Shown here: piece after piece, positions 1 to 64,000 of the stretch
Layout of the letters: every line of letters begins with the position of its first letter
Position numbering within the stretch: position 1 is the first letter of the stretch
Origin: Canibacter zhoujuaniae
GTDB taxonomy: Bacteria > Actinomycetota > Actinomycetes > Actinomycetales > Microbacteriaceae
NCBI RefSeq assembly: GCF_011752015.1
Contig: NZ_JAAIKA010000001.1
Coordinates: 620,001 to 684,000 of the forward strand
Direction: 5' to 3'
Length of the DNA stretch: 64,000 nt
Notes under the pieces: generated by a model
Seen by the model: the letters and a program-made list of their open reading frames with translations, nothing else
Database searches by the model: none
Told to the model about the DNA's origin: nothing
Program-made: the position numbers and the translations under genes

Positions 1-2173
<2,173 letters not shown>

Positions 2174-2247
2174 GTCTCTCCTGTGCTTTGTTTTGACTAC
2201 TTAGTTTAGATGTGGGAGGGAGCTTAGTTACCCCTCCCACACAAAAC

Positions 2248-3876
2248 TTACTTTTTCTTTACGACCAGCTGTTCCTGTTTAATCTCATCGGCATCGATCG
2301 CGTCGAACTTCTCGTTCAGACTTTTGCCTTCAGAGGTGCGGAACTCGCTCTTGAATTTATCAATCTGCGCACTGATTTCAGCAACAGTTTCATCTTCAAG
2401 CACGTTGGTCTCGCGTAGAGTGCTCAGTGCGTTTGAGTTGCGCCCGAGGTAATCGAGGAACTCACGCTCGAAGCGGAGGATATCCGCAACAGGAACCTCA
2501 TCAAGTTTGCCGTTGGTGCCTGCCCAAATAGAAACCACCTGCTCCTCAACCGAGTACGGAGAGTACTGCGGCTGCTTCAGGAGCTCGGTCAGACGAGCAC
2601 CACGCTCAAGCTGACGACGGCTCGCAGCATCGAGGTCTGAAGCGAACATAGCGAATGCCTCGAGTGCACGGTACTGTGCGAGCTCAAGCTTCAAAGTACC
2701 TGAAACCTTCTTAATCGACTTAACCTGTGCGTCACCACCAACACGAGAAACCGAAATACCCACATCTACTGCCGGACGCTGGTTTGAGTTAAACAGGTCT
2801 GACTGCAGGAAGATCTGGCCGTCGGTAATAGAAATTACGTTGGTCGGAATGTACGCTGATACGTCGTTTGCCTTGGTCTCGATGATTGGCAGACCGGTCA
2901 TTGAGCCAGCGCCGAGCTCATCAGAGAGCTTTGCACAACGCTCTAGCAGACGTGAGTGCAGGTAGAAAACGTCACCTGGGTATGCTTCACGGCCTGGTGG
3001 GCGGCGCAGCAGCAGGGACACTGCACGGTATGCCTCAGCCTGCTTTGAAAGATCGTCGAACACAATAAGCACGTGCTTGCCGCCGTACATCCAGTGCTGC
3101 CCGATCGCAGAACCGGTGTAAGGCGCGAGGTACTTAAAGCCAGCAGGATCAGATGCGGGCGAAGCGACGATGGTGGTGTACTCCATCGCGCCAGCTTCCT
3201 CCAGCGCACCCTTTACGGCAGCGATGGTTGAACCCTTCTGACCGATTGCGACGTAAATGCAGCGCACCTGCTTGTTTACATCACCTGATTCCCAGTTAGC
3301 TTTCTGGTTGATGATGGTGTCAATTGCAATCGCGGTTTTACCCGTCTGGCGGTCACCGATAATCAACTGACGCTGACCACGGCCTACTGGAATCATTGCG
3401 TCGATAGCCTTGATACCGGTCTGCAGCGGCTCATGCACTGACTTACGCTGCATTACGCCAGGAGCCTGCAGCTCGAGCGCACGACGTCCTTCTACACCGG
3501 TGATCTCACCGAGGCCGTCAATCGGGTTACCGAGCGGATCAACAACGCGCCCAAGGTAGCCCTCACCAACCGGAACTGAGAGCACCTCGCCGGTGCGGGT
3601 AACCTGCTGACCCTCTTCGATGCCGGTAAAGTCACCGAGCACAACGACGCCAAGCTCGTTTTCTTCAAGGTTTTGTGCAAGGCCCAGGGTGCCGTCGGCG
3701 AAACGAACAAGTTCGTTAGCCATTACGTTAGGAAGGCCCTCAACGTGTGCGATGCCGTCTGCAGCGTCAACAACGGTGCCTACCTCAGTCTTCTCGACCG
3801 CCGCAGGCTCATATGATGCTGCGAAATCTTTCAGCGCATCGCGAATCTCATCGGGGCTGATTGAGAGTTCTGCCAT
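2248..3876 (-). CDS. atpA: F1 ATP synthase subunit alpha
   Basis: Non-catalytic nucleotide-binding subunit of the F1 head (542 residues with the start chosen here). The P-loop GDRQTGKT is near residues 173-180, and the alpha/beta signature [17 protein letters not shown] is present. An in-frame ATG nine codons further upstream exists, but the downstream ATG ([11 protein letters not shown]) has a good AGAGGAAACGAA ribosome binding site and matches the usual actinobacterial N-terminus, so it is preferred. The C-terminus is a Lys-rich tail ending VVKKK. It lies between atpH and atpG in the canonical operon. Confidence 0.98.
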
Positions 3877-3927
3877 TTCGTTTCCTCTAGTCTCGACCCG
3901 CAATAATCGGGTCGTGGTTGTGCTGCC

Positions 3928-4704
3928 TTAACCGGCCAGCTGAAGTCGAAGGTCGTCGAGTCGCGCGCTCACGCTGCCGTCGATTATTTCATCGGCAATT
4001 TGAACGCGGAGCCCACCAACCAGGGTCGGGTCAATGATGGTGCTGATCTTGACTTGACGACCAGCAATACGGGTCAAGGCTCGGCCGAGACGCTCCAGGC
4101 GTTCGGCATCAAGCGGAGCCGCTGCGGTAACGGTAGCCAGTGTGGCACCTGTCTGATCAGCAGCAACACGCGCTGCCTCACGCAGAGCAGGGCTGAGACG
4201 ACCACCCGCTGGGTTGCTCACCAGATGGGTTACCACGGTCAAAGCACCAGCAGAAACTTTATTACCAAAAAGCTGCTTTGCGGCAGCCGTTTTGGCGGTT
4301 GGATCTGCAAGTTTGCTGCCCAGGTTCAGCTCGAGATCGTGACTGCTATCGACTACGTTAGCGACTGCAATGAGTTCATCGCTGAGGTCGCGATCGGTAG
4401 CAGCAACAGCTCGAATGCCCAGCTCTTCAATACCGGCTGCAAACTCAGCGGCGTTAGACCAACGCTCACCGGTTGCTTCAATGAGCACGCTGCGGGCGCT
4501 CCCACTAAAGCCGCCGAAAACGCGGCTAACCAGCGTTGCCTTATCTGCAACAGAAGCAGCGTTATCGATTAGAGCTGCGCTAAGTTGCTGATTGCTGCGC
4601 AGTTCTTCGGCAGCAGACAGTAGCTCTGAACCGGCGGCCTCCGCAACCGGGCCGTCTAACAGTTTTACTACTTTTGCTAATGCTTCGCGTGATGCGCTAC
4701 CCAT
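3928..4704 (-). CDS. atpH: F1 ATP synthase subunit delta
   Basis: Peripheral-stalk subunit that fixes the F1 head to the b subunits. At 258 residues it is longer than the proteobacterial version (about 177), which is typical for actinobacteria, where an extra N-terminal segment is present. The conserved C-terminal stretch IIDPTLVGGLRVQIADEIIDGSV identifies the family (split here: IIDPTLVGGLRV, then QIADEIIDGSV). It starts only two bases after the atpF stop codon, so translation is probably coupled. The N-terminal part is poorly conserved, as usual for delta. Confidence 0.95.
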   Translation of the reverse strand: MGSASREALAKVVKLLDGPVAEAAGSELLSAAEELRSNQQLSAALIDNAASVADKATLVSRVFGGFSGSARSVLIEATGERWSNAAEFAAGIEELGIRAVAATDRDLSDELIAVANVVDSSHDLELNLGSKLADPTAKTAAAKQLFGNKVSAGALTVVTHLVSNPAGGRLSPALREAARVAADQTGATLATVTAAAPLDAERLERLGRALTRIAGRQVKISTIIDPTLVGGLRVQIADEIIDGSVSARLDDLRLQLAG

Positions 4705-4706
4705 TG

Positions 4707-5273
4707 CTAAGCTACCGTCTCACTCTTCTCGAGATCAGCCAGGAAGCGATCAACCAACGCATTAGCCTTAGCGTCATCCTGCAGTGATTCACCAACTACA
4801 CCTGAAGCTAGATCGATAGCGAGTGTGCCAACTTCCTGACGCAGTGAAACAACAGCGCTCTGGCGCTCTGCTTCAATCTGTGCCTGAGCAGCAGCCTGAA
4901 TACGCGCCTGTTCGGCAATCGCGTCTTCTTTAGCTTGCGCCACGATCTTGTTTGCGTCTACCCGCGCAGCCTCACGAATCTCACCAGCCTCTGCACGAGC
5001 GGTGGCAAGTTGGTTTGTGTATTCCTGGAGGGCTGCCTCAGCTTTAGCCTGCGCCTCATCAGCCTTCGCGATGTTACCTTCAATAGCTGCTGCTCGCTCA
5101 TCAAGCAGACGCTGCATTTTTGGAAGCACAAACTTCCAGAAGGCGAAGAGCACAACTGCAAAGCAGACTGCAGACCAAATGATGTCATAAGTAGCAGGAA
5201 TCAACGGATGCGGCGCGTCACCTGCTGCAACCCGAGGTGCTGCGTTGACGAGCGCGTTAAATGTGTTAATCAT
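4707..5273 (-). CDS. atpF: F0 ATP synthase subunit b
   Basis: Peripheral-stalk subunit. The 188-residue chain has one N-terminal membrane helix (about residues 27-49, IIWSAVCFAVVLFAFWKFVL), followed by a long charged Ala/Glu/Lys/Arg-rich coiled coil to about residue 165. This is the b-subunit pattern: a membrane anchor plus an extended dimeric stalk reaching the delta subunit. It lies between atpE and atpH; there is no second b-type gene here, so the stalk is presumably a b2 homodimer. Confidence 0.96.
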   Translation of the reverse strand: MINTFNALVNAAPRVAAGDAPHPLIPATYDIIWSAVCFAVVLFAFWKFVLPKMQRLLDERAAAIEGNIAKADEAQAKAEAALQEYTNQLATARAEAGEIREAARVDANKIVAQAKEDAIAEQARIQAAAQAQIEAERQSAVVSLRQEVGTLAIDLASGVVGESLQDDAKANALVDRFLADLEKSETVA

Positions 5274-5314
5274 GCGTGTCCCTTTCGAGACCAGAAATTA
5301 TGGTGATCTGCAAA

Positions 5315-5584
<270 letters not shown>

Positions 5585-5597
5585 TGTTGGTATTTGA

Positions 5598-6419
5598 TTA
5601 GTGGTCTTCAGCCAGCGCAAGCTGGATGTAAACCGCGGTCAAAACTGTAAAGACGTATGCCTGCAAGAAAGCAACAAGTATCTCAAAAAGTGTAAATACA
5701 AGGCCGCCGGCGAGGGTTCCGAGGCCGAGGCCCTTCAGCCAGCCGTCTGCCCCAAGGAATAGGAAGTGGGTTGCGCCGAAAAGCAGCACAAGCAGGAGGT
5801 GCCCCACAATCATGTTCATTAGAAGACGCAATGAAAGGGTGATCGGGCGGATAATAAAAGTCGAGAGCAGCTCGATCGGGGTCACAATCGGGTAGAGCCA
5901 CACCGGCACCCCTGGCGGGAACAGTGAGTTGCGCAAGAAAGTGCCTGGGTGTTTTTTGAGACCCGCGTAAATGAAAGCAACGTACGCTATCAGCGCGAGC
6001 ACGAGTGGCAAACCGAAAACTGATGAGGCCGCAATATTAAAGCCGGGAACGATACCGGTGATATTGAACGCAAGAATAATAAAGAACATTGAGGTTAAAA
6101 GCGGCAGGAAGCGCTTAGCGTCTTTTTTGCCGAGCATTTCTTCAGCAATGTTCTCACGCACAAAGCCCAGACCAAGCTCAATTACTGACTGGCCACGGGT
6201 TGGCACTAGCTTGAGGTTACGGGTGCCGAGCACGAAGATCAAAACCACCAGAGCGGTCATGAAGAAACGGATCAACATAATTCGGTTGATCTCGAACGGT
6301 GTTCCCTCAAACAGCACCGCTGGAGGGAAGAACTCTTCGAGGCTCGGAGCGTGGAACTCCGTATCTGCCGCGACTAGCACCTTGCTTACGAGTTGCACAG
6401 CGTTAGTAAACAGCGCCAT
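5598..6419 (-). CDS. atpB: F0 ATP synthase subunit a
   Basis: Stator membrane subunit containing the proton half-channels. The 273-residue hydrophobic protein has five to six membrane helices. The conserved fourth-helix motif is visible as IRPITLSLRLLMNMIVGH, where the Arg of SLRLLMN is the essential stator arginine facing the c-ring, and the last helix FTVLTAVYIQLAL is typical. It is the first structural gene of the operon and begins with ATG after an AGGAGA ribosome binding site. Confidence 0.97.
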   Translation of the reverse strand: MALFTNAVQLVSKVLVAADTEFHAPSLEEFFPPAVLFEGTPFEINRIMLIRFFMTALVVLIFVLGTRNLKLVPTRGQSVIELGLGFVRENIAEEMLGKKDAKRFLPLLTSMFFIILAFNITGIVPGFNIAASSVFGLPLVLALIAYVAFIYAGLKKHPGTFLRNSLFPPGVPVWLYPIVTPIELLSTFIIRPITLSLRLLMNMIVGHLLLVLLFGATHFLFLGADGWLKGLGLGTLAGGLVFTLFEILVAFLQAYVFTVLTAVYIQLALAEDH

Positions 6420-6560
6420 TCTCCTGTCTCAGAATGCGTTCTAGACGCATCAGCGAACAATTACACCCAAAGCAACCCGAATTACCCGCAAGGCAATCGT
6501 GGTGGGGTACCTCCGTCGATAATACCAAAGATTACCGGTCACGCGCACCTTTATTTAGCA
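6420..6560 (-). promoter_or_regulatory. Leader region upstream of atpB
   Basis: This 141-base gap between the AtpI-like gene and atpB may hold the main promoter or a processing site of the atp operon. On the minus strand it contains an AT-rich TATTATC stretch and, close to atpB, a small hairpin, ATGCGT/ACGCAT with a 5-base loop (6434-6450). No confident -35/-10 pair can be assigned by eye. Confidence 0.3.
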
Positions 6561-7022
6561 CTAAACCTGCACATCACTGACGTTTGGAATACGGGCTTTG
6601 TAAATTAGCCACATATCCAGCGCGAGCGAGAGCAAAAGACCTACCACAAGCACGAAAAATAGGGTCACTGAGTGCACCCACTCCTGCTTTGGCAAAAAAT
6701 AAAGAGCAATTAAAAATGCGATCATTTTCACAAGCAGTGTGCCCAGCACGCTGCCAAAGAAAACGGGCACGAAACTCTCAGTGTGCACAAAACGGTTTGC
6801 AAACGCCATGCTGCCCGCCGACAGCGACATCATAAGAGCAACCAAAGCGGCAGCAGCAAGTGCCGCCCACAGACCTGTGACGCCAACAGTAAAGTAGGCA
6901 ATTGCGCCAGCAACAATTGCCAGCAGCAGAGCCCCCAACAGTGTTGCCCAAATTATTCGCATCAGAACTGGCTGTGACGCAGGCATGTGAGTTGTGGCAG
7001 ACTCGGTCTCTGAATTAGTCAT
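6561..7022 (-). CDS. AtpI-like small membrane protein
   Basis: A 153-residue protein with four predicted membrane helices, in the place where actinobacterial atp operons carry an ATP synthase protein I (AtpI) or an equivalent. The helices fall at about residues 22-45, 50-73, 87-110 and 118-140. In AtpI families the protein helps assemble the c-ring or imports magnesium for the synthase. No strict motif proves family membership; the call rests on position, size and topology. The N-terminal 20 residues are polar and Thr/Ser-rich. Confidence 0.55.
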   Translation of the reverse strand: MTNSETESATTHMPASQPVLMRIIWATLLGALLLAIVAGAIAYFTVGVTGLWAALAAAALVALMMSLSAGSMAFANRFVHTESFVPVFFGSVLGTLLVKMIAFLIALYFLPKQEWVHSVTLFFVLVVGLLLSLALDMWLIYKARIPNVSDVQV

Positions 7023-7040
7023 ACTACGAATATTAATCGG

Positions 7041-8156
7041 CTATTGCTTCCTGCTGAGTAGGCCTCGCGCGCGCCGTGCCGGCACCAGGGTAACAGCAAG
7101 GCAGAGGGCCGATCCAAACAAGAAAACCAAGAGCGGCACAAGCAAACTATTAGCGGTAAACACCAACAAGCTTGTTGCCGCTAGCACCGCCGAGCCGAGG
7201 TAGAAGATCATCACAACCTGCACCGGCGAATGTCCCATATCCAATAATCGGTGATGCAGGTGCTTCCGATCCGCGGTAAACGGCGACTGCCCCGCGCGCA
7301 ACCTGCGAATAACCGCGAGCGTCATATCAGCCAGTGGTAACGCCATGAGCAGGATCGGCAGAATTATTGGCATGTAACTTGCGATCACCAGTTTTGGTGA
7401 GAGCGCGGCAGGGTTGAGCTGCCCGGTCGCTGTAATCGTTGCTGCGGCGAGTAACAGCCCTATCAACAGTGCGCCGGTATCTCCCATGAACATTTTTGCC
7501 TGATGCCAGTTATAGGGCAGAAACCCCAGGCAAACACCCGCCAGGATCGCAACGATGAGACTCGCCAGATTCACCGCCGAGCTCTCTCCCGTCTGAGCAG
7601 CCAGGATCCGCGTATAAATAAAAAACGAAGCGGCAGCAATAATCGCAAAACCCGCGGCAAGCCCATCCATACCGTCAATGAAATTTACGGCATTCATTGT
7701 CAGCGCGATCAAAAACACTGTGATGAGCATGTTCACCGCGGGGCTTCCAATCAGCAGGGTGTCTCCAAGCGGAAGCGAGAGAAACTGCACCCCCTGCCAA
7801 ACGAGCACGCCGGCGGCAAGAAACTGCGCACCGAGTTTCACCATCCAGTCAAGGTCAAAAAGATCATCGAGCACACCGACAAAACAAACGATTGTAGCCG
7901 CCGCAAGCAGACCGATAATGGTTCTGGGTTCGTGGATTACACCGCGCAACGCGGGAGTAAAATAGGCAAAAATAAAGGCAACAAGAAACCCACCATACAT
8001 CGCTACTCCGCCGAGGCGAGGGGTTGGTTGCTTGTGCACGTCGCGGCCGCGCACGGCTGATACAAGGTGAAATTTATGCGCGAGTTTCAGCACAGCAAAA
8101 GAGAGCAAGAAACTCACTCCCGCCGCAACCGCTAAAACAACAGCAAACCAGGTCAA
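7041..8156 (-). CDS. Undecaprenyl-phosphate GlcNAc-1-phosphate transferase-like (WecA/MraY family)
   Basis: Membrane glycosyltransferase of the MraY/WecA/TagO family, which loads a sugar-1-phosphate onto a polyprenyl phosphate carrier to begin cell-envelope glycan synthesis. The 371-residue protein has about ten membrane helices. Family motifs are visible: PTPRLGG near residue 44, the Asp pair in GVLDDLFDLDW, NAVNFIDGMDGLAAG, KMFMGDTGALLIG, and the His-rich cytosolic loop ADRKHLHHRLLDMGHS that separates WecA-type from MraY proteins. The start is TTG, three bases after the upstream stop, with AGGG before it. The gene order prmC, YrdC-type, WecA, atp is common in actinobacteria. Confidence 0.9.
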   Translation of the reverse strand: MTWFAVVLAVAAGVSFLLSFAVLKLAHKFHLVSAVRGRDVHKQPTPRLGGVAMYGGFLVAFIFAYFTPALRGVIHEPRTIIGLLAAATIVCFVGVLDDLFDLDWMVKLGAQFLAAGVLVWQGVQFLSLPLGDTLLIGSPAVNMLITVFLIALTMNAVNFIDGMDGLAAGFAIIAAASFFIYTRILAAQTGESSAVNLASLIVAILAGVCLGFLPYNWHQAKMFMGDTGALLIGLLLAAATITATGQLNPAALSPKLVIASYMPIILPILLMALPLADMTLAVIRRLRAGQSPFTADRKHLHHRLLDMGHSPVQVVMIFYLGSAVLAATSLLVFTANSLLVPLLVFLFGSALCLAVTLVPARRARGLLSRKQ

Positions 8157-8159
8157 GCG

Positions 8160-8825
8160 CTACCCTATGAGTGTCGCTTCCGGCAGCACTGCCTCGATTT
8201 GCTCTCTGCTCAGGGCGCCATCGCGCAGCACGCGAATCACGCCGTTAGCTTGGTGCAGACCGGTCACATCGAGAATTGTTGAGGGGGTGCCGTCACCACT
8301 GACGAGGCCGTCTTCGAGATATACGGTAATGCTTTCGCCGAGCATAGCCTCAGCCTCAGCTGCTGTTTGCGCGGCCGGTTCACCGGTTATATTAGCAGAA
8401 GAAACAGCGAGCGGCCCAATTTCCGACAGCAGCTGCAGGGTCAGCTCATGATTTGGCATTCGCAGCGCAACTGTGCCGCGCGTCTCCCCCAGATCCCAGC
8501 TCAGCGAGGGCTGAGCAACCATAATCAGAGTCAGCGGGCCCGGCCAAAATGCCTCTGCGAGCTTCGCAACAGACTCACTAACTTCAGCTGCGAGCGCGTG
8601 CAGAGTGCCCAGGTTCGGGATTAAAACGGGCGGCGGTGACTGGCGAGTGCGCCCCTTAGCAGCGAGCAGATCCTGCACCGCCCCAGGGTTAAAGGCGTCA
8701 GCTGCTACGCCGTACACGGTGTCTGTTGGCAGCACAATTAGTTCACCACGCCGGATTGCGTTGCGAGCTGTGCGAACAGCGGGAAGCAAGCGCGTGGCGT
8801 CTTTTATATCAAAAACCTCTGCCAT
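8160..8825 (-). CDS. tsaC: L-threonylcarbamoyladenylate synthase (YrdC/TsaC type)
   Basis: Makes threonylcarbamoyl-AMP from threonine, bicarbonate and ATP, the first step of t6A formation at position 37 of ANN-reading tRNAs. At 221 residues it has only the YrdC domain, not the extra Sua5 domain. Diagnostic segments are the N-terminal LIVLPTDTVYGVAADA, the FWPGPLTLIM core and the PLAVSSANITGEPA motif. It follows prmC by three bases and is probably translated with it. Start ATG. Confidence 0.93.
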   Translation of the reverse strand: MAEVFDIKDATRLLPAVRTARNAIRRGELIVLPTDTVYGVAADAFNPGAVQDLLAAKGRTRQSPPPVLIPNLGTLHALAAEVSESVAKLAEAFWPGPLTLIMVAQPSLSWDLGETRGTVALRMPNHELTLQLLSEIGPLAVSSANITGEPAAQTAAEAEAMLGESITVYLEDGLVSGDGTPSTILDVTGLHQANGVIRVLRDGALSREQIEAVLPEATLIG

Positions 8826-8828
8826 AAC

Positions 8829-9701
8829 TCACAATTCTAAACGACCGAGGCTCGCGCGCGGCCGCCCACTCAGGTCGTTCACAGTGTGCGCGTCAAGCCA
8901 ACCAGCCGCAGTTAATAGCGCACACACTGCTGCCCCCTGCTCTTCCGTATGCTCTATTGCGATAACGCATCCAGGTGCAGCCGCTGTAACAGCTAAGGGG
9001 ATAAGTTTGCGGATCAGTGTCAGGCCGTCTGATCCTGAATACAGCGCACTAGCGGGATCGTGCTTAGCTGTTTCAGCCTGTTGCGGAATGCAGTCTGCCG
9101 GCACATACGGTGGGTTCGAGACAATTATGTCGAAGGGCTCCCCCAGCTCAGCGCTTGTCAGCTCGCAGATATCGGCCTGCATGAGATGCACTCTGTTACC
9201 GCCGAGACTATCTATGTTTTGTTTTGCCCAGTGGAGTGCTGCCGTCTCTTTTTCTACTGCAAGAACTTCTGCCTGCGGGTATGTTCTGGCAAGCGCGAGT
9301 GCGATAACACCCGATCCCGCACAAAGATCGAGTGCCCGCCGAACCGGCTGGGATCCTGCTGACATCTGCTTGAAGTGCACTGCTGCGGCGATAACCTGTT
9401 CGGTTTCCGGGCGGGGGATAAAAACGCCCGGCCCCACCGCGACTTCAAAGTCCATGAACGGTGCGCTGCCGAGAATATGCTGCAGCGGCTCACGGGCGGC
9501 GCGTCTTGCAACCCATATGCCAAGCTGTTCCGCCTGATCCTCATCCAGTGTTTTCCCGGTGAGCGCTGCCACCTGCGCCCCACCCCGCGATGTGTTGAGC
9601 AGCTCTGCGAGCAGCAGTTCAGCCTCGGCCTGGAAACTGTCGACACCGGCGTTTGCAAGCGTTTTGGCGGTTTCGCGCAGCGCGACAGAGATTTCGATCA
9701 C
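8829..9701 (-). CDS. prmC: Release factor glutamine methyltransferase PrmC (HemK)
   Basis: Uses S-adenosylmethionine to methylate the glutamine of the GGQ motif in release factors RF1 and RF2. The 290-residue protein shows the SAM-binding motif LDLCAGSGVIALALA and the catalytic NPPY motif within IIVSNPPYVPAD, where the glutamine substrate binds. An N-terminal helical domain of about 80 residues precedes the methyltransferase fold. In most relatives prmC directly follows prfA; here about 3.1 kb with cysK, cysE and an MFS gene separates them, so it needs its own promoter. Confidence 0.95.
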   Translation of the reverse strand: MIEISVALRETAKTLANAGVDSFQAEAELLLAELLNTSRGGAQVAALTGKTLDEDQAEQLGIWVARRAAREPLQHILGSAPFMDFEVAVGPGVFIPRPETEQVIAAAVHFKQMSAGSQPVRRALDLCAGSGVIALALARTYPQAEVLAVEKETAALHWAKQNIDSLGGNRVHLMQADICELTSAELGEPFDIIVSNPPYVPADCIPQQAETAKHDPASALYSGSDGLTLIRKLIPLAVTAAAPGCVIAIEHTEEQGAAVCALLTAAGWLDAHTVNDLSGRPRASLGRLEL

Positions 9702-9894
9702 CCTCCCAACTGTATCCGAAACTGAAAATCCACCGACAATTCATAACTAAAGTGAAACTGACAAATAACTTTTGCTAAAGTTTTTAATTGTGTTTGAAAC
9801 TCCTACCGCGCAGCGATGTTGTCTTAGCGCTCGCATAAATTTTCAAAATTAAAGTCTTTTAACAAAAATTTTTATTCAGAAAGTGAGACCCAAA
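9702..9894 (+). promoter_or_regulatory. Divergent promoter region of prmC and cysK
   Basis: This 193-base gap between two divergent genes is markedly more AT-rich than its surroundings, especially 9755-9880, where several TTAAAT/AAATTTT-like runs could serve as -10 elements for either strand. No riboswitch or T-box pattern was recognised. It must hold promoters for the prmC-atp direction and for cysK-cysE, but exact elements cannot be placed by eye. Confidence 0.45.
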
Positions 9895-10830
9895 GTGGCT
9901 CGTGAACTTGCAAACATTACCGAAGCTTTCGGTAACACCCCACTTGTAAAGCTAAACCATCTGGCTGGCGCAGATCAGGCAACCGTGCTTGCAAAATTAG
10001 AGTTCTACAACCCAGCAGGCAGTGTTAAGGATCGCATCGGCATCGCGATCATTGACGCCGCTGAAAAGTCTGGCGCACTAAAACCGGGTGGCGCAATTGT
10101 TGAAGGCACCAGCGGCAACACCGGTATTGCGCTCGCGATGGCCGGCGCAGCGCGTGGATACCGCGTGATTTTGACCATGCCTGAAACAATGAGTGTTGAG
10201 CGCCGTAAGGTGCTGCGCGCTTACGGCGCTGAGATAGTGCTCACAGAGGGCCCGCTCGGCATGAAGGGTGCGGTTGCAAAAGCCGAAGAGATCGCAGCTG
10301 AGACTGAGGGAGCAGTGCTGGCACGCCAATTTGCGAACGAGGCTAATCCGGCAGTGCACCGCGCAACCACCGGCGAAGAAATTTGGAATGACACCGACGG
10401 CACAGTGGATATCTTTGTTGCGGGTATTGGAACAGGTGGCACCATCACCGGTGCTGGCGGGGCACTAAAAGCGCACAATCCTAATGTGCAGATAATCGCA
10501 GTTGAGCCTAAGGATTCTCCGCTCTTAACCGAGGGGAAAGCGGGCCCTCACAAAATCCAGGGGCTCGGCGCAAACTTTGTGCCCGAGGTGCTTGATCGAA
10601 AGATCTATGACGAGGTTATCGATGTTGCGCTCGATGACGCGCTCACAACAGGCCGCGCACTCGGCACCGATGAGGGCATTCTCGCCGGTATTTCCGGCGG
10701 TGCAGCGGTCTGGGCAGCGCTTGAGGTTGCAAAGCGACCTGAGAACGCTGGCAAAAAGATCGTCGTTATCGTGCCAGACTTTGGTGAGCGCTACTTCTCA
10801 ACAGTGCTATACGAAAACCTCGACGTTTAA
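9895..10830 (+). CDS. cysK: Cysteine synthase A (O-acetylserine sulfhydrylase)
   Basis: PLP enzyme that makes cysteine from O-acetylserine and sulfide. The 311-residue protein has the PLP lysine in [11 protein letters not shown] (about residue 44), the substrate loop [12 protein letters not shown], the phosphate-binding [11 protein letters not shown] and the C-terminal ISGGAA motif. The GTG giving [18 protein letters not shown] is chosen because it matches the family N-terminus and follows a purine-rich AAGTGAG; an in-frame GTG four codons upstream is the alternative. cysE follows nine bases later, and the two products normally form the cysteine synthase complex. Confidence 0.95.
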
Positions 10831-10839
10831 TCACTCTTA

Positions 10840-11412
10840 ATGTTTCGCACAATTAAAGAAGACATCGAGGCTGCGAAGCATCGCGACCCTGCGGCGCGTT
10901 CCAGCCTCGGTGTTTTCATGTTCTACCCCGGCACCCACGCGGTGTGGGCGCATCGCATCTCCCACTGGCTCTGGCAACACCGCCTAAAGCCACTCGCCCG
11001 ACTGAACTCGCAGCTTGCCAGATTTTTAACCGGCATAGAAATTCACCCCGGCGCGGTCATTGGGCGGCGTCTCTTTATCGATCACGGTATGGGGGTAGTG
11101 ATCGGTGAGACCTCCGTTATCGGCGATGACGTAATGCTTTACCATCAGGTCACCCTCGGCGGAACAGGCCTCGAACCCGGTAAGCGCCACCCAACACTCG
11201 GTGATCGCGTGGTTGTCGGGGCGGGCGCAAAAGTGCTGGGAAATATCACCATTGGATCAGATTCAGCGATCGGCGCGAATGCTGTTGTCGTGCGAGATGC
11301 CCCGAAGTTTTCAACTCTGGTGGGCGTTCCTGCTCGTGTCCGCCCCCGTCGTGGCGCCCCTGCCGCACCCACATACGAATACCCCAATGAGCCGGGGTTC
11401 TATGAGATCTAG
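10840..11412 (+). CDS. cysE: Serine O-acetyltransferase
   Basis: Transfers acetyl from acetyl-CoA to serine, giving O-acetylserine for CysK. The 190-residue protein is the short CysE/EpsC form: a helical N-terminal segment, then a left-handed beta-helix of hexapeptide repeats from about residue 65 ([19 protein letters not shown]). The catalytic His-Asp region is in [13 protein letters not shown], and [10 protein letters not shown] is conserved. The C-terminus ends PGFYEI; a terminal Ile is the residue that docks into the CysK active site in known complexes, which fits the linked cysK. It converges with the MFS gene, with only 19 bases between them. Confidence 0.95.
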
Positions 11413-11431
11413 TTTGCTCTTAAAGCATATC

Positions 11432-12826
11432 TCAAGGATGTATTCCGTCACCCCGACGGCGACAAATCTCGCGGCGAGCTTTCGGAAACTCAACCGCAAT
11501 ACCAACTAGGCCGATCCCCCAGACCAAGAATTGGCTCAACATCGCATTGCGAAAAGCCTCATGGTTATAGGTTTCAGGGGAACCAGCGCCCTGCCAGTCG
11601 AGCAGCAACCCAATAAACAGGATCATAAGCAGACCACCCATAAACGAGCCTCCATTAACAAATCCGCTTGCCAGGCCCAGCTGACGGCGATGCACGTGCG
11701 AACGCACAACCTCCAAACCAACAAGAGAGCTTGGCCCCCCAAGGCCGGTAAAAAATGCGGTCAGAAGCAAAAGCCACAGCGGGGCACCACCCGGTAGCAG
11801 CAAAACAGTCAGCCAAGCGATCGCAATCAAGAGCGTAAGAACAAAAACATACGGCACTCGAAGCTTAGGATATCGAGATGTAAACATGCCGATGAACGGC
11901 CCTGAGATCATCGCCACTGTGATGGCGGTCATTAAAATTCCACCGGCCTCAGGCGCACTCAATCCCTGCCCTGCTCTTAAGAACGGTGTTCCCCAGAGCA
12001 GTAAAAAACTATTCAAGGCAGCCGCCGGAGTAAAGTGCGCCCAAAATCCGAGCCGCGCCCCGGGCCTGCGCACCACACCAATAAAGGTTTTCCAGGCTGT
12101 TCCACGCCGCCCTACAATCGGGATCGGCTCTGTCACTGGCGTAAGATCTCCCAAAGCGTCACGCACGCGCCCGTCAGCGTTTTCCAGGATCTCAGTTTCG
12201 GGCGTATCCACACGACGACCCAGCACAGCTCGTTCAAACAGTGTTAGCCCACCGTAAAACTCGCGTAACAGGGTGAACGATGCGGCGGCAGCCACTGCAG
12301 TGACAGCCGCTAACGCCAGATACCCCGTTTGCCAGCCAAATCCGCTGACCACCAGGGCCAGCGGAGTCACTGAAACAAACTGACCGCTCAACCCCACAAG
12401 ACCCGTCATCTGCGTCACGACAGGCATGCGCTGTGGCGGCATCCAGTTCGCCATCAGCCGCACGAGTGCGACAAAAATTCCGGCGTCACCAACACCAACA
12501 AGACCGCGCGCGATCAACCCACCACCCAAGGTATCGGCGAGCGCCATCACTGTCTGCCCAACCGTCATAAAAAACAGGCCGGCGACCATCACGGGAGCCG
12601 ATCCAAAGCGGTCAATTAACGCTCCGACAGGAATCTGCGCCCCCGCATAGACAACAAGCTGCAGCACCACAAACGAAGAAAGCGCAGTTGCTTCAATACC
12701 GAAATGATGCTGCGCTTCCAAACCCAAGGATGCTAGCGAGGTGCGGTTAATAACCGCACAAACGTAGCCGAAGAGGCCGATTACCCACACAAACATTGCC
12801 ATCCGGCGTTTATTACGTATAGACAA
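11432..12826 (-). CDS. MFS transporter
   Basis: A 464-residue major facilitator superfamily protein with about twelve membrane helices. The loop-2/3 signature is visible as GALIDRFGSAPVMV and a second-helix pattern follows. A charged central loop (about residues 205-250) separates the two six-helix halves. Substrate cannot be told from sequence. The TTG start follows a strong AGGAGGGG ribosome binding site. It lies directly upstream of cysE on the opposite strand and just downstream of prfA, as part of a block placed between prfA and prmC. Confidence 0.85.
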   Translation of the reverse strand: MSIRNKRRMAMFVWVIGLFGYVCAVINRTSLASLGLEAQHHFGIEATALSSFVVLQLVVYAGAQIPVGALIDRFGSAPVMVAGLFFMTVGQTVMALADTLGGGLIARGLVGVGDAGIFVALVRLMANWMPPQRMPVVTQMTGLVGLSGQFVSVTPLALVVSGFGWQTGYLALAAVTAVAAAASFTLLREFYGGLTLFERAVLGRRVDTPETEILENADGRVRDALGDLTPVTEPIPIVGRRGTAWKTFIGVVRRPGARLGFWAHFTPAAALNSFLLLWGTPFLRAGQGLSAPEAGGILMTAITVAMISGPFIGMFTSRYPKLRVPYVFVLTLLIAIAWLTVLLLPGGAPLWLLLLTAFFTGLGGPSSLVGLEVVRSHVHRRQLGLASGFVNGGSFMGGLLMILFIGLLLDWQGAGSPETYNHEAFRNAMLSQFLVWGIGLVGIAVEFPKARREICRRRGDGIHP

Positions 12827-12841
12827 CTGCCCCTCCTAATT

Positions 12842-13915
12842 CTAGTTTCCGAGATCCGCTAAGCGAGCCTCTTCATCTGCGTGAATACATGAGTCGATTA
12901 CCGGCCCGAGCGCACCGTTCATAACCTGATCCAGGTTGTATGCCTTATAGCCGGTGCGGTGATCTGCAATCCGGTTTTCCGGGAAGTTATAGGTGCGAAT
13001 ACGCTCAGATCGATCCATGGTGCGGATCTGACTCTTGCGGTGCGCACTTGCTGCGGCTTCAGCTTCTTCCTGCTGCACGGCAAGCAGGCGCGCACGGAGA
13101 ACACGCATCGCAGCTTCACGGTTCTGAATTTGTGATTTCTCATTCTGCATCGAAACCACTATGCCGGTTGGCAGGTGCGTGATTCGCACAGCAGAGTCGG
13201 TTGTGTTAACCGACTGCCCACCGGGGCCTGAAGAACGGAAAACATCGATCTTTAAGTCGTTCTGGTTGATCTCAATTTCTTCGGGTTCATCAACCTCTGG
13301 AAACACGAGCACACCGGTTGTTGACGTGTGGATACGGCCCTGGGTTTCGGTCACGGGCACACGCTGCACACGATGCACACCGCCCTCAAACTTCAGATGC
13401 GCCCACACACCCTGGCTCGGATCGCTCGCGTTGCCCTTAATTGCAACCTGCACATTTTTAAAACCGCCAAGATCGCTCTCGTCGCGCTCTAAAATCTCAG
13501 TTTTCCAACCCTTTGACTCTGCGTAGTAGGTGTACATGCGCAGCAAATCAGCCGCAAACAGTGCCGACTCCGCGCCACCTTCGCCACCCTTAATTTCAAG
13601 AATCACATCGCGAGCGTCATCCGGATCACGCGGAATGAGGAGCCGGCGCACCCTCTCCTGTGCCTCTGCCAGCCCCTCCTCGAGTGTTGGGAGTTCATCA
13701 GCAAAGGCTGAATCTTCTTTAGCAAGCTCACGAGCGGCTTCGAGGTCGTCCCCCAGCTGCTGCCAAGCTTCGTAAGCGGCCTTAATCTTTGACAGCTCAG
13801 CGTAGCGGCGATTAACCTTTTTTGCGCGCGCCTGATCTGCGTGCAGCTCCGGATCGGCAAGCTGCTCCTGCAAGTCAGCGTGCTCTACCAGGAGCACTTC
13901 AACCTGTTCAAACAT
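12842..13915 (-). CDS. prfA: Peptide chain release factor 1
   Basis: Reads UAA and UAG stop codons and triggers peptide release. The 357-residue protein has the catalytic GGQ in [16 protein letters not shown] and the RF1-type stop-reading tripeptide PVT in [18 protein letters not shown] (RF2 would have SPF there). The N-terminal coiled coil (residues 1-100) is present. It lies just downstream of the rho-like gene, the standard actinobacterial order. PrmC, which methylates the GGQ glutamine, is encoded 3.1 kb further on rather than next door. Confidence 0.97.
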
Positions 13916-13934
13916 GCTTTCTCCTGTTACCTAA

Positions 13935-15884
13935 TTAACGCTTAGCGAGCGCGATCAGGGCGTCGTCAAGAGTCTTCGCGTTTGCAACAATATCGGTGAG
14001 CTCGATGTCAGCTGTCGGATCTCCGAAGAAAGCATCTCCGGGCCCTTCTGCGGGTGACACGGCTTTGATTGCGCTCTTTACGGTGTGGTACACATTTTCA
14101 CCCTGCAGAGCGGCCGCACCGCGAACCTTAGCGCGCGACACACTAATATTTGGGAAGTTACCTAGGAGTGCGCGACCTTCATCGAGGCTGATCTGCCAGT
14201 TGGCGAGACTTGGCAGGTCGATTCCGAAGGCGCTCAGCGTATCCACCGCAGCATAAATTGCCAGGGAACCGCCGTTTTCAACGTTGCGAGCGGTCGCAAA
14301 CACCTGCCGGATCAACTGGTTTCCGGGTGAGGTGGGGTTTCCACCGATCATAAGAGCGGTTGAATTTTTGCCCATCATCAACGCTGACTCGTGTGCAATA
14401 GCAAGATCAGACAAACGGTCAATCAGCAGCACAACATCGTGACCGAGCTCCACAAGTCGCTTGGCGCGTTCGAGAGCGAGTTCAACAACAGTGAGTTTAT
14501 CGTCGGTCGGGCTATCTGCGGCTGCGGCGATAAGCTCGCCGTCAACACGACGGCTGAGTTCTGTTACTTCCTCAGGTCGCGCACTCACTAAGACGTGCAT
14601 AACGTGAGTTTCTGGTGATGCAGCGCCGAAGCTCTTCCCAATTTCTAACAGTGTTTCAGTTGCTCCAGTACCGCTCTGTGCTTCAATGAGCCCACGCTGA
14701 CCGAGAGCGAGGGGTGCAAACAGGTCAAATAACCGGGACACAACGGAGTTGTTTGCAGAACTGGCTACCACGGTCTGATCGGGCGATATCGGAGTCAGGC
14801 TGCTGAATTCACCGCGACTTGCCGCCTCTTCAACAGACTGGCCGTTGATGGTATCAATTTTAATAAGTGCGTTGTACTTCTGACGGCCGCCGTTTTCACC
14901 CTCACGTGGCTGCCGAATGGCACCAACTATTGCGTCACCCTTGCGGAGGTTGTGCCGCTTAACCTGGCTCAGTGACACATACACGTCTGTGGCGCCCGGC
15001 AGGTAACCGGTGGTGCGCACGAATGCGTAATTGTCGAGCACGTCAAGAATCCCCGCAATCGGCAGCAGCACGTCTGATTCAGTCAGCTCTTCGCTGTCAT
15101 CAGTGTTGCGACGCTTGCGGTCGCGTTGCCGCGTGCGCTGCCGTCCATTGCGCATCTCGCGGTCTGATTTTTGATTGTCGCCGTCTGTGTCACCGGGTTT
15201 CTCACTGTCACCCAACTTCGCAGCGTCACTCGACTTATCTACATCACCGTGCTTGTCGGCATCAGCTGCGGCACTCTCGACAGTGTTGGTGCTCTCGACA
15301 GCATCTTCGTTTTTCTCGCTTTCCGCCGTCTCTTCTTGCTTTGCGTTAGCTTTAGTGCTGCTTGCAGTTGCACGACGGCGACCGCGCTTCGGTTTTTCCG
15401 CCGCGTCGGCTGCTTCAGACGCGTCAGCGTCTTTTTGCGCCGGAGCCGCACCTGTCTCGGCGTTTTCTGCAGCTGGTGCTTCACTGCTTGCAGCAGCAGT
15501 CTTTTTAGTGGTGCGACGACGCGTAGTCTTCTTCGGCGCCTCCTCAACCACAGCAGCTTCCTCCGCTACAACAGCAGCATCAGCCGCAGGCGCTTCAGCA
15601 TCAGCCTTCTTAGTGGTGCGACGACGCGTAGTCTTCTTCGGCGCCTCCTCAACCACAGCAGCTTCCTCCGCTACAACAGCAGCATCAGCCGCAGGCGCTT
15701 CAGCATCAGCCTTCTTAGTGGTGCGACGACGCGTAGTCTTCTTCGGCGCCTCCTCAACCACTGCGGCAGAATCAGTTGGTGCTGCGGTAGCAGCATCAAC
15801 TGCGGCCGCTGTGTCAACAGTTGGTGTTGAAACGCGACGGCTGCGACGCTTCGGAGTTTCGGTCTCGGTTGTTTCTTCAACCAT
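13935..15884 (-). CDS. rho: Rho-family protein with degenerate ATPase motor
   Basis: Full-length homologue of transcription termination factor Rho at the usual rho position (thrB-rho-prfA). The chosen ATG (MVEETTETETPKRR) follows GGAAGGACTGAAA; 649 residues. Residues 1-260 are a low-complexity Ala/Lys/Arg/Glu arm with tandem repeats. From about 267 the RNA-binding cold-shock domain is well kept (GILDVLDNYAFVRTTGYLPG, then KGDAIVGAIRQPREGE). The ATPase half is not. The expected P-loop SPPKAGKTT reads AQSGTGATE (about 400-408), with no lysine. The expected VDERPEEVT reads VSARPEEVT. DSITRLGRAYN reads DRLSDLAIAHE. The R-loop EEFKGTGN and the arginine-finger SGTRKEELL are unrecognisable. Helical framework pieces such as LALERAKRLVELGHDVVLLID and ARNVENGGSLAIYA remain. 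No frameshift or stop is present. RNA binding is likely; ATP-driven translocation is unlikely. Confidence 0.85.
   Translation of the reverse strand: MVEETTETETPKRRSRRVSTPTVDTAAAVDAATAAPTDSAAVVEEAPKKTTRRRTTKKADAEAPAADAAVVAEEAAVVEEAPKKTTRRRTTKKADAEAPAADAAVVAEEAAVVEEAPKKTTRRRTTKKTAAASSEAPAAENAETGAAPAQKDADASEAADAAEKPKRGRRRATASSTKANAKQEETAESEKNEDAVESTNTVESAAADADKHGDVDKSSDAAKLGDSEKPGDTDGDNQKSDREMRNGRQRTRQRDRKRRNTDDSEELTESDVLLPIAGILDVLDNYAFVRTTGYLPGATDVYVSLSQVKRHNLRKGDAIVGAIRQPREGENGGRQKYNALIKIDTINGQSVEEAASRGEFSSLTPISPDQTVVASSANNSVVSRLFDLFAPLALGQRGLIEAQSGTGATETLLEIGKSFGAASPETHVMHVLVSARPEEVTELSRRVDGELIAAAADSPTDDKLTVVELALERAKRLVELGHDVVLLIDRLSDLAIAHESALMMGKNSTALMIGGNPTSPGNQLIRQVFATARNVENGGSLAIYAAVDTLSAFGIDLPSLANWQISLDEGRALLGNFPNISVSRAKVRGAAALQGENVYHTVKSAIKAVSPAEGPGDAFFGDPTADIELTDIVANAKTLDDALIALAKR
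15505..15761 (-). repeat. Exact 105-bp tandem repeat inside rho N-terminal arm
   Basis: 15505-15609 and 15610-15714 are identical over all 105 bases; a third copy matches for 47 bases (15715-15761) before diverging. The unit is 35 codons, so the frame is kept. The encoded unit contains VVEEAPKKTTRRRTTKK followed by an Ala-rich acidic stretch. Exact identity at synonymous positions points to recent duplication or ongoing gene conversion. Confidence 0.95.
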
Positions 15885-15921
15885 TTTCAGTCCTTCCAGA
15901 CGGGATAGTAAATCACGCAAA

Positions 15922-15935
15922 TGCTCAGCTGAGCA
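15922..15935. promoter_or_regulatory. 14-bp perfect palindrome in rho leader
   Basis: TGCTCAGCTGAGCA is fully self-complementary and lies 37 bases upstream of the chosen rho start, in the 119-base gap after thrB. It could be an operator or an RNA stem of an autoregulatory leader; rho leaders are autoregulated in several bacteria. The function is inferred only. Confidence 0.4.
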
Positions 15936-16003
15936 CATTCCAAACTGCGTGTTATTCCGTAGTAAATAGTGTTAGCCAGTTAACCGCGCGACTGCGCAAA
16001 TTG

Positions 16004-16912
16004 CTAAACAACTTCTTCTACTGTAGCACCTTGAATATCGACAGCCAGCACTAAACGCTGCCAATCGGGTGCGTTTTCAGTAACATAATCGACCGCTTCA
16101 AGCCTCTGACTTGAACTTTCGTTCAACACCAAAATTGACGGGCCAGCACCTGAAACTACCGATGGGAACCCTTGTGCACGCAGCGCAGCAACCAGATCTC
16201 GGGTGCGTGGCATAGCCTCGCCACGATAGTTTTGATGCAGTTTGTCTTCTGTCGCGGCAAACAAAAGATCCGGGCTTTGAGTCAGCGCTGCCACCAACAG
16301 TGAGGAGCGCGAAACGTTAAACACAGCGTCAACGTGGGGCACACTGTCCGGCTGCAGGGAGCGGGCAAGTTTAGTTGAGACTTGAAAATCTGGCACCAAA
16401 ACCAACGGCGCGATACTCCTGTGCACAGCAAGTTTTTTTGCCCGCGGGCCGTTCTCGCTCGTCCAAGCAATAGTTAACCCGCCCATAAGAGCCGGCGCAA
16501 CATTGTCAGGATGCCCTTCCAGCTCTGTTGCGTAATCCAACAGAGCCTGATCCGAAAGCTCCACCTCGCCAGCAAGCAAACCCTTCGCCATCATCACACC
16601 CGCAACAATTGCGGCGCCAGAAGATCCCATACCGCGTCCGTGCGGGATCCGGTTGTGCGCATGAATTTCAAGCGGCGGCACTTCCCGACCCACCCGTTTG
16701 AACACATGCGCAACCGACTTTGCCATCAGGTTGCTGGCATCGGTGGGAAGCTCTCCAGCACCGTTACCGCTGATCCGCACAACTGTTTCAGAGCCTGCCG
16801 GTAGCACCTCAGCGGTGTGCTCGTCAGCGTATGAGAGCCCCAGTCCAAATGTGTCAAAGCCCGGCCCTAAGTTAGCGCTCGTGGCGGGCACACGCACCCG
16901 TACTTTGCGCAT
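16004..16912 (-). CDS. thrB: Homoserine kinase
   Basis: GHMP-family kinase that phosphorylates homoserine for threonine synthesis. The 302-residue protein shows the N-terminal VPATSANLGPGFDTFGLGL motif and the ATP-binding glycine-rich loop PHGRGMGSSGAAIVAG (about residues 89-104), and the C-terminal GAGPSILVL motif. The start codon overlaps the hom stop by one base (TAATG), so the two are translationally coupled. Threonine synthase, often between hom and thrB in relatives, is absent here. Confidence 0.96.
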   Translation of the reverse strand: MRKVRVRVPATSANLGPGFDTFGLGLSYADEHTAEVLPAGSETVVRISGNGAGELPTDASNLMAKSVAHVFKRVGREVPPLEIHAHNRIPHGRGMGSSGAAIVAGVMMAKGLLAGEVELSDQALLDYATELEGHPDNVAPALMGGLTIAWTSENGPRAKKLAVHRSIAPLVLVPDFQVSTKLARSLQPDSVPHVDAVFNVSRSSLLVAALTQSPDLLFAATEDKLHQNYRGEAMPRTRDLVAALRAQGFPSVVSGAGPSILVLNESSSQRLEAVDYVTENAPDWQRLVLAVDIQGATVEEVV

Positions 16913-18234
16913 TATGCAGAGACCTCAGCAACACGCAGAGTGCTGTCGACAGACAACACAGCATCAAGCGCAGCGATTCTTTCTAGGGTTGCTTTTAGCT
17001 CCGCCTCGCGCGCACGATAGGTTCCGATAACAAGAGTTGCGGCGTCTGCAGTGTCTTTGCTCGGGCTCTGCTGCACCGTCGCAAGCGAGACGTTATTCTC
17101 AGCAAACACACCGGCGATCTGTTGCAGCACACCCGGTTGATCAGCAACTGTCAGCCGCAGCTGATATGCGGTGAGAATCTCCCCGATTGTAAGCACCGGC
17201 AGATTTGCGTAGCTCTTAAACGAGACACCCGGCCCGCCTGCTACATGGCGGCGCGCAGCGGAAACCAGATCACCCAGCACAGCAGAGGCGGTTTCCACAC
17301 CGCCGGCGCCCGCACCGTAAAACATTAGCTCGCCGGCGCTCTCAGCTTCGACAAAGATCGCATTCTTTCCGCCGTGCACAGCAGCCAGCGGATGCTCACG
17401 GGAGATTAGCGCCGGATAAACACGTGCTGATACGCCCTCAGATCCATCTTCGCGCTCGACACGCTCAACCACCGCGAGCAGTTTAATAGTCTGCCCGTTC
17501 TGTTTTGCTGTCGCGATATCCTCAGCGGTTATCTTCGTGATTCCCTCGCGATAAACTGCGTCTGCGGGCAGCTCCGTGTGGAAGGCAATGCGCGCCAGAA
17601 TTGCTGCCTTCTGTGCGGCGTCATAGCCTTCGACGTCGAGGGTCGGATCCGCTTCCAGATAGCCAAGGTCGCTGGCAATCTTCATTGCCTCCTCTGTGGT
17701 CTGCCCGAAGCGATCCATGCTGTCGAGAATATAGTTGGTTGATCCGTTTACGATCCCCATTGCGCGCTTAATATTGTCGCCTGCGAGGCTGTTCAAAAGC
17801 GGTCGAATGATCGGAATCGCCCCCGCAACCGCTGCTTCGTAAGACAGCTGCGCGCCAACACGATCAGCGGCTGCCTGCAGCTCTTCCCCGTGCGCCGCAA
17901 GCAGCGCCTTATTGGCGGTGATCACATCTGAACCCTGCTGCAGTGCGGTAAGGATCAGGGTTCTTGCCGGCTCAATACCGCCCATAACCTCCACAACAAT
18001 ATCTGCGCCGAGGATCAGCCGCTCGGCGTCGGTTGTGTAAAGCTCCTGCGGCAATTCAACATCCCGCTTAGCATCCAGGTTGCGCACGGCAATTCCGGCG
18101 AGCTCCAGCTTTGCACCGATCCGAGCGGAGAGCTCTTCGCTGTGTTCAAGCAGCAACCTCGCCACTTGAGAACCAACCGATCCGCTTCCCAACAGAGCCA
18201 CCCGAAGATTGCGCAATTCGCTCACGAAACTCAC
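16912..18234 (-). CDS. hom: Homoserine dehydrogenase
   Basis: Reduces aspartate semialdehyde to homoserine, the branch point to threonine and methionine. The 440-residue protein has an N-terminal Rossmann fold (LRVALLGSGSVGSQVARLL), the catalytic domain with NGSTNYILDSM and DLGYLEADPTLDVEGYDAAQK, and a C-terminal ACT domain (about residues 355-430, LRLTVADQPGVLQQIAGVF) typical of threonine feedback control. It is the monofunctional actinobacterial type, not fused to aspartokinase. It lies between lysA and thrB. MetX in this window uses the same product. Confidence 0.96.
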   Translation of the reverse strand: MSFVSELRNLRVALLGSGSVGSQVARLLLEHSEELSARIGAKLELAGIAVRNLDAKRDVELPQELYTTDAERLILGADIVVEVMGGIEPARTLILTALQQGSDVITANKALLAAHGEELQAAADRVGAQLSYEAAVAGAIPIIRPLLNSLAGDNIKRAMGIVNGSTNYILDSMDRFGQTTEEAMKIASDLGYLEADPTLDVEGYDAAQKAAILARIAFHTELPADAVYREGITKITAEDIATAKQNGQTIKLLAVVERVEREDGSEGVSARVYPALISREHPLAAVHGGKNAIFVEAESAGELMFYGAGAGGVETASAVLGDLVSAARRHVAGGPGVSFKSYANLPVLTIGEILTAYQLRLTVADQPGVLQQIAGVFAENNVSLATVQQSPSKDTADAATLVIGTYRAREAELKATLERIAALDAVLSVDSTLRVAEVSA

Positions 18235-18278
18235 TCTTTTCTGATTCGTTTATTTGGGTAAAAGTCAATGTTAAAAGT

Positions 18279-19661
18279 TTAGTAGACGCTGCGCGCCACC
18301 AAGTCTTTAATTGTTTCTCCGCGCACTATCAAGCGTGATTCACCGTCTCGCACAGCAACCACTGCCGGGCGCGGCACATAGTTGTAGTTGCTCGCAAGCA
18401 CCCAGCCATAAGCGCCTGTGGCCGCAAACGCGATAAGATCCCCTTCACTAATATCACTCTGCAAAAGCGCGCGGTGCAGCACGATATCGCCCGTTTCACA
18501 GTGTTTACCAACAACACGAGACAGGGCGGGTGGCGCACTGCTTGTCCGGTTTGCGAGGCGTGCAGTGTAGGTGGCGTTGTAGAAAGCCGGGCGAAGGTTG
18601 TCGCTCATACCGCCGTCGATACTGATGTAGCGACGTTCGGTATAACCCAAATCTGCCGGGTCAGCTGCCTTGTCACTAACGGTGAGGTCAACGGTTTTAA
18701 TATTTCCTACCGTATAGAGGGTGACTCCCGCTGGGGCGGCAATTGAACGACCCGGCTCAAAGCTTAAGAGCGGCACCGGAATGCCGGCGCGTTCACAGGC
18801 GACAGCAACTGTATCTGCCAGCTGCTTGGCAAGCTCGAAAATGTTTGGCGCGCTCTCTACCTCAGCCTGATTGTAGGCAATACCAAAACCGCCGCCGAGA
18901 TTCAGCTCTGGCACCGGGCCCGTTTTGCTCAGCTCGGCAACCAGCTCAGTCATGCGGGCAGCCGATTCAACAAATCCATCAACCGCGTGAATTTGAGAGC
19001 CAATGTGGCAGTGCACACCGCGCAGATCCATGTTTGCATCAGAGCGAATACGCTCGATCAACTCAGCTGCCTGCGTCAGCGGTACCCCAAATTTTTGATC
19101 CTCATGCGCGGTTGCTAGGAAACTGTGGGTTGTTGCGTGCACACCGCTGTTGACCCGCAAGAAAACACGCACTGTCTTGCCAAGCTTCGCAGCCTCCTCA
19201 CTCAGCCGCTCAATCTCATGCGCGCTATCAATGACGATGCTGCCGATACCAATTTCGATCGCTTCACGCAGCTCTGCACGCGACTTGTTGTTGCCCTGCA
19301 TGGCAATAAGCTTCGGGTCGATACCCGCTGCCAACACGACAGCAAGCTCGCCGCCACTGGCAACATCAATGTGGAGCCCTTCTTCTATCGCCCAGCGCGC
19401 AACCTCAACACACAAAAATGCTTTGCTTGAGTAGTAGACTTTTGCGTCCGCACCAATACGCTGAAACTCAGACCGCAGCGCTGTGACGGTGTTCTTCGCG
19501 CGGGCACGAAACTCTCGCTCATCAAACACAAACAGCGGAGTGCCGTAGTCAGATGCGAGCGCGGTTGCTGCCACTCCCCCAATCTCCAACTCACCTTCGG
19601 CATTGCGGGCTGCGGTGCTGGGGAATATCGCCTGATTGATAGCGTTGAGGTCGGTGCTCAT
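18279..19661 (-). CDS. lysA: Diaminopimelate decarboxylase
   Basis: PLP-dependent fold-III enzyme that makes lysine from meso-diaminopimelate. The 460-residue protein carries the PLP lysine in KVYYSSKAFLCVEVARW, the phosphate-binding LNLGGGFGIAY, the substrate-binding EPGRSIAAPAG and the dimer-interface cysteine in KHCETGDIV. The ATG giving MSTDLNAINQ is preferred because AGGAG precedes it closely; an ATG four codons upstream lacks such a site. In the family order argS, lysA, hom. A short LmeA-like gene separates it from argS. Confidence 0.96.
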   Translation of the reverse strand: MSTDLNAINQAIFPSTAARNAEGELEIGGVAATALASDYGTPLFVFDEREFRARAKNTVTALRSEFQRIGADAKVYYSSKAFLCVEVARWAIEEGLHIDVASGGELAVVLAAGIDPKLIAMQGNNKSRAELREAIEIGIGSIVIDSAHEIERLSEEAAKLGKTVRVFLRVNSGVHATTHSFLATAHEDQKFGVPLTQAAELIERIRSDANMDLRGVHCHIGSQIHAVDGFVESAARMTELVAELSKTGPVPELNLGGGFGIAYNQAEVESAPNIFELAKQLADTVAVACERAGIPVPLLSFEPGRSIAAPAGVTLYTVGNIKTVDLTVSDKAADPADLGYTERRYISIDGGMSDNLRPAFYNATYTARLANRTSSAPPALSRVVGKHCETGDIVLHRALLQSDISEGDLIAFAATGAYGWVLASNYNYVPRPAVVAVRDGESRLIVRGETIKDLVARSVY

Positions 19662-19693
19662 GGTGCTCCTCATGGTTGTGGCTGGTGTTGAAA

Positions 19694-20470
19694 TTAGTGC
19701 TCAGCGCAGGTGCCGGGTTGTCTTTTCTGCGGATCGCGGAGAAACTCCGGATCAATTTGGAAACTCGCCCGCACCTCTTTCTCTGTCACAGCTACGCGAC
19801 GCAGCTGCAAACCCTGTGGGATGTAGTTGATAAAGCAAATATCGTAAGGCTCAATGAAGCTGGATGCGACTTCACCGAGTAGGCCGCCAGAGAGGTGGCT
19901 CAGCTGTTCTGGGGTTGTTGTGATCCCGCCGGCGCTAATCTGCACCGGGTTCAGCAGCAGAGTCTGCCCCGCACCGGCTAAGGGTTGCACCTCAACACTC
20001 GCATCGACGCTTGAGCCAAAAGCGGTCAAAGACTTATGCACGATAATGCGGTTGTCATGAAATTCAACGTCATCAACCCAGTCACCGGCCAGGGTTATTG
20101 CCATTTCACGGAACTGTTCGTGAGTCATACTCACATACGCCCACCCGTTATCTAGCGTGCTCGCAGTTGGGTTTACTCCGATTCCAGCAAAGGTTGCGTT
20201 CACGTTGACAGTAACACCGTCAGCAACGGTGTAGTTTGGCACCTGCAGACCCACATTGCGAAATTTTCCGGTCAGCAGCTGCCATGTCAGCGAACCATCG
20301 AGATCCACCTCAACAGGAACTGTCGCAGGTATGTGCAGGTTTTCTCGGATTGCGCCAGCAGCCACACTCTTTACTAGGGGCCGCCCCGCAATCTCAACCA
20401 CGGCCACGATCATGCTGACTATGCCAACCACAACCGCGGTTGTGATAAGCCAGCGCTTTCGCTTACTCAC
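19694..20470 (-). CDS. LmeA-like (DUF2993) phospholipid-binding protein
   Basis: A 258-residue protein with an N-terminal membrane anchor or uncleaved signal (about residues 8-28, ITTAVVVGIVSMIVAVVEIA), then a beta-rich extracytoplasmic domain with the DUF2993 style of alternating strands (VPVEVDLDGSLTWQLLTGKF; later LLNPVQISAGGI). Characterised relatives (mycobacterial LmeA) bind phospholipid and assist maturation of mannolipids. The GTG start follows the argS stop codon with no gap, so it is read in the same transcript. The family call rests on overall pattern, not a sharp motif. Confidence 0.6.
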   Translation of the reverse strand: MSKRKRWLITTAVVVGIVSMIVAVVEIAGRPLVKSVAAGAIRENLHIPATVPVEVDLDGSLTWQLLTGKFRNVGLQVPNYTVADGVTVNVNATFAGIGVNPTASTLDNGWAYVSMTHEQFREMAITLAGDWVDDVEFHDNRIIVHKSLTAFGSSVDASVEVQPLAGAGQTLLLNPVQISAGGITTTPEQLSHLSGGLLGEVASSFIEPYDICFINYIPQGLQLRRVAVTEKEVRASFQIDPEFLRDPQKRQPGTCAEH

Positions 20471-22129
20471 CTAGAGCCGCTCCGGTGCGCTAACACCGAT
20501 TAGATCGAGACCGTTTGCTAGCACCTGCTGAGCTGCATCGTTTAGCCACAGGCGGGTTTGGTGCAGAGGTTGGATAGCCTCATCACCCTGCGGCAGCACC
20601 CGACACTGGTCATACCATCTGTGGTAGCTGCCCGCCAGCTCTTCAAGGTAGCGTGTGATCCGATGCGGCTCACGTAATTGTGCGGCGCCAGCGACAATCC
20701 CCGGATACTGCTGCAGCTTACCGAGAAGTTCGGTTTCGCTCGTATGGGTGAGCAGTTCCGGCTGAAAAACATCACGCTGCAGCCCTACAGCGGCAGCATT
20801 GCGGTCTACAGCGCAGGTGCGTGCGTGGGCGTACTGCACATAAAACACGGGGTTGTCGTTTGTGCGGCTGCGCAGTTTTTCGCCCTCTAGCGACAGCGGC
20901 GAGTCGGCCGGGTAGCGAGACAGCCAAAAACGCAAGGCATCTGAGCCGACCCACTCGAGCAGATCGTCAAGCTCCACAATATTGCCGGCACGTTTAGACA
21001 GGCGAGCACCATTCAGCATCACCAGTTGACCGATCAGCACGGTCATCTGACGTTCTGGATCCTCGCCCGCAACAGCAGACAGAGCTTTTAGCCGCCCCAC
21101 ATAGCCGTGGTGGTCGGCGCCTAACAGATAGATCTTTTCATAGGAGCCGCGAGACGATTTAGAAAGCAGATAGGCGGCATCAGCGGCAAAATAAGTGTAG
21201 ATGCCGTTACCGCGGGTGAAGACCCGATCTTTATCGTCGCCGAAGGTGGAGGTGCGCACCCAGGTGGCGCCGCCCTCTTCATAAACATGCCCGGCTTCAC
21301 GCAAGCGGTCGAGCGCGATTTCGATTTTGCTTTTGCCGCCGTCCGTCTGTTCGTGCAGAGTGCGCTCTGAAAACCACACGTCAAAGTTGACGTTGAAGTT
21401 TGCCAGGGAGCTCTTAATCTCATCTAACTGCAGGCGATAAGCAATTTCAGTTGTCACGTCAAGCTGCTCTGCTGGGCTCAATTCAACGAGGTCTGGGCGC
21501 TCTTTAAGAACTTTTTCACCGAGCACCTGAATGTATTTACCCGGATACCCGTCTTCTGGTGCTGGTTGGTTTAGTGCCGCAGCGAGCACTGAGCGCCCAA
21601 ATTTCTGCATCTGGGCACCTGCGTCGTTAATGTAATACTCGCTTACAATGTCTGCGCCGGCCGCTTTCAGAACTCGCGCGAGCGAATCACCGAGCGCCGC
21701 CCAGCGGGTGTGCCCGAGATGCACGGGGCCTGTCGGGTTCGCAGAAACAAACTCAAGGTTAATGCTCTGCCCGGAAAGCAAACTGTTGCGCCCGTATGCG
21801 GCACCTGCCAGCACAATATCTTGCGCGATTTGACCGGCCGCAGCAACATCTAGCGTGATATTAATAAAGCCCGGCCCTGCTATCTCAACGACTGCAATGC
21901 CGTCTACCAGTTTGAGCTCAGCCGCAATTTGCTCAGCAAGAGCACGCGGGTTCATGCCGAGCCGCTTGCCAAACTGCATCGCCGCGTTTGACGCCCAGTC
22001 TCCGTGCGCACGATTCTTTGGTCGCTCAAGTTGCAGCTGCTGTTCGGTAATCTCAATATCTGCGCTGTTTGCGGCGGCTATCGAGGTGAGAATTCTATGC
22101 AGTTCACTGGCGATTTTGTCTGGAGTCAC
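20471..22129 (-). CDS. argS: Arginyl-tRNA synthetase
   Basis: Class I synthetase charging tRNA-Arg. The 552-residue protein has the N-terminal Add1-like domain, the HIGH motif as HLGH in NPTGPVHLGHTRWAALGD (about residues 130-147), a KMSKS-like region GARLSKRAGNIV, and the DALRF dipeptide stretch followed by the alpha-helical anticodon-binding domain at the C-terminus. Start is GTG with AAGG upstream. A tRNA-Arg(CCG) gene lies 1.5 kb upstream of it, on the same strand. Confidence 0.96.
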   Translation of the reverse strand: MTPDKIASELHRILTSIAAANSADIEITEQQLQLERPKNRAHGDWASNAAMQFGKRLGMNPRALAEQIAAELKLVDGIAVVEIAGPGFINITLDVAAAGQIAQDIVLAGAAYGRNSLLSGQSINLEFVSANPTGPVHLGHTRWAALGDSLARVLKAAGADIVSEYYINDAGAQMQKFGRSVLAAALNQPAPEDGYPGKYIQVLGEKVLKERPDLVELSPAEQLDVTTEIAYRLQLDEIKSSLANFNVNFDVWFSERTLHEQTDGGKSKIEIALDRLREAGHVYEEGGATWVRTSTFGDDKDRVFTRGNGIYTYFAADAAYLLSKSSRGSYEKIYLLGADHHGYVGRLKALSAVAGEDPERQMTVLIGQLVMLNGARLSKRAGNIVELDDLLEWVGSDALRFWLSRYPADSPLSLEGEKLRSRTNDNPVFYVQYAHARTCAVDRNAAAVGLQRDVFQPELLTHTSETELLGKLQQYPGIVAGAAQLREPHRITRYLEELAGSYHRWYDQCRVLPQGDEAIQPLHQTRLWLNDAAQQVLANGLDLIGVSAPERL

Positions 22130-22138
22130 AGTTTAACC

Positions 22139-23587
22139 TTAGTTCTTTTCTTGTTTTGCAACAATGCCGCGCCGAGCGATGAATGTCACGATAAAGCCAA
22201 TCAACAGCGCCACGATAACACCGAGATTAGCCCACGCCCAGTCGCCTTCACGCCCACCCAATCCGAGCGGCCCCAGCAGATATCCCTGCCAGTTATTCCA
22301 GGCCACTGTCTCAGCGTATGAGTTGACAACAAGCCCCCAGCCAACAAACATCGCAAACAGCATTGTGCCAACGGAGATCCAATCAATAGATCCGTAGCGA
22401 CCGCGCGCATCAAACAGGGCGGCTTCATCATACGGCTGCTTCCGCAGGGCGATATCTGCGATCATGATACCCGCCCATGCTGCGATTGGCACGCCGAGGG
22501 TGATGAGGAAGGATTCGAAAGGATCGCGGAAGTTTGCAGCAAAGAACACAACATAGATAGTGCCCAAGGTCAGGATAGTGCCGTCGATACCAGCCGCCGC
22601 CGGGCGCGGTAGCTTCACGCCCAAACTTAACAGGGTGAGACCGGATGAGTAGATTCCGAGCACCGCCCCAGAAACCAGTGCGAGCACGGAAGCAATCAGA
22701 AACGGCAGCAGCACCCAGGTTGGCAGGAGGTCTGCCAGGGTGCCGATCGGATCGTAGGCAATACCGTCCATTAGTTCCGGGTTGCTGCCGATGATCAAAC
22801 AACCGCAGATGACCAGAATGATCGGGGAGGTCGCGCCACCGAAGGTGTTCCAGAACACTATTTTGCTGTTGCTCGCATCACGTCGCTGGTAGCGTGACCA
22901 GTCTGCGGCAATATTGATCCATCCCAAACCAAACCCGGTCATCACCATCACTAAGGCACCGATAACCTGGGTAGATCCACCAGACTCCATTGCAAGCACC
23001 CGCTGCATGTCGATGCTCGGCGCAACCAAAACAACGTAAATAATCGTAATCGCCGCGGTAACCCAGGTAAAGATCTTCTGCAGTCGCATAATGATGTGAT
23101 ACCCGGCTACGGAGGCTCCGACAATGAGCGCAGCTATGACGATAGTCGCGATAATTTTTATTAACAGCTCACCCTCAAGACCCAGCCGGGTGAGAATCGT
23201 GGCGGTTGCGAGCACCGCAAGAATTGCAAGAATTGTTTCCCAGCCCATCGAGATAAGCCACGAAAAAATGCCGGGTATTTTCTGACCCTTCACGCCGAAA
23301 GCAGCGCGCGACAGGATCATGGTTGGTGCAGAACCGCGTTTACCTGCGATAGCGATAACACCGCACAGCAGAAACGAGATGGTGACACCAATCACGGTAA
23401 CCACTGTTGCCTGCCAGAAAGAAATGCCAAAACCGAGCACCCAGGCCGCATACGAGATGCCGAACACCGAAACATTCGCAGCAAACCACGGCCAAAACAG
23501 ATCACGCGGCCGTGCTGTGCGCTCATTTTCGCTGACAACTTCGATTCCGGCGATCTCCACGCCGGTGTGCTTCGCAGAGATAGTCAT
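22139..23587 (-). CDS. NCS1-family nucleobase permease
   Basis: A 482-residue protein with about twelve membrane helices, of the nucleobase:cation symporter-1 family (CodB/PucI-like: cytosine, purines, allantoin, hydantoins or thiamine-related substrates). Family features are RPRDLFWPWFAANVSVFGIS near residue 26, the Gly-rich helix-1 region, SRAAFGVKGQ and NIAADWSRYQRR. The exact substrate cannot be assigned. It lies nine bases upstream of argS, an unusual partner, so it may simply be the first gene of that transcript. Confidence 0.85.
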   Translation of the reverse strand: MTISAKHTGVEIAGIEVVSENERTARPRDLFWPWFAANVSVFGISYAAWVLGFGISFWQATVVTVIGVTISFLLCGVIAIAGKRGSAPTMILSRAAFGVKGQKIPGIFSWLISMGWETILAILAVLATATILTRLGLEGELLIKIIATIVIAALIVGASVAGYHIIMRLQKIFTWVTAAITIIYVVLVAPSIDMQRVLAMESGGSTQVIGALVMVMTGFGLGWINIAADWSRYQRRDASNSKIVFWNTFGGATSPIILVICGCLIIGSNPELMDGIAYDPIGTLADLLPTWVLLPFLIASVLALVSGAVLGIYSSGLTLLSLGVKLPRPAAAGIDGTILTLGTIYVVFFAANFRDPFESFLITLGVPIAAWAGIMIADIALRKQPYDEAALFDARGRYGSIDWISVGTMLFAMFVGWGLVVNSYAETVAWNNWQGYLLGPLGLGGREGDWAWANLGVIVALLIGFIVTFIARRGIVAKQEKN

Positions 23588-23679
23588 AAGCTAATCTTTG
23601 CCGGAATTTGCGCGCTTTTCAACTTGGTTACCGTAATTAACGAGCGAGTGCGAGCCACAGCAGGGTGAAAAATGATTTG

Positions 23680-23752
23680 CGCCCCCGAGAGGAATCGAAC
23701 CTCCGACCTACGGTACCGGAAACCGGCGCTCTATCCACTGAGCTACGGGGGC
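23680..23752 (-). tRNA. tRNA-Arg (anticodon CCG)
   Basis: Read on the minus strand, the gene folds as a cloverleaf: acceptor GCCCCCG/CGGGGGC, D-stem GCTC/GAGC, anticodon loop TTCCGGT with anticodon CCG, and T-arm GGAGG-TTCGATT-CCTCT. The first anticodon-stem pair (C27-U43) is a mismatch and one T-stem pair is G-U. The discriminator base is G and the CCA end is not encoded. It reads CGG codons. Confidence 0.95.
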
Positions 23753-23795
23753 AAAAGCGCATCTGTTGCAGACGCACCAAAGCAACCGCTTTAGT

Positions 23796-24572
23796 CTACC
23801 CGATTTTAGACTGTGTCGCGCCCTCGGCAACTCTGATGTAGCTGAGATCGCGAATGTTGCGCCCTTTCGCAATACCTTTCTTCTCAAATGCGGTGAGCAC
23901 GCGTCCGTTGAATCGCTCAGCCCACTCGCCGTCGAAGCCGCGCTTAAAACCGTCCGCTCTGTCAAACACCTCACGCATCTGCTCAGCGTATTCTTCCCAG
24001 TCAGTCGCCATGCGCACTATCCCACCGGGCTGTAAGGCGCGAGCGATGAGCGGCACAAAACTATCGTTAATTAAACGACGTTTATTGTGCCTAGCTTTGT
24101 GCCACGGATCTGGGAAAAATATCCAGATCTCATTGGCAGAGGCTGCGGGCAGCAAATGTTCCAGCACTTCCGGTGCGTTTGCTTCTATCAGGCGCAAATT
24201 GTGCACATCAAGCTGCTCTGCCAGCACCATTGTGCGCGCCAACCCGCCAGTAAACACCTCAAGCGCCAAGAAGTCACGCTCAGGTGTGGCAGCGGCGGCG
24301 TGTGTTATTTGGTGCCCCTGCCCCGATCCGATCTCCACTACGAGCGGAGCTTTGCGGCCGAACCAGCGAGCCGGATCGGTTTCCTGATCGGCAGCAATTG
24401 AAGTTACTCCGTCACCTCGCTTAGGCTCTATCAGATACTCGGGCGCAAGCTCGTTTAAGGCCCGTTCCTGCCCGGAGGTGAGACGGCCGCCACGACGCAC
24501 AAAAGACAGCAGCCGATGCTGCCTGTTTGCGCCGGTAGCTGTCGATGAGTTTTCAGAGGTAACATCATTCAC
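23796..24572 (-). CDS. trmB: tRNA (guanine-N7-)-methyltransferase
   Basis: SAM-dependent enzyme that makes m7G46 in the variable loop of tRNAs. The 258-residue protein shows the SAM motif VVEIGSGQGHQI (about residue 78), FLALEVFTGG, the substrate motif FFPDPWHKARHNKRRL and the C-terminal TAFEKKG segment, which together define TrmB. The N-terminal 30 residues are a polar extension with RQHRLLSFVRRGGRLT, common in actinobacteria. It lies between a tRNA gene and the site-2 protease gene. Confidence 0.95.
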   Translation of the reverse strand: MNDVTSENSSTATGANRQHRLLSFVRRGGRLTSGQERALNELAPEYLIEPKRGDGVTSIAADQETDPARWFGRKAPLVVEIGSGQGHQITHAAAATPERDFLALEVFTGGLARTMVLAEQLDVHNLRLIEANAPEVLEHLLPAASANEIWIFFPDPWHKARHNKRRLINDSFVPLIARALQPGGIVRMATDWEEYAEQMREVFDRADGFKRGFDGEWAERFNGRVLTAFEKKGIAKGRNIRDLSYIRVAEGATQSKIG

Positions 24573-24600
24573 CCCTCCACCCTAGCGCAGTGGCTACGGG

Positions 24601-25938
24601 CTACTGCAGCGTAATGGGCTTGACGAGGTCAGCGTATATCAACAGCAGGCTCATAGCACCAAAAACGAGCACCATCGCAAAGGTGAACGGCACCATCTTG
24701 GCCGTATCTATTGGGCCGGGATCTGGTTTTCCAAAAAGCCTGTAGAGGCGGCGCTTCGCTGATTCGTAGACGGCGCCGGCAACGTGCCCACCATCGAGCG
24801 GCAGCAGGGGGATCAGGTTGAACACGAAGAGCGCAATATTTAAACCGGCGAGCAAGCCCACCATCGCCGAGACTTTGCTCTTTACTTCAATCCCGTCATG
24901 GCTGGCAATTTCACCAGCGATGCGCCCCACCCCGACAACACTGATCGGGCCGTTCGGGTCGCGCTCTTCCGTTCCAAACGCCGCGTTCCACACATCTATT
25001 AAACGATGCGGCAGGTGCAGAATAACATTAACGACACCCGAAACGTTATCTCCCACATAGCGCGGCACCGCACTCAGCGGCTGGCGTTGAATCGCGGTCT
25101 CAGGTAGCGCACCGATCATTCCCACAGATTCAAGCTGCGGATCACCGTTTGCATCAAGAACGGGCTGCCCCGCGTCAGTGTATACGGCGCGCTCCGTGAG
25201 GGCGGGTGTGAGCACCGTCGAGCGAGTTTCTCCCGCCCGTTCGTAGGTAATTTCAAGCGGAGTGTTTGGGTTGGCGGCAATAATTTCGCGCAGCTCATCC
25301 CATGTGTTGATATTTTTCCCAGAAATCGCTGTGATCGTGTCCCCTGCGGCTAATCCAGCAGCCACTCCAGGTGCGGTCGGATCACCGGGTGCACAGGTCT
25401 GCTCTGCAGCTGTGACCGGTTTTAGGCATTCGTTCAGCGCGGCAACAGTTGTTGTAGTTGAGGCGACTCCGATGCCTGAGAGCAGCACCGCATAAAGCAC
25501 CACGCCAAGCACAAGGTTCATTAGCGGCCCGCCCAGCATGATGATTATCTTTTTCCATGCCGGCAAAAGATAAAACGACCGCTTCTCGTCTCCCGGAGTA
25601 ATGGTTTCAGCGCTAAACTCTCGCGCATCGTTCGCCATTGAGTCTAGGAAACCAGTCGAGGCTTCACGCGGAGCCTCACCCGGTTTCTTTGGTGGATACA
25701 TGCCAATCATTTGCACGTACCCACCGAAGGGTAAAAGTTTTATTCCGTATTCGGTTTCACCACGCTGTTTCGACCACAGCGTCCGGCCAAAACCAACCAT
25801 GAAACGGGTTACTTTAACCCCAAAAACTTTTGCAGGAACCAGGTGCCCAACTTCGTGCAGTGCAATAGATGCGGCGACACCGAGCGCCACAATGAGCACA
25901 CCTACTATGAAAGGCACCAGGTCTTGCAAAAGCGCCAC
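24601..25938 (-). CDS. Site-2 intramembrane metalloprotease (RseP/Rip1 family)
   Basis: Zinc protease that cleaves single-pass membrane proteins such as anti-sigma factors within the membrane. The 445-residue protein has HEVGH at residues 28-32 in the first membrane helix, a PDZ domain in the middle (around GVAAGLAAGDTITAISGKN, residues 190-260), and the second zinc-ligand motif LIPLLPLDGGHVAG near residue 375. Four membrane helices are expected. GTG start. The FKBP lipoprotein gene follows it immediately upstream in the transcript, six bases away; actinobacterial neighbours are often dxr and ispG, which are not seen here. Confidence 0.92.
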   Translation of the reverse strand: MALLQDLVPFIVGVLIVALGVAASIALHEVGHLVPAKVFGVKVTRFMVGFGRTLWSKQRGETEYGIKLLPFGGYVQMIGMYPPKKPGEAPREASTGFLDSMANDAREFSAETITPGDEKRSFYLLPAWKKIIIMLGGPLMNLVLGVVLYAVLLSGIGVASTTTTVAALNECLKPVTAAEQTCAPGDPTAPGVAAGLAAGDTITAISGKNINTWDELREIIAANPNTPLEITYERAGETRSTVLTPALTERAVYTDAGQPVLDANGDPQLESVGMIGALPETAIQRQPLSAVPRYVGDNVSGVVNVILHLPHRLIDVWNAAFGTEERDPNGPISVVGVGRIAGEIASHDGIEVKSKVSAMVGLLAGLNIALFVFNLIPLLPLDGGHVAGAVYESAKRRLYRLFGKPDPGPIDTAKMVPFTFAMVLVFGAMSLLLIYADLVKPITLQ

Positions 25939-25944
25939 TCGCCG

Positions 25945-26931
25945 CTACTTGTTCTGGGCGCCAACGATGTCTAGCACAAACACCATCACATCGTCTTCTG
26001 TGCCACCCTGCTGCTTATTCCAGTCTGCGCCATAGCCCTCAGCGGGCGGCACGAGCACGACCACACGGGAGCCCACCTTCTGACCCTCAAGTGCTTTCCG
26101 GAAGCCTTCGATCACGCCGTCAGTTGGGAAGCTAGCTGCCTTCCCGCCACGTGACCAGCTCGAGTCGAACTCTTTCCCGGTTGACCACAGCACACCCTTA
26201 TAGTGCACATAGGTCAGTGCGCCAGGCTCTACGGTCTCGCCATCACCCTCAATTAGGTTTGCAACTTTAAGCTCAGCTGGTTTTGCTGCGGCATCTTTAA
26301 TCGTGATTGTTGGTTCACCGTTTTTGGCTACGTCAACCTGCGGGAAATCGGCCGGAAGCTTAGCCGCTTTTCCTTCTGCCTGTGGCAGGAGCTGATCGTC
26401 AGTCAGCGGTGCCGGCACCTTACCTTCATAGTCGACTTCTAAGACCACAGCGTCGTCGCCAGCAAGATCTTGGAACATTTGATCTGCGGTTGGCCAAACA
26501 TCGCTGGCCTTAGTAACAGTCAGTAATTTACCGTTGTCTGTCACGCAACCGGCAACATTAGTGAGGAATTTAAGCCCGGATGACTCACCGACAGAAGTCT
26601 GCACCGGCTGCTGCACAATCTGCTTTCCGGTGTTGCCGTTGTATGCGGTTATTACAAGTTTGTACTGTTCGGTGCGGCCCTCTACATCACCGATAACTTT
26701 GCCGCCATCACCCTTTTCCACAACAAACACCTGCTGGGTTTCAGGAGCGGTGATTGGCAGCTTGCCCTTCAGCATATTCTGGCCGTCTTCGCCCGGCGCA
26801 ACCTCAATCTTCTTTAAGGTCGCGCTTTCCGGCACAACGCAGCCGGCGCCAGTAGCGAGGGTTTGATCTGCACATGCCCCGAGGGTTAACACGGTTGCTG
26901 CTCCTGCAACAAGGGCGAGTGAACGCTTCAA
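25945..26931 (-). CDS. FKBP-type peptidyl-prolyl isomerase lipoprotein
   Basis: Secreted, lipid-anchored prolyl isomerase. With the TTG start (AGGA, six bases before) the protein is 328 residues and begins MKRSLALVAGAATV, a signal peptide with lipobox LGAC; an ATG seven codons upstream is possible but has no ribosome binding site. The C-terminal 110 residues form a clear FKBP domain: VHYKGVLWSTGKEFDSSW, then the active-site-type FPTDGVIEGFRKALEGQKVG and PPAEGYG. The region of residues 80-200 resembles a second, eroded FKBP domain. It is followed by the site-2 protease gene. Confidence 0.88.
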   Translation of the reverse strand: MKRSLALVAGAATVLTLGACADQTLATGAGCVVPESATLKKIEVAPGEDGQNMLKGKLPITAPETQQVFVVEKGDGGKVIGDVEGRTEQYKLVITAYNGNTGKQIVQQPVQTSVGESSGLKFLTNVAGCVTDNGKLLTVTKASDVWPTADQMFQDLAGDDAVVLEVDYEGKVPAPLTDDQLLPQAEGKAAKLPADFPQVDVAKNGEPTITIKDAAAKPAELKVANLIEGDGETVEPGALTYVHYKGVLWSTGKEFDSSWSRGGKAASFPTDGVIEGFRKALEGQKVGSRVVVLVPPAEGYGADWNKQQGGTEDDVMVFVLDIVGAQNK

Positions 26932-27057
26932 AATAATTCCTATCCTCTTCATAGCACGTGCGCAGCACGGCATTTTCAGAGCGGATAAACCGCATTTAAC
27001 ACTAAGAGTCTGTAGCAACTAAATATGAATTAGCTGAACCCGCGCCGACAATCTCTA

Positions 27058-27906
27058 CTATTTTTCGTTCAGTGCGCCACGACGGGCACTATCTTTCATA
27101 GCTGTCACCATCGCATACAGTTCTCGTGCTGGAATACCACTGGTCGCAGCAACTGCACGCGTCGCGTCCTTGACGCGCTCACCGCTTGCCACTCGCTCAA
27201 GCACCCGCTGAAGCGCAGTTTCCGGAGTATCAATTTGCGGATCTGCGCCGGCCACAACCAAGACAATCTCGCCGCGCACACCCGCTGCCGTCGCAGCTGT
27301 TAGCTTCTGCAGCGTGCCTCTGATGACTTCTTCATGCAGCTTAGTAAGTTCCCGACACAGTGCGGCCTGCCGCTCTGCACCAAAATACTGCTGCATAGCC
27401 TGCAGCGTCTCATGCACCCGGTGCGGACTCTCAAAAAACAGCATGGTGCGCGTTTCGTTTGCGAGAGACGCAAACAGTTTGCGCTTGTCACCGCTTTTAC
27501 GCGGCACAAACCCTTCAAAACTCCAGCGGTCTGTCGGAATCCCAGACACAGCAAGCGCCGTCACTGGCGCGCTCGGGCCGGGAATGCTGCTAATCTCAAC
27601 GTCACGCGCAATAGCCGCAGCAACCACCCGAAATCCAGGGTCAGATACGGTTGGCATACCGGCGTCACTCACAAGCACAACCAGCTGTGTCACCGCAGCT
27701 GCTGCAAGTTCATCCGCCTTCTGTCGCTCATTGTGATCGTGCAGGGGCACAAGCTTTGCACTGTGCTTGATGTCGAGCAGCTTCAACAGCTGACCGGTGG
27801 TACGGGTGTCTTCGGCTGCGATAATATCTGCCGCGGCGAGCGTCTCACGCAGTCGGGGTGAGGCATCACCGAGGTTGCCAATCGGAGTTGCCGCGAGAAT
27901 TAGCAT
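27058..27906 (-). CDS. rsmI: 16S rRNA (cytidine1402-2'-O)-methyltransferase
   Basis: Methylates the ribose of C1402 in the ribosomal decoding centre. The 282-residue protein has the family N-terminus LILAATPIGNLGDASPRLRE, EDTRTTGQLLKLL, the SAM-binding LVSDAGMPTVSDPGFR, and the ESPHRVHETL motif. The tail of about 40 residues resembles the short C-terminal helical domain of the tetrapyrrole-methylase-like RsmI group. It diverges from the MFS gene that begins 56 bases away. Confidence 0.95.
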   Translation of the reverse strand: MLILAATPIGNLGDASPRLRETLAAADIIAAEDTRTTGQLLKLLDIKHSAKLVPLHDHNERQKADELAAAAVTQLVVLVSDAGMPTVSDPGFRVVAAAIARDVEISSIPGPSAPVTALAVSGIPTDRWSFEGFVPRKSGDKRKLFASLANETRTMLFFESPHRVHETLQAMQQYFGAERQAALCRELTKLHEEVIRGTLQKLTAATAAGVRGEIVLVVAGADPQIDTPETALQRVLERVASGERVKDATRAVAATSGIPARELYAMVTAMKDSARRGALNEK

Positions 27907-27961
27907 GCCCTTCAGTCTACTCTGCCGCTCGATTACCGCGGCTAAGCATAAAATTGAGCGT

Positions 27962-29155
27962 ATGCGACCACTCGGTTCTAGTTATTTTTTGCTTTCTTTT
28001 GCGGCACGTTTTCCGTTTGCAATGCTTATAATCGGGTCGCTGACAGTGGTTGTTGCCGCCCGAGAGTCTGTCACCCTTGGTGGCTACAACGCCGCAGTTC
28101 TCGGCATTGGGCACGCCTCATTTGCCGGTGTTATTGGCGCGTTAGCAGATCGTTTCGGGCAGCGCCGGGTGGTGCTCAGCGCGACCATTGTGAACACACT
28201 AGCGATGCTAAATCTCGCCGTCCTCGCTTACAGCTCTGCGCCTGACTGGCTGCTACTGATAGGCGCGTTTGTGCTGGGTGCTTCTGCCCCCTGTGTCGGG
28301 CCGCTCTCCCGCACCCGCACTGCCGCCGCAACACCTAATCTGCACGACCGAAACCGCGCGTTTGCAACAGAGGCGATGCTTGATGAAATCAGTTTTGTGT
28401 TCGGCCCACTCGTGGTGGGTATGCTCGCAACAGCCTTTAGTGCGGCAACTCCGTTAGTTGTGGCAGCGGCGCTAACAATCGTTCTGTGCACCGCCTTCGC
28501 TCTGCACAGCTCCGCCAATACTGTCACAGCTGTGACGCAAGCTACCGCACCCGCCGCACCGCTGAGTCACCTGCTGCACCGCCCTGTTTTAACCACAGCG
28601 CTCGGCCTCCTCGCTATCGGATTCTGTTTCGGCAGCACTCTGGTCTCACTGACCGCACTGATGCAGCTGAGCGGCGAAGAGAGTCAAGCGGGTATCTGGT
28701 ATTCACTGATGGGGGTTGGGTCAGCAGTCTGCGCCTGGCTGGTGGGTCGCCTACCCGCACACATCTCACAAAATCTACGCTGGCTGGTGGCAGGGGTGAT
28801 AGTAATTGCTGGTGCTGTGCTCTACTCTGTCACCCCAACGGGTTTTGGGCTTGCGGCAGCAATGCTCCTCATTGGTGTTGGGGTCGGCCCTGCGTTAGTC
28901 ACAATCTACAGTCTCGCGTCTTTACGCTCGCCGGCCGGGCGCGCAGCTACGGTGATGACTGTTTTGGGAGCTGCGCTGACACTCGGTCAGTCTGTCAGCT
29001 CTGCGTTGACAGGTTTTGCAGCGGATCGCTGGGGTGTTGAGCTGGCGCTGCATTTACCACTTGCAGCGGGCGGGCTAATGCTGCTGATCGCCGTTTGGGA
29101 TGCTCTGGCCGAACGGGCGCGGCGGGCGCGGCAGATTCCAACCACGCGAGTATGA
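27962..29155 (+). CDS. MFS exporter (paralogue of the one at 32960)
   Basis: A 397-residue major facilitator with about twelve membrane helices and a loop-2/3 motif GALADRFGQRRVVLSA. The ATG giving MRPLGSSYFLLSFAARFPFA is chosen because the upstream in-frame sequence lies inside rsmI on the other strand and is not protein-like. Its overall pattern (short N-terminus, ARFPxxM in helix 1) resembles the MFS protein encoded 5 kb downstream. Substrate unknown. Its last 81 bases overlap the convergent TRIC-like gene. Confidence 0.85.
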   Translation: MRPLGSSYFLLSFAARFPFAMLIIGSLTVVVAARESVTLGGYNAAVLGIGHASFAGVIGALADRFGQRRVVLSATIVNTLAMLNLAVLAYSSAPDWLLLIGAFVLGASAPCVGPLSRTRTAAATPNLHDRNRAFATEAMLDEISFVFGPLVVGMLATAFSAATPLVVAAALTIVLCTAFALHSSANTVTAVTQATAPAAPLSHLLHRPVLTTALGLLAIGFCFGSTLVSLTALMQLSGEESQAGIWYSLMGVGSAVCAWLVGRLPAHISQNLRWLVAGVIVIAGAVLYSVTPTGFGLAAAMLLIGVGVGPALVTIYSLASLRSPAGRAATVMTVLGAALTLGQSVSSALTGFAADRWGVELALHLPLAAGGLMLLIAVWDALAERARRARQIPTTRV

Positions 29156-29779
29156 CAGTAAACGCAGGGTGATCCCAAAAATAACGCCGACTACGCTCGC
29201 AAGCACAATGCGGCCCGTCAGCATCTGCAGAATTGCTGCGACAAACGCTCCCGTAAACGCAGACACCGCATACAGTTCACGAGTGAGCACACCAGGCACC
29301 TGATTCACGAGCACATCGCGCACAACTCCGCCACCGATTGCGGTGATTGTGCCCACAAACACCGCAGTTAGCAAGGTGTGCCCCTCTGAAATTGCCCAGG
29401 CTGCGCCATTGGCGCTGAAGAGCCCGAGCCCCCACGCATCAAAGACCACCTCAAAGTGACGGTTGCGGGTGATGCCGGGGTGAAAGAAGAACACCAGCAG
29501 TGAGCCGGCAACTGCGACGGCTGCATTCGGCCAAAACACAAGACTCGTAGGTGGGTTGATTCCGAGCAGCACGTCGCGCAGAATGCCTCCGCCGATTCCG
29601 GTTGAGGAGCCCACTACGATGATGCCAAGCAGATCAAGATTCTGTCGCACACCGACGAGCGCGCCAGAAATCGCAAAGGCCAAAATTCCCGCAAATTGCA
29701 AAATCTGGTTTATTACTTCGCCGTACACGCCTCTAATTTTAGCGAGCCTTTCGCGTGCGGCGAACACTCTAGGTTTCAC
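29075..29779 (-). CDS. TRIC-type cation channel family protein (UPF0126)
   Basis: Membrane protein of the trimeric intracellular cation channel-like family (YadS/UPF0126), built from two repeats of about three helices. Both halves carry the repeat motif: GIGGGILRDVLLG in the first and AIGGGVVRDVLVNQVPG in the second, plus FAISGALVG near the N-terminus and FDAWGLGLF. The listed GTG start gives 234 residues but lacks a good ribosome binding site; a GTG 17 codons downstream is an alternative. The C-terminal 27 codons overlap the end of the convergent MFS gene, and this tail (PRPPRPFGQSIPNGD) is poorly conserved in character. Confidence 0.85.
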   Translation of the reverse strand: MKPRVFAARERLAKIRGVYGEVINQILQFAGILAFAISGALVGVRQNLDLLGIIVVGSSTGIGGGILRDVLLGINPPTSLVFWPNAAVAVAGSLLVFFFHPGITRNRHFEVVFDAWGLGLFSANGAAWAISEGHTLLTAVFVGTITAIGGGVVRDVLVNQVPGVLTRELYAVSAFTGAFVAAILQMLTGRIVLASVVGVIFGITLRLLSYSRGWNLPRPPRPFGQSIPNGDQQH

Positions 29780-29808
29780 TCGGGCAGGGGTGCCAGAATA
29801 GAAGCACT

Positions 29809-31143
29809 ATGACTTATCGTGCAGAGTTAGAACTTGCTAAGTTACGGGCGGCAGCACCGTTTTCCCCCACCGAGGTAGCAGAGCTGCGACAGGATTTCAG
29901 CGCATTTGCGGCGGATCGCGCAATCTACCTTGACACTGCTGCAACAGCACAGCGCCCAGAAACAGTAATTAATGCAGAAAATAAATTCTTGCGCGAGAGC
30001 AATGCGGCGGTGCACCGGGGCACGAGCGCCGTGGTTGGCGCAGCGACGCTCGCTTTTGAGGGCGCGCGCGATAAAGTGCACAAGTTCGTTGGTGCACCAA
30101 GTGATGCAACAGTTGTGTGGTCGAGCAACGCAACCGATGCGCTAAACACTCTCGCAGGTGGCTTTAGTGAGGCCAGCCTCGCTGTCACCTCCCCCGCTCT
30201 GGCAGTGCCAGGCTCTGACCGTTTCGCACTTGATAGTGACGCTGAAATCGTTGTTACCGCCGCCGAACACCACGCGAATCTTATTCCCTGGCAGCGACTA
30301 GCGCAGCGCACAGGTGCAAAACTTGTTGTCGTGCCGGTAACCCCTGACGGTATTTGGGAGCTCGATGAGTTCGTCGCGAGACTCAATAACCGCACAAGAA
30401 TCGTTGCATTCACCCACATTTCAAACGTCACCGGCTGGATCGCACCGGTGCACGAGCTTGTTGCTGCAACACGCAAACACGCAAATGAGCGTGCGGTTAT
30501 TGTGCTCGATGCCTGCCAGTCGGCGCCACACATTCCAATCAACTTCACCGATCTCGGTGTTGACTTCATGGTTTTTTCAGGTCACAAACTGTTTGCACCA
30601 TACGGTATCGGAGCACTGGTGGGCAAAACCGAACTTTTAAACGCTCTGCCGCCAATCCGGGTTGGCGGTTCTGCGATTACCAAGGTGTCGCTCGAGCACG
30701 CCGAATTTTTGCCAGCTCCCCACCGTTTCGAACCGGGCACCCAACCTGTGTCACAAGCAGTCGGGCTGGGAGCTGCAATTGACTATCTGGACAGTGTCAA
30801 TGCCGGCCGCGCTGCCGCAACAGAGCACCAACTGGTCACACAGCTTGTCGAAGGCATCGCAGGTTTAAACGGTGTGCGGTTGCTCGGGCCGAGCAACCCA
30901 GAGCAGCGTGTTGCGCTCGCAGCGGTTGATGTGAGCGGTATTCACGCACACGATATCGGGCAGGTTCTCGACACACTCGGAGTTATGGTTCGTGTTGGCC
31001 ATCACTGCGCACAACCACTGCACCGCGAGCTCGGTATCACCGCCTCTGTGCGCGCGAGTGTGCACTTTACAAATACGGACACTGAGGTTGAACAGTTCAT
31101 CGCTGGATTGAAAGAAGCACAGCGTTACTTTGGAGGGGTGTAA
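29809..31143 (+). CDS. sufS: Cysteine desulfurase SufS
   Basis: PLP enzyme that takes sulfur from cysteine for iron-sulfur cluster assembly. The 444-residue protein has a SufS-type N-terminus (AIYLDTAATAQRP), TAAEHHANLIPWQ, the PLP lysine in FSGHKLFAPYGIG (about residue 260) and the active cysteine in VRVGHHCAQPLHRELG (about residue 399). An insertion of about 15 residues rich in Ser/Ala (near 125-145) is longer than in typical SufS. sufU begins two bases after the stop, so the pair is coupled. sufB, sufC and sufD are not in this window. Confidence 0.93.
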   Translation: MTYRAELELAKLRAAAPFSPTEVAELRQDFSAFAADRAIYLDTAATAQRPETVINAENKFLRESNAAVHRGTSAVVGAATLAFEGARDKVHKFVGAPSDATVVWSSNATDALNTLAGGFSEASLAVTSPALAVPGSDRFALDSDAEIVVTAAEHHANLIPWQRLAQRTGAKLVVVPVTPDGIWELDEFVARLNNRTRIVAFTHISNVTGWIAPVHELVAATRKHANERAVIVLDACQSAPHIPINFTDLGVDFMVFSGHKLFAPYGIGALVGKTELLNALPPIRVGGSAITKVSLEHAEFLPAPHRFEPGTQPVSQAVGLGAAIDYLDSVNAGRAAATEHQLVTQLVEGIAGLNGVRLLGPSNPEQRVALAAVDVSGIHAHDIGQVLDTLGVMVRVGHHCAQPLHRELGITASVRASVHFTNTDTEVEQFIAGLKEAQRYFGGV

Positions 31144-31145
31144 AC

Positions 31146-31616
31146 ATGTCTGCACTTGATTCGCTCTACCAAGAGCTTATTCTCGACCACTCTAAGCGCC
31201 CACACGGCCAGGGTGAGCTTGAATCAGAGACGGGCCACACCGCATCACACCATGAATTAAACCCAAGCTGCGGTGACGAGATCACCTTCGATGTTGCCTA
31301 TGATGCGCAAAGCGGCACGATCACAGAGGTTAAGTGGCGCGGGCAGGGCTGTTCTATCTCACAGTCGAGCGCTTCGATCCTCACCGAACTCCTCGAAGAA
31401 AAACCTCTGACTATCGCAGAAGCACAAGAGCGCATCGACGCTTTCCGCGAGATGCTACAGTCGCGCGGCGAGGGTGAACCGAATGAACAGCTGCTCGGTG
31501 ATGCTGTCGCGTTTCAAGGCGTCGCAAAGTTTGTGATGCGCGTTAAGTGCGCAATGCTCTCGTGGGTTGCGCTTGAGGCAGATCTGCGTCAGCTAGAAGC
31601 GCAGCTCAGCGAATGA
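31146..31616 (+). CDS. sufU: SUF sulfur-transfer protein SufU
   Basis: Zinc-dependent sulfur acceptor that partners SufS in Gram-positive bacteria. The 156-residue protein has the three family cysteines: NPSCGDE (about residue 42), GQGCSISQSSASILTE (about 69) and MRVKCAMLSW (about 135), plus the acidic residue in NPSCGD that binds zinc. The insertion between the second and third cysteines marks SufU rather than IscU. Directly coupled to sufS; a nested hairpin follows. Confidence 0.95.
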   Translation: MSALDSLYQELILDHSKRPHGQGELESETGHTASHHELNPSCGDEITFDVAYDAQSGTITEVKWRGQGCSISQSSASILTELLEEKPLTIAEAQERIDAFREMLQSRGEGEPNEQLLGDAVAFQGVAKFVMRVKCAMLSWVALEADLRQLEAQLSE

Positions 31617-31621
31617 ACGGC

Positions 31622-31691
31622 GGCTTAAACTTTGCGCAGGTGCTTAACAGTTACAACTGTGCGCAAGGTTCATGTAGGTGTTTCTTAAGCC
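31622..31691. terminator. Nested stem-loop between convergent sufU and AI-2E-family genes
   Basis: Three nested inverted repeats share one centre: outer GGCTTAA/TTAAGCC, middle AACTTTGCGCA/TGCGCAAGGTT (one G-U), inner ACAGTT/AACTGT. The whole lies between two convergent stop codons and is probably a bidirectional terminator, although no clean U-tract follows on either strand. Confidence 0.6.
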
Positions 31692-31694
31692 ACC

Positions 31695-32840
31695 CTATTT
31701 ATACATCGCTTTTTCTCGGGCGCTCGGTTTTGCCCAATCTGCCGGCTCATCCTTGCCGTTCCAAACCTTCACAGCACCCCACACAACCGCAAGCAGAGGA
31801 GCTGCAAGCACAGCACCGAGGATGCCGTTGGTGACGGTACCCACAGCAAGAGCGAGCAACACAACAAGAGCGTGCAGGCTGAGGGCGTTGCCCATCAGCA
31901 CCGGCTGCAACAGGTTTCCCTCAAGCTGGTTCACGAGGATCACAAGCGCGACCACAATCAGGGCGCTGGTGAGCCCGTTAGAGACCAATGCGACAAGCGC
32001 AGCGAGCACACCGGCGGTAACCGCACCAACGATCGGGATAAACGCAAGCACAAACACCAACACAGCTAACGGCAGCGCAAGCGGCACCTGCAGGATCAAC
32101 AGACCGATCCCGATACCAACAGCGTCAACCAAAGCCACCATTGCTGTACCACGCACATAAGCCCCGAAAGTATCGACTGATGCGGCTCCGATGCGCTGCA
32201 CTCGCGCATAGTTTTCACCACGGAATGGGCGGCACAGGAAAGCCCAAATCTTTTGTCCATCTTTCAAAAAGAAGAACAGCACAACGATAGTTAGCACGAC
32301 AGCCGTTGCACCGGTACCAGCTGACGAGAGACCGCCGGCCACACCGCTCAAGAAACCGCTGCTCGTTGCGTATTCAACAGCCTGGTCGCGCACTTCTTCA
32401 AACCGATCGACCGGGATTTCAAAAGGCAGGTCTCGCACAAATACGAGCACCTTGTTATAGCCTTCTTCCGCACGCTGTGAGAGCTCGGCCCACTGGTTCT
32501 GCACCGCCCACACAATCAGCCAACCCATTCCGACGAAGGCTGCAAGAACGCCCAGCAGCACAATCAGCGTTGCCAGCACACTGGGCACTTTGCGAGCGCG
32601 CAACCAAACCATAACCGGGTTGAAGGTGCTTGCGAGAATCACTGCTATCAGAACAGGAATAAATATGGATTTTAGATAACCGAGACCTAGAGTTGCTGCA
32701 GTTGCAAGAATCAAGATGATAATAATCTGCAGGGAGCGAGTAGCAAATAGGCCAAAACCGTCACCCCAGGCGCCCACCATGCGGCGGGTGTCTTCAACCC
32801 GCTGCGCTTCTGTGTGTGAGCGGAATAGTCTACCTAGCAC
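31695..32840 (-). CDS. AI-2E/PerM-family membrane protein
   Basis: A 381-residue protein of the AI-2E transporter superfamily (UPF0118, PerM), with roughly seven to eight membrane helices. Supporting segments are PVLIAVILASTFNPVMVWL, the family hairpin ending VVLFFFLKDGQKIW, and the paired loops FIPIVGAVTAGVLAALVAL and ILVNQLEGNLLQPVLMG, the last being the family hallmark. Some members export autoinducer-2, others act as ion antiporters, so the substrate is open. GTG start behind AGGAGAGAA. Confidence 0.88.
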   Translation of the reverse strand: MLGRLFRSHTEAQRVEDTRRMVGAWGDGFGLFATRSLQIIIILILATAATLGLGYLKSIFIPVLIAVILASTFNPVMVWLRARKVPSVLATLIVLLGVLAAFVGMGWLIVWAVQNQWAELSQRAEEGYNKVLVFVRDLPFEIPVDRFEEVRDQAVEYATSSGFLSGVAGGLSSAGTGATAVVLTIVVLFFFLKDGQKIWAFLCRPFRGENYARVQRIGAASVDTFGAYVRGTAMVALVDAVGIGIGLLILQVPLALPLAVLVFVLAFIPIVGAVTAGVLAALVALVSNGLTSALIVVALVILVNQLEGNLLQPVLMGNALSLHALVVLLALAVGTVTNGILGAVLAAPLLAVVWGAVKVWNGKDEPADWAKPSAREKAMYK

Positions 32841-32959
32841 TTCTCTCCTAGCCTGTTCTCGGTCTAAAATTTTTCCATTATTCTAGCAACGGCTTGTGCG
32901 GCTTAGTTAACGGGCGCTCTATTAGCGCTGACAATTCAATCACCGCTAGAATTTGCGCC

Positions 32960-34180
32960 ATGGGTGTTTATCGGGATCTGCGTTCTTCGCAAGGTGTTTA
33001 TCGAGTACTCATAGCCCAACTTGTTGCACGTTTCCCTTGGGGGATGACGTCGCTCATCATCCTGTTGCATGTTGAGCAGCTCTTTCACCGCTACACTGAG
33101 GCCGGCATTGCGCTTGCAGCAAGCTCAATTTCTGCGGCTGTTGCTGGCCCCGTATTAAGCCGCATGATGGGCAAATACGGTATGCGCCCGGTGCTTGCTG
33201 TATCAACCCTCGTAACCGCCTGTGCTCTGCTTGCAATCGCTTACGCGCCGGCAAATATTATCTGGATCGTAGCTGCCGCTATCGTTTCCGGTTTCGCCCC
33301 GCCAGTCGCACCTGCGGCGCGGACAATCTATCCGAAGATGGTGCCCGGCAAGCAACTCTCTGCTCTTTACGCGCTCGATGCTGCCGCACAGGAGATAATC
33401 TGGGTTATCGGCCCTGTTGTTGCAGTTTTTACAGCTGTCCAGTTTGGCCCACCGTGGGGTCTCACAATTGCTGTTTTAATTCTTATCTTGGGCACGACCT
33501 GGTTCCTCTCTAACCCCGAAGTTAGTCGCGTCGCAATCCCGACAGCACGCAGGCGTTTTGGCGCTGTGCTGACTCGAAAAACAGTGCTATTCGCAACCCT
33601 TATAGGCTTTGCTTTCATAACCGCCTATGCGGCGCTTGAGGCGGGGATTGTGGCCATCTACGGCCACGAAGGTCTCGAGGGTGGCGTCCTGCTAGGAATG
33701 AGTGCAGCAGCATCACTGCTGGGTGGTGTCTTTATGGGCCATCGTGCACTGCACAAATGGAGTCTGCCAAGCCGGCTTGGCATCGTCACTGTCGGAATTG
33801 TAATGTGCATTTTCAGCACCAATTTTTGGTGGTTGGCGGCCTGGCTTATGGTTGCCGGGTTCGGTATGGCGCCAGCGTTAGCGTCTATCGCAAGTTTGAT
33901 TTCATCAACCGTAAAATTTTCAGAAACCGCAGAAGCCTTTGGTTGGAGCAACACAGGCCAGCTGATCGGAGCTGCGCTCGGGTCAGCGTTAGCGGGTGTC
34001 TTCATCGACAGCCTCGGGCCGACCGGCGCTTTTGTTGTCGCAGCTGTAGCAGGGGCGCTAACCGTCTTTATCTCGCTGCTGGCAATCCCGGTGGTGCCAG
34101 ATTTGCGCGGTCGCGATGCGAGCCCAATCGCAGACACCGAGCAGTTCACCGCGATTACCCCACCTGAGGCTATCGGCTAA
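32960..34180 (+). CDS. MFS exporter
   Basis: A 406-residue major facilitator with about twelve membrane helices. The ATG giving MGVYRDLRSSQGVYRVLIAQ is preferred; a longer in-frame start 22 codons upstream falls in non-coding-like sequence. Helix 1 contains ARFPWGM, like ARFPFAM in the MFS protein at 27962, and both have similar length, so they look like paralogues flanking the sufSU genes. Substrate unknown. It lies between divergent AI-2E-family and the gabD-type gene. Confidence 0.82.
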   Translation: MGVYRDLRSSQGVYRVLIAQLVARFPWGMTSLIILLHVEQLFHRYTEAGIALAASSISAAVAGPVLSRMMGKYGMRPVLAVSTLVTACALLAIAYAPANIIWIVAAAIVSGFAPPVAPAARTIYPKMVPGKQLSALYALDAAAQEIIWVIGPVVAVFTAVQFGPPWGLTIAVLILILGTTWFLSNPEVSRVAIPTARRRFGAVLTRKTVLFATLIGFAFITAYAALEAGIVAIYGHEGLEGGVLLGMSAAASLLGGVFMGHRALHKWSLPSRLGIVTVGIVMCIFSTNFWWLAAWLMVAGFGMAPALASIASLISSTVKFSETAEAFGWSNTGQLIGAALGSALAGVFIDSLGPTGAFVVAAVAGALTVFISLLAIPVVPDLRGRDASPIADTEQFTAITPPEAIG

Positions 34181-34200
34181 GCGGTGAGGCAATTTTTACT

Positions 34201-34269
34201 GTGTCTACTAAGCCGCTTTGAGTGTGTTTTCAGCGGATTTATGCAACACTATCTAGTGACAGTAGACAC
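34201..34269. promoter_or_regulatory. Inverted repeats upstream of the gabD-type gene
   Basis: GTGTCTACT (34201-34209) and AGTAGACAC (34261-34269) are perfect 9-base inverted repeats 51 bases apart. Between them lie CCGCT/AGCGG (34213-34217 with 34232-34236) and a compact dyad CACTA-TC-TAGTG (34247-34258). The block ends 24 bases before the gabD ATG. The compact dyad looks like an operator; the far repeats could form a loop or a large stem. Confidence 0.4.
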
Positions 34270-34293
34270 CGCTGTTTCACTGATTGGAGAAAA

Positions 34294-35646
34294 ATGAACT
34301 ACGCAGTAACCAACCCGGCTACAGGTGAAGTTGTCAAAACATACGACACCGCAACCGATGCGCAGATTGAAGCAGCGCTGGAAAGCGCACACGCGACCTA
34401 TCAGAATTGGGGCAAAACAACCACTGTTGCTGAACGCGCAGAACTTTTGAAGAAGGTCGCCCAGCTGCACATGGAACGCCAGGACGAGTTAGCAGCAATC
34501 TTCAACCGCGAAATGGGAAAGCCGCTCGAGCAGGCGAAGGGCGAGGTAGAATTCTCAGCCGGAATTATCGAGGCTTTTGCAAACAATGCTGAAGAGTGGC
34601 TCAAGGATGACGAGCTCACGGTAGAAGACGGCTTGAAGACCGTAGTGAAGCGTAAGCCAATTGGTGCGATACTCGGCATCATGCCTTGGAACTACCCTGT
34701 CTACCAGATTGCTCGCTTTGCAGCACCTGTGCTTGCGGTTGGTAACACCGTTGTGCTCAAGCACGCCGACCAGTGCCCAGAGACAGCACTGTTCCTCGAG
34801 AAAATTTTCCGCGATGCTGGCTTCCCTGAAGGTGCATACGTGAATGTCTTTGCGACACACGACCAGATTTCAACCATTATTGCTGACGATCGCATCGCAG
34901 CTGTGTCACTGACCGGTTCAGAGCGTGCTGGCGCAATTGTTGCTGAGCAAGCAGGTCGCGCACTCAAGAAGTGTGTGCTCGAGCTTGGCGGCTCAGACGT
35001 TTTCATCGTGCTCGATGTAAAAGACGTAGACGCAGCTGTTGAGTATGCAGTTGGCGGCCGTATGGAAAACACCGGCCAGGCCTGCAACGGCTCAAAGCGC
35101 ATTGTTGTGCTCGACACCGTTTATGACGAGTTTGCAGAGAAGTTCAAGGCTGCAATCGCTAACCAGAATGCAGACAACGGCGACTACGGCCCACTGTCAA
35201 GCGCAAAAGCAACCGAGACTTTGAAGCAGCAGGTGCAGAACGCAGTTGCGCAGGGTGCTGAGCTCGTTGTCGGCGATGCAGAGCCTGACGGCAACTGGTT
35301 CACCCCGAGCATTCTCAGCGGCGTGAAGCCGGGCATGGATGCCTACAGCGAAGAGCTCTTCGGGCCTGTCGCTCAGCTTTACAAGGTGTCAAGCGATGAA
35401 GAGGCTATCGAGCTTGCTAACTCCTCACAGTACGGGCTCGGCTCTGTCGTTATGTGCGACGATGTTGAGCGCGCAGAGCGTGTTGGTGACCAGCTCGAGG
35501 TGGGCATGGTGTTCATCAACGCTTCAGGGCTTGAGGGCGTCGACGTGCCATTCGGTGGCGTAAAGAAGTCAGGCTACGGCCGTGAAATCGGTAAGTACGG
35601 TATCGACGAGTTCACAAACAAGAAGCTCTACCGCTTCGCTGCGTAA
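34294..35646 (+). CDS. gabD: NAD(P)-dependent succinate-semialdehyde dehydrogenase-type aldehyde dehydrogenase
   Basis: Oxidises succinate semialdehyde (or a similar aldehyde) to the acid. The 450-residue protein has the GabD1/SSADH pattern: IMPWNYPVYQIARFAAP, the catalytic Glu in LELGGSDVFIVL (about residue 230), the nucleophile Cys in NTGQACNGSKRIVV (about 264), and PFGGVKKSGYGREIGKYG. The ATG (MNYAVTNPATGEV) follows TTGGAGAAAA and is preferred to an upstream in-frame start. If the 2-oxoglutarate decarboxylase encoded at 41891 releases succinate semialdehyde, this enzyme would carry it to succinate. Confidence 0.88.
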   Translation: MNYAVTNPATGEVVKTYDTATDAQIEAALESAHATYQNWGKTTTVAERAELLKKVAQLHMERQDELAAIFNREMGKPLEQAKGEVEFSAGIIEAFANNAEEWLKDDELTVEDGLKTVVKRKPIGAILGIMPWNYPVYQIARFAAPVLAVGNTVVLKHADQCPETALFLEKIFRDAGFPEGAYVNVFATHDQISTIIADDRIAAVSLTGSERAGAIVAEQAGRALKKCVLELGGSDVFIVLDVKDVDAAVEYAVGGRMENTGQACNGSKRIVVLDTVYDEFAEKFKAAIANQNADNGDYGPLSSAKATETLKQQVQNAVAQGAELVVGDAEPDGNWFTPSILSGVKPGMDAYSEELFGPVAQLYKVSSDEEAIELANSSQYGLGSVVMCDDVERAERVGDQLEVGMVFINASGLEGVDVPFGGVKKSGYGREIGKYGIDEFTNKKLYRFAA

Positions 35647-35684
35647 GCTATCGCATAATTGAGCTGCCGCTCTACGGCAGCATC

Positions 35685-35719
35685 GGGGTCAGCGCCGAGT
35701 CACTCTCTACGCTGACCCC
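35685..35719. terminator. Bidirectional terminator between gabD-type gene and ung
   Basis: GGGGTCAGCG and CGCTGACCCC form a perfect 10-base-pair stem with a 15-base loop, followed by TCTTGT. A smaller hairpin, CTGCCG/CGGCAG, lies just before it. It sits between two convergent genes. Confidence 0.75.
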
Positions 35720-35748
35720 TCTTGTATACCCGCTATATTTATCAGCTG

Positions 35749-36510
35749 TTACACGTCATGCTGCGCCGCCCACACAACAGCTGGCGCGCCCAGGGATTCC
35801 AGCAGAGTGTTTGCGCTACTAAACGGACGGGAACCGAAAAACCCGCGTGACGCAGAAAGCGGAGACGGATGCGCAGACTCTATGATGCGCACAGCAGACG
35901 TAGCAGCAACCCGGATGTCACAGTTGGAGCTTTCCGGCACTAACACACTCCGAAAACGCTGTGCGTGCTTCCCCCACAGAATTGCGACAAGCGGCAGTTG
36001 CTGCCCGTCCTTGGTGGTGCGCCTTGTCAGCGCTCGCACGAGGTGCTCAACGATAGCGTACCAACCAAACCGTGCGTGTGAGCCGGCCTCCCCCGCGCGC
36101 ACTGTCAGCGCGGTGTTCAGTAGCAGCACCCCCTGCTGCTGCCAAGCAGCAAGATCCCCAGTTGCGGGAGCAGCAACGTTAAGGTCACTCTCCAGTTCTT
36201 TATAAATATTGCGCAGCGATGCCGGCAGCGGCCGCACATCAGCGGCGCACCCGAACGCAACCCCCACCGCATGGCCCGGGGTGGGATACGGATCCTGCCC
36301 GATAATCAGCACCCGCACACTGTCAAAAGGCTCCGCTAGGGCAGCGAAAACTCGCGCCGGCTCTGGCAGAATCTGTCGCCCTGCCGCGCGATCCGCAGAC
36401 ACTTTCTGCAGCACTTCTACTAACTGCGGGCGAGTTTCATCAAGCACAGGCAGCCATGAGGCATGCACACCCGCAAGCACCGTGTTTACGGTGAAATCGG
36501 TGTTATCCAC
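35749..36510 (-). CDS. ung: Uracil-DNA glycosylase
   Basis: Family 1 enzyme that excises uracil from DNA to start base-excision repair. The 253-residue protein has the water-activating motif IIGQDPYPTPGHAVG (about residues 68-82), the conserved LLLNTALTVRAGEAGSH, and the DNA-intercalation motif HPSPLSASRGFFG near residue 215. Start GTG. It stands alone between two terminator-flanked regions, with divergent metY 108 bases away. Confidence 0.96.
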   Translation of the reverse strand: MDNTDFTVNTVLAGVHASWLPVLDETRPQLVEVLQKVSADRAAGRQILPEPARVFAALAEPFDSVRVLIIGQDPYPTPGHAVGVAFGCAADVRPLPASLRNIYKELESDLNVAAPATGDLAAWQQQGVLLLNTALTVRAGEAGSHARFGWYAIVEHLVRALTRRTTKDGQQLPLVAILWGKHAQRFRSVLVPESSNCDIRVAATSAVRIIESAHPSPLSASRGFFGSRPFSSANTLLESLGAPAVVWAAQHDV

Positions 36511-36618
36511 TCTCCAATGTTACAGAGTATGAATTTCAAGTAGCGCCCATTTACCGCGTGAACTTAATATTCTTACAACACATCAATCGCATCGCACTAA
36601 CCTCACAAGGAGCACAAA

Positions 36619-37911
36619 ATGTCAGAAAACTGGAGCTTTGAAACAAAGCAAATTCACGCCGGCCAGCAGGTCGACCCAGCCACCAACGCTCGCGCGGTAC
36701 CGGTGTATCGCTCAACCGCCTACCAGTTCAACAGCACAGATCATGCCGCGTCACTCTTCTCGCTGTCTGAGTTTGGCAATATTTACAGCCGCCTCATGAA
36801 CCCCACCAACGATGTTTTTGAACAGCGCATAGCTGCGTTAGAGGGCGGATCAGCTGCGCTCGCTGTTGGCTCCGGTCAGGCAGCAACAACTTTTGCAGTC
36901 CTGAACATTGCTAAAGCTGGTGACCACATTGTGTCATCAACCGCGATTTACGGTGGCACCTACAATCTTTTCAAATACACACTTCAGAAGCTCGGCATCG
37001 AGGTTACCTTTGTCGACCAGGACGATATCGCAGCGTGGCAAAAAGCAGTAAAACCAAACACTAAACTCTTTTTTGCTGAAACCATTACCAATCCACAAAT
37101 TAGCGTGTTAGACATCGAGGCTGTCGCTGAAGTTGCGCACGAAAACGGTCTGCCACTGATTGTTGACAACACTATTGCAACCCCATATCTGATTCGCCCG
37201 CTCGAGCACGGCGCTGACATTGTTGTGCACTCAGCAACTAAGTTCTTAGGCGGTCATGGCACCACCGTTGCTGGTGTCATCGTTGACGGCGGTAAGTTTA
37301 AGTGGTCTGAACATGCCGAGCGCTACCCAGGCCTGACCGCGCCAGATGAGTCGTATCACGGAGTTGTTTACACTGACGCGGTCGGCGACGAAATTGCCTA
37401 CATTATTAAGGCACGTGTGCAGCTACTGCGCGACGTCGGAGCAGCTCTCTCAGCAGACTCATCATGGCAGCTGTTGCAGGGTGTTGAAACTCTGTCTCTC
37501 CGCATCGAACGGCACGTTGAAAATGCGCAGCAGGTAGCTGAATGGCTCGAGAACCACGATGCTGTTTCAACTGTTTTCTACGCTGGCCTGCCATCAAGCA
37601 GATGGTATGAGAATGCAAATAAATACGCTCCTAAGGGTGCTGGCGCAGTGCTGTCATTTGAGCTAAAGGGCGGGGTTGAAGCTGGCAAGAAGTTCATCAA
37701 CGCACTCGAGCTTTTCAGCCACGTTGCAAACATTGGCGATGCACGCTCACTCGCAATCCACCCGGCCTCTACAACTCACCAGCAGTTGACCCCGGAGCAG
37801 CAGGCACAGGCGGGTGTCACCCCCGGGCTGGTGCGTCTCTCAATCGGTATCGAAAGCATTGCCGACATTAAGGCAGACCTAGAAAAGGCTTTGGCTGCCG
37901 CAACCGCATAA
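36619..37911 (+). CDS. metY: O-acetylhomoserine sulfhydrylase
   Basis: PLP enzyme that makes homocysteine from O-acetylhomoserine and sulfide, the direct sulfhydrylation route to methionine. The 430-residue protein begins [20 protein letters not shown] and has the PLP lysine in [14 protein letters not shown] (about residue 205), together with [14 protein letters not shown]; this is the long MetY group rather than MetB/MetC. ATG behind AAGGAGCACAAA. metX follows, separated by a strong hairpin. No riboswitch was recognised upstream. Confidence 0.95.
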
Positions 37912-37930
37912 ATCTCCCTCCTCAGGAAGT

Positions 37931-37963
37931 CGGGTGTGAGAGCCTCTAGCGCTCTCACACCCG
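37931..37963 (+). terminator. Strong hairpin between metY and metX
   Basis: CGGGTGTGAGAGC and GCTCTCACACCCG pair perfectly over 13 bases with a 7-base loop. The following ATAAAATTATC is AT-rich but not a U-tract. It may partially terminate after metY, lowering metX expression, or act as a mRNA-stability element; metX has its own start 24 bases further on. Confidence 0.6.
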
Positions 37964-37987
37964 ATAAAATTATCTGCTAGAAAGACC

Positions 37988-39202
37988 ATGGACTGGCAAA
38001 CACACGAAGACTCGGCGCAGGCTGATTTTATTACGGATGCCCAACTGCGGGCACTCCTAGGCAAGCCACCGGTGACGGGAGCCTGGCGCACAGGTGACCC
38101 TGTTGGTAATCGAAAGTTTGTAAAAATCGGTGCGTTTGAAACTGAAAGCAAAGAAACCCTGCCCGAATCGGTCATCGCCTATGAGCAGTTTGGCGAGCTC
38201 AACGACACCCGGGACAACGCTATTCTCGTCTTTCACGCACTTACAGGCGACAGCCATCTGATCGGCCCGGCTGCACCGGGACATTCAACCGCCGGCTGGT
38301 GGGAGGATGTTGTCGGCCCCGGCAAACCACTCGATACTGAAAAATACTGTGTGCTCGCGCCCAACGTGCTCGGCGGCTGCCAAGGTTCAACCGGCCCCTC
38401 ATCGCTGGCACAAGACGGCACTGAATGGGGCGGCCGCTTCCCGTTTCTCACAATTCGAGACCAGGTGAAAGCAGCTGCCGCCTGGGCTGATAAATTAGGT
38501 GTTCACAAATTCGCCGCGGTTATCGGCGGCTCGATGGGCGGCATGCACTCACTAGAGTGGGCGATAATGTTTCCCGACAGGGCTGAGCGCATCGCAACAA
38601 TCGCGGCTCCCCCGGTGCTGACGGCCGATCAAATAGGGCTGAATCTCGTGCAGCTCGAGGCGATTCGGTCGGATCCAAATTTTCACGGCGGCAACTACTA
38701 CGACCTACCCCACGGTCAGGGCCCTCACAACGGGCTCGCCACCGCGCGCAGGCTAGCCCTCTTAAACTATCGATCGAACACTGAGTTAGATTCCAGATTC
38801 GGGCGCGCATGGCAGTCAACGCTAAACCCCTTAGGTGGCGGCGGTCGATTCGCTGTTGAGTCATACCTAGATTTTCACGGCAATAAATTCACAAGACGGT
38901 TTGACGCCGGCAGCTACCTCACTCTTGTGCAGGCGATGAACTCACACGATGTTGGGCGCGACCGTGGCGGTGTTGCCGAGGCCCTAAGCGTTATTACAGT
39001 TCCCACGCTCGTGGTCGGTATTCCGTCGGATCGTCTGTTTACTATTGATGGGCAGCATCGTATCGCAGCCGCAGTTCCCGGTAGCCTCACCGGCGAGACG
39101 GCATTGGAACTGGACAGCCCCTACGGACACGACGCATTCCTCATCGAGCATGAACGAGTCGGCGCCGCACTGGCTGATCTACTCGACACGCAAACGACAT
39201 AA
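37988..39202 (+). CDS. metX: Homoserine O-acetyltransferase
   Basis: Acetylates homoserine with acetyl-CoA, committing it to methionine. The 404-residue alpha/beta-hydrolase-fold protein has the nucleophile elbow GGSMGGMHSLEWA, the oxyanion-type segment FHALTGDSHLIG, the N-terminal PESVIAYEQFGELN, LGGCQGSTGPSS, and the C-terminal His in YGHDAFLIEH. It sits downstream of metY, its direct pathway partner, and draws on homoserine from Hom, encoded earlier in the window. Confidence 0.95.
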   Translation: MDWQTHEDSAQADFITDAQLRALLGKPPVTGAWRTGDPVGNRKFVKIGAFETESKETLPESVIAYEQFGELNDTRDNAILVFHALTGDSHLIGPAAPGHSTAGWWEDVVGPGKPLDTEKYCVLAPNVLGGCQGSTGPSSLAQDGTEWGGRFPFLTIRDQVKAAAAWADKLGVHKFAAVIGGSMGGMHSLEWAIMFPDRAERIATIAAPPVLTADQIGLNLVQLEAIRSDPNFHGGNYYDLPHGQGPHNGLATARRLALLNYRSNTELDSRFGRAWQSTLNPLGGGGRFAVESYLDFHGNKFTRRFDAGSYLTLVQAMNSHDVGRDRGGVAEALSVITVPTLVVGIPSDRLFTIDGQHRIAAAVPGSLTGETALELDSPYGHDAFLIEHERVGAALADLLDTQTT

Positions 39203-39240
39203 TCTTCCGGCAGGAATGCGCTAGCGGATCCGCAAGCTAA

Positions 39241-40287
39241 CTAGCTGTAGCGGCGTCGTGTAGTTGCGTCGTTAACCTCGCCCACCAACTCTTCGATAAC
39301 ATCTTCGAGAAACAGCACGCCGAGTTCTACGCCGGTGGAGTCGTGCACTCTAGCAAGGTGAGTGCCTTTGCTCTGCAGTCTGTGCAGCACATCTTCAAGA
39401 TCCGTATCAGCGTTAACCGTCACCATTTGCCGCCACCTTTTAGCGGGGATCGGCTCAGCAAGACGCTTCTCACTCGTGCGTAAAAGGTCTTTAATGTGCA
39501 CGTAACCAACAAGCTCACTACTGCTGTCAACAATGAGATAGCGTGAGAACCCGTGCTTTGTGACCGCAGCTTCAACATCGAGCGGTGTTGCTTCTTCCGT
39601 TAGCATCACCAACTCATCGCGCGGCACAGCTAGATCTTTCGCCTGTTTATTCGTAAACTCGAAGGCTGCTTTGAGTGCCCCGGAGCGATCTTCGAGCATG
39701 CCCTCGCGGGTTGAATTCGCTACGATACTCTCAACCTCTTCGAGCGTGAATGTCGAGTTAGCCTCAGACTTCGGTTGCACTCGAAACAGGCGCAGCACAC
39801 CGTTCGCAATTGCATTCATAAACCAGATGATTGGCTTCACGGCGCGCGAGAGCGCAACCAGCGGCGGAGCTAACAGCAGCACCGCGCGATCCGGAATCGA
39901 AAACGCCGCATTTTTCGGCATCATTTCACCAAAAACTACGTGCAGGTAGGTCACCAAAAGCAGTGTCAGCACAAATGAAATAATCACCACCATGTCGGCG
40001 CTAAGACCCGTGGCTTTAAGCGGCACCTCCAGCAGATGGTGAATCGCTGGTTCAGATACGTTCAGAATCAAAAGCGAGCAAACGGTTATCCCCAGCTGGC
40101 TGGTGGCGAGCATCAACGTCGCATGCTCCATCGCCCAGAGCGCAGTCTTTGCGGCGCGTGAGCCGTTTTCAGCGTGCGGTTCAATCTGCGAGCGACGTGC
40201 AGAAATAACTGCGAACTCGGCCGCCACAAAAAATGCGTTGCAGGCAAGCAGCACAAACAGCCAGATAATTCCAGCCCAGTCACTCAT
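39241..40287 (-). CDS. CNNM/HlyC-type membrane protein, short form
   Basis: A 348-residue protein with an N-terminal DUF21 (CNNM) membrane domain of four helices (residues 1-190, with FVAAEFAVISARRSQIE and FGEMMPKNAAF) and a tandem CBS-domain region (about 210-335). It lacks the C-terminal CorC/HlyC domain present in its neighbour. CNNM-type proteins move or sense magnesium or other divalent ions. The ATG overlaps the stop of the longer gene by four bases, so the two are coupled and may act together. Confidence 0.85.
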   Translation of the reverse strand: MSDWAGIIWLFVLLACNAFFVAAEFAVISARRSQIEPHAENGSRAAKTALWAMEHATLMLATSQLGITVCSLLILNVSEPAIHHLLEVPLKATGLSADMVVIISFVLTLLLVTYLHVVFGEMMPKNAAFSIPDRAVLLLAPPLVALSRAVKPIIWFMNAIANGVLRLFRVQPKSEANSTFTLEEVESIVANSTREGMLEDRSGALKAAFEFTNKQAKDLAVPRDELVMLTEEATPLDVEAAVTKHGFSRYLIVDSSSELVGYVHIKDLLRTSEKRLAEPIPAKRWRQMVTVNADTDLEDVLHRLQSKGTHLARVHDSTGVELGVLFLEDVIEELVGEVNDATTRRRYS

Positions 40288-41663
40288 CGTTCCACCTCCC
40301 TGTCACGCAGATGCGGCAAAACTATTGTCCCGGTTTCAGTTGACTCACCATTTTCATAGCCCTCAGGCAGCGGCGGCCCCTGATAGCGAATGCGCGCGAT
40401 ACGGCGCCCGTCCATTCGCTCCACGCGCAGTGTTGCGCCATCTGCGAGGGATATTTCATCGCCCGGCACCGGAATCTTTCCAAGCTCTGACAGCATAAAA
40501 CCGGCCACAGTGTCGTATTCACCGCTCTCAGGGATCACAACACCCGATTGCTGCGCGAGTTCGTCTGGCCGCAGTTCACCAGGAATCAAGAGTTTATCGG
40601 CAGATCCGATAATTCCGGTTTGTGCGCGATCGTGTTCGTCGGCAACCTCACCGATCAGTTCTTCAACCAGATCTTCAAGCGTCACAAAGCCAGCTGTGCC
40701 GCCGTATTCATCAACCACAATCGCGCACTGATAGACGGCGTCGCGCAGCTCAGCAAGCAGCAGGTCGAGTGGCATAGTTTCCGGCACGCGCGTCACCTCT
40801 TCAGTGATCGCAGCAACCGGCACCTCACCGCGCTTCTCCCGCGGAATTGCAATTGCCTGCTTAACGTGCGCAACTCCAACAATATCGTCGCGATCCTCAT
40901 CTATGACCGGGAAGCGAGAAAAACCGGTCTTACCCGAGAGCTCAATCAGTTCAGGCACCATCTCAAGACGCTGCACTGATTCCATCTTCAAGCGGGGTGT
41001 CATCGCATCGGCTGCAGCCAGCTCAGAAAGATGCAGGGTGCGGTCGAGCAGAGTTGCGGTGTCAGCCTCTAAAACTCCCGATGCCGCCGAGTGGCGCACC
41101 AAAGAGGCAAGTTCTTCTGCGGATCTCGCGCCAGAGAGTTCTTCCTTCGGATCTATCCCGATGCCGCGCAGCATAGCGTTGGCGCTGCCGTTCAAAACGA
41201 TAATTGCCGGTTTAAAGATCGTTGTAAAAGCTGTTTGGATCGGCACAACAAGTTTTGCTGTTGCCAGAGGCACCGCAAGCGCAAAATTTTTCGGCACTAG
41301 CTCGCCGATAATCATTGACAGCAGCGTTGCAACTGCAACTGCGACCGGAACTGTGATGACCGGCAGCAAATTCTCTGCAACTCCAAGACTAGAAAGCGGT
41401 CGCGACAGCATCTTTGAAAACGCTGGCTCCAGCGTATAGCCGGCAAGCAAAGTAGTTAGAGTAATACCAAGCTGTGCGCTTGATAGGTGGGTTGAGGTGA
41501 TCCGCAAGGCTTTAATAACTGGACCCAGTCGCTTCTCACCGGCCGCTTGCTGGCGTTCCAGCTCATGCCTATCTAAGGCAACTAAAGAGAATTCAGCGGC
41601 AACAAAAACACCGGTGCCAAAAGTTAGCACAATCCCGATTATCAGCAGAAGCCACTCGTTCAC
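40284..41663 (-). CDS. CNNM/HlyC-type membrane protein with CorC domain
   Basis: A 459-residue protein with a DUF21/CNNM membrane domain (FVAAEFSLVALDRHELERQQ; GELVPKNFALAVP), two CBS domains (about 210-340, including IVDEYGGTAGFVTLEDLVEE) and a C-terminal CorC/HlyC domain (about 350-430, VAGFMLSELGKIPVPGDEI). The GTG giving VNEWLLLIIGIVL is chosen because GGAG lies five bases upstream; a longer start is possible but would run through the leader hairpin. A 21-codon leader ORF and a hairpin with U-tract precede it. Probable divalent-ion transport or resistance. Confidence 0.88.
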   Translation of the reverse strand: MNEWLLLIIGIVLTFGTGVFVAAEFSLVALDRHELERQQAAGEKRLGPVIKALRITSTHLSSAQLGITLTTLLAGYTLEPAFSKMLSRPLSSLGVAENLLPVITVPVAVAVATLLSMIIGELVPKNFALAVPLATAKLVVPIQTAFTTIFKPAIIVLNGSANAMLRGIGIDPKEELSGARSAEELASLVRHSAASGVLEADTATLLDRTLHLSELAAADAMTPRLKMESVQRLEMVPELIELSGKTGFSRFPVIDEDRDDIVGVAHVKQAIAIPREKRGEVPVAAITEEVTRVPETMPLDLLLAELRDAVYQCAIVVDEYGGTAGFVTLEDLVEELIGEVADEHDRAQTGIIGSADKLLIPGELRPDELAQQSGVVIPESGEYDTVAGFMLSELGKIPVPGDEISLADGATLRVERMDGRRIARIRYQGPPLPEGYENGESTETGTIVLPHLRDREVER

Positions 41664-41725
41664 AGTAACTCCAAAAAGGCCTCGCCACACTGGCAAGGCT
41701 TACTACTTCGAGGCAATGAATCCAT
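41660..41725 (-). CDS. Possible 21-codon leader peptide
   Basis: A short ATG reading frame encodes MDSLPRSSKPCQCGEAFLEL plus a final Leu, and its TGA stop overlaps the GTG start of the CNNM-type gene (GTGA). It spans the whole hairpin of the leader. No strong ribosome binding site precedes it. The exact end-to-start overlap suggests translational coupling; the Cys-x-Cys could be incidental. Too short to be proven from sequence. Confidence 0.35.
   Translation of the reverse strand: MDSLPRSSKPCQCGEAFLELL
41671..41699 (-). terminator. Leader hairpin with U-tract before CNNM-type gene
   Basis: On the minus strand GCCTTGCC and GGCGAGGC pair over 8 bases (one G-U) with a 5-base loop, followed by CTTTTT and then at once by the GGAG ribosome binding site. 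A copy of GCCTCG a little upstream (41709-41714) can pair instead with CGAGGC in the 3' arm, giving a competing fold. This is the arrangement of an attenuator or a ribosome-site switch, but no known family was recognised. Confidence 0.5.
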
Positions 41726-41890
41726 AACCGTATAACTGTACCTAAATTAGCTGTGAAAATTAACTTTTAGCCACCCACACGACCCTAAATTTTAGGTAGG
41801 CTAGACATACGTGTAGGCAAACTCCACTTGCCGCTTAAACACTCGTGGTAATACCAACGCAGCTATCCCCAGCAGAAAGAGGCAGCTACC
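41700..41890. promoter_or_regulatory. Divergent control region of CNNM-type genes and kgd
   Basis: This AT-rich 191-base region must hold promoters for both directions. On the minus strand TTTCAC and TTATAC, 17 bases apart, could be a promoter ending close to the leader ORF. On the plus strand TTAGGTAGGCTAGACATA (41792-41809) resembles an IdeR/DtxR iron box with one base missing, and may instead be a -10 region. Both readings are tentative. Confidence 0.35.
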
Positions 41891-44800
41891 GTGACTGATT
41901 CAGCATTTGGCGCTAACGCCTGGCTAGTCGAGGAGCTTTATAAGCAGTATCAGACCGATAAAAACTCCGTGGATGAGTCTTGGTGGCCTGTCATGGAGAA
42001 GGTTACGGCAGCTGGCGGTGACATCGATAAGGTGACCGGCACTTCTTCAGCATCGCCGGCTAGCAAGCCGGCAAGCACCCCAAGCCAGGCACAGCCAACA
42101 ACTGCTCCTGCAAACTCCGGCCCAGCAGCAACGACAGGCAGCGCCGCACCTACCGCAAATGCCAGTGTTGCTGCAAAAACTACAAATCAGGCACCACGCA
42201 CCACCCCGATCCCCGCAGACGCTCCAAAAGTAGCTCCCAAGGGCGATGTTGAAGCTGCCGAAGATGTGATCACACCTCTTAAGGGTGTTGCCCGCACCAT
42301 CTCAAAAAACATGGATGCGAGCCTCTCAATTCCGACCGCAACAAGCGTGCGCACTATTCCGGCAAAGCTGATGATCGACAACCGGATCGTGATCAACAAC
42401 CACCTGCGTCGCACGCGCGGTGGCAAGGTGTCTTTCACCCATCTCATCGGGTGGGCACTGATCAAGACTCTGAAACAGTTCCCGAGCCAAAACGTCGCAT
42501 ACACTGAGGTTGACGGCAAGCCGGCGCTCGTCACCCCTGCGCACATTGGTTTGGGGATCGCAATCGACTTGCCAAAACCTGACGGTTCACGCCAGTTGAT
42601 GGTGCCTGCAATTAAGCAGGCAGAGACCCTCAACTTTAATGAGTATCTTGCAGCGTACGAAGATCTCGTTAAGCGCGCCCGTGCGGGCAAGCTCACCGCC
42701 ACAGATTTCCAGGGTGCAACCATTTCTCTCACGAACCCGGGCGGCATTGGCACTGTGCACTCTATCCCGCGGCTAATGAACGGTCAGGGTTGCATTGTGG
42801 GCGCAGGTGCTCTTGAATACCCCGCCCAGTATCAAGGCGCTGCTGCAGAGACTCTTGCCAACCTCGGTGTTTCAAAGACAATCACCCTGACCAGCACCTA
42901 CGACCACCGTGTGATTCAGGGTGCCGGCTCTGGTGAGTTCTTAAAAATTGTGCACGAGCATCTAATTGGCCAGCACGAATTCTATGAAGAAATTTTCGCT
43001 GCTCTTCGCCTCCCATACGCTCCGGTGAAGTGGGCAACCGATATTCATATTGACAGCCACCAGGGCAATGTTGACAAGAACGCGCGTGTGCAGGAGCTGG
43101 TTAACTCCTTCCGTGTGCGCGGGCATCTGATGGCAGACATCGATCCGCTCGAATACCAGCAGCATACGCACCCCGACCTTGAGATTGAGAACCACGGTCT
43201 CACCTTCTGGGATCTCGATCGCGAGTTTGTAGCTGGCGGTATTGGTGGCCGCAATGTTATGAAGCTGCGCGACATCCTTGGCGTAATGCGCGACTCTTAC
43301 TGCCGCAAGATCGGCATCGAGTACATGCACATCCAGGATCCTGAGCAGCGGCTCTGGTTGCGCGATCAGCTCGAGCGCCCGTATGAGAAGCCTGGAAAAG
43401 AAACTCAGATGCGCATTCTCGAAAAATTGAACGAGGCTGAGGCGTTTGAGACATTCCTGCAAACCAAGTACGTGGGGCAAAAACGCTTCAGCTTGGAGGG
43501 CGGTGAGTCGCTGATTCCGCTGCTCGATGCGATGCTCATCGATGCTGCTGAAGACGGCGTTGAGTCGGTTGATATCGGCATGGCTCACCGCGGCCGCTTG
43601 AGCGTGCTCTCAAACATTGCCGGGAAGAGCTACGGCCAGATCTTCCGTGAATTTGAAGGATCACAATCAGAGGCCGGTGCCTCCGGTGACGTGAAGTACC
43701 ATCTCGGCGCTTCCGGTGTATTCACAGCGCCGAACGGCACTCAGGTGCCAATTCACCTGGCCGCAAACCCCTCACATCTTGAGGTTGTGAACGGTGTGCT
43801 CAGCGGTATCGTCCGCGCAAAACAGGATCTAAAACCGATCGGTTCGTTCGCCACTCTGCCGGTTCTTGTGCACGGCGACGCCGCATTCAGCGGTCAGGGA
43901 ATTGTTTACGAAGTACTGCAAATGAGTCAGCTGCGCGGTTACCGCACAGGTGGCACGATTCACATCATCGTAAACAATCAGGTTGGCTTCACAACTCTGC
44001 CAATCGACTCACGCTCTAGTGTCTACTCAACCGATGTTGGCAAGACAGTACAGACACCGATTTTCCACGTTAACGGCGATGATCCTGAGTCGGTTGTGCG
44101 CGTTGCTGAGTTAGCGTTTAGGTTCCGGCAGAAGTTCCACAAAGACGTCATCATCGACCTGGTCTGCTACCGCCGTCGCGGTCACAATGAGGGTGACGAT
44201 CCGTCGATGACCCAGCCTATGATGACCTCACTAATAGAGGCGAAACGCTCAACTCGAAAGCTCTACACGGAAGCACTTGTTGGCCGCGGTGATATCACCG
44301 AAGAGCAGTACGAGCAGGCAAAGCTAAGCTTCAGAAAGAAGCTCGAGCAGGCTTTTGACGAGACACATGTTGCGCAGACCGGTGTTATCAACACTGAGCT
44401 GGAGAAGGCCAAAGAGGTCCCATCTCTTGCCGATGCTGACCCGGTTGACACCGCTGTATCGACCGAAGTTATAGAGAAAATCGGTGACGCGCACCTGAAC
44501 AAACCAGACGGTTTCACTGTGCATCCGAAGCTTGAACAGCTGATTCAGAAGCGTGCAAAGATGAGCCGTGATGGTGGCATTGACTGGGGCTTTGGCGAGA
44601 TCCTCGCTCTTGGCTCTCTGCTGCTTGAGGGCACCCCGGTACGCTTCGCAGGTCAGGATGCACGGCGCGGCACATTTGCGCAGCGGCACGCCGCATTCCA
44701 CGACTACAAGAACGGCCAAGAGTGGCTGCCTCTGCTGAACCTGTCTGAAGATCAGGCTCGTTTCTGGATTTACGACTCACTGCTGTCAGAGTATGCAGCG

Positions 44801-45598
44801 CTAGCTTACGAGTACGGCTACTCACTGCAGCGTGAAGACGCACTCGTAATCTGGGAAGCACAGTTTGGTGATTTTGCTAACGGTGCGCAGACGGTGGTTG
44901 ACGAGTTTATCTCATCCGCTGAACAAAAATGGGGTCAGAGTTCTTCAGTTGTTATGCTCTTACCGCACGGCTATGAGGGTCAGGGGCCAGACCATTCTTC
45001 AGCACGTATCGAACGTTACCTGCAAATGTGTGCGCAGGAGAACATGATCGTTGCGCGGCCTTCAACCCCGGCAAACCACTTCCACCTGCTGCGTCGCCAG
45101 GCATATCAGCGGCCGCGCAAACCGCTCATTGTCTTCAGCCCGAAGTCAATGCTGCGCCTGCGCGGTGCGACAAGCGGTGTCGCCGAATTCACACAGGGTC
45201 GCTTCCGTCCGGTGATTGGCGATAACACTGCCGATGCAACCAAGGTAAAGCGTGTGCTGCTCACCGCCGGCAAGGTCTACTACGATCTGAAAAACGAGAT
45301 TGCAAAACAGGGCGAAGATCGCATCGCTATCGTGCGGCTGGAGCAGTTCTACCCGCTCCCTGAAACGGAGCTGCTCTCTGCGCTTGAGCGCTACCGCGGC
45401 GCCGAGTTCGTTTGGGTTCAGGATGAGCCTGAGAATCAGGGGGCTTGGCCGTTCTTGCAGAACAAGTTCCGCCAGATTCCGACGCTCGCCGAAACCCGTG
45501 TTGTATCTCGCCCGGAGGCGGCATCGCCGTCCACAGGTAGCGCGAAAGTGCACGCAGTTGAGCAGGAGCAACTGATAGCTGCGGCAACTTCACTGTAA
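41891..45598 (+). CDS. kgd: Multifunctional 2-oxoglutarate decarboxylase/dehydrogenase E1 with E2-like domain
   Basis: Actinobacterial Kgd/OdhA: thiamine-diphosphate E1 for 2-oxoglutarate fused behind an E2-type acyltransferase core without a lipoyl domain. The 1235-residue protein starts FGANAWLVEELYKQYQ (small N-terminal segment), then a Thr/Pro/Ala-rich linker (about 45-115), the acyltransferase domain (125-360; YDHRVIQGAGSGEFLK near 337), and E1 from about 390 (VDIGMAHRGRLSVLSNIAGK; RRRGHNEGDDPSMTQPMM near 760 for cofactor binding). Start GTG. Depending on partners it feeds the succinyl-CoA route (SucCD) or releases succinate semialdehyde. Confidence 0.95.
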   Translation: MTDSAFGANAWLVEELYKQYQTDKNSVDESWWPVMEKVTAAGGDIDKVTGTSSASPASKPASTPSQAQPTTAPANSGPAATTGSAAPTANASVAAKTTNQAPRTTPIPADAPKVAPKGDVEAAEDVITPLKGVARTISKNMDASLSIPTATSVRTIPAKLMIDNRIVINNHLRRTRGGKVSFTHLIGWALIKTLKQFPSQNVAYTEVDGKPALVTPAHIGLGIAIDLPKPDGSRQLMVPAIKQAETLNFNEYLAAYEDLVKRARAGKLTATDFQGATISLTNPGGIGTVHSIPRLMNGQGCIVGAGALEYPAQYQGAAAETLANLGVSKTITLTSTYDHRVIQGAGSGEFLKIVHEHLIGQHEFYEEIFAALRLPYAPVKWATDIHIDSHQGNVDKNARVQELVNSFRVRGHLMADIDPLEYQQHTHPDLEIENHGLTFWDLDREFVAGGIGGRNVMKLRDILGVMRDSYCRKIGIEYMHIQDPEQRLWLRDQLERPYEKPGKETQMRILEKLNEAEAFETFLQTKYVGQKRFSLEGGESLIPLLDAMLIDAAEDGVESVDIGMAHRGRLSVLSNIAGKSYGQIFREFEGSQSEAGASGDVKYHLGASGVFTAPNGTQVPIHLAANPSHLEVVNGVLSGIVRAKQDLKPIGSFATLPVLVHGDAAFSGQGIVYEVLQMSQLRGYRTGGTIHIIVNNQVGFTTLPIDSRSSVYSTDVGKTVQTPIFHVNGDDPESVVRVAELAFRFRQKFHKDVIIDLVCYRRRGHNEGDDPSMTQPMMTSLIEAKRSTRKLYTEALVGRGDITEEQYEQAKLSFRKKLEQAFDETHVAQTGVINTELEKAKEVPSLADADPVDTAVSTEVIEKIGDAHLNKPDGFTVHPKLEQLIQKRAKMSRDGGIDWGFGEILALGSLLLEGTPVRFAGQDARRGTFAQRHAAFHDYKNGQEWLPLLNLSEDQARFWIYDSLLSEYAALAYEYGYSLQREDALVIWEAQFGDFANGAQTVVDEFISSAEQKWGQSSSVVMLLPHGYEGQGPDHSSARIERYLQMCAQENMIVARPSTPANHFHLLRRQAYQRPRKPLIVFSPKSMLRLRGATSGVAEFTQGRFRPVIGDNTADATKVKRVLLTAGKVYYDLKNEIAKQGEDRIAIVRLEQFYPLPETELLSALERYRGAEFVWVQDEPENQGAWPFLQNKFRQIPTLAETRVVSRPEAASPSTGSAKVHAVEQEQLIAAATSL

Positions 45599-45632
45599 AC
45601 ACAGACAGCACCGCTAAAAGCGATCATAAATA

Positions 45633-45648
45633 TTGTGGATTAACACAA
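45633..45648. promoter_or_regulatory. Small inverted repeat before agmatine deiminase gene
   Basis: TTGTG and CACAA flank GATTAA, a 16-base dyad in the 69-base gap between kgd and the next gene, 20 bases before the GTG start. It could be an operator for a local repressor. Short enough to be chance. Confidence 0.3.
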
Positions 45649-45667
45649 CAGAGCAAAAGGAGCACGA

Positions 45668-46708
45668 GTGACAAGCACTTGGCGTATGCCGATAGAAGGA
45701 CACAAGCAGGAACGCCTCTGGATGGCGTGGCCTACCGGTGGTTATCTCCTTGGCGACACTGCTGAGTTTGCTGCGGAGGCACACACGACTTGGGCAGCTG
45801 TTGCTAACGCGGCGAGTGAGTTTCAAGCTGTCACCGTGGTTGTAAATCCTGGAGATGAAAAGATTGCTCGCAAGTATCTCAGCAGCTCTATTGAGCTTCT
45901 GACTGCACCGCTCAACGATGCTTGGATGCGCGACATCGGCCCGAGCTTTGTGCTCGATACAGATGGCCGACTGGGTGCGGTGAACTATGTCTTCAACGGC
46001 TGGGGCCAACAGGAGTGGGCAGAGTGGGATAAAGACCAACACATCGGCCGCATCATCGCCGAAGCAAGCGGAGCAACGCTTATCAACTCTGACATGGTGA
46101 ATGAGGGCGGCGGCATCCAGGTAGACGGCACCGGCCGTGTCATCATCACAGAAACTGTGCAGCTTGATCCGGGTCGCAACCCCGAATACACGAAAGAAAT
46201 GGTTGAGGCAGAACTCCAGCGCACTATCGGCACCGATAGCGTGCTCTGGCTCCCTCGTGGGCTGTATCGCGATCACGACGAGTTCGGCACCCGCGGGCAC
46301 AGTGATATTCTCGCTGCGTTTGCAACCCCCGAGGTGCTGCTCATGCATGAGCAGCGTGACACCAGCCACCCAGATCACGAAATCGCACGCAATAATCTCG
46401 AAATCGCGAAGAAATGGCTTGCCGAACGCGGTGACAAAACAGAGATTATCACGCTGCCGGCACCGTCTCAGTTGCGCGATGCAGAGGATTTTGTTGATTA
46501 CAGCTATATCAATCACGTTGTTATCAACGATGCTGTTATCGCTTGCGCGTTTGGAGACGCGGCTGCAGACGATTATGCACAGTCGGTGCTCGGGGAAGTC
46601 TACCCCGGCCGCAAGATTGTGGGAATAGACGCCCGCCCGATCTTCGCTCGTGGCGGTGGTATTCACTGCATTACCCAGCAGCAGCCACAAACCCAGGGTG
46701 ATAACTAG
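45668..46708 (+). CDS. aguA: Agmatine deiminase
   Basis: Converts agmatine to N-carbamoylputrescine and ammonia. The 346-residue guanidino-group-modifying enzyme has the family N-terminus MPIEGHKQERLWMAWP, the substrate-binding NDAWMRDIGPSFV (about residue 83), GGGIQVDGTG, GTRGHSDILAAF with the catalytic His, and the nucleophilic Cys in the C-terminal GGGIHCITQQQP. GTG start behind AAAAGGAGCACGA. N-carbamoylputrescine amidase, its usual partner, is not adjacent, so the pathway completes elsewhere or stops here. Confidence 0.93.
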   Translation: MTSTWRMPIEGHKQERLWMAWPTGGYLLGDTAEFAAEAHTTWAAVANAASEFQAVTVVVNPGDEKIARKYLSSSIELLTAPLNDAWMRDIGPSFVLDTDGRLGAVNYVFNGWGQQEWAEWDKDQHIGRIIAEASGATLINSDMVNEGGGIQVDGTGRVIITETVQLDPGRNPEYTKEMVEAELQRTIGTDSVLWLPRGLYRDHDEFGTRGHSDILAAFATPEVLLMHEQRDTSHPDHEIARNNLEIAKKWLAERGDKTEIITLPAPSQLRDAEDFVDYSYINHVVINDAVIACAFGDAAADDYAQSVLGEVYPGRKIVGIDARPIFARGGGIHCITQQQPQTQGDN

Positions 46709-46736
46709 CCCTCTGCGCTAACTGCGCTGTGCGCAT

Positions 46737-46795
46737 AAAAAATCGCCACTTCCCAAACTTTTTAAATAAACAGGTCACGGGAAGTGGCGATTTTT
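46737..46795. terminator. Strong bidirectional terminator
   Basis: AAAAATCGCCACTTCCC pairs perfectly with GGGAAGTGGCGATTTTT across a 24-base loop, giving an A-tract on one side and a U-tract on the other, between the convergent agmatine deiminase and the small membrane protein gene. Confidence 0.9.
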
Positions 46796-46809
46796 AATCT
46801 AATTAAGAC

Positions 46810-47160
46810 CTACCACATCACTGCAAGCGCTACGTTTAGCGCGAGCAAACCGGCAATACCACCGAGCACACCGGCTGATACATTCTCTTTTTTCCGGTTC
46901 GCAATCACTAGACCGAAAATTACGAGCAGCACGGCAGTCTTCACACCGATCTTCATGTTGTTCGGTTCGCTGCCGAGGGCGTAAATCAAGCCAACGAGCA
47001 GCAGCCCGGTCACCAACAACGCAGTGGTGGCGTGCATTATGCCATTAGAAATAACTGCTTTACCAGTTTTTGCGTTTTTAAACTGGCCAATTAATGCGCC
47101 AAAAATAGCACCGAATGATAAAAGATGCAGAACAAGAACAATACTTTTTAGAATAACCAT
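46810..47160 (-). CDS. Small four-helix membrane protein, unknown function
   Basis: A 116-residue protein not assigned to a named family. Four membrane helices are evident at about residues 5-25, 40-62, 70-87 and 93-114, with a His in helix 1 (VLHLLSFGAIFGALIG) and another in helix 2 (GIMHATTALL). A short basic loop (ANRKKENV) lies between helices 3 and 4. It stands as a single gene with its own terminator and an iron-box-like site 50 bases upstream, so an iron-linked role such as cofactor or metal handling is possible but unproven. Confidence 0.75.
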   Translation of the reverse strand: MVILKSIVLVLHLLSFGAIFGALIGQFKNAKTGKAVISNGIMHATTALLVTGLLLVGLIYALGSEPNNMKIGVKTAVLLVIFGLVIANRKKENVSAGVLGGIAGLLALNVALAVMW

Positions 47161-47210
47161 TCTTCTACAGTAACCTTTTCACAGTTTTGACGTGCTCAAA
47201 ATGAGTAGCT

Positions 47211-47229
47211 TTAGGTAAGCCTTCCAATA
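47211..47229. promoter_or_regulatory. IdeR/DtxR-type iron box candidate
   Basis: TTAGGTAAGCCTTCCAATA matches 16 of 19 positions of the published DtxR/IdeR consensus TWAGGTWAGSCTWACCTWA; the left half is perfect. It is placed 51 bases before the start of the small membrane protein gene and directly after the purH stop. If real, the gene would be repressed by the iron-loaded regulator. Confidence 0.55.
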
Positions 47230-48894
47230 CTAGTGGAAGAAGTGACGCTCGCCGGTAAAGTACATGGTTACCCCGGCTGCTTTAGCGGCAGCGATTACCT
47301 CTTCATCGCGCACGCTGCCACCGGGCTGCACTACCGCTGTCACACCAGCGTCAATGAGCACCTGCAAACCGTCTGCAAACGGGAAGAAGGCATCCGATGC
47401 AGCAACGCTGCCGGCGGCTCGCTCCCCCGCACGTGACACTGCGAGACGCGCTGAATCTACACGGTTTACCTGCCCCATGCCGACACCGACACTCGCGCCG
47501 CCAGCTGCAAGCAAAATCGCATTCGACTTAACAGCACGGCACGCCCGCCAAGCAAACTCTAGGTCGCTAAGCACCTCTGGCGCAGCAGGTTCACCCGCAG
47601 CAAGCTCCCACTGGCTAGCCGGCTTGAAGCTGCGATCCGCATCCTGCACCAGGAAGCCCCCAGAAACCGGGCGCACCTCAGTCTTTGACTGTGCAAAATC
47701 AGCCGGGAGCTGCAACAGGCGCAAATTCTTCTTCTGCGTCAGAATCGCTAACGCCTCCGGGGTAAACCCGGGGGCCACAATAACCTCAGTGAAGATCTCG
47801 GCAACAGTCTTGGCCATTTCCTCGGTCACCTCACGGTTCGCAGCGATTACTCCGCCGAAAGCTGACACAGGGTCGCAGGCGTGCGCAAGTTTATGGGCTG
47901 CAGCGATCGCATCTGCAGCATCTGCGGGCGCCACAGCAATGCCGCACGGGTTTTGATGCTTAATAATTGCAACCGCTGGCTGCTGGTGATCGTATGCCGC
48001 ACGCAGAGCAGCATCAGCATCAACATAGTTGTTGTATGACATTTCTTTGCCGTGCAATTGCTCTGCCTGTGCGATACCGGTGGAGTCAAGATCAGCAAAC
48101 AAGGCCGCCCGCTGGTGGCTATTTTCACCGTAACGCAAAACAGTTTCGCGAACACCGCTGAGATCATATGTCACCACAGCGTTTTCAACCGGCTCGAAAA
48201 TCACATCAGCGTTGTCTTCGGCGTCATAAGAGTCAACGGCAAGATCGCTCTCACCCCAAGCGTTTTGCTCCTGGTCGAGCATCCAGTTTGCAACAGCACC
48301 GTCATAGTTTGCGGTGTGAATAAAAGCTTCGGTCGCTAAGGCGCGACGCTGATTTAGGGTTGTGCCACCGTTTTCGATTGCGGCGATAATATCCGGGTAG
48401 CGGGAGGGTGATACAACGATCGCAACATTTGCGTGATTCTTCGCGCTCGCCCGCACCATCGCAGGGCCACCAATATCGATATTTTCGATGATATCTGCGG
48501 CTGGTTTACCCGCGCCAACCGTCTCTGCGAATGGATACAGGTTCACAACAACGAGCTCAAATCCGGCATAGCCGAGCTCTACGAGCTGCTGCTGATGATC
48601 TTCAAGTCGAAGATCGGCGAGCAGGCCTGCGTGCACCGCTGGGTGCAGAGTCTTCACGCGCCCGTCGAGTGCCTCCCGAAAACCGGTCACCTCTGAGACA
48701 TCCCGCACGGGGTAGCCTGCTGCACGGATCTGCGCTGCAGTTGAGCCGGTCGAAACAATCTCTACGCCCGCACTGTTAAGCGCCGCAGCAAGTTCAAGCA
48801 GCCCGGTTTTATCACTCACCGATATTAGTGCTCGTTTAACCGCAATCTGGTCGCGGTGCTTGTAGAGGCTCGGATCTTTGCTGGCTACTGCCAC
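47230..48894 (-). CDS. purH: Bifunctional AICAR transformylase / IMP cyclohydrolase
   Basis: Carries out the last two steps of IMP synthesis. With the GTG start (AGGAG five bases before) the protein has 554 residues. The N-terminal IMP-cyclohydrolase domain (about 20-220) shows [40 protein letters not shown] and [15 protein letters not shown]. The C-terminal AICAR-transformylase domain has [40 protein letters not shown] and the final [18 protein letters not shown]. It follows purN, its pathway neighbour, in the same direction. Confidence 0.96.
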
Positions 48895-48958
48895 TGGTGC
48901 TCCTTTGGTTTTAGTTTCTTGCGGATCAGCGCTTTGCACACCCGCTTAGTCTCTGGCG

Positions 48959-49546
48959 CTAAAAATTACGTTCTCCGCGAGCGAATTGGGAGATCACTCG
49001 GCCGAGCAGCTGTCGCTCTGCTACCTTGATGCGTTCGTGGAGGGTTGCTTCATCGTCGCCGTCTAATACTGGCACGGCCGTTTGCGCGATAACCGGGCCG
49101 GTATCAACGCCCTCATCGATGTGGTGCACAGTAACCCCGGTTTCAGTAGCCCCGGCAGCTAACGCATCACGCACGGCATGCGCACCCGGAAATAAGGGTA
49201 GCAGCGCGGGATGAGTGTTTATCAGGCGCGGGCTAAACTCAGCGATAAAATTCGGTGGCAAAATACGCATCAAACCCGCTGACACCACCAGCCCCTTTGC
49301 CGCATCGACACCAAATTCTTTAATTTTTTCGGCGAATTCTGCACCCCAAGCAGCACGATCTGTGTAGTCTGACGGCTTCACAATAAAGTTTGGAACACTG
49401 TGTGCTTCTGCGTAAGCGAGCCCTGGAGCGTCACAGTCAGCACCTACCGCTACCACCCGAAACGGCGCTCCAGCTGCGGCCTGTTCGAGCAGGGATTTTA
49501 GGTTGCTTCCAGAACCGGAGATGAGCACAACAATGTCTAGCACCAT
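48959..49546 (-). CDS. purN: Phosphoribosylglycinamide formyltransferase
   Basis: Transfers formyl from 10-formyl-tetrahydrofolate to glycinamide ribonucleotide in purine synthesis. The 195-residue protein has the P-loop-like VVLISGSGSNLKSLL at the N-terminus, the catalytic Asn-His of RLINTHPALLPLFPG (about residues 108-122) and the catalytic Asp in HIDEGVDTGPVIAQ. It precedes purH in the transcript with a 64-base gap; the glycosyltransferase gene ends six bases before it. Confidence 0.96.
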   Translation of the reverse strand: MVLDIVVLISGSGSNLKSLLEQAAAGAPFRVVAVGADCDAPGLAYAEAHSVPNFIVKPSDYTDRAAWGAEFAEKIKEFGVDAAKGLVVSAGLMRILPPNFIAEFSPRLINTHPALLPLFPGAHAVRDALAAGATETGVTVHHIDEGVDTGPVIAQTAVPVLDGDDEATLHERIKVAERQLLGRVISQFARGERNF

Positions 49547-49552
49547 TTAATT

Positions 49553-50806
49553 TTAACTCGCTAACTCAGCCTGCGCATAGACTGCCCGAAGCTTTGCCAC
49601 GTGATTGGCGGGGTCAAAATCTGTCGCGTCAATGACCGTCGCCTCGCTTGCAGAAATCAGCTTGGCCGGATCGCGCACCAGCTCCACTATTTTTGCGGCC
49701 ATCTCTGCTGGATTAGGCCCTGCAGCATAGATTCCACTGTGGGTAAGGCCCTCCCGCAGCTGCGGATCGCAGACTATGACCGGTCTTCTAGCGTGCACAG
49801 ACTCAATAATTGTCACCGGCTGATTGTCAAAACCAAAACTTGTTAGCACCGTCGCGTGCGCAGCGCGCATTTGCTGCGTCACCTCTTCGCGCGACAGTCG
49901 GCCGGTGAAGGTTATCGGTAGGTGCGCAGCGCTCCTCCGTGCGGCGTGCTCCAGCGGCCCCGCCCCGATAATCTGCACAGTAAGCGCCGCAGATCCTAAA
50001 GTTTTAACAACTGCGTCGATAGCCTGAATAAACTCGAGCACACGTTTTTCTGCGACCAGTCGCCCCACCCAGACCAGACGTAAGGGTGCCTCCACTGCCG
50101 TTAGTGGCGCACCAAAATCACTGCGTGTGTTCACGTTCGGTATCACCCGCACTTCACCGACACCGGCAGCGCGCAGTTTATCTGCCTGATGAGCAGACGG
50201 TGAAATAGTGACATCTGCCCGGCTCGCAGCTGAGGCGGTTACCTCCTGCAACAGCGCATCGGTGCGTTTATTAGGCCATACCCCGCTGCCGGGGGTTGCT
50301 TTTCCGAGCGCTGCTTCCCCGCGGGTTAACCAGTTTATTCCGCTGCGCACCGCAGCGGCGCCGAGCATATCGACCGGCCCTGCAAGGCGCGCCTGCCAGA
50401 AGAAAGTGTGCACGGTGTGCACAACCGGAATATCCTCGTCGCGTGCCGCGCTCACCGCGGCAGCAGACAGCCCAAACTCAGAGTGTGTGTGCACGATATC
50501 AATGTGCAGCCGCCGCAGGTAGTCTGCAAGCTGGGCGCGCAAACCCGCTCGGTTGCGGATAATAGGAAGGTCAAGGCCTGGCAGCGTTCCAGCGGGTTTA
50601 ATCGGTAGCGCACTGCCACCCCACTCTTTAACCCAGGCATCGTCTTTGGTGCCGGGAGCGATAATCGTTACACGGTGCCCGTAACCAGCGAGCGCGTGCG
50701 CTTGATCTAAAAACGCGCTTTGAGCTCCCCCAAGGTATGACAGGGAATAGTCGATAACCAAAGCGACCCTGTGTATCGGGTTAACGCGAGCCTTAGTTAG
50801 TTCCAC
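49553..50806 (-). CDS. Glycosyltransferase family 4 protein
   Basis: GT-B fold glycosyltransferase of 417 residues. The N-terminal half begins VALVIDYSLSYLGGAQSAF, with the GG-containing donor loop of GT4 enzymes, and IVHTHSEFGLSAAAVSAARD. The C-terminal half has LRLVWVGRLVAEKRVLEFIQ, IIGAGPLEH and the GT4 motif around SFGFDNQPVTIIESVHARRP, where E is the usual catalytic or donor-binding residue. Acceptor unknown; actinobacterial GT4 proteins commonly act on mannolipids or exopolysaccharide. Start GTG; the thiamine transporter gene lies nine bases upstream. Confidence 0.85.
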   Translation of the reverse strand: MELTKARVNPIHRVALVIDYSLSYLGGAQSAFLDQAHALAGYGHRVTIIAPGTKDDAWVKEWGGSALPIKPAGTLPGLDLPIIRNRAGLRAQLADYLRRLHIDIVHTHSEFGLSAAAVSAARDEDIPVVHTVHTFFWQARLAGPVDMLGAAAVRSGINWLTRGEAALGKATPGSGVWPNKRTDALLQEVTASAASRADVTISPSAHQADKLRAAGVGEVRVIPNVNTRSDFGAPLTAVEAPLRLVWVGRLVAEKRVLEFIQAIDAVVKTLGSAALTVQIIGAGPLEHAARRSAAHLPITFTGRLSREEVTQQMRAAHATVLTSFGFDNQPVTIIESVHARRPVIVCDPQLREGLTHSGIYAAGPNPAEMAAKIVELVRDPAKLISASEATVIDATDFDPANHVAKLRAVYAQAELAS

Positions 50807-50815
50807 TCTCTAAGT

Positions 50816-51472
50816 TTACCCAGCCGTTTGCGTGGCGATATCCTCTATGCGCACGATCCGGTCGGCAACAAGCGCCGCCTCTTCTTTGTCGTGCGTAACA
50901 AAAATAGCGGTGGTGTTTTTGAGGAGCAGTTTCAGTTCGGCAGCCAAACGCACGCGCAGGTCTGAGTCGAGCGCAGAAAGCGGTTCGTCCAGCATGAGTG
51001 CGGCGGGTTTCGGCGCGAGGGCGCGGGCGAGTGCGATCCGCTGCGCTTGCCCGCCAGAGAGTGTTGAGGGGCGCCGATCCGCAAACCCTGACAGGCCCAC
51101 CAACTGCAGCATTTCGTTAACGCGCAGCTGCCGCTGCTGCTTTGTAAGTCTGCTACCGTCTGCCTGTTTAACCTCAAGCCCGTATGCGATATTGCCTGCA
51201 ACAGAGCGATTTTCAAACAACTGCGCATCCTGAAACACCATGCCGAAACCGCGTCGGTGTGGGGGCGTATCAAGCACCGATGCGCCGCACCAGCGAATAT
51301 CTCCGCCGGTAACTTTTGCTAGCCCCGTCACAGCGCGCAGCAGGGTTGACTTACCTGAACCAGAGGCGCCAAGCAGGGCGATAGTCTCTCCGGAAACAAC
51401 CTGTAAATTAACGTTTTCAAGCAGGGTGCGCCCGTCAGGGGCAGCAACTTTAAGATCAATAAGTTCAAGCAA
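50816..51472 (-). CDS. thiQ: Thiamine ABC transporter ATP-binding protein
   Basis: ATPase of the importer formed with the two genes upstream. The 218-residue protein has Walker A GASGSGKST (about residues 35-43), the Q-loop MVFQDAQLFENRS, the signature LSGGQAQRIALARAL and Walker B AALMLDEPLSALD, then FVTHDKEEA. Size and lack of an extra regulatory domain fit ThiQ. It overlaps the permease gene by 8 bases. The thiamine assignment comes from the TPP riboswitch at the head of the operon; the ATPase alone could serve other importers. Confidence 0.85.
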   Translation of the reverse strand: MLELIDLKVAAPDGRTLLENVNLQVVSGETIALLGASGSGKSTLLRAVTGLAKVTGGDIRWCGASVLDTPPHRRGFGMVFQDAQLFENRSVAGNIAYGLEVKQADGSRLTKQQRQLRVNEMLQLVGLSGFADRRPSTLSGGQAQRIALARALAPKPAALMLDEPLSALDSDLRVRLAAELKLLLKNTTAIFVTHDKEEAALVADRIVRIEDIATQTAG

Positions 51473-53108
51473 AGCTGTGTGCCTTTCTGCTGCTCAGTTC
51501 AGCCATCAGCATTACCGTCGAGGCGATAACGCCGAGCAGCACCGCCGCCGCGATTGCGGTGCCGTAGTTAGCATCGCCCGGACGTGACGCTAGTTGACCA
51601 ATCACGACCGGCAGTGTCGTGCTGCCCGGTCGCACCAAAAAACTGGCTGCCCCGAACTCGCCAAGCGCAATCGCAAAAGTGAAGCCGGCTGCCACTCCCA
51701 GCGCGTGACGCAGCTGCGGCAGTTCGACTGTGAAAAGACGTCTGACGCTACTCGCGCCGAGTGTTGCCGCCACCTCAAGCTGAGCTTTGGGAACTCCGCG
51801 CAGAATCGGTGTGAGCAACCGCAGCACCAGCGGCAGCGCGCCAAATGTTTGCGCAATTGCGATAACCAGTCCGCTCGAGCGCAGATCGAGCGTTGTGCCC
51901 CAGGGGTTGTGCATTGCGAGCAGCATACCGAAACCGAGGGTTACCGCCGAGATTCCGACCGGCAGCATCACCGCGAAATCAAAAGCGGAGACACTGAGTT
52001 TCCCGAACCTGGTTGCTGGGCGACGCGATGCCAGAATTGCCGCGGGCACAGCTAGCACGAGCGTCAAAACAGTGGCTATTGCCGCTAGCCGCACAGAAAC
52101 AACAGCCGCATCGAGCACCGAACCACCAAAATTATTCATCGGGGTTGCAAGCGCACGATAGTTTTCAAACGTCCATCTGCCGTCCCGTTTCACTGAGCGC
52201 ACGAGCAGCCCGATGATGGGGGTAATTTGCAGCACTGCTAAAACGGCCAGAGTGGCAACAAGCAGCGGAATATCCGTCACAGTAATCTGGCGCGCCTGCG
52301 AGACAGTGAGCTTTAAACCCTCACCGCGGCGACGCATCCGATGCGAGAGAGCAAGAGCGGCTGCGACAATAACGCACTGGAGCAGGGTCAGCGCGATAGC
52401 GGTTTCAAAGTCGAGGAACACTGTCGCGGCGGTGTATATTTCACTCTCGAGATTCGCAAATTTACGCCCGCCAAGAATCAGCACAATGCCAAAACTTGAT
52501 GCACAGTAAAAGAATACAAGCGCTGCGGATGAGGCGATGGCCGGCAGCAGCTGCGGGAGCGTTACTGTGCGAAATGCCCGCCACCGGCTAGCGCCGAGCG
52601 TGCGGGCTGCTTGCGTCAGTCTCGGATCAAGCACCTCCCAGAGGGAGCCAGTGCTGCGGGAGATGAGCGTGATGTTAAAAAACGCCATCGCCATTAAGAC
52701 CAGGATGAAACTGCGGTCAAGACCGAGCCACTCAAACGCACCACCCGGCCCGTAAAGAGCGCCGAAGGCGAGAGCCACCACCACCGTTGGCATAATAAAC
52801 GGGATCATTAATAAACCCCGCAAAAGACGCACCCCAGGAAACCTGAGGCAGTGGGTGACAAACCCCGCAGGCACACCAATTACAACCGATATCATCGTTG
52901 CGCCGAGCGCCTGCAGCAGGGTGTTGCTCAATACTTTTAAAGTGCGTGCCTCGGCAAACACCGCCGCCGCGCTAAGCGGATCGCCGAGCCCGCGCGCGAG
53001 CAACACCCCGAGCGGCCAAAAGAAAAACAGCCCCAACAGCGCTACTGGAATTGTCGCCAGTAACACCCAAAAAATTAGGGTGCCAAGCTGTTGGAGCTGT
53101 TTTTGCAT
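51465..53108 (-). CDS. thiP: Thiamine ABC transporter permease (fused two-domain)
   Basis: Membrane component of 547 residues with two fused permease halves, about twelve helices in all. The coupling-helix (EAA) motifs are visible twice: LTQAARTLGASRWRAFRTVT (about residue 185) and LEVAATLGASSVRRLFTVEL (about 465). The double arrangement is usual for ThiP and for iron FbpB-type permeases. The TPP riboswitch decides for thiamine. It lies two bases after the binding-protein stop codon. Confidence 0.87.
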   Translation of the reverse strand: MQKQLQQLGTLIFWVLLATIPVALLGLFFFWPLGVLLARGLGDPLSAAAVFAEARTLKVLSNTLLQALGATMISVVIGVPAGFVTHCLRFPGVRLLRGLLMIPFIMPTVVVALAFGALYGPGGAFEWLGLDRSFILVLMAMAFFNITLISRSTGSLWEVLDPRLTQAARTLGASRWRAFRTVTLPQLLPAIASSAALVFFYCASSFGIVLILGGRKFANLESEIYTAATVFLDFETAIALTLLQCVIVAAALALSHRMRRRGEGLKLTVSQARQITVTDIPLLVATLAVLAVLQITPIIGLLVRSVKRDGRWTFENYRALATPMNNFGGSVLDAAVVSVRLAAIATVLTLVLAVPAAILASRRPATRFGKLSVSAFDFAVMLPVGISAVTLGFGMLLAMHNPWGTTLDLRSSGLVIAIAQTFGALPLVLRLLTPILRGVPKAQLEVAATLGASSVRRLFTVELPQLRHALGVAAGFTFAIALGEFGAASFLVRPGSTTLPVVIGQLASRPGDANYGTAIAAAVLLGVIASTVMLMAELSSRKAHSFA

Positions 53109-53110
53109 GC

Positions 53111-54193
53111 CTACTCGCTGAAGTTGTTCAGCCAGTCACGCACCCACGTTTCAATTTCTTTGCCAACGCGTTCTGCAGGCACATTCCAGCGAGTAGTTGG
53201 ACGCGGTGCAAACTTTGCCCACTCTTCTGGCAGCTCGACAGAATCATCAACCGGGTACATGTACATGGTGTCTGGAATGGTTGCCTGGAATTCACCGCTC
53301 ACCATGTAGTCAATCACGGCTTTCGCACCCGCTTCGTTAGATGCGCCGGCAAGCACACCTGCATACTCCACAACATCGGTGCATGTTTCGAGCAGCGCTT
53401 TGGTGCTAGATTCTGTGCCCTCATCGTTTACGGTCCAAGCTGGGCTTGACGCGTATGACAGCACGATTGGGAATGTGCCGTTTTCGCCGCCCTGAGTGAA
53501 CTGACCGTTATAAGCTGCTGACCAGCCCTGTTCAAGGCGCGCACCGTTGTCTAGCAGCTGCTTCCAGTAATCGAGGTAGCCTTCTTCACCAAATTTAGCA
53601 ACCGTTCCAGCTAGCAGTGCGCGGCCCGTATCAGAAGCGCTCGGATCGATGATAGCGGTGAGTCCTTTGTAGGTCTCTGCTGTTAGGTCTTCAAATGTTT
53701 TCGGCTCAGGAATACCCTTTTCCACAAACCAAGCCGGATCTATGTTGAAACACACCGAACCCTCATCGATAGGGGTTATGCTGTCAGCTTTATCAAACGC
53801 GAAATTAGCGGCGTTTGCTGACTGCTTCGCAGGCTTGTACGGCGCAACTGCGCCCTCTTCCACCAGTTTCGCCGCACGCAGGTTGGTCACGCCAAAGAAT
53901 GCGTCAGCGATTGGGGCGTCTTTAGTCAAAACAAGCTTGTTCGCCAGCTCAGAGCCATCACCAGTTTCAACAACCTTCACATCATAACCGGTGGCTTTGC
54001 TCGCAGCGGCAGCAAATTCGTCACCGGGAAAGCTGTCGTGCACGGCTATTGTCACGGTTTTAGCCGCATCGCTGCTACTAGAGTCATCTTGAGAAGCGGT
54101 GTTGCCCGCGTTGCCCTGCGCGCAGCCGGCCAAAAGAACGGTTGCTCCCAAAACAGCAAGAATTGCGGTTCGATTGCGATATACGTATGCCAA
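53111..54193 (-). CDS. thiB: Thiamine-binding lipoprotein of ABC transporter
   Basis: Extracytoplasmic binding protein, 360 residues. The TTG start gives a signal peptide with lipobox VLLAGCAQGN (Cys near residue 24), followed by a Ser/Asp-rich linker and the mature domain beginning VTIAVHDSFPGDEFAAAA. ThiB-like features are FFGVTNLRAAKLVEEG, DEGSVCFNIDPAWF, DPSASDTGRALLAGTVAKFG and the Trp-rich YWKQLLDNGARLEQGWSAAY. Start and ribosome binding site (AAGGAAT) are formed by the end of the TPP riboswitch. Confidence 0.9.
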   Translation of the reverse strand: MAYVYRNRTAILAVLGATVLLAGCAQGNAGNTASQDDSSSSDAAKTVTIAVHDSFPGDEFAAAASKATGYDVKVVETGDGSELANKLVLTKDAPIADAFFGVTNLRAAKLVEEGAVAPYKPAKQSANAANFAFDKADSITPIDEGSVCFNIDPAWFVEKGIPEPKTFEDLTAETYKGLTAIIDPSASDTGRALLAGTVAKFGEEGYLDYWKQLLDNGARLEQGWSAAYNGQFTQGGENGTFPIVLSYASSPAWTVNDEGTESSTKALLETCTDVVEYAGVLAGASNEAGAKAVIDYMVSGEFQATIPDTMYMYPVDDSVELPEEWAKFAPRPTTRWNVPAERVGKEIETWVRDWLNNFSE

Positions 54194-54202
54194 AATATTC
54201 CT

Positions 54203-54291
54203 TCCTACGCTGGCATTACCCAGATCAGGTTTAACGGTCAGAGCAATAGGCGCTCTCTCTCAGCCCTCCAGTTAAGGCTCCCGTGCTGCTT
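54203..54291 (-). ncRNA. TPP riboswitch (Thi-box)
   Basis: Read on the minus strand, the conserved blocks appear in order: CACGGGAGCC, then GGAGGGCTGAGAGAGAGC with the CTGAGA core, a variable stem, GACCGTTAAACCTGATCTGG, and TAATGCCAGCGTAGGAAGG. The last block runs into the ribosome binding site of the TTG start 11 bases on, so ligand binding would hide the site and block translation. There is no U-tract, which argues against a transcription terminator type. Confidence 0.95.
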
Positions 54292-54293
54292 CA

Positions 54294-54392
54294 AGTTGAA
54301 GCACTACAAAGTTAACACACTTCCCATGCTTGTATGCGCACTGAGCTGATCCATTCTCAGACAGTGTGCAAAAATTATCGGATCCTTAATTA
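54294..54392 (-). promoter_or_regulatory. Region upstream of TPP riboswitch
   Basis: This stretch between the DUF6350 terminator and the riboswitch should hold the thiBPQ promoter. It contains an imperfect hairpin built from CACTG/CAGTG and CTGAG/CTCAG. No promoter pair is clear enough to assign by eye. Confidence 0.3.
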
Positions 54393-54427
54393 ACCAAAGC
54401 GCTCTAAGCACTCCTACGGGCTTTGGT
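54393..54427. terminator. Terminator after DUF6350 gene
   Basis: ACCAAAGC and GCTTTGGT form a perfect 8-base-pair stem with a 19-base loop. On the plus strand CTTTTT follows; on the minus strand the hairpin comes directly after the DUF6350 stop codon and is followed by TAATTAAG. It marks the boundary before the thiamine operon. Confidence 0.55.
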
Positions 54428-54431
54428 CTTT

Positions 54432-55994
54432 TTAAGCGCGGTCGTTTTTGTTCCACTCAAAGTTGCGCAGCAGTTCTGCAGTGTCATACTGTTCCTGCTC
54501 TTGGCCGACCACTTCGTCGAGGCTCTCATACTCCCCAAGTTCGGCGCTGTCATCTGAGTGCTCAGACGCGGTGTCGTTGGAGACCGGCGCATCCCGTTTA
54601 GATTCACGATCCTGCTCTGCTAGGAAATCCTCCCGCGCTCGTGCTGCAAGCAAACCGAATCCCGAATCGACATCTGTTGTGTCAAGCGGCTCAGTTTCCA
54701 GCGTCTGCGCCTCATCTGTTTCTGTCAGAGAGCGGCGCCTAAAACTTGTGAAAAATGTTCCAGTCTCCGTTAACTTTGTGAGCGGCGATGAGCGATATGC
54801 CCAAGCACCAAACGCTACACCGATTAAAACTTCAACCGCGATAGCGCTAGCAGCGCTAACCGGATCGCTGCCTGTGTAAACCAAAGTTCCGGGGCCTAAA
54901 GACCCTCGAGCGATTCCGAATAGGATAAACCCGCAAACCCACGAGAGCGCAGCTACCAACAGCGCCGTAGCCAGGCGCTGCCCTGGGGTCAATCCTTTCA
55001 AACGCGATCTAAAAAGCAGTGTCATGCTCAGCGCAACCACAGTTACGATGAGCGGGGCGACAATGCCAAAGCTGCCCCAGTCTGCTGGCACCCACGCAAA
55101 AATTGGTAACGCGGGCAGGGGCCCTGAGGCAAGCTGGAATGGTGAAAACAGGGTTGCTTCGCCAATTGAGAACCCGACGCCAGAGACCCACGCAAGAGCC
55201 CAAATGAGAGCAACTGGCAAAAACAGCAGCTGCGCAAGAAAACTAATAATGACGCCCATTAGATCAAAGTGCAGGCTTTGGCTTAAGCGCACATAATCAA
55301 CGAAATTAATAGCGATATTAAAGAACAGCAGCAGAGCGCTGAGCGCAACCAGGCCGAGCGCCACAGCAGCAAAAATCACTGCGGCGTTACCAAACACCTG
55401 CGATATCGAAAATGCTGCCTGCTGCTGCACCCCAAACTTGGGCAGTATTTTTTCTTCTATGAGATCAGGCAGCATCTCACGGGCTGCCCACAGCACACCA
55501 CCAAACAGTGCCATTAAAAACAACCATAACGGCCTGAATGCGAGCATCCACATCGAGTGAGGCGAAAGGGAATACGCCAAAGATGCCGCAATAGTTGAAA
55601 TTAAAAGAAAACCAGCTGCGGCCGATCCGCACGAAATAAAGAGCTGCGCAGGGTTCGCGCCACCCGCCGCGTGTATACGGCGACCTGCCCGCACTCCCCC
55701 AGCAACAGTGAGGCAGGCGATGCCGAGCAGCGGTAGAGAGAGGGGGAAACGTACCGCCTCTTGCCCGGCACCGATATCAACTATCTGTTGGGCGGTGAAA
55801 TCAAACTGCAGCGGTGCACCGTGCCCCCACAACCAGGCGCCAGAGACCAGTGCGGCTACAACCTCAGCACCCGCTGCGAGCTTGTAAGTGATAATCCACA
55901 ACAGTGTGGCCGGCACCGCAATCACCGCAAGCCCTGACAGAGCTACTGCGAGCGCTTCAACAGCTGCTGCGATTGCGGCTAATAAGTACTTCAT
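54432..55994 (-). CDS. DUF6350-family membrane protein
   Basis: A 520-residue actinobacterial membrane protein with about ten to eleven helices over the first 415 residues and a charged cytosolic tail (about 425-520) very rich in Asp/Glu/Ser. Recognised by size, topology and its usual neighbours (sucCD on one side, purN/purH on the other). Members have been linked to cell envelope or division in actinobacteria, but the function is not firmly known. Here the thiamine operon and a glycosyltransferase separate it from purN. Confidence 0.75.
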   Translation of the reverse strand: MKYLLAAIAAAVEALAVALSGLAVIAVPATLLWIITYKLAAGAEVVAALVSGAWLWGHGAPLQFDFTAQQIVDIGAGQEAVRFPLSLPLLGIACLTVAGGVRAGRRIHAAGGANPAQLFISCGSAAAGFLLISTIAASLAYSLSPHSMWMLAFRPLWLFLMALFGGVLWAAREMLPDLIEEKILPKFGVQQQAAFSISQVFGNAAVIFAAVALGLVALSALLLFFNIAINFVDYVRLSQSLHFDLMGVIISFLAQLLFLPVALIWALAWVSGVGFSIGEATLFSPFQLASGPLPALPIFAWVPADWGSFGIVAPLIVTVVALSMTLLFRSRLKGLTPGQRLATALLVAALSWVCGFILFGIARGSLGPGTLVYTGSDPVSAASAIAVEVLIGVAFGAWAYRSSPLTKLTETGTFFTSFRRRSLTETDEAQTLETEPLDTTDVDSGFGLLAARAREDFLAEQDRESKRDAPVSNDTASEHSDDSAELGEYESLDEVVGQEQEQYDTAELLRNFEWNKNDRA

Positions 55995-56063
55995 TAAACG
56001 CAGTTTACCGGGCCAGCACTGGAATGTGGATCGGGCGTGCGGCAGCTGCTAAGGAATTCGCGG

Positions 56064-56089
56064 TAAAATCTTGATGTCAAACTAGTTTG
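56064..56089 (+). promoter_or_regulatory. Promoter element and palindrome upstream of icd
   Basis: TAAAAT (56064-56069) could be the -10 element of icd, and nine bases later lies the perfect 12-base palindrome CAAACTAGTTTG (56078-56089). If the -10 is right, the palindrome covers the transcription start, a common place for a repressor. No -35 match is convincing. Inference only. Confidence 0.4.
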
Positions 56090-56116
56090 CGCATCAGCGC
56101 CGGCTTGCAGGCTTAA

Positions 56117-58318
<2,202 letters not shown>

Positions 58319-58344
58319 AGCCACAGCGGCTAGGTCCTTAAAGG

Positions 58345-58378
58345 GAGCGGGGTTCGTTTTAAGAATCCCGCTCTTTTT
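58345..58378 (+). terminator. Intrinsic terminator of icd
   Basis: GAGCGGGGTTC pairs with GAATCCCGCTC (one G-U) across a short loop and is followed by TTTTTAT, a clear intrinsic terminator 26 bases after the icd stop. Confidence 0.88.
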
Positions 58379-58439
58379 ATTACCCTGCACCGCTGAAGAC
58401 TCAACAAAGCTCGAAGAAGTTAGAACGTGTTTGAAACGC

Positions 58440-58476
58440 GAAAATGGCGGTTCGGGTGTTTCCGAACCGCCATTTC
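58440..58476 (-). terminator. Terminator of sucCD
   Basis: AAATGGCGGTTCGG and CCGAACCGCCATTT pair perfectly over 14 bases with a 6-base loop. Read on the minus strand a TTTTCG run follows, so this serves the sucC-sucD transcript; it may also back up the icd terminator. Confidence 0.85.
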
Positions 58477-58522
58477 ATATTCGGAGCTGGCCACTCAGGT
58501 GGCGCCCCGATCCTATATGTGT

Positions 58523-59425
58523 TTAGAGTGACGCGAAGATCTCTTTCATGAGGTTCGCGGTTTCAGTTGGTGTTTTACCGACCTTTACTCCAGCTGCTTC
58601 GAGAGCTTCTTTCTTTGCCTGCGCTGTGCCGGCAGAGCCTGACACGATCGCACCGGCGTGCCCCATAGTCTTACCTTCGGGTGCGGTAAAGCCTGCAACA
58701 TAGCCAACCACCGGCTTAGTTACATTCTCTTTAATGAACTCAGCTGCGCGCTCTTCTGCGTCGCCACCAATTTCGCCAATCATCACGATGGCTTTGGTCT
58801 CTGGGTCAGCTTCAAACGCAGCAAGTGCGTCAATATGGGTTGTGCCGATAATTGGGTCTCCGCCGATACCGATGGCGGTTGAGATACCAATCTCGCGCAG
58901 TTCGTACATCATCTGATAGGTCAGAGTGCCTGACTTTGACACAAGACCGATCGGGCCTTTCCCGGTAATGTTTGCCGGTGTGATGCCTGCGAGAGCCTCC
59001 TCAGGGGTAATAATTCCCGGGCAGTTTGGGCCGATGATACGAGTTTTGTTGCCCGTCGCTTTCGCGTGAGCCCACAGTTGTGCAGTATCTTTTACCGGCA
59101 CACCCTCGGTGATAATCACCAGCAGGCCGATCCCTGCATCAATAGCCTCAATTGCAGCGTCTTTGGTGAAAGCAGGTGGCACAAAAGCGACTGACACGTC
59201 TGCGCCGGTCTGTTCCATCGCTTCTGCAACCGTTGCGAAAACAGGCAGTTCAACTGTCTCACCGGCTGCGTTTACGTGTGACACAGTGGTTCCAGCCTTA
59301 CGGGCGTTAACACCGCCAACAATGTTGCTGCCTGCCGCAAGCATACGCGCAGTGTGTTTGGTTCCCTCACCGCCGGTGATACCCTGCACGATGATCTTTG
59401 AATCCTTAGTTAGGAAGATAGCCAT
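58523..59425 (-). CDS. sucD: Succinyl-CoA synthetase subunit alpha
   Basis: Carries the phosphohistidine of succinyl-CoA synthetase, which makes succinate and a nucleoside triphosphate. The 300-residue protein has the CoA-binding start [20 protein letters not shown], the [14 protein letters not shown] loop, [16 protein letters not shown] and the active His in [15 protein letters not shown] (about residue 255). It follows sucC by 23 bases. ATG behind GGAGATTT. Confidence 0.97.
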
Positions 59426-59448
59426 TTTCTTAAATCTCCAAAAATCTC

Positions 59449-60618
59449 TTAGCGGGCGTTCGCGAGCTCAGCTGCCTTGTCGGCGCCCTCGTCCATAGTT
59501 GGCATCTGGATCACAAGTGGGTGGTTTGCTTCGTTGAGGATACGGCGCCCCTCTTCAACATTGTTGCCGTCCAGGCGCACAACGAGTGGTTTGTTTGCCT
59601 TATCACCGAGTTTTTCAAGCGCACCAACGATACCGTTTGCCACAGCATCGCATGCGGTGATGCCACCAAAAACGTTTACAAACACACTCTTTACCTGCGG
59701 ATCGCCCAGGATGATATCGAGCCCCTGAGCCATAACCTCAGCTGATGCACCGCCACCGATATCGAGGAAGTTTGCTGGCTTCACACCACCGTGATTTTCA
59801 CCAGCGTAGGCAACCACGTCAAGAGTTGACATCACAAGACCCGCACCATTACCAATGATGCCGACTTCACCGTCAAGTTTCACATAGTTGAGGTCGTGCT
59901 CTTTAGCCTTCGCTTCGAGCGGATCGGTGGCGGCCTTGTCTTCGAGCGCCGCGTGCCCCGCCTGACGGAACTCTGCGTTCGCATCAAGCGAAACTTTGCC
60001 GTCAAGCGCAATAATGTTGCCCTCTTCTGTTAGAACAAGCGGGTTCACCTCGACGAGTGTTGCGTCTTCTGACTCATAAACCTTGTAGAGCTTCACGAAA
60101 ACGTCTGCAACCTTCTGCTGCAGCTCCTCTGGGAAGTTCGCGGCTTTCGCAATTTCGAGCGCCTTTTCGGCGTCGATGCCTTTGATTGGATCAATCTCAA
60201 CACGCGCGAGTGCTTCTGGCTTCTCTACCGCAAGCTGCTCAATCTCCATGCCGCCCTCAACAGAGCAGAGGGATAGCAGTGATCGGTTAGCGCGGTCAAG
60301 CAGCACTGAGAAGTAGAACTCCTGCGCGATGCGCGCACCTTCGGCAACCATCACGCGCTTTACCTCATGACCCTTAATGTCGAGCCCGAGGATCGCTTCT
60401 GCCGCGGCGTGTGCTTCGTCTGGATTCTTCGCAACTTTGACGCCGCCAGCCTTACCTCGGCCGCCCGTTTTCACCTGAGCTTTCACGACGACCACTCCGC
60501 CGCCGAGCCGTTCAGCGGCTTGACGCGCCTCGTCTGGAGTGTCTGCGATAATTCCGGCAAGCACTGGCACATCATAGGACTCGAACAAGTCTCGTGCTTG
60601 GTATTCGTATAGATCCAC
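59449..60618 (-). CDS. sucC: Succinyl-CoA synthetase subunit beta
   Basis: ATP-grasp subunit that binds the nucleotide. The GTG giving [19 protein letters not shown] yields 389 residues, the usual length; a longer frame starts 16 codons upstream but its extra residues do not look conserved. Motifs are [19 protein letters not shown] (nucleotide grasp), [20 protein letters not shown] and the C-terminal [21 protein letters not shown]-type ribosome binding site precedes the GTG weakly. Completes the oxidative TCA branch with Icd and OdhA. Confidence 0.96.
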
Positions 60619-60781
60619 GCTATTCCAATCAATTTTTGCCGCGCAGACAATTGCCCGCACTGGCAATGGTTTGAGGTTTCTTGCCCTCTCAGTTTACACC
60701 GGCTAAGACTTGAATTTCTGCCGTTGTAACGGCTTTTATCTGTGAAAACTATTAGAGGTTTAAGCCTCTCTAAGGCGAGCT
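60619..60781. promoter_or_regulatory. Gap between pcrA and sucC
   Basis: Holds the sucCD promoter and the end of pcrA. A hairpin AGAGG/CCTCT (60754-60769) follows the pcrA stop on the minus strand and leads into AATAGTTTTC, a weak terminator. A second small hairpin, GCCGTT/AACGGC, lies at 60720-60733 and is followed by TTTT only on the plus strand. The sucC promoter cannot be placed exactly. Confidence 0.35.
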
Positions 60782-63430
60782 TTACTGGTCGAGTTTGCGC
60801 ATCGGAGCGAGCGACACGAGCAGTTTCTTTTCACCGACTTCTGGGAAGCGCACGAAGGCCACCTGTTTTGCACCGGTTCCCGCAAGTTTAAAGACCTCGC
60901 CGACACCGTACATATCGTGCTCAACGCTATCGCCGACGGCTAGATTAACCCCGGCAGCTGCTGCTTTACTCGGGTCGATGATATTCGTGAAGCCCTGCCC
61001 CTTCGCCAGCCCCTGTCGCGCTTCTCGCTTGCGCTCTTCCCACTTAGCTGTTGCGCTATTATCGCCGCGCACACGACCTCGTCGCTGACCCGCAGATTTT
61101 TGTGAGAGACGTCTAGAATACCCGAGCGAGCTGTCTGCGTCACCGCTCCAAACATTTTCGGAAGATCTACCAGAACCCCAACCGTAGTTTGAATTTTCGG
61201 ATCCACCCCAGCCCTCGCCGCTGCTAGTCGCCACCGCGCTCGACCACCCGCCGCGAAATCCGGTCGAGCCTGAGACTTCATCAATATGTTGGCGCCAAAC
61301 TATCAGATCTTCGGGAATATCATTCAGGAAACGAGATTCAGCTGTTGGGTGCGTTTCACCTGTGTAGGTATCCCTGGTTGCAGCCAGGGTAATGTAAAGC
61401 TGCTCTTTTGCCCGCGTGATACCAACGTATGTAAGACGCCGCTCCTCACTGATTCCGCCGGGCTCTTCAACACTTGTTGCGTGCGGCAGCAGCCCCTCCT
61501 CGAAACCAACAAAAAACACTGTCGGAAACTCGAGCCCTTTGGCCGAGTGCAGTGTCATCAACGAAACTTCACCAGAACCGTCTTCGCTCTGCCCGCCGTC
61601 TGACACAAGCGCAACCTCTGTCAGAAAATCAATCAGGGTTGCCTCGGTGTTTTCTGCATCGAACTCATTGGCGTGCAGCATAAACTCTTCCACGTTTTCG
61701 GCGCGTGCATGCTCCTGCGGGTCAGGTTTTGCTTTCAGCTTTTCAACGTATTGGGTTTCTTTCATCAAGTACTCAACGATGGCGCCCGCACCTTTTGGTT
61801 GCAATTCTTTTTCTGCGTTTCCGAAAGCCATCTCACTAGCGGCGGCAAACATTTCGCCAAGCGCCCGCACGGTTTTCAACTTTTGACCGGTGATCCCCGG
61901 AATCTCAGCTGCTCTAAGCATTGCCTCGTGGAAGCTGATGTCGTTTTGCTCTTGAAACATTGCGATGGCCGCCTCAGCTGCCGGCCCGACACCCCGCTTG
62001 GGGCTTGAAAGCATTCGAGACCAGGCAATTGGGTCGTACGGATTCACGACGCAGTGCAGGTAAGCCAGCACATCCTTAACCTCGGAACGGTCGTAAAACT
62101 TCGTCCCCCCAAACACACGATATGGGATTGCAGAACGCACCAAAGCCTCTTCGAGCACACGCGATTGGGTGTTGGTGCGATACAAGATTGCAAGATCGCC
62201 GTATGCACGGCCTCGATTTGCCAGTGTCTCGATTTCATCGGCAACAAATCTTGCCTCATCTCGCGGTGAGTATCCCGCAAAACCTTGAATTTTCTCACCG
62301 TCACCCAGATCAGACCAGAGCTTCTTGTCTTGTCTATCGAAGTTGTGTGAGATTACAGCGTTTGCGGCTGACAAAATATTCTGCGTTGAGCGGTAGTTTT
62401 GCTCTAGCACCACCACCTCGGCGTCAGGAAAGTCTTGCTCAAAGTCTTGGATATTGCGAATGTCAGCACCGCGGAAGGAGTATATTGACTGGTCTGAATC
62501 GCCCACAACGGTCAGGGCGGCAGAGGGAATTTCACCAAGTTCGTTCAGCTCAGCCACTCTGACCGGCGGCTGTAAATGATCCTGATTTTCTCTTCTAATT
62601 GGTTTTGTCAGCTCACTGATTAGCGCATACTGTGCACGGTTAGTGTCTTGATACTCATCAACCAAAATCCACCTGAATCGGCGTTGATAGCGGGCCGCCA
62701 CGTCAGGAAATGCGCGAAATAGATGCACAGTTTGTGCTAACAGATCGTCAAAGTCCATTGCTCGAGCACGCCTAAGGCTCGCTTCATAATCGGTGAAAAG
62801 CTGCGCAAACATAGCTTCACGCGGGTTGCTCATATCAGCTTCTCGCGCCACATCTGAAGCATCACGTAGCTCACACTTGGCTTTTGAAATGCGACTCAAC
62901 ACACTGGCCGGCTTAAACCCAAACACATCCGCAGCGTGCTGCTTAATGAGTGATTTCATCAACGCACGAGTGTCGCCTGTGTCATAGATGGTGAATCCTG
63001 AGTTGTAACCAAACCGTTCAGCTTCTTTTCGCAAAATGCGCACACACGCTGAGTGAAATGTGCTGATCCACATGCGTTCAGCTTCTTTGCCAAGTAGCGC
63101 AGCTAACCGTTCTTTCATCTCAGCTGCCGCTTTGTTGGTGAACGTAATTGCAAGAATTTGGCTCGGCCACGCATCACGCTGTCGCACTAAATGTGCAATG
63201 CGGTGTGTCAACACCTTTGTTTTTCCGGACCCTGCGCCGGCCACAACCAAAAGCGCTCGAGAGCGAGACTCAACCGCACGCCGCTGCTGCTCATTAAGCC
63301 CTGCCGTCAGGCTCTCGCCATTACCTAAAAACTGCTCCCAACCGCTATCGGATGCGGATGCAGTAGCGCCAACGCGCTCACCCCATAAATTAAGAGCGCC
63401 GCTGTCTTCCGGAATGGTGAAATCTGTCAT
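60782..63430 (-). CDS. pcrA: ATP-dependent DNA helicase PcrA (UvrD/Rep family)
   Basis: Superfamily 1A 3'-5' helicase acting in repair and replication-transcription conflicts. The 882-residue protein has the Q motif LNEQQRRAVES, Walker A VVAGAGSGKTKVL (about residues 62-74), motif Ia ITFTNKAAAEMKER, motif II VDEYQDTNRAQY, motif III VVGDSDQSIYSFRGAD, motif IV LEQNYRST, motif V TLHSAKGLEFPTVFFVG and motif VI EERRLTYVGITRAKEQL. The Ser/Gly/Trp-rich stretch at about 715-770 is a flexible linker before a C-terminal Tudor-like RNA-polymerase-binding module (VGDSVEHDMYGVGEVFKLAG). ATG start, a long N-terminal extension of about 40 residues. Confidence 0.96.
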   Translation of the reverse strand: MTDFTIPEDSGALNLWGERVGATASASDSGWEQFLGNGESLTAGLNEQQRRAVESRSRALLVVAGAGSGKTKVLTHRIAHLVRQRDAWPSQILAITFTNKAAAEMKERLAALLGKEAERMWISTFHSACVRILRKEAERFGYNSGFTIYDTGDTRALMKSLIKQHAADVFGFKPASVLSRISKAKCELRDASDVAREADMSNPREAMFAQLFTDYEASLRRARAMDFDDLLAQTVHLFRAFPDVAARYQRRFRWILVDEYQDTNRAQYALISELTKPIRRENQDHLQPPVRVAELNELGEIPSAALTVVGDSDQSIYSFRGADIRNIQDFEQDFPDAEVVVLEQNYRSTQNILSAANAVISHNFDRQDKKLWSDLGDGEKIQGFAGYSPRDEARFVADEIETLANRGRAYGDLAILYRTNTQSRVLEEALVRSAIPYRVFGGTKFYDRSEVKDVLAYLHCVVNPYDPIAWSRMLSSPKRGVGPAAEAAIAMFQEQNDISFHEAMLRAAEIPGITGQKLKTVRALGEMFAAASEMAFGNAEKELQPKGAGAIVEYLMKETQYVEKLKAKPDPQEHARAENVEEFMLHANEFDAENTEATLIDFLTEVALVSDGGQSEDGSGEVSLMTLHSAKGLEFPTVFFVGFEEGLLPHATSVEEPGGISEERRLTYVGITRAKEQLYITLAATRDTYTGETHPTAESRFLNDIPEDLIVWRQHIDEVSGSTGFRGGWSSAVATSSGEGWGGSENSNYGWGSGRSSENVWSGDADSSLGYSRRLSQKSAGQRRGRVRGDNSATAKWEERKREARQGLAKGQGFTNIIDPSKAAAAGVNLAVGDSVEHDMYGVGEVFKLAGTGAKQVAFVRFPEVGEKKLLVSLAPMRKLDQ

Positions 63431-63639
63431 GTATTCAAGTCTATGAGAGTGGTCTATGACTTTATCTCGGACTTAAACTATCCAGCCGCATCTCCGCCCC
63501 TCTTATACTGTCGACGCATCCGTTATTTATCACCGAGAAGCTGGGTGCAAGCATCTTTGTGAGTCTTATCTTTCAGCCACTTTTCGACAAGACGCAATAG
63601 GCTATGTGCAATAGCTAACTCCTAATTGAGAGGATCATA
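63431..63639. promoter_or_regulatory. Divergent control region of pcrA and Bax inhibitor-1 family gene
   Basis: On the minus strand TATAAG (in CAGTATAAGAGG, about 63504-63509) is a possible -10 for pcrA. On the plus strand TTCGAC followed 17 or so bases later by TGCAAT-like sequence is a weak candidate for the other gene. No gene or RNA was seen in this 209-base gap. Confidence 0.3.
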
Positions 63640-64000
63640 TTGAGCAGCCCAGCCCTGAGCAACAATCCGGCTTTCTCGAGTCGCACGCTCACCTCAGCAG
63701 AGCTTGAGAAACTTTATAACACTCCTGCCGCAGAGAAGACGGTGCAGCAAGATCCGAGCCGTCCGGCACCAACAGCTGCTGAGGTGCTCGGCGGCGCTTC
63801 GGATCCGATGACAATTGAGAACACGATCCAAAAGACAGTCGGTCTTTTTGCTATTCTCCTAACGACCGCTGTTGTTGGGTGGATCTTCCCGGCTGTGTCA
63901 CTGCCAGCAGCTCTTGTCGCTCTGGTGCTTGGTTTGGTTATCGGTTTCCGTAAAAAGATCTCACCCGGCCTCATCATGGCATACGCCGCAATCGAAGGGC
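63640..64000 (+). CDS. Bax inhibitor-1/YccA-family membrane protein (partial, C-terminus outside window)
   Basis: The visible 120 codons start with TTG (SSPALSNNPAFSSRT) preceded by GAGAGGATC. A polar N-terminal region with PSRPAPTAAEVLGGASDPMT is followed by ENTIQKTVGLFAILLTTAVVG, the first of seven membrane helices of the actinobacterial Bax inhibitor-1/YccA group, and by ALVALVLGLVIGFRKKISPG. These proteins act as calcium leak channels or stress-related membrane proteins in some bacteria. The end of the window cuts the gene after the second helix. Confidence 0.85.
   Translation, partial: MSSPALSNNPAFSSRTLTSAELEKLYNTPAAEKTVQQDPSRPAPTAAEVLGGASDPMTIENTIQKTVGLFAILLTTAVVGWIFPAVSLPAALVALVLGLVIGFRKKISPGLIMAYAAIEG

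What the first reader, a model, noticed from the sequence alone, without database searches (positions are those of the whole stretch)
13935..15884. Rho at its normal locus with a dismantled ATPase motor but an intact RNA-binding domain
Seen: one uninterrupted frame whose cold-shock domain (about residues 267-340) matches actinobacterial Rho closely, and whose ATPase half keeps framework segments (LFDLFAPLALGQRGLI, LALERAKRLVELGHDVVLLID, ARNVENGGSLAIYA). Known: Rho needs the P-loop lysine of SPPKAGKTT, the catalytic Glu of DERPEEVT, the R-loop EEFKGTGN and the arginine finger of SGTRKEELL. Here these read AQSGTGATE, SARPEEVT, and unrelated sequence. Inference: a Rho descendant that binds RNA but cannot translocate. 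It may be a neofunctionalised RNA-binding or RNA-polymerase-binding protein, or the lineage has given up Rho termination. The many strong intrinsic terminators in this window are consistent with the latter. This is the likeliest undescribed system here.
Basis: partly seen in the sequence, partly recalled or inferred. Interest (0 to 1): 0.9.

Follow-up and report, generated by a model that had tools for sequence, protein, structure and literature searches.

The report
Motor-dead Rho kept for RNA binding
The only copy of the transcription-termination motor Rho in this small actinobacterium has lost the residues that burn ATP and pull RNA, but keeps its RNA-binding face under strong selection; related lineages lost the same residues several times independently, so some bacteria seem to have given up the Rho motor while keeping Rho as an RNA-binding protein.

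Summary
The ORF is on the minus strand (likely start 15884, stop 13935) and is the only Rho in a 1.47 Mb, about 100% complete genome. Walker A Lys, catalytic Glu, Q- and R-loops and the Arg-finger motif are gone; the cold-shock RNA-binding domain is intact. All five species of the genus share the loss. On a species tree of 71 genomes it arose independently at least four times for both K184 and E211, six times for either. RNA-contact residues F64, R66, D78 and Y80 are unchanged in all 71. Two lineages deleted the Rho C-terminus. The ATPase half still evolves under purifying selection (dN/dS 0.03-0.14; omega=1 rejected; close unsaturated pairs 0.02-0.12), so this is not a decaying gene. AlphaFold gives a Rho fold with a low-confidence C-terminus. 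Replacing the catalytic Glu in M. tuberculosis Rho abolishes ATPase, helicase and termination but leaves RNA binding (PMC4499133), which makes the natural loss interpretable. Compensation by intrinsic terminators was tested and not shown. Best reading: motor-dead Rho retained as an RNA-binding protein, exact role unknown. No description found in the literature searched. New variant of a known kind.

The parts
13935..15938 (-). rho ORF, 667 aa from first ATG (649 aa from the SD-preceded ATG at 15884); the genome's only Rho
15084..15884 (-). low-complexity N-terminal region, with a 105-bp tandem repeat at 15486-15761; no Rho_N (PF07498) domain found
15108..15152 (-). arginine-rich tract (RNGRQRTRQRDRKRR) directly before the cold-shock domain; similar tract in the sister genera
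14829..15056 (-). cold-shock RNA-binding domain (PF07497); RNA-contact residues F64/R66/D78/Y80 (E. coli numbering) intact
14232..14801 (-). RecA-type ATPase half: fold retained, catalytic residues lost
14655..14681 (-). degenerate P-loop AQSGTGATE (K181, K184 lost)
14562..14585 (-). SARPEEVT in place of DERPEEVT (catalytic E211 -> A)
14418..14483 (-). best-kept ATPase-half segment ELALERAKRLVELGHDVVLLID (Walker B Asp kept)
13938..14231 (-). C-terminal part: R-loop and Arg-finger motif unrecognisable; AF2 pLDDT about 40 over the last 40 residues
12842..13915 (-). prfA directly downstream; hom-thrB-rho-prfA order kept in all relatives examined where the contig reaches that far

Best explanation
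This is the orthologous, only Rho of its genome, which has lost ATP hydrolysis and RNA translocation and is retained as an RNA-binding protein. The Arg-rich tract plus cold-shock domain bind single-stranded RNA (the Rho primary binding site); the former RecA motor domain keeps its core fold and probably serves as a scaffold for folding or oligomerisation. Motor-driven Rho termination is therefore absent in this genus. The same outcome evolved repeatedly in the Microbacteriaceae, in graded steps (R-loop and Arg-finger changes in intermediates that still keep P-loop and catalytic Glu, then loss of these, in some lineages deletion of the C-terminus). SHOWN: sequence loss, recurrence, conserved RNA face, purifying selection, single copy, predicted fold. 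INFERRED: no ATPase or translocation, RNA binding in the cell, absence of Rho termination. UNKNOWN: the cellular role (RNA chaperone or mRNA/antisense RNA binder, or RNAP-associated factor).
For: K184, E211, R353, K326 are lost in all or nearly all of 20 fully eroded proteins (K184 kept in 5%, E211 5%, K326 0%, R353 5%), while 94% of universally invariant cold-shock-domain residues are kept. Loss is genus-wide (5/5) and recurrent: both K184 and E211 at least 4 times, either at least 6 times; F64/R66/D78/Y80 unchanged in 71/71 (tree). Codon omega for the ATPase half: 0.14 (this genus), 0.048, 0.050, 0.034 in the other eroded groups versus 0.026 intact; omega=1 rejected by 2dlnL 222-808. Close pairs with dS 0.3-1.2: ATPase half 0.02-0.12, similar to prfA. 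No second Rho or second PF07497 domain. AF2 model: pTM 0.75, Foldseek top 50 hits are all Rho, TMq 0.81. Experimental analogue: M. tuberculosis Rho E386A loses ATPase, helicase and efficient termination but binds RNA at 5.3 vs 3.5 nM and stays oligomeric (PMC4499133). Intermediates exist: Leucobacter sp. UT-8R, Ca. L. sulfamidivorax.
Against: No biochemistry. Walker B Asp and Arg valve R212 persist, so weak nucleotide binding is possible. No significant compensatory rise in intrinsic terminators. In this genus the ATPase half has a higher omega (0.14-0.18) than prfA (0.05) and the last about 90 residues evolve fast (0.43, dS near saturation), so part of the protein is under weak constraint. 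AF2 used an alignment dominated by intact Rhos, which biases it to the Rho fold.
Confidence: 0.72

Rival explanations
1. Motorless terminator: the protein still reaches RNA polymerase and, by RNA capture and allosteric inactivation alone, destabilises or arrests transcription without ATP-driven translocation.
For: E. coli Rho is reported to bind RNAP first and act allosterically (as stated in PMC8828861); NusG is present in all eroded genomes tested; slow complex dissociation by M. tuberculosis Rho with non-hydrolysable analogues was reported, then disputed (PMC4499133).
Against: M. tuberculosis Rho E386A does not terminate efficiently (PMC4499133). Eroded Rhos of this genus lack Rho_N (but so do some intact relatives). 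NusG KOW is diverged in this genome and in G093.
Confidence: 0.17
2. A decaying gene on its way to loss.
For: The C-terminal third evolves fast in this genus; motifs are eroded in a graded series; C-terminus deleted in g88 and g18.
Against: Frames are open across the genus and in the other eroded lineages; omega far below 1 in the ATPase half, and cold-shock-domain dN/dS at or below prfA in several groups; cold-shock contact residues unchanged in 71/71; whole genera carry the eroded form.
Confidence: 0.05
3. The frame is kept only as a translated leader that couples translation to prfA.
For: prfA begins 2-35 nt after rho in most eroded lineages.
Against: Coupling needs no protein sequence, yet the cold-shock domain is nearly frozen at the amino-acid level.
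Confidence: 0.03
4. An active Rho with a rebuilt, non-canonical NTPase site.
For: Core fold and Walker B Asp kept.
Against: P-loop, catalytic Glu and Arg-finger regions differ between the five sister species, with no replacement motif conserved there.
Confidence: 0.03

Closest known systems
Transcription termination factor Rho, actinobacterial type (M. tuberculosis Rho, PDB 7OQH; M. luteus Rho)
   Same: Orthologue by locus, cold-shock RNA-binding domain, long N-terminal insertion rich in charged residues, overall fold
   Different: No P-loop Lys, catalytic Glu, R-loop or Arg-finger motif; below the family's curated cut-off
M. tuberculosis Rho E386A / E. coli Rho E211A (laboratory catalytic mutants, PMC4499133)
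   Same: Same catalytic Glu replaced by Ala; RNA binding expected to remain
   Different: Natural, Glu lost throughout a genus, accompanied by loss of the other motor motifs, and the only Rho in the cell
Tropheryma-type Rho (G018, 927,303 bp genome, the size of T. whipplei Twist from memory)
   Same: K184R and E211I, cold-shock domain kept
   Different: Independent loss on the species tree; keeps a weak Rho_N match and D265, R353 and R366

Membership tests
Rho (TIGR00767) | Whole-protein score over curated cut-off 509 bits | tested here: not met
   257 bits
Rho | Cold-shock RNA-binding domain with primary-site residues | tested here: met
   PF07497 3.6e-25; F64, R66, D78, Y80 present
Rho | RecA-type ring-ATPase fold | tested here: met
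   AF2 core pLDDT 81-93, Foldseek TMq 0.81 to 7oqh; model only, hexamer not tested
Rho | Walker A lysine K184 and K181 | tested here: not met
   AQSGTGATE
Rho | Catalytic glutamate E211 | tested here: not met
   SARPEE
Rho | Walker B aspartate D265 | tested here: met
   VVLLIDRLSD
Rho | Q-loop and R-loop (secondary RNA site) | tested here: not met
   unalignable, gapped; K326 kept in 0% of eroded Rhos
Rho | Arginine finger R366 in SGTR | tested here: inconclusive
   An Arg falls in the column here and in G003, but the SGTR motif is gone and G001, G002, G004 have K, K, L
Rho | Conserved locus hom-thrB-rho-prfA | tested here: met
Rho | RNA-dependent ATPase, helicase, termination activity | not testable with these tools
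   needs purified protein

The most novel reading that the evidence does not exclude
Rho can work without its motor: in several lineages a motorless Rho still silences or terminates transcription by RNA capture and RNA-polymerase contact alone, so translocation is a dispensable layer on a separable RNA-binding function.
Probability: 0.17. Interest if true: 0.93.

Novelty: new variant of a known kind. Interest (0 to 1): 0.8.

Why it matters
Rho is described as essential in Actinobacteria such as M. tuberculosis and M. luteus, and its key residues as mostly conserved in an alignment of over 1200 species (PMC8828861, PMC4499133). Recurrent fixed loss of the motor with the RNA face preserved separates two functions that are coupled in model bacteria. 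It makes two open questions directly testable by natural experiment: how a cell controls pervasive transcription and R-loops without a Rho motor, and whether Rho has a motor-independent job. It also predicts that Rho is no bicyclomycin target in these lineages, and shows that annotation by name ('Rho present') overstates Rho termination.

Tried and rejected
(1) A second Rho or separate cold-shock-domain paralogue: none. (2) Pseudogene: rejected by omega tests. (3) Extra intrinsic terminators as compensation: two scans on 200 kb from each of 10 genomes gave no significant difference; gene calls were crude and GC differs, so this is weak either way. (4) NusG co-loss: NusG kept in all tested; its KOW drifts in G000 and G093 only, inconclusive. 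(5) Mfd: present and over its cut-off, so no co-loss. (6) Frame break in G121 hinted: the frame is open through the ATPase region. (7) First genome-contig scan found nothing; the second gave named relatives but not this genus. (9) Literature searches for Rho in Tropheryma, Microbacteriaceae, inactive or lost Rho found no description of this; most subscription papers, including the 2013 Rho survey that I recall from memory, are not held.

Full report
What is there. It sits at the usual place, hom-thrB-rho-prfA. It has the Rho cold-shock domain (PF07497, 3.6e-25) and a weak ATP-synt_ab match; as a whole it scores half of the Rho family's cut-off (257 of 509 bits). The genome (1.47 Mb, 4 contigs, completeness 100%) has no other Rho; the only other TIGR00767 hits are ATP-synthase genes, and there is only one PF07497 domain.

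The host. The family is Microbacteriaceae: contigs of relatives match, by length, Herbiconiux gentiana, Klugiella xanthotipulae and Pseudoclavibacter caeni records. The species tree puts the genus next to g14/g72 with 100% support. The named protein closest to the window's, from Leucobacter sp. UT-8R, suggests the Leucobacter neighbourhood; the genus itself stayed unnamed (Canibacter would fit from memory, unverified).

What is lost and what is kept. P-loop, catalytic Glu, Q-loop, R-loop and Arg-finger motif are lost in all five species of the genus, with different replacement residues. Over 20 fully eroded Rhos, universally invariant residues are retained at 94% in the cold-shock domain, 30% in the P-loop, 29% in the R-loop and 22% in the C-terminus. 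An Arg-rich tract before the cold-shock domain is kept. In the genus a new invariant Asn-Trp appears after the former R-loop, a hint of new constraint.

A recurrent, graded loss. In 400 Microbacteriaceae genomes, 346 score over the cut-off; genera g1, g12, g14, g30, g72 and g88 are below it in every scored member, as are single genomes of g15, g18 and g27; a few other low scores are contig-edge fragments. Mapped on a prfA+thrB+hom tree, with losses taken as irreversible, K184 and E211 were both lost at least four times (g1, part of g14, g88, Tropheryma-type) and one or the other at least six times (plus g12, g18). g30, g72, g16, g20, g94 and some Leucobacter are intermediate. g88 (8 species) and g18 lack the C-terminus; in the four checked, prfA follows 7-12 nt later. 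Deep nodes of the tree are weakly supported, so the count is approximate, but these clades are well separated from one another by intact lineages.

Selection. Codon models give omega for the ATPase half of 0.14 (g1), 0.048 (g14), 0.050 (g88), 0.034 (g30), 0.026 (intact); cold-shock domain 0.012-0.070. omega = 1 is rejected with 2dlnL 222-808 for the ATPase half. dS is saturated or nearly so within g1, so the safer evidence is close pairs elsewhere: with dS 0.3-1.2 the ATPase half has 0.02-0.12 and the cold-shock domain 0-0.05. The eroded protein is thus under purifying selection in its RecA half too, though less in this genus.

Structure. AF2 of the last 390 residues (22 sequences): pLDDT 73.8, pTM 0.75, core 81-93, last 40 residues about 40. 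Foldseek: M. tuberculosis Rho 7oqh, E 4e-33, TMq 0.81.

Mechanism. In M. tuberculosis Rho, E386A alone removes ATPase, unwinding and efficient termination but leaves oligomerisation, ATP binding and nM RNA binding, and deleting the N-terminal insertion weakens RNA binding about six-fold (PMC4499133). The window protein combines that same Glu loss with further motor losses and keeps the RNA-binding parts. The economical reading is an RNA-binding protein without motor. Whether it acts on free RNA or on RNAP is open.

What did not work. A predicted compensation, more intrinsic terminators, was not detected (g1 16/54 vs 18/98 convergent gene ends, p = 0.15; all eroded vs all intact p = 0.21).

Novelty. 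No paper found describes it; the library lacks most subscription journals.

Noticed in passing
G441, G522, G554, G563, G571 (class-level family f39; genera g128, g138): Rho below the family cut-off (473-499 bits) in complete genomes of a second, distant family; sequences could not be fetched. May be another case of erosion.
   Followed up: partly
window 15486-15761: 105-bp tandem repeat, 2.6 copies, 97% identical, encoding repeated basic/acidic blocks in the Rho N-terminal region.
   Followed up: no
G050 (same order, 96% complete, 4.4 Mb): No Rho hit, only ATP-synthase-type matches: gene missing or in an assembly gap.
   Followed up: no
L301 (NusG of this genome), L287 (NusG of G093): NusG KOW domain is diverged at otherwise constant positions in these two genomes but not in other eroded lineages.
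   Followed up: partly
L065, L082, L094 and others: Rho_N (PF07498) is not found in several Microbacteriaceae Rhos, intact (G013, G022) and eroded alike; its loss may precede or ease motor erosion.
   Followed up: partly
G023, G235, G316 (g20); G161, G258, G413 (g94); L174, L175: Otherwise near-intact Rhos in which the Arg-finger residue itself is replaced (SSTLHEE, SLTMHEE; QTLREE in Pseudoclavibacter), a possible early stage of erosion or a moved finger.
   Followed up: no

Follow-up and report, generated by a model that had tools for sequence, protein, structure and literature searches.

Upstream of a CNNM-type membrane protein gene on the minus strand of the 1.47-Mb Canibacter zhoujuaniae genome (G000) lies a 21-codon reading frame that runs into the start of the gene, and the question raised by this locus is whether the small frame is a regulatory leader and, if so, what it would respond to. 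The locus lies in a 64,000-nucleotide stretch of the genome (the window), where a first-pass annotation had proposed that the frame, a hairpin followed by CTTTTT and GGAG, and a competing upstream GCCTCG form an attenuator-like leader before a divalent-ion gene. Each of these elements is present, on the minus strand, and the protein domains are confirmed as CNNM, CBS and CorC_HlyC (Table 1), which point to a role in Mg2+. As the upstream neighbour is on the other strand, the leader is transcribed first, from its own promoter. The reading that we favour, with a probability of about 0.42, is that the window holds a motif-decayed member of a conserved actinobacterial leader that would drive CNNM-type Mg2+-homeostasis genes, with control through a [DE]PP motif and Mg2+ in its relatives.

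Table 1. Features at and around the leader of the CNNM gene, in window coordinates.
Feature	Position	Strand	Basis or remark
Leader ORF, 21 codons, MDSLPRSSKPCQCGEAFLELL	41660..41725	-	ATG 41725-41723; TGA stop 41662-41660 overlaps CNNM start
Overlap of leader TGA with CNNM GTG start (GTGA)	GTG 41663-41661	-	
-10 box TACAGT	41735..41740	-	15 nt before leader ATG
GCCTCG, proposed competitor for hairpin 3' arm	41709..41714	-	sequence
CTCGAAG	41706..41712	-	resembles Leucobacter leader block TCTCGAAGACC
Hairpin GCCTTGCCA-GTG-TGGCGAGGC, 9 bp	41679..41699	-	sequence, comparison
CTTTTT directly 3' of hairpin	41673..41678	-	sequence
GGAG, Shine-Dalgarno site of CNNM gene	41669..41672	-	sequence
CNNM-CBS-CorC_HlyC membrane protein, 459 aa, GTG start	40284..41663	-	domains confirmed
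Second CNNM-CBS protein, 348 aa	39241..40287	-	ATG overlaps first gene's stop by 4 nt
Gene with 2-oxoglutarate dehydrogenase-type domains	41891-45598	opposite to leader	upstream neighbour
TPP riboswitch	54185-54294	-	Rfam gathering score
tRNA	23680-23752	-	Rfam

We compared 133 CNNM loci, of which 112 belong to the taxonomic family of the window's genome (Microbacteriaceae, judging by the names of the hits) and 21 to further families within its order. The same gene is found in the sister genus Leucobacter (68-69%), Planctomonas, Compostimonas, Microbacterium, Leifsonia, Agromyces, Frigoribacterium and Galbitalea and, more distantly, in Arthrobacter. An ORF that contains [DE]PP and closes between -12 and +16 of the CNNM start is present at 97 of the 112 family loci and at 3 of the 21 others, and an ORF closing in the same interval whose start codon lies 14-17 nt downstream of a TANNNT box at 106 and 8, respectively. 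The peptide starts with MDDPP at 81 family loci, or 82 counting L019, which our script wrongly gave a 495-codon ORF, so that it is absent both from the 81 and from the set of 83 MDDPP leaders analysed below. A leader of the MD type is missing at seven family loci: L003 (MSSEPPS), L036 and L037 (MRRSSNSDDPPSS) and L130 (MEPPS) have [DE]PP in another form, no leader was found at L018 and L028, and the seventh is L004. Of the five genomes in the window's genus, four (G000-G003) close the leader at +4, with TANNNT 15-17 nt before the ATG; in the fifth (G004, locus L004) only a doubtful six-codon frame, MCEESQ, closes there. The first-pass annotation had named conservation of the small ORF as a check on its proposal, and by these counts the ORF is conserved.

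The position of the stop codon was examined across the 111 scored loci, where it ends at +8 in 66, +4 in 23, +1 in 9 and +13 in 3. Every +8 stop is a TGA formed with the second codon of the CNNM gene, which ends in T; in CNNM genes 7.2% of codons have T as their third base. Among the 83 MDDPP leaders, the first stop at +1 to +13 lies in the leader frame in 77 cases, versus 2 and 0 in the other frames, and stops earlier than this number 5 in the leader frame versus 61 and 61 in the others. When the leader bodies were shuffled by mononucleotide, 57.5 of the 83 stops still fell at +1 to +13, because the C-rich body is poor in stops and the overlapping stop was held fixed; the stop position by itself therefore counts for less than the comparison of frames. 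Of 52 leaders in Leucobacter, 51 end at +4, with starts at nine different offsets that share a single phase (among these loci L209 and L210 share their leaders with L031 and L304, and L299 and L300 were not parsed in the leader table). The exception, L323, has a C run of different length from its near relative L333, and its genome is 89% complete. The upstream stop thus sits on the downstream start, on the same strand and in the relatives as well, which is the arrangement of a coupled pair. By comparison with relatives, the ORF and its overlap are beyond chance, and leader, frame and overlap are conserved.

The leader is also closely tied to one kind of gene. Exact ATGGAYGAYCCYCC occurs at 25 sites in 59 genomes, 22 of them directly before CNNM genes; one of the 22 (L135) precedes a CNNM paralogue of 35% identity in a genome from another family of the order (f14). 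The 75 sites fetched from all the pattern scans together, which exclude nine listed sites that were never fetched, divide into 41 that precede a CNNM gene and 34 that do not, the latter including all sites outside the order; matches in other orders of the class, none of them before a CNNM gene, were set aside as background. The Leucobacter pattern CCGAGTANNNNCCGCGNNNNNNCGCGG is present once in 49 of 54 genomes, is missing from the other 5 and never occurs twice, the reversed pattern used as a control has 0 sites, and all 30 of the sites fetched lie 20-53 nt before a CNNM gene. On these counts the element is conserved and almost specific to CNNM genes.

Leaders of a possibly related kind are found at two further sets of loci. 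At L135 and L159-L162, an MDDPPHR leader precedes a different CNNM paralogue, its stop overlapping the start by about 1 nt and with no TANNNT at the usual distance, and it may have arisen independently or have been acquired by transfer. At L096, L112 and L230, which are from other families, the ORFs that close at +4 are rich in Asp/Glu and Pro and differ in sequence (PDDPDDEP, ETDPPDEP and DAEPPSP repeats are examples from this set), hinting that the same property can be provided by different peptides.

In the 83 MDDPP leaders, TANNNT starts at -16 (46 leaders) or -15 (32 leaders) from the ATG in 78; counting starts at -18 to -16 only, there are 47 versus 1.6 expected, with a maximum of 6 in 500 shuffles. 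A Shine-Dalgarno-like word is found before the leader ATG in just 8 of the 83. The other genomes of the window's genus have their boxes at -15 to -17 (TAGAGT in G001, TAGAAT in G002, TAGGAT in G003), and the TACAGT box of the window predicts a transcript start at the ATG or a few nucleotides away. A -10 box at a fixed short distance together with the lack of a Shine-Dalgarno site is the signature of a predicted leaderless start, and as the box lies 14-17 nt before the leader start at nearly all family loci, the transcript is probably leaderless. Translation of the leader, its leaderless start and its coupling to the CNNM gene are, taken jointly, highly probable from these comparisons.

Whether the leader does anything beyond coupling is a separate matter. 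It is conceivable, if rather unlikely, that it merely couples translation, as the entry point for a leaderless transcript, with MDDPP and its codons serving initiation and not sensing. This would agree with overlap and frame being the most constant features, with leader bodies that range from 11 to 63 codons (the false 495-codon entry for L019 aside), with a layout that stays in the window's genus though the motif is mostly lost, and with T- or C-ending Pro codons that leave the 5' end unpaired. However, [DE]PP persists with either Asp or Glu, and in Leucobacter it does so deep inside the leader, well away from the start codon; one leader there (L318) has EAAEPPS-like units twice, and leaderless genes in general would not show the motif almost solely before CNNM genes.

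In most relatives the leader has DDPP[SP] at codons 2-6 or a [DE]PPS further inside, written largely with rare codons that end in T. Across the 83 MDDPP leaders Pro4 is encoded by CCT in 51, CCC in 30 and CCG in 2, Pro5 by CCT in 46, CCG in 19, CCC in 16 and CCA in 2, and codon 6 is TCT in 39, CCT in 20 and TCA in 13; for comparison, in the CNNM genes CCT accounts for 19 of 667 Pro codons and TCT for 21 of 848 Ser codons. Swapping the Pro codons in silico gave 5'-end accessibilities of 0.584 for the native codons, 0.474 for CCG, 0.639 for CCC and 0.566 for CCA, and avoidance of structure therefore explains the scarcity of CCG, not the preference for CCT over CCA. In Leucobacter the motif is internal, mostly as SDPPS, ADPPS or (A/S)EPPS, and of the 52 leaders matched (Leucobacter, L032 and G003), 43 have GAC as the acidic codon before PPS and 9 have GAG. 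The motif unit is doubled in the L318 leader, as RPAEAAEPPSASEAAEPPSPSR. The rare codons CGA-AGA precede the motif in 43 of 51 Leucobacter leaders, AGA making up 1.1% of Arg codons there.

The window itself lacks the motif: its leader begins MDSLPRSS, without [DE]PP, as do those of G001 and G002, and G003 keeps EPPS. The leaders of other small-genome genera (L084, L086 and L087) are also without it, so that [DE]PP is gone from the leaders of small-genome members of the family, the window's genus among them. Loss of EF-P as the cause was rejected, since EF-P is present in the genome of the window and in 15 of the 16 genomes checked, the sole miss being a genome that is 91% complete. MgtE was found in 6 of the 16 and in none of the window's genus, with no clear link to the motif.

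Another explanation is that the leader carries a stall site read by elongation capacity (EF-P, charged or modified tRNA-Pro, and the rare CCT, TCT and CGA-AGA codons) and not by Mg2+, with uncoupling leading to termination by Rho or at the hairpin. Asp-Pro-Pro is among the diprolyl stall contexts in the results described in PMC4176338, and loss of EF-P is described as causing Rho-dependent and intrinsic termination behind stalled ribosomes (PMC5021804, in the part concerned). EF-P is nearly universal in the genomes checked and the leaders are C-rich, at 0.40 C and 0.27 G with C exceeding G in 81 of 83, both of which would be compatible with such a site, but most leaders have DDPPS and not PPP. 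We regard this explanation as possible but rather doubtful.

The nucleotides of the first codons could also act directly, as an anti-Shine-Dalgarno arm (GACCCTCC) that hides the ribosome site of the CNNM gene as long as the leader is not being translated. CCTCC could base-pair with GGAGG, and the pairing is predicted in some leaders, for instance in L024. Across 106 loci, however, pairing between the site and the first 20 nt is below that of shuffles (0.079 vs 0.138, p 9e-9) and the accessibility of the site equals that of shuffles (0.176 vs 0.169, p 0.50), and these values contradict such pairing of the DDPP codons as a general rule; this mechanism is thus very improbable.

Some of the constraint is nevertheless at the nucleotide level. 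In Leucobacter, nucleotides are conserved beyond what the peptide needs (CGA-AGA, AGT and CCGCG/CGCGG), which a pure peptide sensor would not require, and CTCGAAG in the window is an apparent remnant of the conserved Leucobacter block TCTCGAAGACC. CATAGAC is over-represented in the bodies of MDDPP leaders (17 loci vs 0.5 expected after codon shuffling, e.g. L020-L022, L049, L050 and L128), and several copies can, by eye, pair with the CNNM ribosome site or start. The conserved nucleotides might be DNA sites of a regulator downstream of the promoter, as the conservation of TCTCGAAGACC, CCGAGTA and a palindrome, the 18-bp palindrome formed by the Leucobacter hairpin, and the excess of CATAGAC would allow; yet the conserved blocks differ from group to group, and the frame is kept through changes in length, as the Leucobacter leaders with their nine start offsets illustrate, which makes a regulator site distinctly improbable.

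The hairpin was central to the first-pass annotation. In the window it folds with a z of -1.78, 10 of 200 dinucleotide shuffles being as good (-1.70 and 14 of 200 on repeat), and by folding energy alone it is ordinary; 8 terminator-like sites were found in the 4-kb region versus 4.5 expected. Its stem has 9 pairs, 6 of them G-C, a loop of 3 and five T in the next eight nucleotides. G001 has a hairpin, GCCTTACGC-AGG-GCGTGAGGC, at the same place, and between the two stems three of nine pairs are changed on both sides and none is broken, an outcome expected by chance about once in eleven on a rough count (4/9 per pair) and therefore only supportive. The leaders of G002, G003 and G004 contain no such hairpin. 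In Leucobacter, GCCGCGC-NNNN-GCGCGGC is found at the same place as the hairpin of the window. The alignment covers 45 of 53 leaders, leaving out L305, L315, L318, L329, L032 and three of the window's genus, long or irregular ones among them. In these 45 the five inner pairs CCGCG/CGCGG are invariant, the loop-closing pair is C-G in 40, A-U, G-C and U-A in 1 each and unpaired in 2, and the weak outermost pair is unpaired in 13. The covariation score is 0.053 versus 0.017 in shuffles (0 of 500 as high), whereas the count of pairs changed on both sides, 2, was equalled in 39 of 500. RNAalifold returned the CCGCGC/GCGCGG hairpin only, and a second helix proposed by eye (TCTCG with CGAG) was rejected, as alignment columns 14 and 15 vary without compensation.

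These comparisons weigh on the proposal that translation of the window leader prevents termination at the hairpin and its T-run, with GCCTCG as the alternative partner of the 3' arm. The strong stem followed by T residues and the conserved place of the hairpin in G001 and Leucobacter would suit it, but the T-run has no counterpart in G001 or Leucobacter, so that the window alone is terminator-like among its close relatives, GCCTCG is absent from G001, and the folding z is only -1.7. A terminator-like hairpin with a T-run was detected in just 3 of the 111 leaders scanned, the window among them, which is not the pattern of an attenuator family, and we consider attenuation of this type improbable. 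The annotation was therefore right in outline, with a leader ORF before a Mg2+ gene and a hairpin whose place is shared and whose closing pair covaries in Leucobacter, and partly supported on that account; a terminator as the general mechanism and a common competitor fell away, being wrong or unproven in detail. It missed the [DE]PP[SP] motif and the leaderless start, probably since the copy in the window is degenerate.

The mechanism that we propose for the [DE]PP-containing leaders runs as follows. Transcription would begin at or next to the leader ATG, as inferred from the fixed -10 box, and a ribosome would start on the leader without a Shine-Dalgarno site, read the C-rich body, often with a hairpin, and terminate on the CNNM start codon. 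The terminating ribosome or its subunits would then start the exporter, and another 4-nt overlap would lead on to the second CNNM gene. DDPP[SP] or [DE]PPS would be an early destabilisation or stall site of the kind seen in MgtL (EPDP): at low Mg2+, or when elongation is impaired, the ribosome would pause or drop off, leave the leader unfinished and yield less exporter, and with plentiful Mg2+ the leader would be read through and the exporter made. Given positive coupling and abortion at low Mg2+, CNNM output would therefore rise with Mg2+, suiting an exporter, with a sign opposite to that of MgtL. We judge a destabilisation or stall role of [DE]PP to have an even chance of being correct, and Mg2+ as the signal to be a more tentative suggestion. 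In the window itself coupling is what we claim, perhaps with hairpin-based attenuation; as this copy lacks the motif, sensing there is doubtful.

Published work provides precedents for the separate steps. The EPDP that follows Met in MgtL makes the ribosome unstable at low Mg2+, in work that also deals with EttA (PMC11282234, in the passages on this leader), ribosome destabilisation is counteracted by high Mg2+ (PMC9718836, in part), and EF-P relieves the stalling that occurs at Pro-Pro preceded by Asp (the relevant part of PMC4176338). One observation in PMC11282234, as its relevant passages state it, counts against our explanation, namely that early acidic repeats do not always lead to EttA-dependent translation. 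The MgtL leader of mgtA in E. coli and Salmonella resembles the MDDPP leaders of the relatives, though not the window copy, in being short, with acidic residues and Pro after Met, before a Mg2+-transport gene (PMC11282234, same passages). MgtL acts by Rho-dependent termination and has its importer on at low Mg2+, whereas the leader described here probably lacks a 5' untranslated region and has its stop at the start codon of a gene of exporter type; it would work through coupling, and its sign would be the opposite. The gene 3' of our leader is Mg2+-related, as for leaders of the MgtL type, judging by its domains and by the portion of PMC6711546 in which S. aureus is said to need MpfA, a CNNM relative, for Mg2+ export.

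YoaL, the leader of mgpA/yoaE in Salmonella and E. coli, comes close in layout, since its ORF overlaps a CorC-domain gene and its translation raises that of the gene. Salmonella corC and mgpA are induced by high Mg2+, and the mgpA-overlapping YoaL leader is proposed to be responsible, a proposal only (PMC12421838, in the sections on these genes). It occurs in other bacteria, those sections report no leaderless start or DDPP, and we liken the two by description and not by sequence. MgtQ of Salmonella mgtC-mgtB is likewise a tiny ORF, with acidic residues 2 and 5, in which abortion of translation sets a Mg2+ transporter gene; it differs in having 8 codons, no overlap and alternative stem-loops, with less mgtQ translation giving more mgtB (PMC8092293, as its relevant part describes). 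Leaderless small ORFs and uORFs are described in mycobacteria, and leaderless transcripts and small ORFs are common in Actinobacteria (PMC4633059, in the part on these transcripts); among the matches listed, none showed a CNNM-linked MDDPP leader. Nor was this leader described in the open-licence literature searched, preprints excluded, where nothing linked Rv1842c with leaderless transcripts and the matches to MDDPP were unrelated. Rfam gave no match at the locus, and a scan of 17 loci that admitted E-values up to 0.5 was negative as well. As far as open-licence papers show, the element is undescribed, in agreement with the first-pass annotation.

In its broadest form, our proposal is a widespread actinobacterial Mg2+ rheostat, in which a leaderless [DE]PP sensor of ribosome stability would be coupled to a CNNM exporter as a positive-sign counterpart of MgtL, with some lineages, the window's genus for one, dropping the sensor and keeping or remodelling the hairpin; as a whole this is a possibility that we hold with some doubt. 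Little is known of how bacteria export Mg2+, and less still of how this is controlled; a leader that accompanies a single kind of gene throughout a family would offer a directly testable sensor. If the proposal is right, ribosome-destabilising leaders would extend from enterobacterial importers to actinobacterial exporters, and leaderless initiation would be seen in regulatory use. The locus also illustrates that a degenerate copy can lead to a well-conserved element.
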